Source: Candidatus Tectimicrobiota bacterium
GTDB lineage: Bacteria; JACPSX01
Reading direction: 5' to 3'
DNA: 12,591 nt
Assembly (NCBI GenBank): GCA_016193065.1
Contig: JACPSX010000070.1
Coordinates: 1 to 12,591, forward strand
Shown: positions 1 through 12,591 of the stretch, in pieces
How the letters are laid out: the number at the start of each line of letters is the position of its first letter
Position numbering within the stretch: the first letter of the stretch is position 1
Notes under the pieces: generated by a model
Database searches by the model: none
Told to the model about the DNA's origin: nothing
What the model saw: the letters and a program-made list of their open reading frames with translations, nothing else
Position numbers and translations under genes: made by a program

Positions 1-1599
1 GTCATCGTCCTCGTCCTGCTCGTCTTGCCCGCGCTGATCAATCTGGGAGCCTACCGGGATGTGATTGAGTCCCGGATGGGGAGAGCTCTGGGAAGGCAGG
101 TATCCGTCGGGAAGGTGGATCTCTCCCTGATCGGCGGGGTGAGATTGAGACTCGGAGACTTCGTCCTCTACCCGGTCGCAGGGGAAAATCCCCAGGTCAC
201 TCTGAGTGCCCGGGAGCTCCGGGTGCACCTTAAGTTCCTCCCCTTGCTCCTCAAGGAGATCCGCCTGGCCTCGGTCAAGATCGACACGCCCGTCGTGAGG
301 GTGGCGGAGCGGCGCACGGCCTTTACAAGGGAGTCCTTCCCACCGGGACGACACGGGCTGCCCGCTTCAAGTGGGGAGGTGGTCAGGGTGTCTACCACCT
401 CTGACCCCCGCCCGCCGGGACGGGAAAGTCCCGCTCCGGCCCAAGAACCCCGGGCGCCGTGGGCTGTCTGGGAAGGTGTTTCGCTGGGCAGCTTGGACAT
501 TCAGAAGGGGAGCCTGCATTATTTCACCTCGAACTCCGAACCGCTCTTCTCACTGGCCGACTTGAACCTCTCGGTGCGCAACCTCTCCTTGAAAGGAACC
601 GTCCGGTTCAATTTAAAAACGAAGGTCTCCTACCAGGGCGAGCGGGTCTACGAATTGTCCGGCAACATCTTCCCGAACTTTTTAAATGTCCGGTCCCCGG
701 AAGTGGATTTTTCTCTCAACTCTCCCCGCCTTGACGTGGAGAGCCTACTGCTCCTTTCCAGACTGTTTCAGCGCCTTCCTGCAGCCGCCCCTCGTGCGCC
801 GGAGGCTGGAAAACCGGGCAGGGCTCCGCGGGATTTGTGGAGTTCTCTCATCATTACCGGGCGAATTCAGGCGGACAAGGTCTTCTACAAAGGGATCCGC
901 ATGGAAAATCTGGAAGCCAGAACCCGCCGGGAGAAGGACCAGATCAAAGTAAGCTCCCTGAGCTTCCGGGGGGCCGGAGGACTGGTGCGCGCCGAAGGGG
1001 TCTTGGGGTACGGTTCCCGGGAAGGGCAGATCTCCGTGAAGGCAAGCCTTGAGCAGGTGGAAGCTCAGACGCTGTTCACCGCCCTCCAGACTGGGCGTGC
1101 TCCGATCTCCGGACCACTCACCTTGAAGGTAGATCTCTCCAGCCCCAGGGGGGGGATTAAAAACCTGGGCGGGACCGGTTCGCTGCAGATGGGTCCCGGC
1201 CGCTTCCTGGGCCAGGAGGTGGAATCGAAGCTGCAAAACTACAGCCAGCTCATCTTCCACAAGGCGAAAACGGGGAGCCTGGTTCGGTACGAGAAGATCA
1301 CCGGCAACTTGCAGGTGGGAGGGGAGCGGGTGACGACCCAGAACCTCACGGGGCAGTGGCCAAGCTTTCGGGTCGTCGTGCGCGGCTCCATGGATTTTCA
1401 AGGCCTGCTCGATCTGCGGGCCGGCCTGTATTTCCCCGACCAGGGAATTTTGCACCTCCAAGTACAGGGGCCCATCTCCGGGCCTTCCCTGAAGCCGGAC
1501 CTGGGGGAAACCGCCCGGGAGGCAGGTAAAGGGAGCAGAGAAATCCAGAAGGGGATCCGGGGAACTTTTCAGAAGCTGCTGCGGTCTCTTACTCCATAG
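1..1599 (+). CDS. AsmA/DUF748-family envelope protein, 5' end outside the window
   Basis: The reading frame is open from base 1. The first ~15 codons are almost all hydrophobic (Val, Ile and Leu before Pro-Ala-Leu-Ile-Asn), which fits the end of an N-terminal membrane anchor, so the true start lies upstream and the TTG at 25 is not it. The next segment (GRALGRQVSVGKVDLS and a following Leu/Gly-rich strand) is the usual AsmA N-terminal pattern, and the C-terminal third has the repeating beta-strand character of the AsmA C-terminal region (TGSLQMGPGRF, KITGNLQVGG, GPISGPSLKPDLG). Such proteins are inner-membrane anchored, periplasmic and implicated in outer-membrane lipid transport or assembly; which role applies here is not visible. 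A Pro/Arg/Ser-rich linker (about bases 325-465) interrupts the fold and carries inverted repeats. The stop at 1597-1599 lies 10 bp before the next gene, suggesting an operon. Family assignment is good, function is inferred. Confidence 0.8.
   Translation, partial: VIVLVLLVLPALINLGAYRDVIESRMGRALGRQVSVGKVDLSLIGGVRLRLGDFVLYPVAGENPQVTLSARELRVHLKFLPLLLKEIRLASVKIDTPVVRVAERRTAFTRESFPPGRHGLPASSGEVVRVSTTSDPRPPGRESPAPAQEPRAPWAVWEGVSLGSLDIQKGSLHYFTSNSEPLFSLADLNLSVRNLSLKGTVRFNLKTKVSYQGERVYELSGNIFPNFLNVRSPEVDFSLNSPRLDVESLLLLSRLFQRLPAAAPRAPEAGKPGRAPRDLWSSLIITGRIQADKVFYKGIRMENLEARTRREKDQIKVSSLSFRGAGGLVRAEGVLGYGSREGQISVKASLEQVEAQTLFTALQTGRAPISGPLTLKVDLSSPRGGIKNLGGTGSLQMGPGRFLGQEVESKLQNYSQLIFHKAKTGSLVRYEKITGNLQVGGERVTTQNLTGQWPSFRVVVRGSMDFQGLLDLRAGLYFPDQGILHLQVQGPISGPSLKPDLGETAREAGKGSREIQKGIRGTFQKLLRSLTP
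376..401. repeat. Inverted repeat inside the AsmA linker
   Basis: GAGGTGGT (376-383) and ACCACCTC (394-401) are perfect 8-bp inverted repeats around a 10-nt loop. The hairpin lies in the codons of the low-complexity Pro/Ser linker rather than in a beta-rich part of the protein. It may be part of a palindromic element accommodated in frame, but only one copy is in the window. Confidence 0.55.
416..433. repeat. Second inverted repeat inside the AsmA linker
   Basis: CGGGAC (416-421) and GTCCCG (428-433) form a perfect 6-bp inverted repeat around GGGAAA, 14 bp after the first hairpin. The octamer CCGGGACG occurs at 343-350 and again at 415-422, bracketing the first hairpin, which could mark the edges of an inserted or duplicated segment. 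In GC-rich DNA a repeat this short can also be chance. Confidence 0.4.
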
Positions 1600-1609
1600 A
1601 GGAGGGGAC

Positions 1610-3112
1610 ATGGGGTTTCGCCGCATCCATCTCATCGCCGTTTTCCTGCTGGGGTTTTTGTGGGCCCAATCCGCTCCGGCCCAGAACCTGCAGGACCGGG
1701 TGATCGAGCACCGTCTAAAGAACGGCCTCGTCCTTCTTCTCCTGGAGCGTCACGGATTTCCCACGGTAGCCACCTCGATCCGGGTTAAAGCCGGCGGGGT
1801 GGACGAACTCCCGGGAAGCACGGGGCTCGCCCACATGGTGGAGCACATGCTGTTTAAAGGGACGAAAACCGTCGGCACCCGGGACTTCGAGAAGGAAAAG
1901 CCACTTCTGGAACAGATCCAGAAGCTGGGCAACGCTCTCGATCAAGAGGAACGCAGGGGCAATTCGGCGGAAGTCCCCCGTCTCAAGACAGAACTCAAGA
2001 GGGCCCAGGAGGAACACCGCAAGCTCATCGTCAAGGACGAATTTGCCCGGATTTACGGAGAGAACGGCGGGGTGGGCTACAATGCTTCCACCAGCAAAGA
2101 CCTCACCACCTACATCGTGAGCCTGCCCGCCAACCGCCTGGAGTTGTGGGCCCGACTGGAAGCAGACCGCATGGCCAATCCGGTCCTGCGGGAATTCTTC
2201 ACGGAGCGGGACGTGGTCCTGGAGGAACGCCGCCGCGGGGTAGAGTCCGTCGGCTCCTCCCGCCTGTACCAGGAGTTTCTCGCGGCCTCTTTTCAGGCCC
2301 ATCCTTACCGGCTCCCGGTGATTGGCTGGGAATCGGACGTGCGCTGGCTCACCCCGGAGAAGCTGTCCCGGTTCTTGCAAACCTACTATGTCCCCAACAA
2401 TGCGGTGATCGCCATCGTGGGGGACATCAACCCCAGGGAAGTCATCGACCTGATCGAGAAGTACTTCGGGCCCATTCCGGCCGGCCCGACTCCACCTCCC
2501 GTGGTCCTAGAGGAGCCCCCCCAGAGAGGGGAGCGCAGGGTGCAGGTCGTCTTTGAGGCGGAACCCTCGATCTACATCGGTTACCACAAGCCCAACATTC
2601 CCGCCCGGGAGGACTACGTCTTTGACGTGATCGATGCGCTGCTGACCGACGGCAGGACTTCCCGCCTCTATCGCACCCTCGTGGAGGACAAGAAGATCGC
2701 CTATTATGTTTCCACCTCTCCCGGAACTCCCGGAGCCCGCTACCCCAACCTCTTTGTCCTGCGGGCAGCCCCGCGCTACCCGCACACGACACGGGAGCTG
2801 GAGGAAGGGATCTATGCAGAAATTGAAAAGCTCCAGCGCGAGCTTGTGACGCCCCGGGAGCTGGAAAAGATCCGCAACCGCCTGGAGGTCAATTTCCTTA
2901 GGGGCCTGAGATCCAACAGCGGCCTGGCCAGCCAGATCTCCTACTTTCAAACCATCACCGGGGACTGGCGCTATATCTTGAACCACCGCCGGATTCTCGG
3001 CACCGTGACTCCAGAGGAGATCCGGGAAGTGGCCCGCAAATATCTGATCCCGGAAAACCGCACGGTCGCCGAGTTGCTGCGCCCCAAGCGAAGCGACGGA
3101 CCTAAGCCATGA
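1610..3112 (+). CDS. M16 family zinc metallopeptidase, catalytic subunit, exported
   Basis: This 500-residue protein begins with a Sec-type signal peptide (basic MGFRRIH, hydrophobic core, likely signal peptidase I cleavage after APA near residue 24), so it should act in the periplasm. The inverted zinc motif HxxEH is present as H75-M-V-E78-H79, followed by the typical MLFKGT. The third zinc ligand is expected in ERDVVLEERR, at E206 or the adjacent E205. Between them is a charged, probably coiled-coil insertion (about residues 90-145), making the spacing some 50 residues longer than in mitochondrial processing peptidase. I recall this insertion from one bacterial M16 subfamily. The C-terminal half keeps the R352/Y365 pair (SRLYR, IAYY) used in substrate binding. 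The ATG follows a GGAGGGG ribosome site and lies 10 bp after the AsmA stop. It overlaps the next M16 gene by 4 bp and probably forms a heterodimer with that product. Substrate unknown. Confidence 0.93.
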   Translation: MGFRRIHLIAVFLLGFLWAQSAPAQNLQDRVIEHRLKNGLVLLLLERHGFPTVATSIRVKAGGVDELPGSTGLAHMVEHMLFKGTKTVGTRDFEKEKPLLEQIQKLGNALDQEERRGNSAEVPRLKTELKRAQEEHRKLIVKDEFARIYGENGGVGYNASTSKDLTTYIVSLPANRLELWARLEADRMANPVLREFFTERDVVLEERRRGVESVGSSRLYQEFLAASFQAHPYRLPVIGWESDVRWLTPEKLSRFLQTYYVPNNAVIAIVGDINPREVIDLIEKYFGPIPAGPTPPPVVLEEPPQRGERRVQVVFEAEPSIYIGYHKPNIPAREDYVFDVIDALLTDGRTSRLYRTLVEDKKIAYYVSTSPGTPGARYPNLFVLRAAPRYPHTTRELEEGIYAEIEKLQRELVTPRELEKIRNRLEVNFLRGLRSNSGLASQISYFQTITGDWRYILNHRRILGTVTPEEIREVARKYLIPENRTVAELLRPKRSDGPKP

Positions 3113-4569
3113 AGGGCTTCGGAAGCTCCCCAAGAAAAATTTCTCCTTTTCTCCTGGCGGCCCTTCTGGGACTTCTCCTGAGCAGTTGCGCGGCCCCGCG
3201 GCTGGACTTCCCAGCGGTTTCGGACCTGCGCTACAAGCCCATCCAATGGACTCCCCTGGAGCCCGAACGGCGGGTCCTGAAAAACGGCCTGGTCCTCTAC
3301 CTGCTCGAGGATCACGAGCTCCCCCTGATCAACATTTCGGCCACGATCCGGGTGGGATCCGTGTATGAGCCCGCAGATAAAGTCGGCCTGGCCTCTCTGA
3401 CAGGCTCCACCATGCGCGCAGGGGGAACCGCGTCCTTCTCCCCGGAAGAGATGAACCAGACTTTGGAGTTCCTGGGGGCCTCGGTGGAGAGTTCCATCGG
3501 CACGGAATCAGGCCAGGTCTCCATGGGAGTTCTCCGCAAGGACCTTGACCTGGGGCTCCGGATCTTCGCGGACGTCCTGCGCCGTCCGGTTTTCGGCCAG
3601 CAGTGGGTTGATCTGGCCAAGAACCAGGCCATCGAAGGGATCCGCCGCCGCAACGACAACCCGGGCGGAATCGCCCAGAGGGAGTTTGCCCGGCTCATTT
3701 ATGGAGATCACCCCAACGGGCGCCTGTCCACTGTGCAAACGATTCAGAATATCACCCGCCAGGACATGATCGACCTTCAGCGACGCTACTACCACCCAAA
3801 CCAGGTGATCCTGGGGATCACGGGAGATTTTCAAACCGAGGAGATGGTCGCCAGGATTTCTGAAACCTTCTCCAACTGGGAACCGGACTCGGTGGTCTAT
3901 CCCCCGGTTCCACCGGTTCCCCGGGAGATCTCCCCTTCCGTGAACTTCATAAACAAAGAAGGAGGTCAGGCCACCGTGGTGCTGGGGCACCTGGGCATTC
4001 GTTTGAACAACCCCGACCTCTACGCTCTGCGGGTCATGAACCACATCCTCGGAGGCGGCGGGTTTAACTCCCGGTTGATGCGGGAGATCCGTTCTGACCG
4101 GGGGCTGGCCTATTCGGTCGGGAGCTCGCTGGGAGCCGGGGTGCGGGATCTGGGGACCTTTCGCGTCTCGGGAGGAACAAAACCCCAGACGGCCGCCGAG
4201 ATGATCTCTCTCATGATCAAGAACCTGCGGGGGATCCAAAAAGACGTCACTCGGGAGGAGGTGGAAGCAGCCAAAGAATCCATCGTCAACTCCTTCCTGT
4301 TTACCTATACGTCCAAGTCGGCCGTCGTGGACCAGCAAATCTTCCTGGAGTTTCATGATTTGCCCCGGGACTACCTCCGGACCTATCCCGAAAAGATTTC
4401 CCGCGTCACTCGCGAAGACGTCCTGCGCGTGGCCGGGCAATATCTGCACCCCGATCGCCTGATCCTCCTCGTGGTGGGGGATGACAAGAAATTCGACCGC
4501 TCCCTGAGCGACTTTGGAGCCGTTCGCACGATCCGTCTCGACGAACCCCTCCCGGCAACGGCCCCCTGA
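3109..4569 (+). CDS. M16 family peptidase-like lipoprotein, non-catalytic partner
   Basis: This 486-residue protein starts with a lipoprotein signal peptide: basic N-terminus, hydrophobic run, lipobox L24-S25-S26-C27, then Ala-Ala, which fits outer-membrane sorting. It has the two-lobed M16 architecture, but the site aligned with HxxEH in the upstream gene reads S96-L-T-G99-S100, so both zinc-binding histidines and the catalytic glutamate are missing. The C-terminal domain keeps the R322/Y335 pair in SRLMREIRSDRGLAYS. In the M16B family a catalytic subunit with HxxEH commonly pairs with a subunit lacking it but contributing Arg/Tyr to substrate binding, as in mitochondrial processing peptidase. 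The ATGA overlap (3109-3112) with the catalytic gene implies translational coupling and roughly equal amounts. The lipid anchor may tether the complex to a membrane. The heterodimer is inferred. Confidence 0.92.
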   Translation: MKGFGSSPRKISPFLLAALLGLLLSSCAAPRLDFPAVSDLRYKPIQWTPLEPERRVLKNGLVLYLLEDHELPLINISATIRVGSVYEPADKVGLASLTGSTMRAGGTASFSPEEMNQTLEFLGASVESSIGTESGQVSMGVLRKDLDLGLRIFADVLRRPVFGQQWVDLAKNQAIEGIRRRNDNPGGIAQREFARLIYGDHPNGRLSTVQTIQNITRQDMIDLQRRYYHPNQVILGITGDFQTEEMVARISETFSNWEPDSVVYPPVPPVPREISPSVNFINKEGGQATVVLGHLGIRLNNPDLYALRVMNHILGGGGFNSRLMREIRSDRGLAYSVGSSLGAGVRDLGTFRVSGGTKPQTAAEMISLMIKNLRGIQKDVTREEVEAAKESIVNSFLFTYTSKSAVVDQQIFLEFHDLPRDYLRTYPEKISRVTREDVLRVAGQYLHPDRLILLVVGDDKKFDRSLSDFGAVRTIRLDEPLPATAP

Positions 4570-4591
4570 AAGGCCAAGGAATCGGTCTCCT

Positions 4592-7042
4592 ATGAGCGCT
4601 CCCCGGCTGTACCTCATTGACGGCCAATCCTACATTTACCGCGCCTACTTCGCCATCCGCCAGTACCTGTCCACAGCAGCGGGACTGCCGACCAATGCAA
4701 TCCTCGGCTTCACGAACATGCTTCTGAAGGTCCTGAGGGAGGAAAAGCCCGATCTGCTGGCCGTTGTCTTCGATCCGAAAGGTCCCACACGCCGGCAGGA
4801 AGTCTTTGAATCCTACAAAGCCCAGCGCCCCTCCATGCCCCCCGACATGGCCCGGCAGATCCCCTACATCCACCGCGTGGTGGATGCCTTGCGGATTCCA
4901 AGGTTACAGATCGAGGGGCAGGAAGCAGACGATGTGCTGGGAACCCTGGGGGTTCGGGGTGTGCACGAGGGATATCAGGTAACTCTGGTCACCGGGGACA
5001 AGGACATGCTCCAGATCGTGGGGCCCAACGCGGTGGTCCTGGACACGATGAAAGGGAAGGTCTACACGGAGAAAGAGGTCATCGAGCGCTTCGGAGTGGA
5101 GCCCGGCCGCGTGGTCGAGGTCATGGGTCTCATGGGGGATTCCATCGACAACATCCCCGGAGTGCCGGGGATCGGCGAGAAGACCGCGATAAAGCTGATC
5201 CGGGAATTCGGTACCCTGGAGAACTTGCTGGCGAACCCGGACCGGGTGAAAGGGGAAAAACTGCGTGAGAGCCTGAAAGAGTATGCGGAGCAGGCCCGCT
5301 TGAGCCGCACGCTGTGCACCGTGGAGACCGACCTGCCCGTCGATCTCCCTCTGGAGTCCCTGCGGGTCCAGCCTCCGGACCGCCCTGCTCTTCTGAGCCT
5401 GCTCCGGGAACTGGAGTTCTCCAACCTGCTCAAGGAATTCGCCGCGGAGCCGGCTCCCGCCCCAGTTTCTTTACCGGCAGAGGAGGAGCGGATCTCCTGG
5501 CCTTCTTTCCGGGAAACACTGAAAAGCCCGGCCGGATTCGCTTTCGAGATTGTCAATGGGACGAGTGCCACGCCGCAATTTGCCGTGGCCGTCTCGGGAG
5601 ATTCCTCCCATATGTTGGGTGAGGATCTCACCTCGGACCCGGCGGTTCTCAAAGATTTCAGAGCTCTCCTGGAAGACCCGGATCTCGCGAAGATCTGTCA
5701 CGATGCGAAGGGAAAGTACCGGACTCTGGCCCGGCACGGGATCCACCTGCGCGGGGTCTGCTTCGATCCCATGATTGCCGCCTATCTCCTGAACCCGGCC
5801 AAGAACCGCTACGATCTCCCTCAACTGGCTGTGGAATCCCTGGGAGTTTCCCTGGCAGAGGAAGGGAAGGGAGGAGTCAGCGCCGTAGAGGCCCGGCGGC
5901 GGGCTGCGGCCGTATTCAAGCTGCGGGAGGTCCTGTCGGAACCTTTGCGGGAGAGCGGGCTCAATGAGCTTTTCTACGAGGTGGATCTCCCCCTGGCCCG
6001 GGTGCTGGCCCGCATGGAGGAGTGCGGGGTCAAGGTGGACATGGACCACCTGCGTGAGCTTTCCAAAAGGATCGAGATCGATCTGGAACAGATCGTTTCC
6101 CGGATTTATGCCCTGGCCGGCACGGAATTTAACATCAATTCTCCGGTTCAGCTTCGGGAGATCCTCTTCGAGCGCCTGGGGCTCAAGCCGGTCAAGAGAA
6201 CCAAGACGGGGTACTCGACGGACATGGAGGTTCTGGAGAAGCTGGCGGAGCATCACGAGCTGCCCGCGGAAATCCTCTCCTACCGCCAGCTCGCCAAGCT
6301 CAAGTCGACCTACATCGATGCCCTCCCCACCATGGTGGATCCCCGGACAGGCCGCATTCACACCTCCTATAATCAGACCGTGGCAGCCACGGGGCGCCTG
6401 AGCAGCAGCGATCCGAACTTGCAAAACATCCCGATCCGCACGGAGCTGGGCCGGGAGATTCGCAAGGCGTTTGCAGCGGAAAAGGGCTTCCTCCTCCTGT
6501 CCGCGGATTATTCCCAGATCGAGCTTCGAATCCTGGCTCACGTTTCGGGGGACGAGGCCATGCTGGAGGCCTTCCACCAGGGCGAGGACATTCACGCCCG
6601 CACGGCGGCCGAGGTCTTCGGAGTGGACCCTTCCGGAGTCACCCCCGACATGCGGCGGGTGGCCAAAACCGTGAACTTCGGTATCCTTTACGGTCTGAGC
6701 GTCTACGGGCTGGCCAGCGGCTTGAACCTGTCCCGGGAAGAAGCCCGGGCCTTCATTGAACGCTACTTTGAGCGCTATCCCGGGGTCAAAGCCTACATTG
6801 AAAAAGTAAAGGGCGATGCCGCCCGGCGGGGATATGTGACCACACTGATGAACCGGCGCCGCTACCTCCCTGAGATGGAGAGCCGCGACCGCAACGTGCG
6901 CGAGCTGGGGGAGCGGTTGGCCATCAACAGCCCAATCCAGGGGAGCGCCGCGGACATCATCAAGGAAGCCATGATCCGCATCGAGCGAGAGCTGGAAGAG
7001 CAGCAGCTCTGCGCCGCCATGATCCTCCAGGTCCACGACGAG
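4592..7042 (+). CDS. polA: DNA polymerase I, 3' end lost after motif C
   Basis: Pol I fills gaps and removes RNA primers during replication and repair. The 5'-nuclease domain (about residues 1-290) is complete, with LYLIDG, VVFDPKGPTRR, EADDVLG, VTGDKDM and GDSIDNIPGVPGIG. The 3'-5' exonuclease domain (about 320-480) lacks its acidic metal ligands and is probably inactive. The polymerase domain has motif A ADYSQIELR (D639), motif B RRVAKTVNFGILYG (K692, Y700) and motif C QVHDE (H815, D816, E817). Homology stops right after E817: the usual ~45 C-terminal residues (LVFEV onward in relatives) are absent and repeat DNA follows. The frame stays open to a TGA at 8072-8074, which would give a 1160-residue product with a 343-residue non-homologous tail read through the repeat and the next gene out of frame. 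Start 4592 is chosen because MSAPRLYLIDG matches the family N-terminus and AAGGA lies 11 bp upstream; the earlier ATG at 4514 would overlap the M16 gene. The protein is possibly non-functional. Confidence 0.9.
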
Positions 7043-7090
7043 GGACATACATACAGGAAGAAATTGGAACGAAGCTCACTAGGCTCCTCC
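7043..7090. other. Unexplained low-GC junction segment after polA
   Basis: These 48 bases directly follow the last polA-homologous codon. They are about 48% GC, well below their neighbours, and no frame resembles the Pol I C-terminus. They may belong to the outer part of the repeat that follows, or be the scar of a deletion or assembly join. Confidence 0.5.
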
Positions 7091-7157
7091 GTCATTCCGG
7101 CGAAGGCCGGAATCCAGGGGAACCACTGGACCCCGGCTTCCGCCGGGGAGGCGCAGG
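7091..7157. repeat. REP-like palindromic repeat of the 'VIPAKAGIQ' type
   Basis: The element contains three stems in series: ATTCCGGC (7094-7101) with GCCGGAAT (7106-7113) around GAAG; TCCAG (7113-7117) with CTGGA (7126-7130); and CCCCGGC (7131-7137) with GCCGGGG (7142-7148) around TTCC. Translated on the + strand its left arm reads SVIPAKAGIQ, and on the - strand WIPAFAGMT. These are the familiar false peptides of a dispersed intergenic repeat found in many environmental Proteobacteria and related bacteria. It occupies the space between the truncated polA and the reductase gene. Only one copy is in the window, so its abundance cannot be judged here. Confidence 0.8.
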
Positions 7158-7184
7158 ACACAATAGGAGGGACGGGAGGCAGCT

Positions 7185-8078
7185 ATGAAGTCGGTGGGGT
7201 TTATGGGACTGGGGCTCATGGGGAAACCCATGGCCCAAAACATCCTGAAGGCGGGCTACCCGCTCACCGTCTACAACCGCACCCGGGACAAGACCCGCGA
7301 GCTGGAACAAGCGGGAGCCAAGGTTGCGGCCACTCCCCGCGACGCGGCGCGCGGCGCGGACGTGATCATCACGATGGTCTCCGATCCACCGGCCGTGCGG
7401 GAAGTAGTCCTCGGTCCGGAAGGAGTTGTCCAAGGTGCTCGCCGCGGGGCACTGCTGATCGACATGAGCACTATCTCCCCCGCGGACACCTGCTCTCTGG
7501 CCGCCGAGATCGAGAAGTCCGGGATCGCTCTTCTCGATGCTCCCGTCTCCGGAAGCGTGCAGGGAGCCAGCGATGGAACTCTGGCGATTATGGTCGGCGG
7601 CGAGCGTGCTCTCTTCACAGAGTCGGAGCCCCTGCTCCGCACCATGGGGGACAAGATCTTCTATACCGGGCCGCAGGGGAGCGGCTCGGCCATGAAGATG
7701 GTGGTCAATCTGGTCGGAGCGGCGGCGTTGATCGCTCTCGGCGAGTGCCTCGTCCTGGGCGCCAAGTCGGGACTCGACCCCAAGCAGATCATTCAGGTTC
7801 TGGAAGCCAGCGCCATGCGCTCGGCCCTGATCTCACTCAAGGGGCCCAGGATGTTGCGCCGCGACTTCTCGCCTCAATTCCCCCTGAAGCTCATGCACAA
7901 GGACCTGGGGTTGATCCTCGCCACCGCGGCCCGGGAAGGAATTTCTCTGCCCGTCACGGCCTTGATCAAGGAGTTTTATCAGGTGGCGTGCAGCCGCAAC
8001 CAGGGCGACCTGGACTATTCGGCCATCCTCACGATCCTGGAGCAACTCAACGGGGTCACCGTAGCGGGACATGATTGA
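7185..8078 (+). CDS. 3-hydroxyisobutyrate dehydrogenase-family NAD(P)-dependent reductase
   Basis: This 297-residue cytoplasmic oxidoreductase belongs to the beta-hydroxyacid dehydrogenase family. The Rossmann fold opens with GFMGLGLMG (G8-x-G10-x-x-G13), followed by the nucleotide-binding strand ending in VYNRT. The substrate loop is DAPVSGSVQGASDGTL, and the catalytic lysine is K171 in GSGSAMKMVVN, with N175. Length is normal and the gene appears intact. The Ser in VSGS instead of the more common VSGG resembles the glyoxylate/succinic semialdehyde reductase branch, so the substrate could be a short aldehyde acid such as succinic semialdehyde or glyoxylate, or tartronate semialdehyde or 3-hydroxyisobutyrate; sequence alone does not decide. 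The ATG is preceded by GGGAGG (7174-7179). Its 3' end overlaps rnr by 8 bp, so the two are probably translationally coupled although their functions are unrelated. Confidence 0.9.
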   Translation: MKSVGFMGLGLMGKPMAQNILKAGYPLTVYNRTRDKTRELEQAGAKVAATPRDAARGADVIITMVSDPPAVREVVLGPEGVVQGARRGALLIDMSTISPADTCSLAAEIEKSGIALLDAPVSGSVQGASDGTLAIMVGGERALFTESEPLLRTMGDKIFYTGPQGSGSAMKMVVNLVGAAALIALGECLVLGAKSGLDPKQIIQVLEASAMRSALISLKGPRMLRRDFSPQFPLKLMHKDLGLILATAAREGISLPVTALIKEFYQVACSRNQGDLDYSAILTILEQLNGVTVAGHD

Positions 8079-10230
8079 GAAAGACGAGATCCTACGCCGC
8101 TTAGAATCCCTCTCCCGTCCCCTGACCCTCAAGGAATTGATCCATCACTTTCGTGTCCCCTCAGAGAAGCGCCCGGCCTTCCGCCGGCTCGTGCGGGAGA
8201 TCGGCCGCGAAGGGCACCTGATCCGGGTGGGGGGAAACCGCTACAGCCTGCCCGGTCCCCTGAAACTTGCCACCGGAAAAATCCAGATTCACCCTGAAGG
8301 GTACGGGTTTCTCACTCCCGAAGGAAAAAAAGGGAGCGACATCCACATTCCGGAGCGCTTCACGGGCGGGGCCATGGACGGGGACAAGGTTCAGGCGCAG
8401 GTGGAGGGCTCCGGTCGCTACCGGAAGAACACCGGGCGCGTGGTGCGCATCCTGGAGCGGGCCCACACCTCCGTGGTCGGGGTGCTGGAGCCGCGGGGCA
8501 AGTCCTTCGTCCTCATCCCCCAGAACCGCCGCCTCGGCGAAGTTCAGATCCTGAAGAAGGACAGCGCGGGAGCTCGCCGGGGACTCGCCGCCGTCGCCGA
8601 GATCCTCGATTACCCGGAGCAGGGAAACCTGGCCCAGGGCCGGGTCACGGAGGTGCTCGGCGACCCCGAGGGCCCCGACGTGGGGGTGGAGATCGTCCTG
8701 AGGAAATACGGCATCCCGGGCCCCTTCCCGGAGCGGGTTCTCAAGGAGGTGGCTTCCTGCCCCCAGAAAGTCCTCCCGGAAGACTTCGCCGGCCGCCTGG
8801 ACTTGAGGGATCTGGTCACCTTCACAATTGACGGGGAAACCGCCCGGGACTTCGATGACGCCGTCTCCATAGAGAAAACCCCGGGGGGCGGCTACCGTCT
8901 CGGAGTCCACATCGCCGACGTGGGCCACTACGTTCGGGAGGGGTCCCTGGTGGACCGGGAGGCGCAAAACCGCGGCAACAGCGTCTACTTCCCCGATCGG
9001 GCCATCCACATGCTCCCCGAACCGCTCGCGGCGGGGATCTGCAGCCTGAAGCCCGACGAGGATCGCCTCACCCAATCCGTGTTCCTCGACTTGGATTCCC
9101 GCGGAAATGTCCTGGGTGCCCGTTTCGCCGACGCCGTCATCCGCAGCCGACAACGCTTCACCTACACGGTCGTCGCCAAGCTTCTCGCCCGCGGAGACCC
9201 GAGGCTGGAGAAGCAGTACGAGCCCCTGCTCCCCTCCGTCCGGACCATGGGCGAGCTGGCGAAAATCCTGCGCGAGCACCGCCTGGCCCGGGGGAGCCTC
9301 GACTTCGACCTGCCGGAGGCGGACATCATCCTGGACAGCGACGGGCAGGTGGAGAGCATCCTGCGCCAGGAGAGAAACGACGCTCACAAGCTCATCGAGG
9401 AATTCATGCTGGCGGCCAACCAGGCCGTAGCCTCCTTCATCCTGCGCCACGGGCACCCGCCAGGCGGGTACCCGGGCCTCTACCGGGTCCACGAGCCTCC
9501 CGACCCGCTCAAGATGGCCGACCTGGCCGCCTTTCTGGAGACCCTCGGTTACTCTCTCCCCGACGCCGAATCGGTCCGCCCCGGCGATCTAAGAGACGTT
9601 CTGGAAAGAGCCCAGGGGAAACCCGAAGAGCGCCTGCTGAACATGCTCGTTCTGCGCTCCCTCCGCCAGGCTCGCTATGCGGCCGAGAACCTCGGGCACT
9701 TCGCCCTGCACTTCGACGACTACACCCACTTCACCTCCCCCATCCGCCGCTACCCGGACCTGGTCGTACACCGGATCCTGCGCCGGATGCGCCGGGGGAA
9801 AGGGGAGAGACCGGCGGGCCGAGAGGCCGCCCTGGCGAATCTGGGCGCGGTCGCGGAGCACTCCTCCTGGACGGAGCGCCGGGCCGACGAAGCCGAGCGC
9901 GACCTCGTGGACTTGAAGAAGATCCAGTTCATGGGCAAGCATCTGGGCGAAGAGTTTGCGGGGCACATTTCCGGGGTGACCCGCTTCGGCTTCTTCGTGG
10001 AGTTGGAGGACTACTTCGTCGAGGGCCTTGTTCCCCTGACTTTGCTCAAGAACGATTATTATGTGTTCGATGAAGTCCGCCACACGCTGCGGGGGGAGCG
10101 CACGCGGAAAGCCTTCCGCCTGGGGGACCGGGTGCGCATCCGGGTCGAGAACACGAGCATCGAGCTGCGCCGCATCGACTTCTCGCTCTCTGAACCGGCC
10201 CGGACCGTCCAGCGGCGCCGCCGCCGTTGA
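8071..10230 (+). CDS. rnr: Ribonuclease R, 3'-5' exoribonuclease
   Basis: RNase R degrades structured RNA processively from the 3' end and takes part in mRNA decay and rRNA quality control. Domains in the 719 residues: N-terminal winged helix (about 1-60), two cold-shock-type RNA-binding domains (about 70-215), the RNB catalytic domain (about 245-575) and a C-terminal S1 domain (about 626-708). The RNB metal-binding acids are in TIDGETARDFDDAV (D254, D260, D262, D263), and the HFTSPIRRYPDLVVHR signature lies near residues 553-568. The S1 domain begins at EEFAGHISGVTRFGFFVEL. The protein is shorter than E. coli RNase R (about 813 residues), mostly because the basic C-terminal tail is reduced to a run of five arginines, which still supplies a short positive patch. 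The start ATG lies inside the end of the reductase gene (8-bp overlap), with only a weak purine-rich ribosome site, consistent with coupled translation. Confidence 0.95.
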   Translation: MIEKDEILRRLESLSRPLTLKELIHHFRVPSEKRPAFRRLVREIGREGHLIRVGGNRYSLPGPLKLATGKIQIHPEGYGFLTPEGKKGSDIHIPERFTGGAMDGDKVQAQVEGSGRYRKNTGRVVRILERAHTSVVGVLEPRGKSFVLIPQNRRLGEVQILKKDSAGARRGLAAVAEILDYPEQGNLAQGRVTEVLGDPEGPDVGVEIVLRKYGIPGPFPERVLKEVASCPQKVLPEDFAGRLDLRDLVTFTIDGETARDFDDAVSIEKTPGGGYRLGVHIADVGHYVREGSLVDREAQNRGNSVYFPDRAIHMLPEPLAAGICSLKPDEDRLTQSVFLDLDSRGNVLGARFADAVIRSRQRFTYTVVAKLLARGDPRLEKQYEPLLPSVRTMGELAKILREHRLARGSLDFDLPEADIILDSDGQVESILRQERNDAHKLIEEFMLAANQAVASFILRHGHPPGGYPGLYRVHEPPDPLKMADLAAFLETLGYSLPDAESVRPGDLRDVLERAQGKPEERLLNMLVLRSLRQARYAAENLGHFALHFDDYTHFTSPIRRYPDLVVHRILRRMRRGKGERPAGREAALANLGAVAEHSSWTERRADEAERDLVDLKKIQFMGKHLGEEFAGHISGVTRFGFFVELEDYFVEGLVPLTLLKNDYYVFDEVRHTLRGERTRKAFRLGDRVRIRVENTSIELRRIDFSLSEPARTVQRRRRR

Positions 10231-10260
10231 ATCACGCGGTTGCCCCCTGATTCCTCACTA

Positions 10261-10290
10261 TTGACAAGGAGAAATCCTTGGGTTTAAGAT
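10261..10290 (+). promoter_or_regulatory. Sigma70-type promoter for coaD, with a palindrome in the spacer
   Basis: A perfect -35 TTGACA (10261-10266) and a 4/6 -10 TAAGAT (10285-10290) are separated by 18 bp, in the only sizeable gap between rnr and coaD. Within the spacer CAAGGA-GAAA-TCCTTG (10265-10280) is a perfect 6-bp inverted repeat overlapping the -35 edge. It could be an operator or form a small RNA hairpin if read through. Transcription would start near 10297, leaving a leader of about 45 nt before coaD. Confidence 0.6.
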
Positions 10291-10341
10291 GCCCGCAATT
10301 GAAACGGAGCGGGGAAGACTTTCAGCAGGAATCGAGCCTTC

Positions 10342-10830
10342 ATGTCCAATCCAGTCGCCGTCTACCCGGGGACCTTCGATCCGCTGACCAACGGTCACAT
10401 CGACATCATCCAGCGGGCTCTCTATATTTTTGACGAACTCATAGTGGCCATTGCCGACAACCCCGAGAAATCCCCCCTCTTCAGCGTTCCCGAGCGCCGG
10501 GAAATCATCGAGAAAGCCGTCAAGGATTTCGCTCCCCGGGTCACGGTAGACTCCTTCAATACCCTTCTGGTGGATTACGTGAAGCGCAAGAAGGCCAAGG
10601 TGATCATCCGGGGGCTTAGAGCCTTGTCGGATTTTGAATACGAGTTCCAGATGGCTCTCATGAACCGGGATCTCGACAAAACCGTGGAAACCGTCTTCAT
10701 GATGCCCAACGTCCGCTACTCGTTCGTGAGCTCCCGGCTGGTGAAGGAGGTCTTCCAGTTCGGAGGAGATATTTCCGCCCTGGTTCCTTCCCACGTTTTT
10801 GAGGCCCTCAAGGCCAAGTACCCTCGCTAG
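10342..10830 (+). CDS. coaD: Phosphopantetheine adenylyltransferase (coenzyme A biosynthesis)
   Basis: CoaD transfers AMP from ATP to 4'-phosphopantetheine to make dephospho-CoA, the penultimate step of coenzyme A synthesis in the cytoplasm. The 162-residue length is typical. The nucleotidyltransferase signature YPGTFDPLTNGH is at residues 8-19, with the T/HxGH-type site ending at H19. The substrate region RGLRALSDFEYEFQMALMNR and the C-terminal ATP-binding segment SFVSSRLVKEV (S131, R132) are also present. The ATG at 10342 follows AGGA (10327-10330), 11 bp away. It lies behind its own candidate promoter and 41 bp ahead of the aminotransferase gene, so the two probably share a transcript. Confidence 0.96.
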   Translation: MSNPVAVYPGTFDPLTNGHIDIIQRALYIFDELIVAIADNPEKSPLFSVPERREIIEKAVKDFAPRVTVDSFNTLLVDYVKRKKAKVIIRGLRALSDFEYEFQMALMNRDLDKTVETVFMMPNVRYSFVSSRLVKEVFQFGGDISALVPSHVFEALKAKYPR

Positions 10831-10871
10831 GTTTCTCGTGGTGCCCGCCACCGGAAAGGAGAGAGTGTGCC

Positions 10872-12065
10872 ATGTCCCTGGCCCAGCGCATCAACCGGAT
10901 TCAGCCTTCCGCCACCTTGGAAATGACGGCCCTGGCCAACTCGATGAAGGCCCAGGGAATCGACGTCATCGGTCTGGCCGCGGGGGAGCCTGACTTCGAC
11001 ACCCAGGACCACGTCAAGGAAGCGGCCATCGCCGCCCTGAGGCAGGGGTTCACCAAGTACACTCCGGTGGGGGGGACGAACGATCTCAAGGAGGCAATCT
11101 GCGAGAAATTCCAGCGCGAAAACGGCGTCTCTTACAAGCCTGCGGAGGTGACCGTCTCTTGCGGGGCCAAGCACTCCCTCTACAACCTCTTCCAGGTCCT
11201 CTTCGAGGCCGGAGACGAGGTTTTGATCCCCTCTCCCTACTGGACTTCTTATCCCGATATGATCGTGCTCACGGACGCCAAGCCCGTCATCGTCTCCTCC
11301 ACAATGGAAAGCGGCTATAAGATCAACCCGGAGATCCTCAAGCGCCACATCACCCCGAAGACCAAGGCCCTCATCCTGAACAGCCCCAGCAACCCCACAG
11401 GAGTCGCCTACAGCCCGAAAGAGATCAAGGACCTGGTGCAGACGGCCATGGACCACAATCTCACCATCATCTCCGACGAGATCTACGAGCACATCACCTT
11501 CGAAGGCTTCCAGCAGCAGTGCGTCGCCGCCTTGGGTGAAGAAGTTAAGAAGCGAACCCTCACAGTGAACGGACCTTCGAAGACCTACGCCATGACCGGC
11601 TGGCGGATCGGCTACCTGGCCGGATCCGCCGAGATCGTCTCGGCGGTCACCAAGCTCCAGGGGCAGAGCACCTCGAACCCCACCTCCATTGCCCAGAAGG
11701 CCACCGTGGCCGCTCTCAAAGGGCCCCAGGATGAAATTCGCCGCCGCTGCCAGGAATTCGAGCGCCGCCGCAACGTGGTGGTGGAAAAGCTGCGCACGAT
11801 GCCGGGCGTGAGCGTGGTGAAACCCGACGGCACCTTCTACGCCTTCCCGCGCTTCGACGGGGCCTTCGGCAAGCGGTATGGGGACAAGGTGATCAACAGC
11901 TCGGGAGACCTGGCCACCTACCTTCTCAAGGAAGCCCAGGTGGTGACCGTTCCCGGCGATGCCTTTGGTGACGACCGGGCCTTGCGCCTCTCCTTTGCAA
12001 CTTCCATGGAAATCATCGAGGAAGGTCTGAAGCGCATCGGCACCGAGCTGCAAAAGCTCTCCTGA
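10872..12065 (+). CDS. aspC: Class I pyridoxal-phosphate aminotransferase, probable aspartate aminotransferase
   Basis: This 397-residue protein belongs to fold-type I, subgroup Ib, the Thermus-like aspartate aminotransferases. It would interconvert aspartate and 2-oxoglutarate with oxaloacetate and glutamate in the cytoplasm. Cofactor residues are visible: N174 in NSPSNPTG, D202 and Y205 in ISDEIYEH, and the Schiff-base lysine K237 in GPSKTYAMTGWRIGY. R372 in RLSFATS is the expected carboxylate-binding arginine. The N-terminal LAAGEPDFDTQDHV is typical of the subgroup. Some relatives also act on prephenate or aromatic amino acids, so the exact substrate range is not fixed and the gene symbol is a best guess. 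A good ribosome site (AAAGGAGAG, 10855-10863) precedes the ATG. It follows coaD by 41 bp. Confidence 0.92.
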   Translation: MSLAQRINRIQPSATLEMTALANSMKAQGIDVIGLAAGEPDFDTQDHVKEAAIAALRQGFTKYTPVGGTNDLKEAICEKFQRENGVSYKPAEVTVSCGAKHSLYNLFQVLFEAGDEVLIPSPYWTSYPDMIVLTDAKPVIVSSTMESGYKINPEILKRHITPKTKALILNSPSNPTGVAYSPKEIKDLVQTAMDHNLTIISDEIYEHITFEGFQQQCVAALGEEVKKRTLTVNGPSKTYAMTGWRIGYLAGSAEIVSAVTKLQGQSTSNPTSIAQKATVAALKGPQDEIRRRCQEFERRRNVVVEKLRTMPGVSVVKPDGTFYAFPRFDGAFGKRYGDKVINSSGDLATYLLKEAQVVTVPGDAFGDDRALRLSFATSMEIIEEGLKRIGTELQKLS

Positions 12066-12137
12066 ACCTGCGGCTCCCGTTCGTCTGCTTTTTTCCCCTC
12101 ATCCTCCTTCCTCCCTGTGCGGGGAAAGGTCGGGATG

Positions 12138-12160
12138 GGGAAAGTTGTTGTTCCCTTTTT
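12138..12160 (+). terminator. Weak Rho-independent terminator after the aminotransferase gene
   Basis: GGGAA (12138-12142) pairs with TTCCC (12151-12155) around an 8-nt loop and is followed at once by TTTTT (12156-12160). The stem is only 5 bp, so termination would be inefficient. The earlier T-run at 12089-12094 has no good hairpin before it. Confidence 0.35.
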
Positions 12161-12177
12161 GTTCATCCTCCGATAAT
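12148..12177 (+). promoter_or_regulatory. Candidate promoter upstream of the small ORF and lipoprotein gene
   Basis: The -10 hexamer GATAAT (12172-12177) matches the consensus at 5 of 6 positions. An 18-bp spacer separates it from TTGTTC (12148-12153), which matches only 3 of 6 positions at the -35. It overlaps the T-tract of the candidate terminator, a common compact arrangement between transcription units. Confidence 0.4.
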
Positions 12178-12214
12178 TTTCCTTGCCACAAGGGCCTGCG
12201 GCACGACAAAATTA
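12174..12214 (+). other. Compact foldable leader, possible three-way junction
   Basis: TAATTTT (12174-12180) and AAAATTA (12208-12214) are perfect 7-bp complements. They enclose CCTTG-CCA-CAAGG (12181-12193) and GCC-TGC-GGC (12194-12202), which abut each other. The whole could fold as a closing stem with two small hairpins directly upstream of the ribosome site at 12218. No known riboswitch class is recognised. If the -10 at 12172 is used, the transcript would start near 12184 and lose the left arm of the closing stem, so the promoter and this fold cannot both be fully right. Confidence 0.3.
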
Positions 12215-12230
12215 AACGGAGGGTGATACC

Positions 12231-12347
12231 TTGGAGGAGGCCGCAAACAGTGTGTGGGATGTCCTGGCGGCAGCCATCGAGACCTACAAGGATCCGGGCA
12301 AGCCGTTTCCTGCCAACCTCCGCCGGAACCCGCGGATTTTTCCATGA
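12231..12347 (+). CDS. Possible small protein gene, 38 codons, TTG start
   Basis: A TTG codon sits 7 nt after a strong GGAGGG ribosome site (12218-12223) and opens a 38-codon frame ending at TGA 12345-12347. The product would begin MEEAANSVWDVLAAAIETYK, an amphipathic-looking helix, and end in a basic, proline-containing tail (LRRNPRIFP). There is no signal peptide or membrane segment. Third-position GC is about 74% (28 of 38 codons), in line with coding sequence in this region. It ends 33 bp before the lipoprotein start, so the two could be co-transcribed. I do not recognise the family, and it could be a chance frame. Confidence 0.45.
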   Translation: MEEAANSVWDVLAAAIETYKDPGKPFPANLRRNPRIFP

Positions 12348-12380
12348 GGCATGACATTACAAAGCGAGGAGGGGAAAACG

Positions 12381-12591
12381 ATGCGAACGGTTAAGAGGGT
12401 AGGCTCTTCCCTGGCACAGACCCTGTCGGTGGTTTTCCTTTTGTTGGCAACGGGCTGTGTGAGTCCCCAGACGCTCCAGCCGCTGGCTCAACAGAATCGC
12501 ACGAATATCGCGAACTACGGATCCAACGTGGAAGCGATGAGGATCGCCCTCCGAAAAGAGGTGGCATTGCATGCCGCCCTTCAAGTGCACG
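12381..12591 (+). CDS. Predicted lipoprotein, 3' end outside the window
   Basis: An ATG 6 nt after GGAGGGG (12368-12374) opens a frame of 70 codons that is still open at the window end. The N-terminus has a basic region (MRTVKR), a hydrophobic stretch (SVVFLLLA) and a lipobox-like A23-T24-G25-C26, so the product should be lipid-modified at C26 and attached to a membrane. The visible mature part (VSPQTLQPLAQQN and a following charged helical stretch) has no motif I can assign. Function unknown; the secretion signal is the only firm inference. Confidence 0.75.
   Translation, partial: MRTVKRVGSSLAQTLSVVFLLLATGCVSPQTLQPLAQQNRTNIANYGSNVEAMRIALRKEVALHAALQVH

Follow-up and report, generated by a model that had tools for sequence, protein, structure and literature searches.

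The systems described so far that come closest to the locus analysed here are bacterial DNA polymerase I (Pol I, family A), the CGTC-tagged REPs, and the local errors found in metagenome assemblies. REPs of the CGTC families are mainly found 3' of genes, without a dedicated tyrosine transposase flanking them. REPs within DNA repair genes have also been reported, among them the DNA polymerase I gene of some species (PMC3733652). Local assembly errors are documented in metagenome assemblies, with 13 of them in one genome of 1.1 Mb (PMC7111523).

The window, that is, the whole stretch of 12,591 nucleotides that was analysed, is one entire contig (C256) of a draft genome. Its polA gene shares with bacterial DNA polymerase I every domain and motif as far as motif C, as well as the last 12 residues and the stop. 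It differs in that, as assembled, it is without about 33 residues after the HDE of motif C, and its frame is shifted from there on. The features of the locus are as follows.

4592 to 7042, plus strand: polA codons 1-817, up to motif C QVHDE (Pfam matches; length and end checked)
7042 to 7044, plus strand: point of loss of about 98 nt, or 33 codons (HDE-to-Trp spacing; ORF length)
7044 to 7082, plus strand: authentic polA 3' end DIHTGRNWNEAH with TAG stop at 7080-7082, in the shifted frame (PSSM; profile of relatives' C-termini)
About 7090 to 7163, plus strand: CGTC-tagged REP dimer, intergenic (sequence dissection; DNA fold; copies in the same genome; family definition in PMC3733652)
7185 to 8078, plus strand: gene for a 3-hydroxyisobutyrate dehydrogenase-like NAD-binding protein, intact (Pfam PF03446 and PF14833 at full length)

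The polA frame starts at the ATG at 4592 and runs unbroken through QVHDE, beyond which homology is lost. Its domains follow the order 5'-3' exonuclease, 3'-5' exonuclease-like and polymerase, with Pfam matches to PF02739, PF01367, PF22619/PF01612 and PF00476. The matches to PF02739, PF01367 and PF00476 lie above the cut-offs, which identifies the locus by its domains as DNA polymerase I. An earlier note on this DNA had described the Pol I motifs as intact up to E817, with homology ending there. This is borne out: residue 817, encoded by bases 7040-7042, is a glutamate and the last homologous residue, and PF00476 (DNA_pol_A) is matched over positions 2-336 of 381 only. The assembled gene therefore does not hold a complete polymerase C-terminus in one frame. 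The 3'-5' exonuclease domain (window 5480-5860) covers its Pfam models only in part and may be without the proofreading residues.

The sequence beyond the glutamate can be read in another way. Taken one frame off, bases 7044-7082 encode DIHTGRNWNEAH followed directly by a TAG stop. The Pol I proteins of relatives end alike, for instance in VDIGLGNNWEEVHD, VRTGRNWLEAH or VDIHTGADWAEAHG. A PSSM for the Pol I C-terminus, built on 39 relatives, gives DIHTGRNWNEAH a score of 24.6 bits, which is inside the relatives' own range. The second-best place in the window, all six frames included, scores 10.1, and the top score among 300,000 random peptides is 15.6. Independently, when the whole genome was searched with a profile of the relatives' C-termini, bases 7044-7079 were matched at the last 12 columns of that profile. 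Since the PSSM score lies far above chance and the profile matches as well, the bases that follow HDE are the genuine end of polA. They had previously been taken for low-GC bases standing in place of about 45 missing C-terminal residues. Their GC content is indeed low (47% over bases 7043-7089, compared with 61.7% for the window), but they replace nothing, because they encode the normal PolA end. The last 12 residues and the stop are thus present in the shifted frame, and what has been lost is a stretch of about 33 codons inside the gene.

The size of this loss follows from the spacing between two conserved points, the glutamate of HDE and a tryptophan near the C-terminus. This distance was scored as 40 residues in 35 of 43 relatives. 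A further five were scored at 36; these have GWG tails, in which the script picked an earlier tryptophan, and their true spacing is also 40. Other spacings were seen in the remaining three. A solved Pol I structure aligns without gaps across the same stretch. The corresponding distance is 22 nt in the window as against 120 nt in the relatives, so that 98 nt are missing, and the gap can be placed between GAG (7040-7042) and GAC (7044-7046). As 98 cannot be divided by three, the gap shifts the frame, and the ORF in the assembly continues to 8074, giving a product of 1186 amino acids. Going by the Pol I fold, one helix of the palm and the second strand of the hairpin that carries motif C are among the missing residues, so polymerase activity is not to be expected of the protein as assembled.

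In principle, such a gap might be mended in the cell by recoding, either through a frameshift or through a bypass. The correct tail does follow in another frame, but the missing residues of about 33 codons did not turn up at any other place in the assembly. Since the locus contains no DNA for these conserved residues, no frameshift could supply them, and recoding is scarcely credible.

Between the end of polA and the downstream gene lies the repeat. It begins 7 bp past the true stop, and its first unit (7090-7117) consists of CGTC, ATTCCGGC, GAAG, GCCGGAAT and CCAG. The second unit is inverted and follows after a spacer, with its tag worn. The repeat folds strongly, with three stems and a DNA fold z of -3.9, and a search of its own genome returned about 12 further matches with E below 1e-3, among which the inverted-dimer form recurs. 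The earlier description of a three-stem palindromic repeat of dispersed type was therefore correct. A search of Rfam for structured RNA gave no match.

These properties are those of the CGTC-tagged REPs (PMC3733652). The unit at 7090-7117 has the terminal CGTC, the AT-starting stem of 8-9 bp (here 8 bp), the loop of 4-5 nt (here 4 nt) and the CCA-type tail by which such REPs are defined, and the dimer is inverted and lies 3' of a gene, as in the described families. The copies are dispersed, recur as inverted dimers and, as far as their placement was checked, appear mostly intergenic. The window repeat differs in the worn tag of its second unit and in its host, the sole member of its phylum among the genomes compared. 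Like the REPs reported within DNA polymerase I genes, it is found near polA. Unlike those, it lies past the true stop and is hence no insertion into the gene. Separately, the genome holds two genes for Y1-type transposases (Y1_Tnp; L091 and L092, on contigs C217 and C67).

The position of the repeat bears on the first explanations offered for the break. It had been thought that polA stops sharply at the repeat, cut there by recombination between repeat copies, or that two contigs had been wrongly joined at it, with foreign bases following HDE in either case. In its favour, a repeat that also occurs at other places in the genome is close by. However, 46 bp separate the break from the repeat, and they are occupied by genuine polA C-terminal sequence and its stop codon. 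A true stop between the two leads to the rejection of a break at the repeat, which is highly improbable in either form. That the assembly is at fault, as had been suspected in general terms, is supported, but in the form of a local internal gap and not of two contigs joined at a repeat. It is almost certain that the gap is internal to polA and that the repeat is unrelated to the break; the repeat itself is an ordinary CGTC-type REP with no part in it. The case calls for some caution, since a conserved gene that apparently ends at a repeat can instead contain an internal gap and a frameshift. Reading the other frames reveals such a gap immediately.

The rest of the genome was searched for other copies. 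A single Pol I was found in the assembly, at the window locus, and no second one. The missing residues were sought genome-wide with the profile of relatives' C-termini, and the window locus alone matched. The idea of a replaceable Pol I in a host with a second copy thus finds no such copy in the assembly, and the missing 3' end of polA, which it had seemed worth looking for elsewhere, was likewise not found outside the window locus. One weak match on contig C226 (E 0.57) was considered as the missing piece and rejected, as it sits in a glutamate-synthase-type protein. The genomes compared include neither a close relative of the host nor a second assembly of it; in the other genome collection, the top polA match is 53% identical. 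A search of the literature on C-terminal deletions of polA yielded nothing useful.

Two ways remain in which the internal gap may have come about. In the first, the organism would have an ordinary polA with a normal 3' end and the TAG at 7080-7082, followed in intergenic space by a common REP dimer of CGTC type. Some 98 nt would have been dropped inside the gene right after the HDE codons, so that the final 12 codons fall into another frame, and this loss would be a local short-read assembly error in a draft metagenome-assembled genome. The draft comprises 294 contigs totalling 2.9 Mb, with a completeness of 86%; the contig number and completeness suggest that it was built from short metagenome reads. 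As with the local errors in metagenome-assembled genomes described before (PMC7111523), a short faulty stretch would break a gene in an otherwise sound contig. The present case differs from those in that the error is probable and not proven.

In the second, a genuine recent deletion of 98 nt exists in the sequenced population. The palm of the sole Pol I would be cut after motif C while the 5'-3' exonuclease domain stays intact, a long read-through protein would be made, and the strain would live on the 5' nuclease and other polymerases. The sequence as assembled shows such a deletion, and the genome is without a second Pol I. Under some conditions, E. coli and B. subtilis can live with mutations in the polA polymerase. 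If true, the host, a member of a poorly known phylum, would naturally have a single Pol I, and that one defective as a polymerase. Against it, neither the tail nor the body of polA shows further decay. The sequence on either side of the gap looks conserved; any loss would thus be very recent, or would never have taken place in the cell.

Further evidence comes from a survey of other broken genes across 276 kb of sampled sequence from the same genome. Short losses that are not multiples of three, with both flanks conserved, were found in argB, in a UbiD-family gene and in a gene for a TAXI-type binding protein. The broken genes are as follows.

L110 (G000:C31), 4002-4875: argB, about 31 nt missing near the 3' end (size estimated from relatives ending in ELFTDRGIGTEIV)
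L099 (G000:C20), 6347-6355: UbiD-family decarboxylase gene, 23 nt missing mid-gene (compared with an intact paralogue)
L099 (G000:C20), 14157-14160: TAXI-type binding-protein gene, about 19 nt missing near the 3' end (adjoins an intact paralogue at 14147-15376)
L102 (G000:C48), 3180-3330, minus strand: PIN-domain gene, small frameshift, with the end RVRWIGDYRS in another frame

Because the housekeeping gene argB, the UbiD-family gene and the TAXI-type gene carry similar short losses in the same assembly, an assembly artefact is favoured over a real deletion. The gap has probably arisen during assembly, a deletion in the population is unlikely, and the PolA that the organism itself makes is probably complete. 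True pseudogenes may be among the other broken genes. Gene losses inferred from the present assembly should be checked against reads beforehand.

Frames that over-run, extending more than 400 nt beyond their coding signal, were also counted. The coding sequence surveyed here, 228 kb, has three of them, and the 477 kb from two single-contig control genomes has none. This too points to assembly, although the numbers are small. In the UbiD-family gene, 10 residues of the intact paralogue (L097, 16150-17697) are absent, the loss being 23 nt by count. Downstream of argB in L110, the start of argD overlaps the stop of another frame (ATGA).
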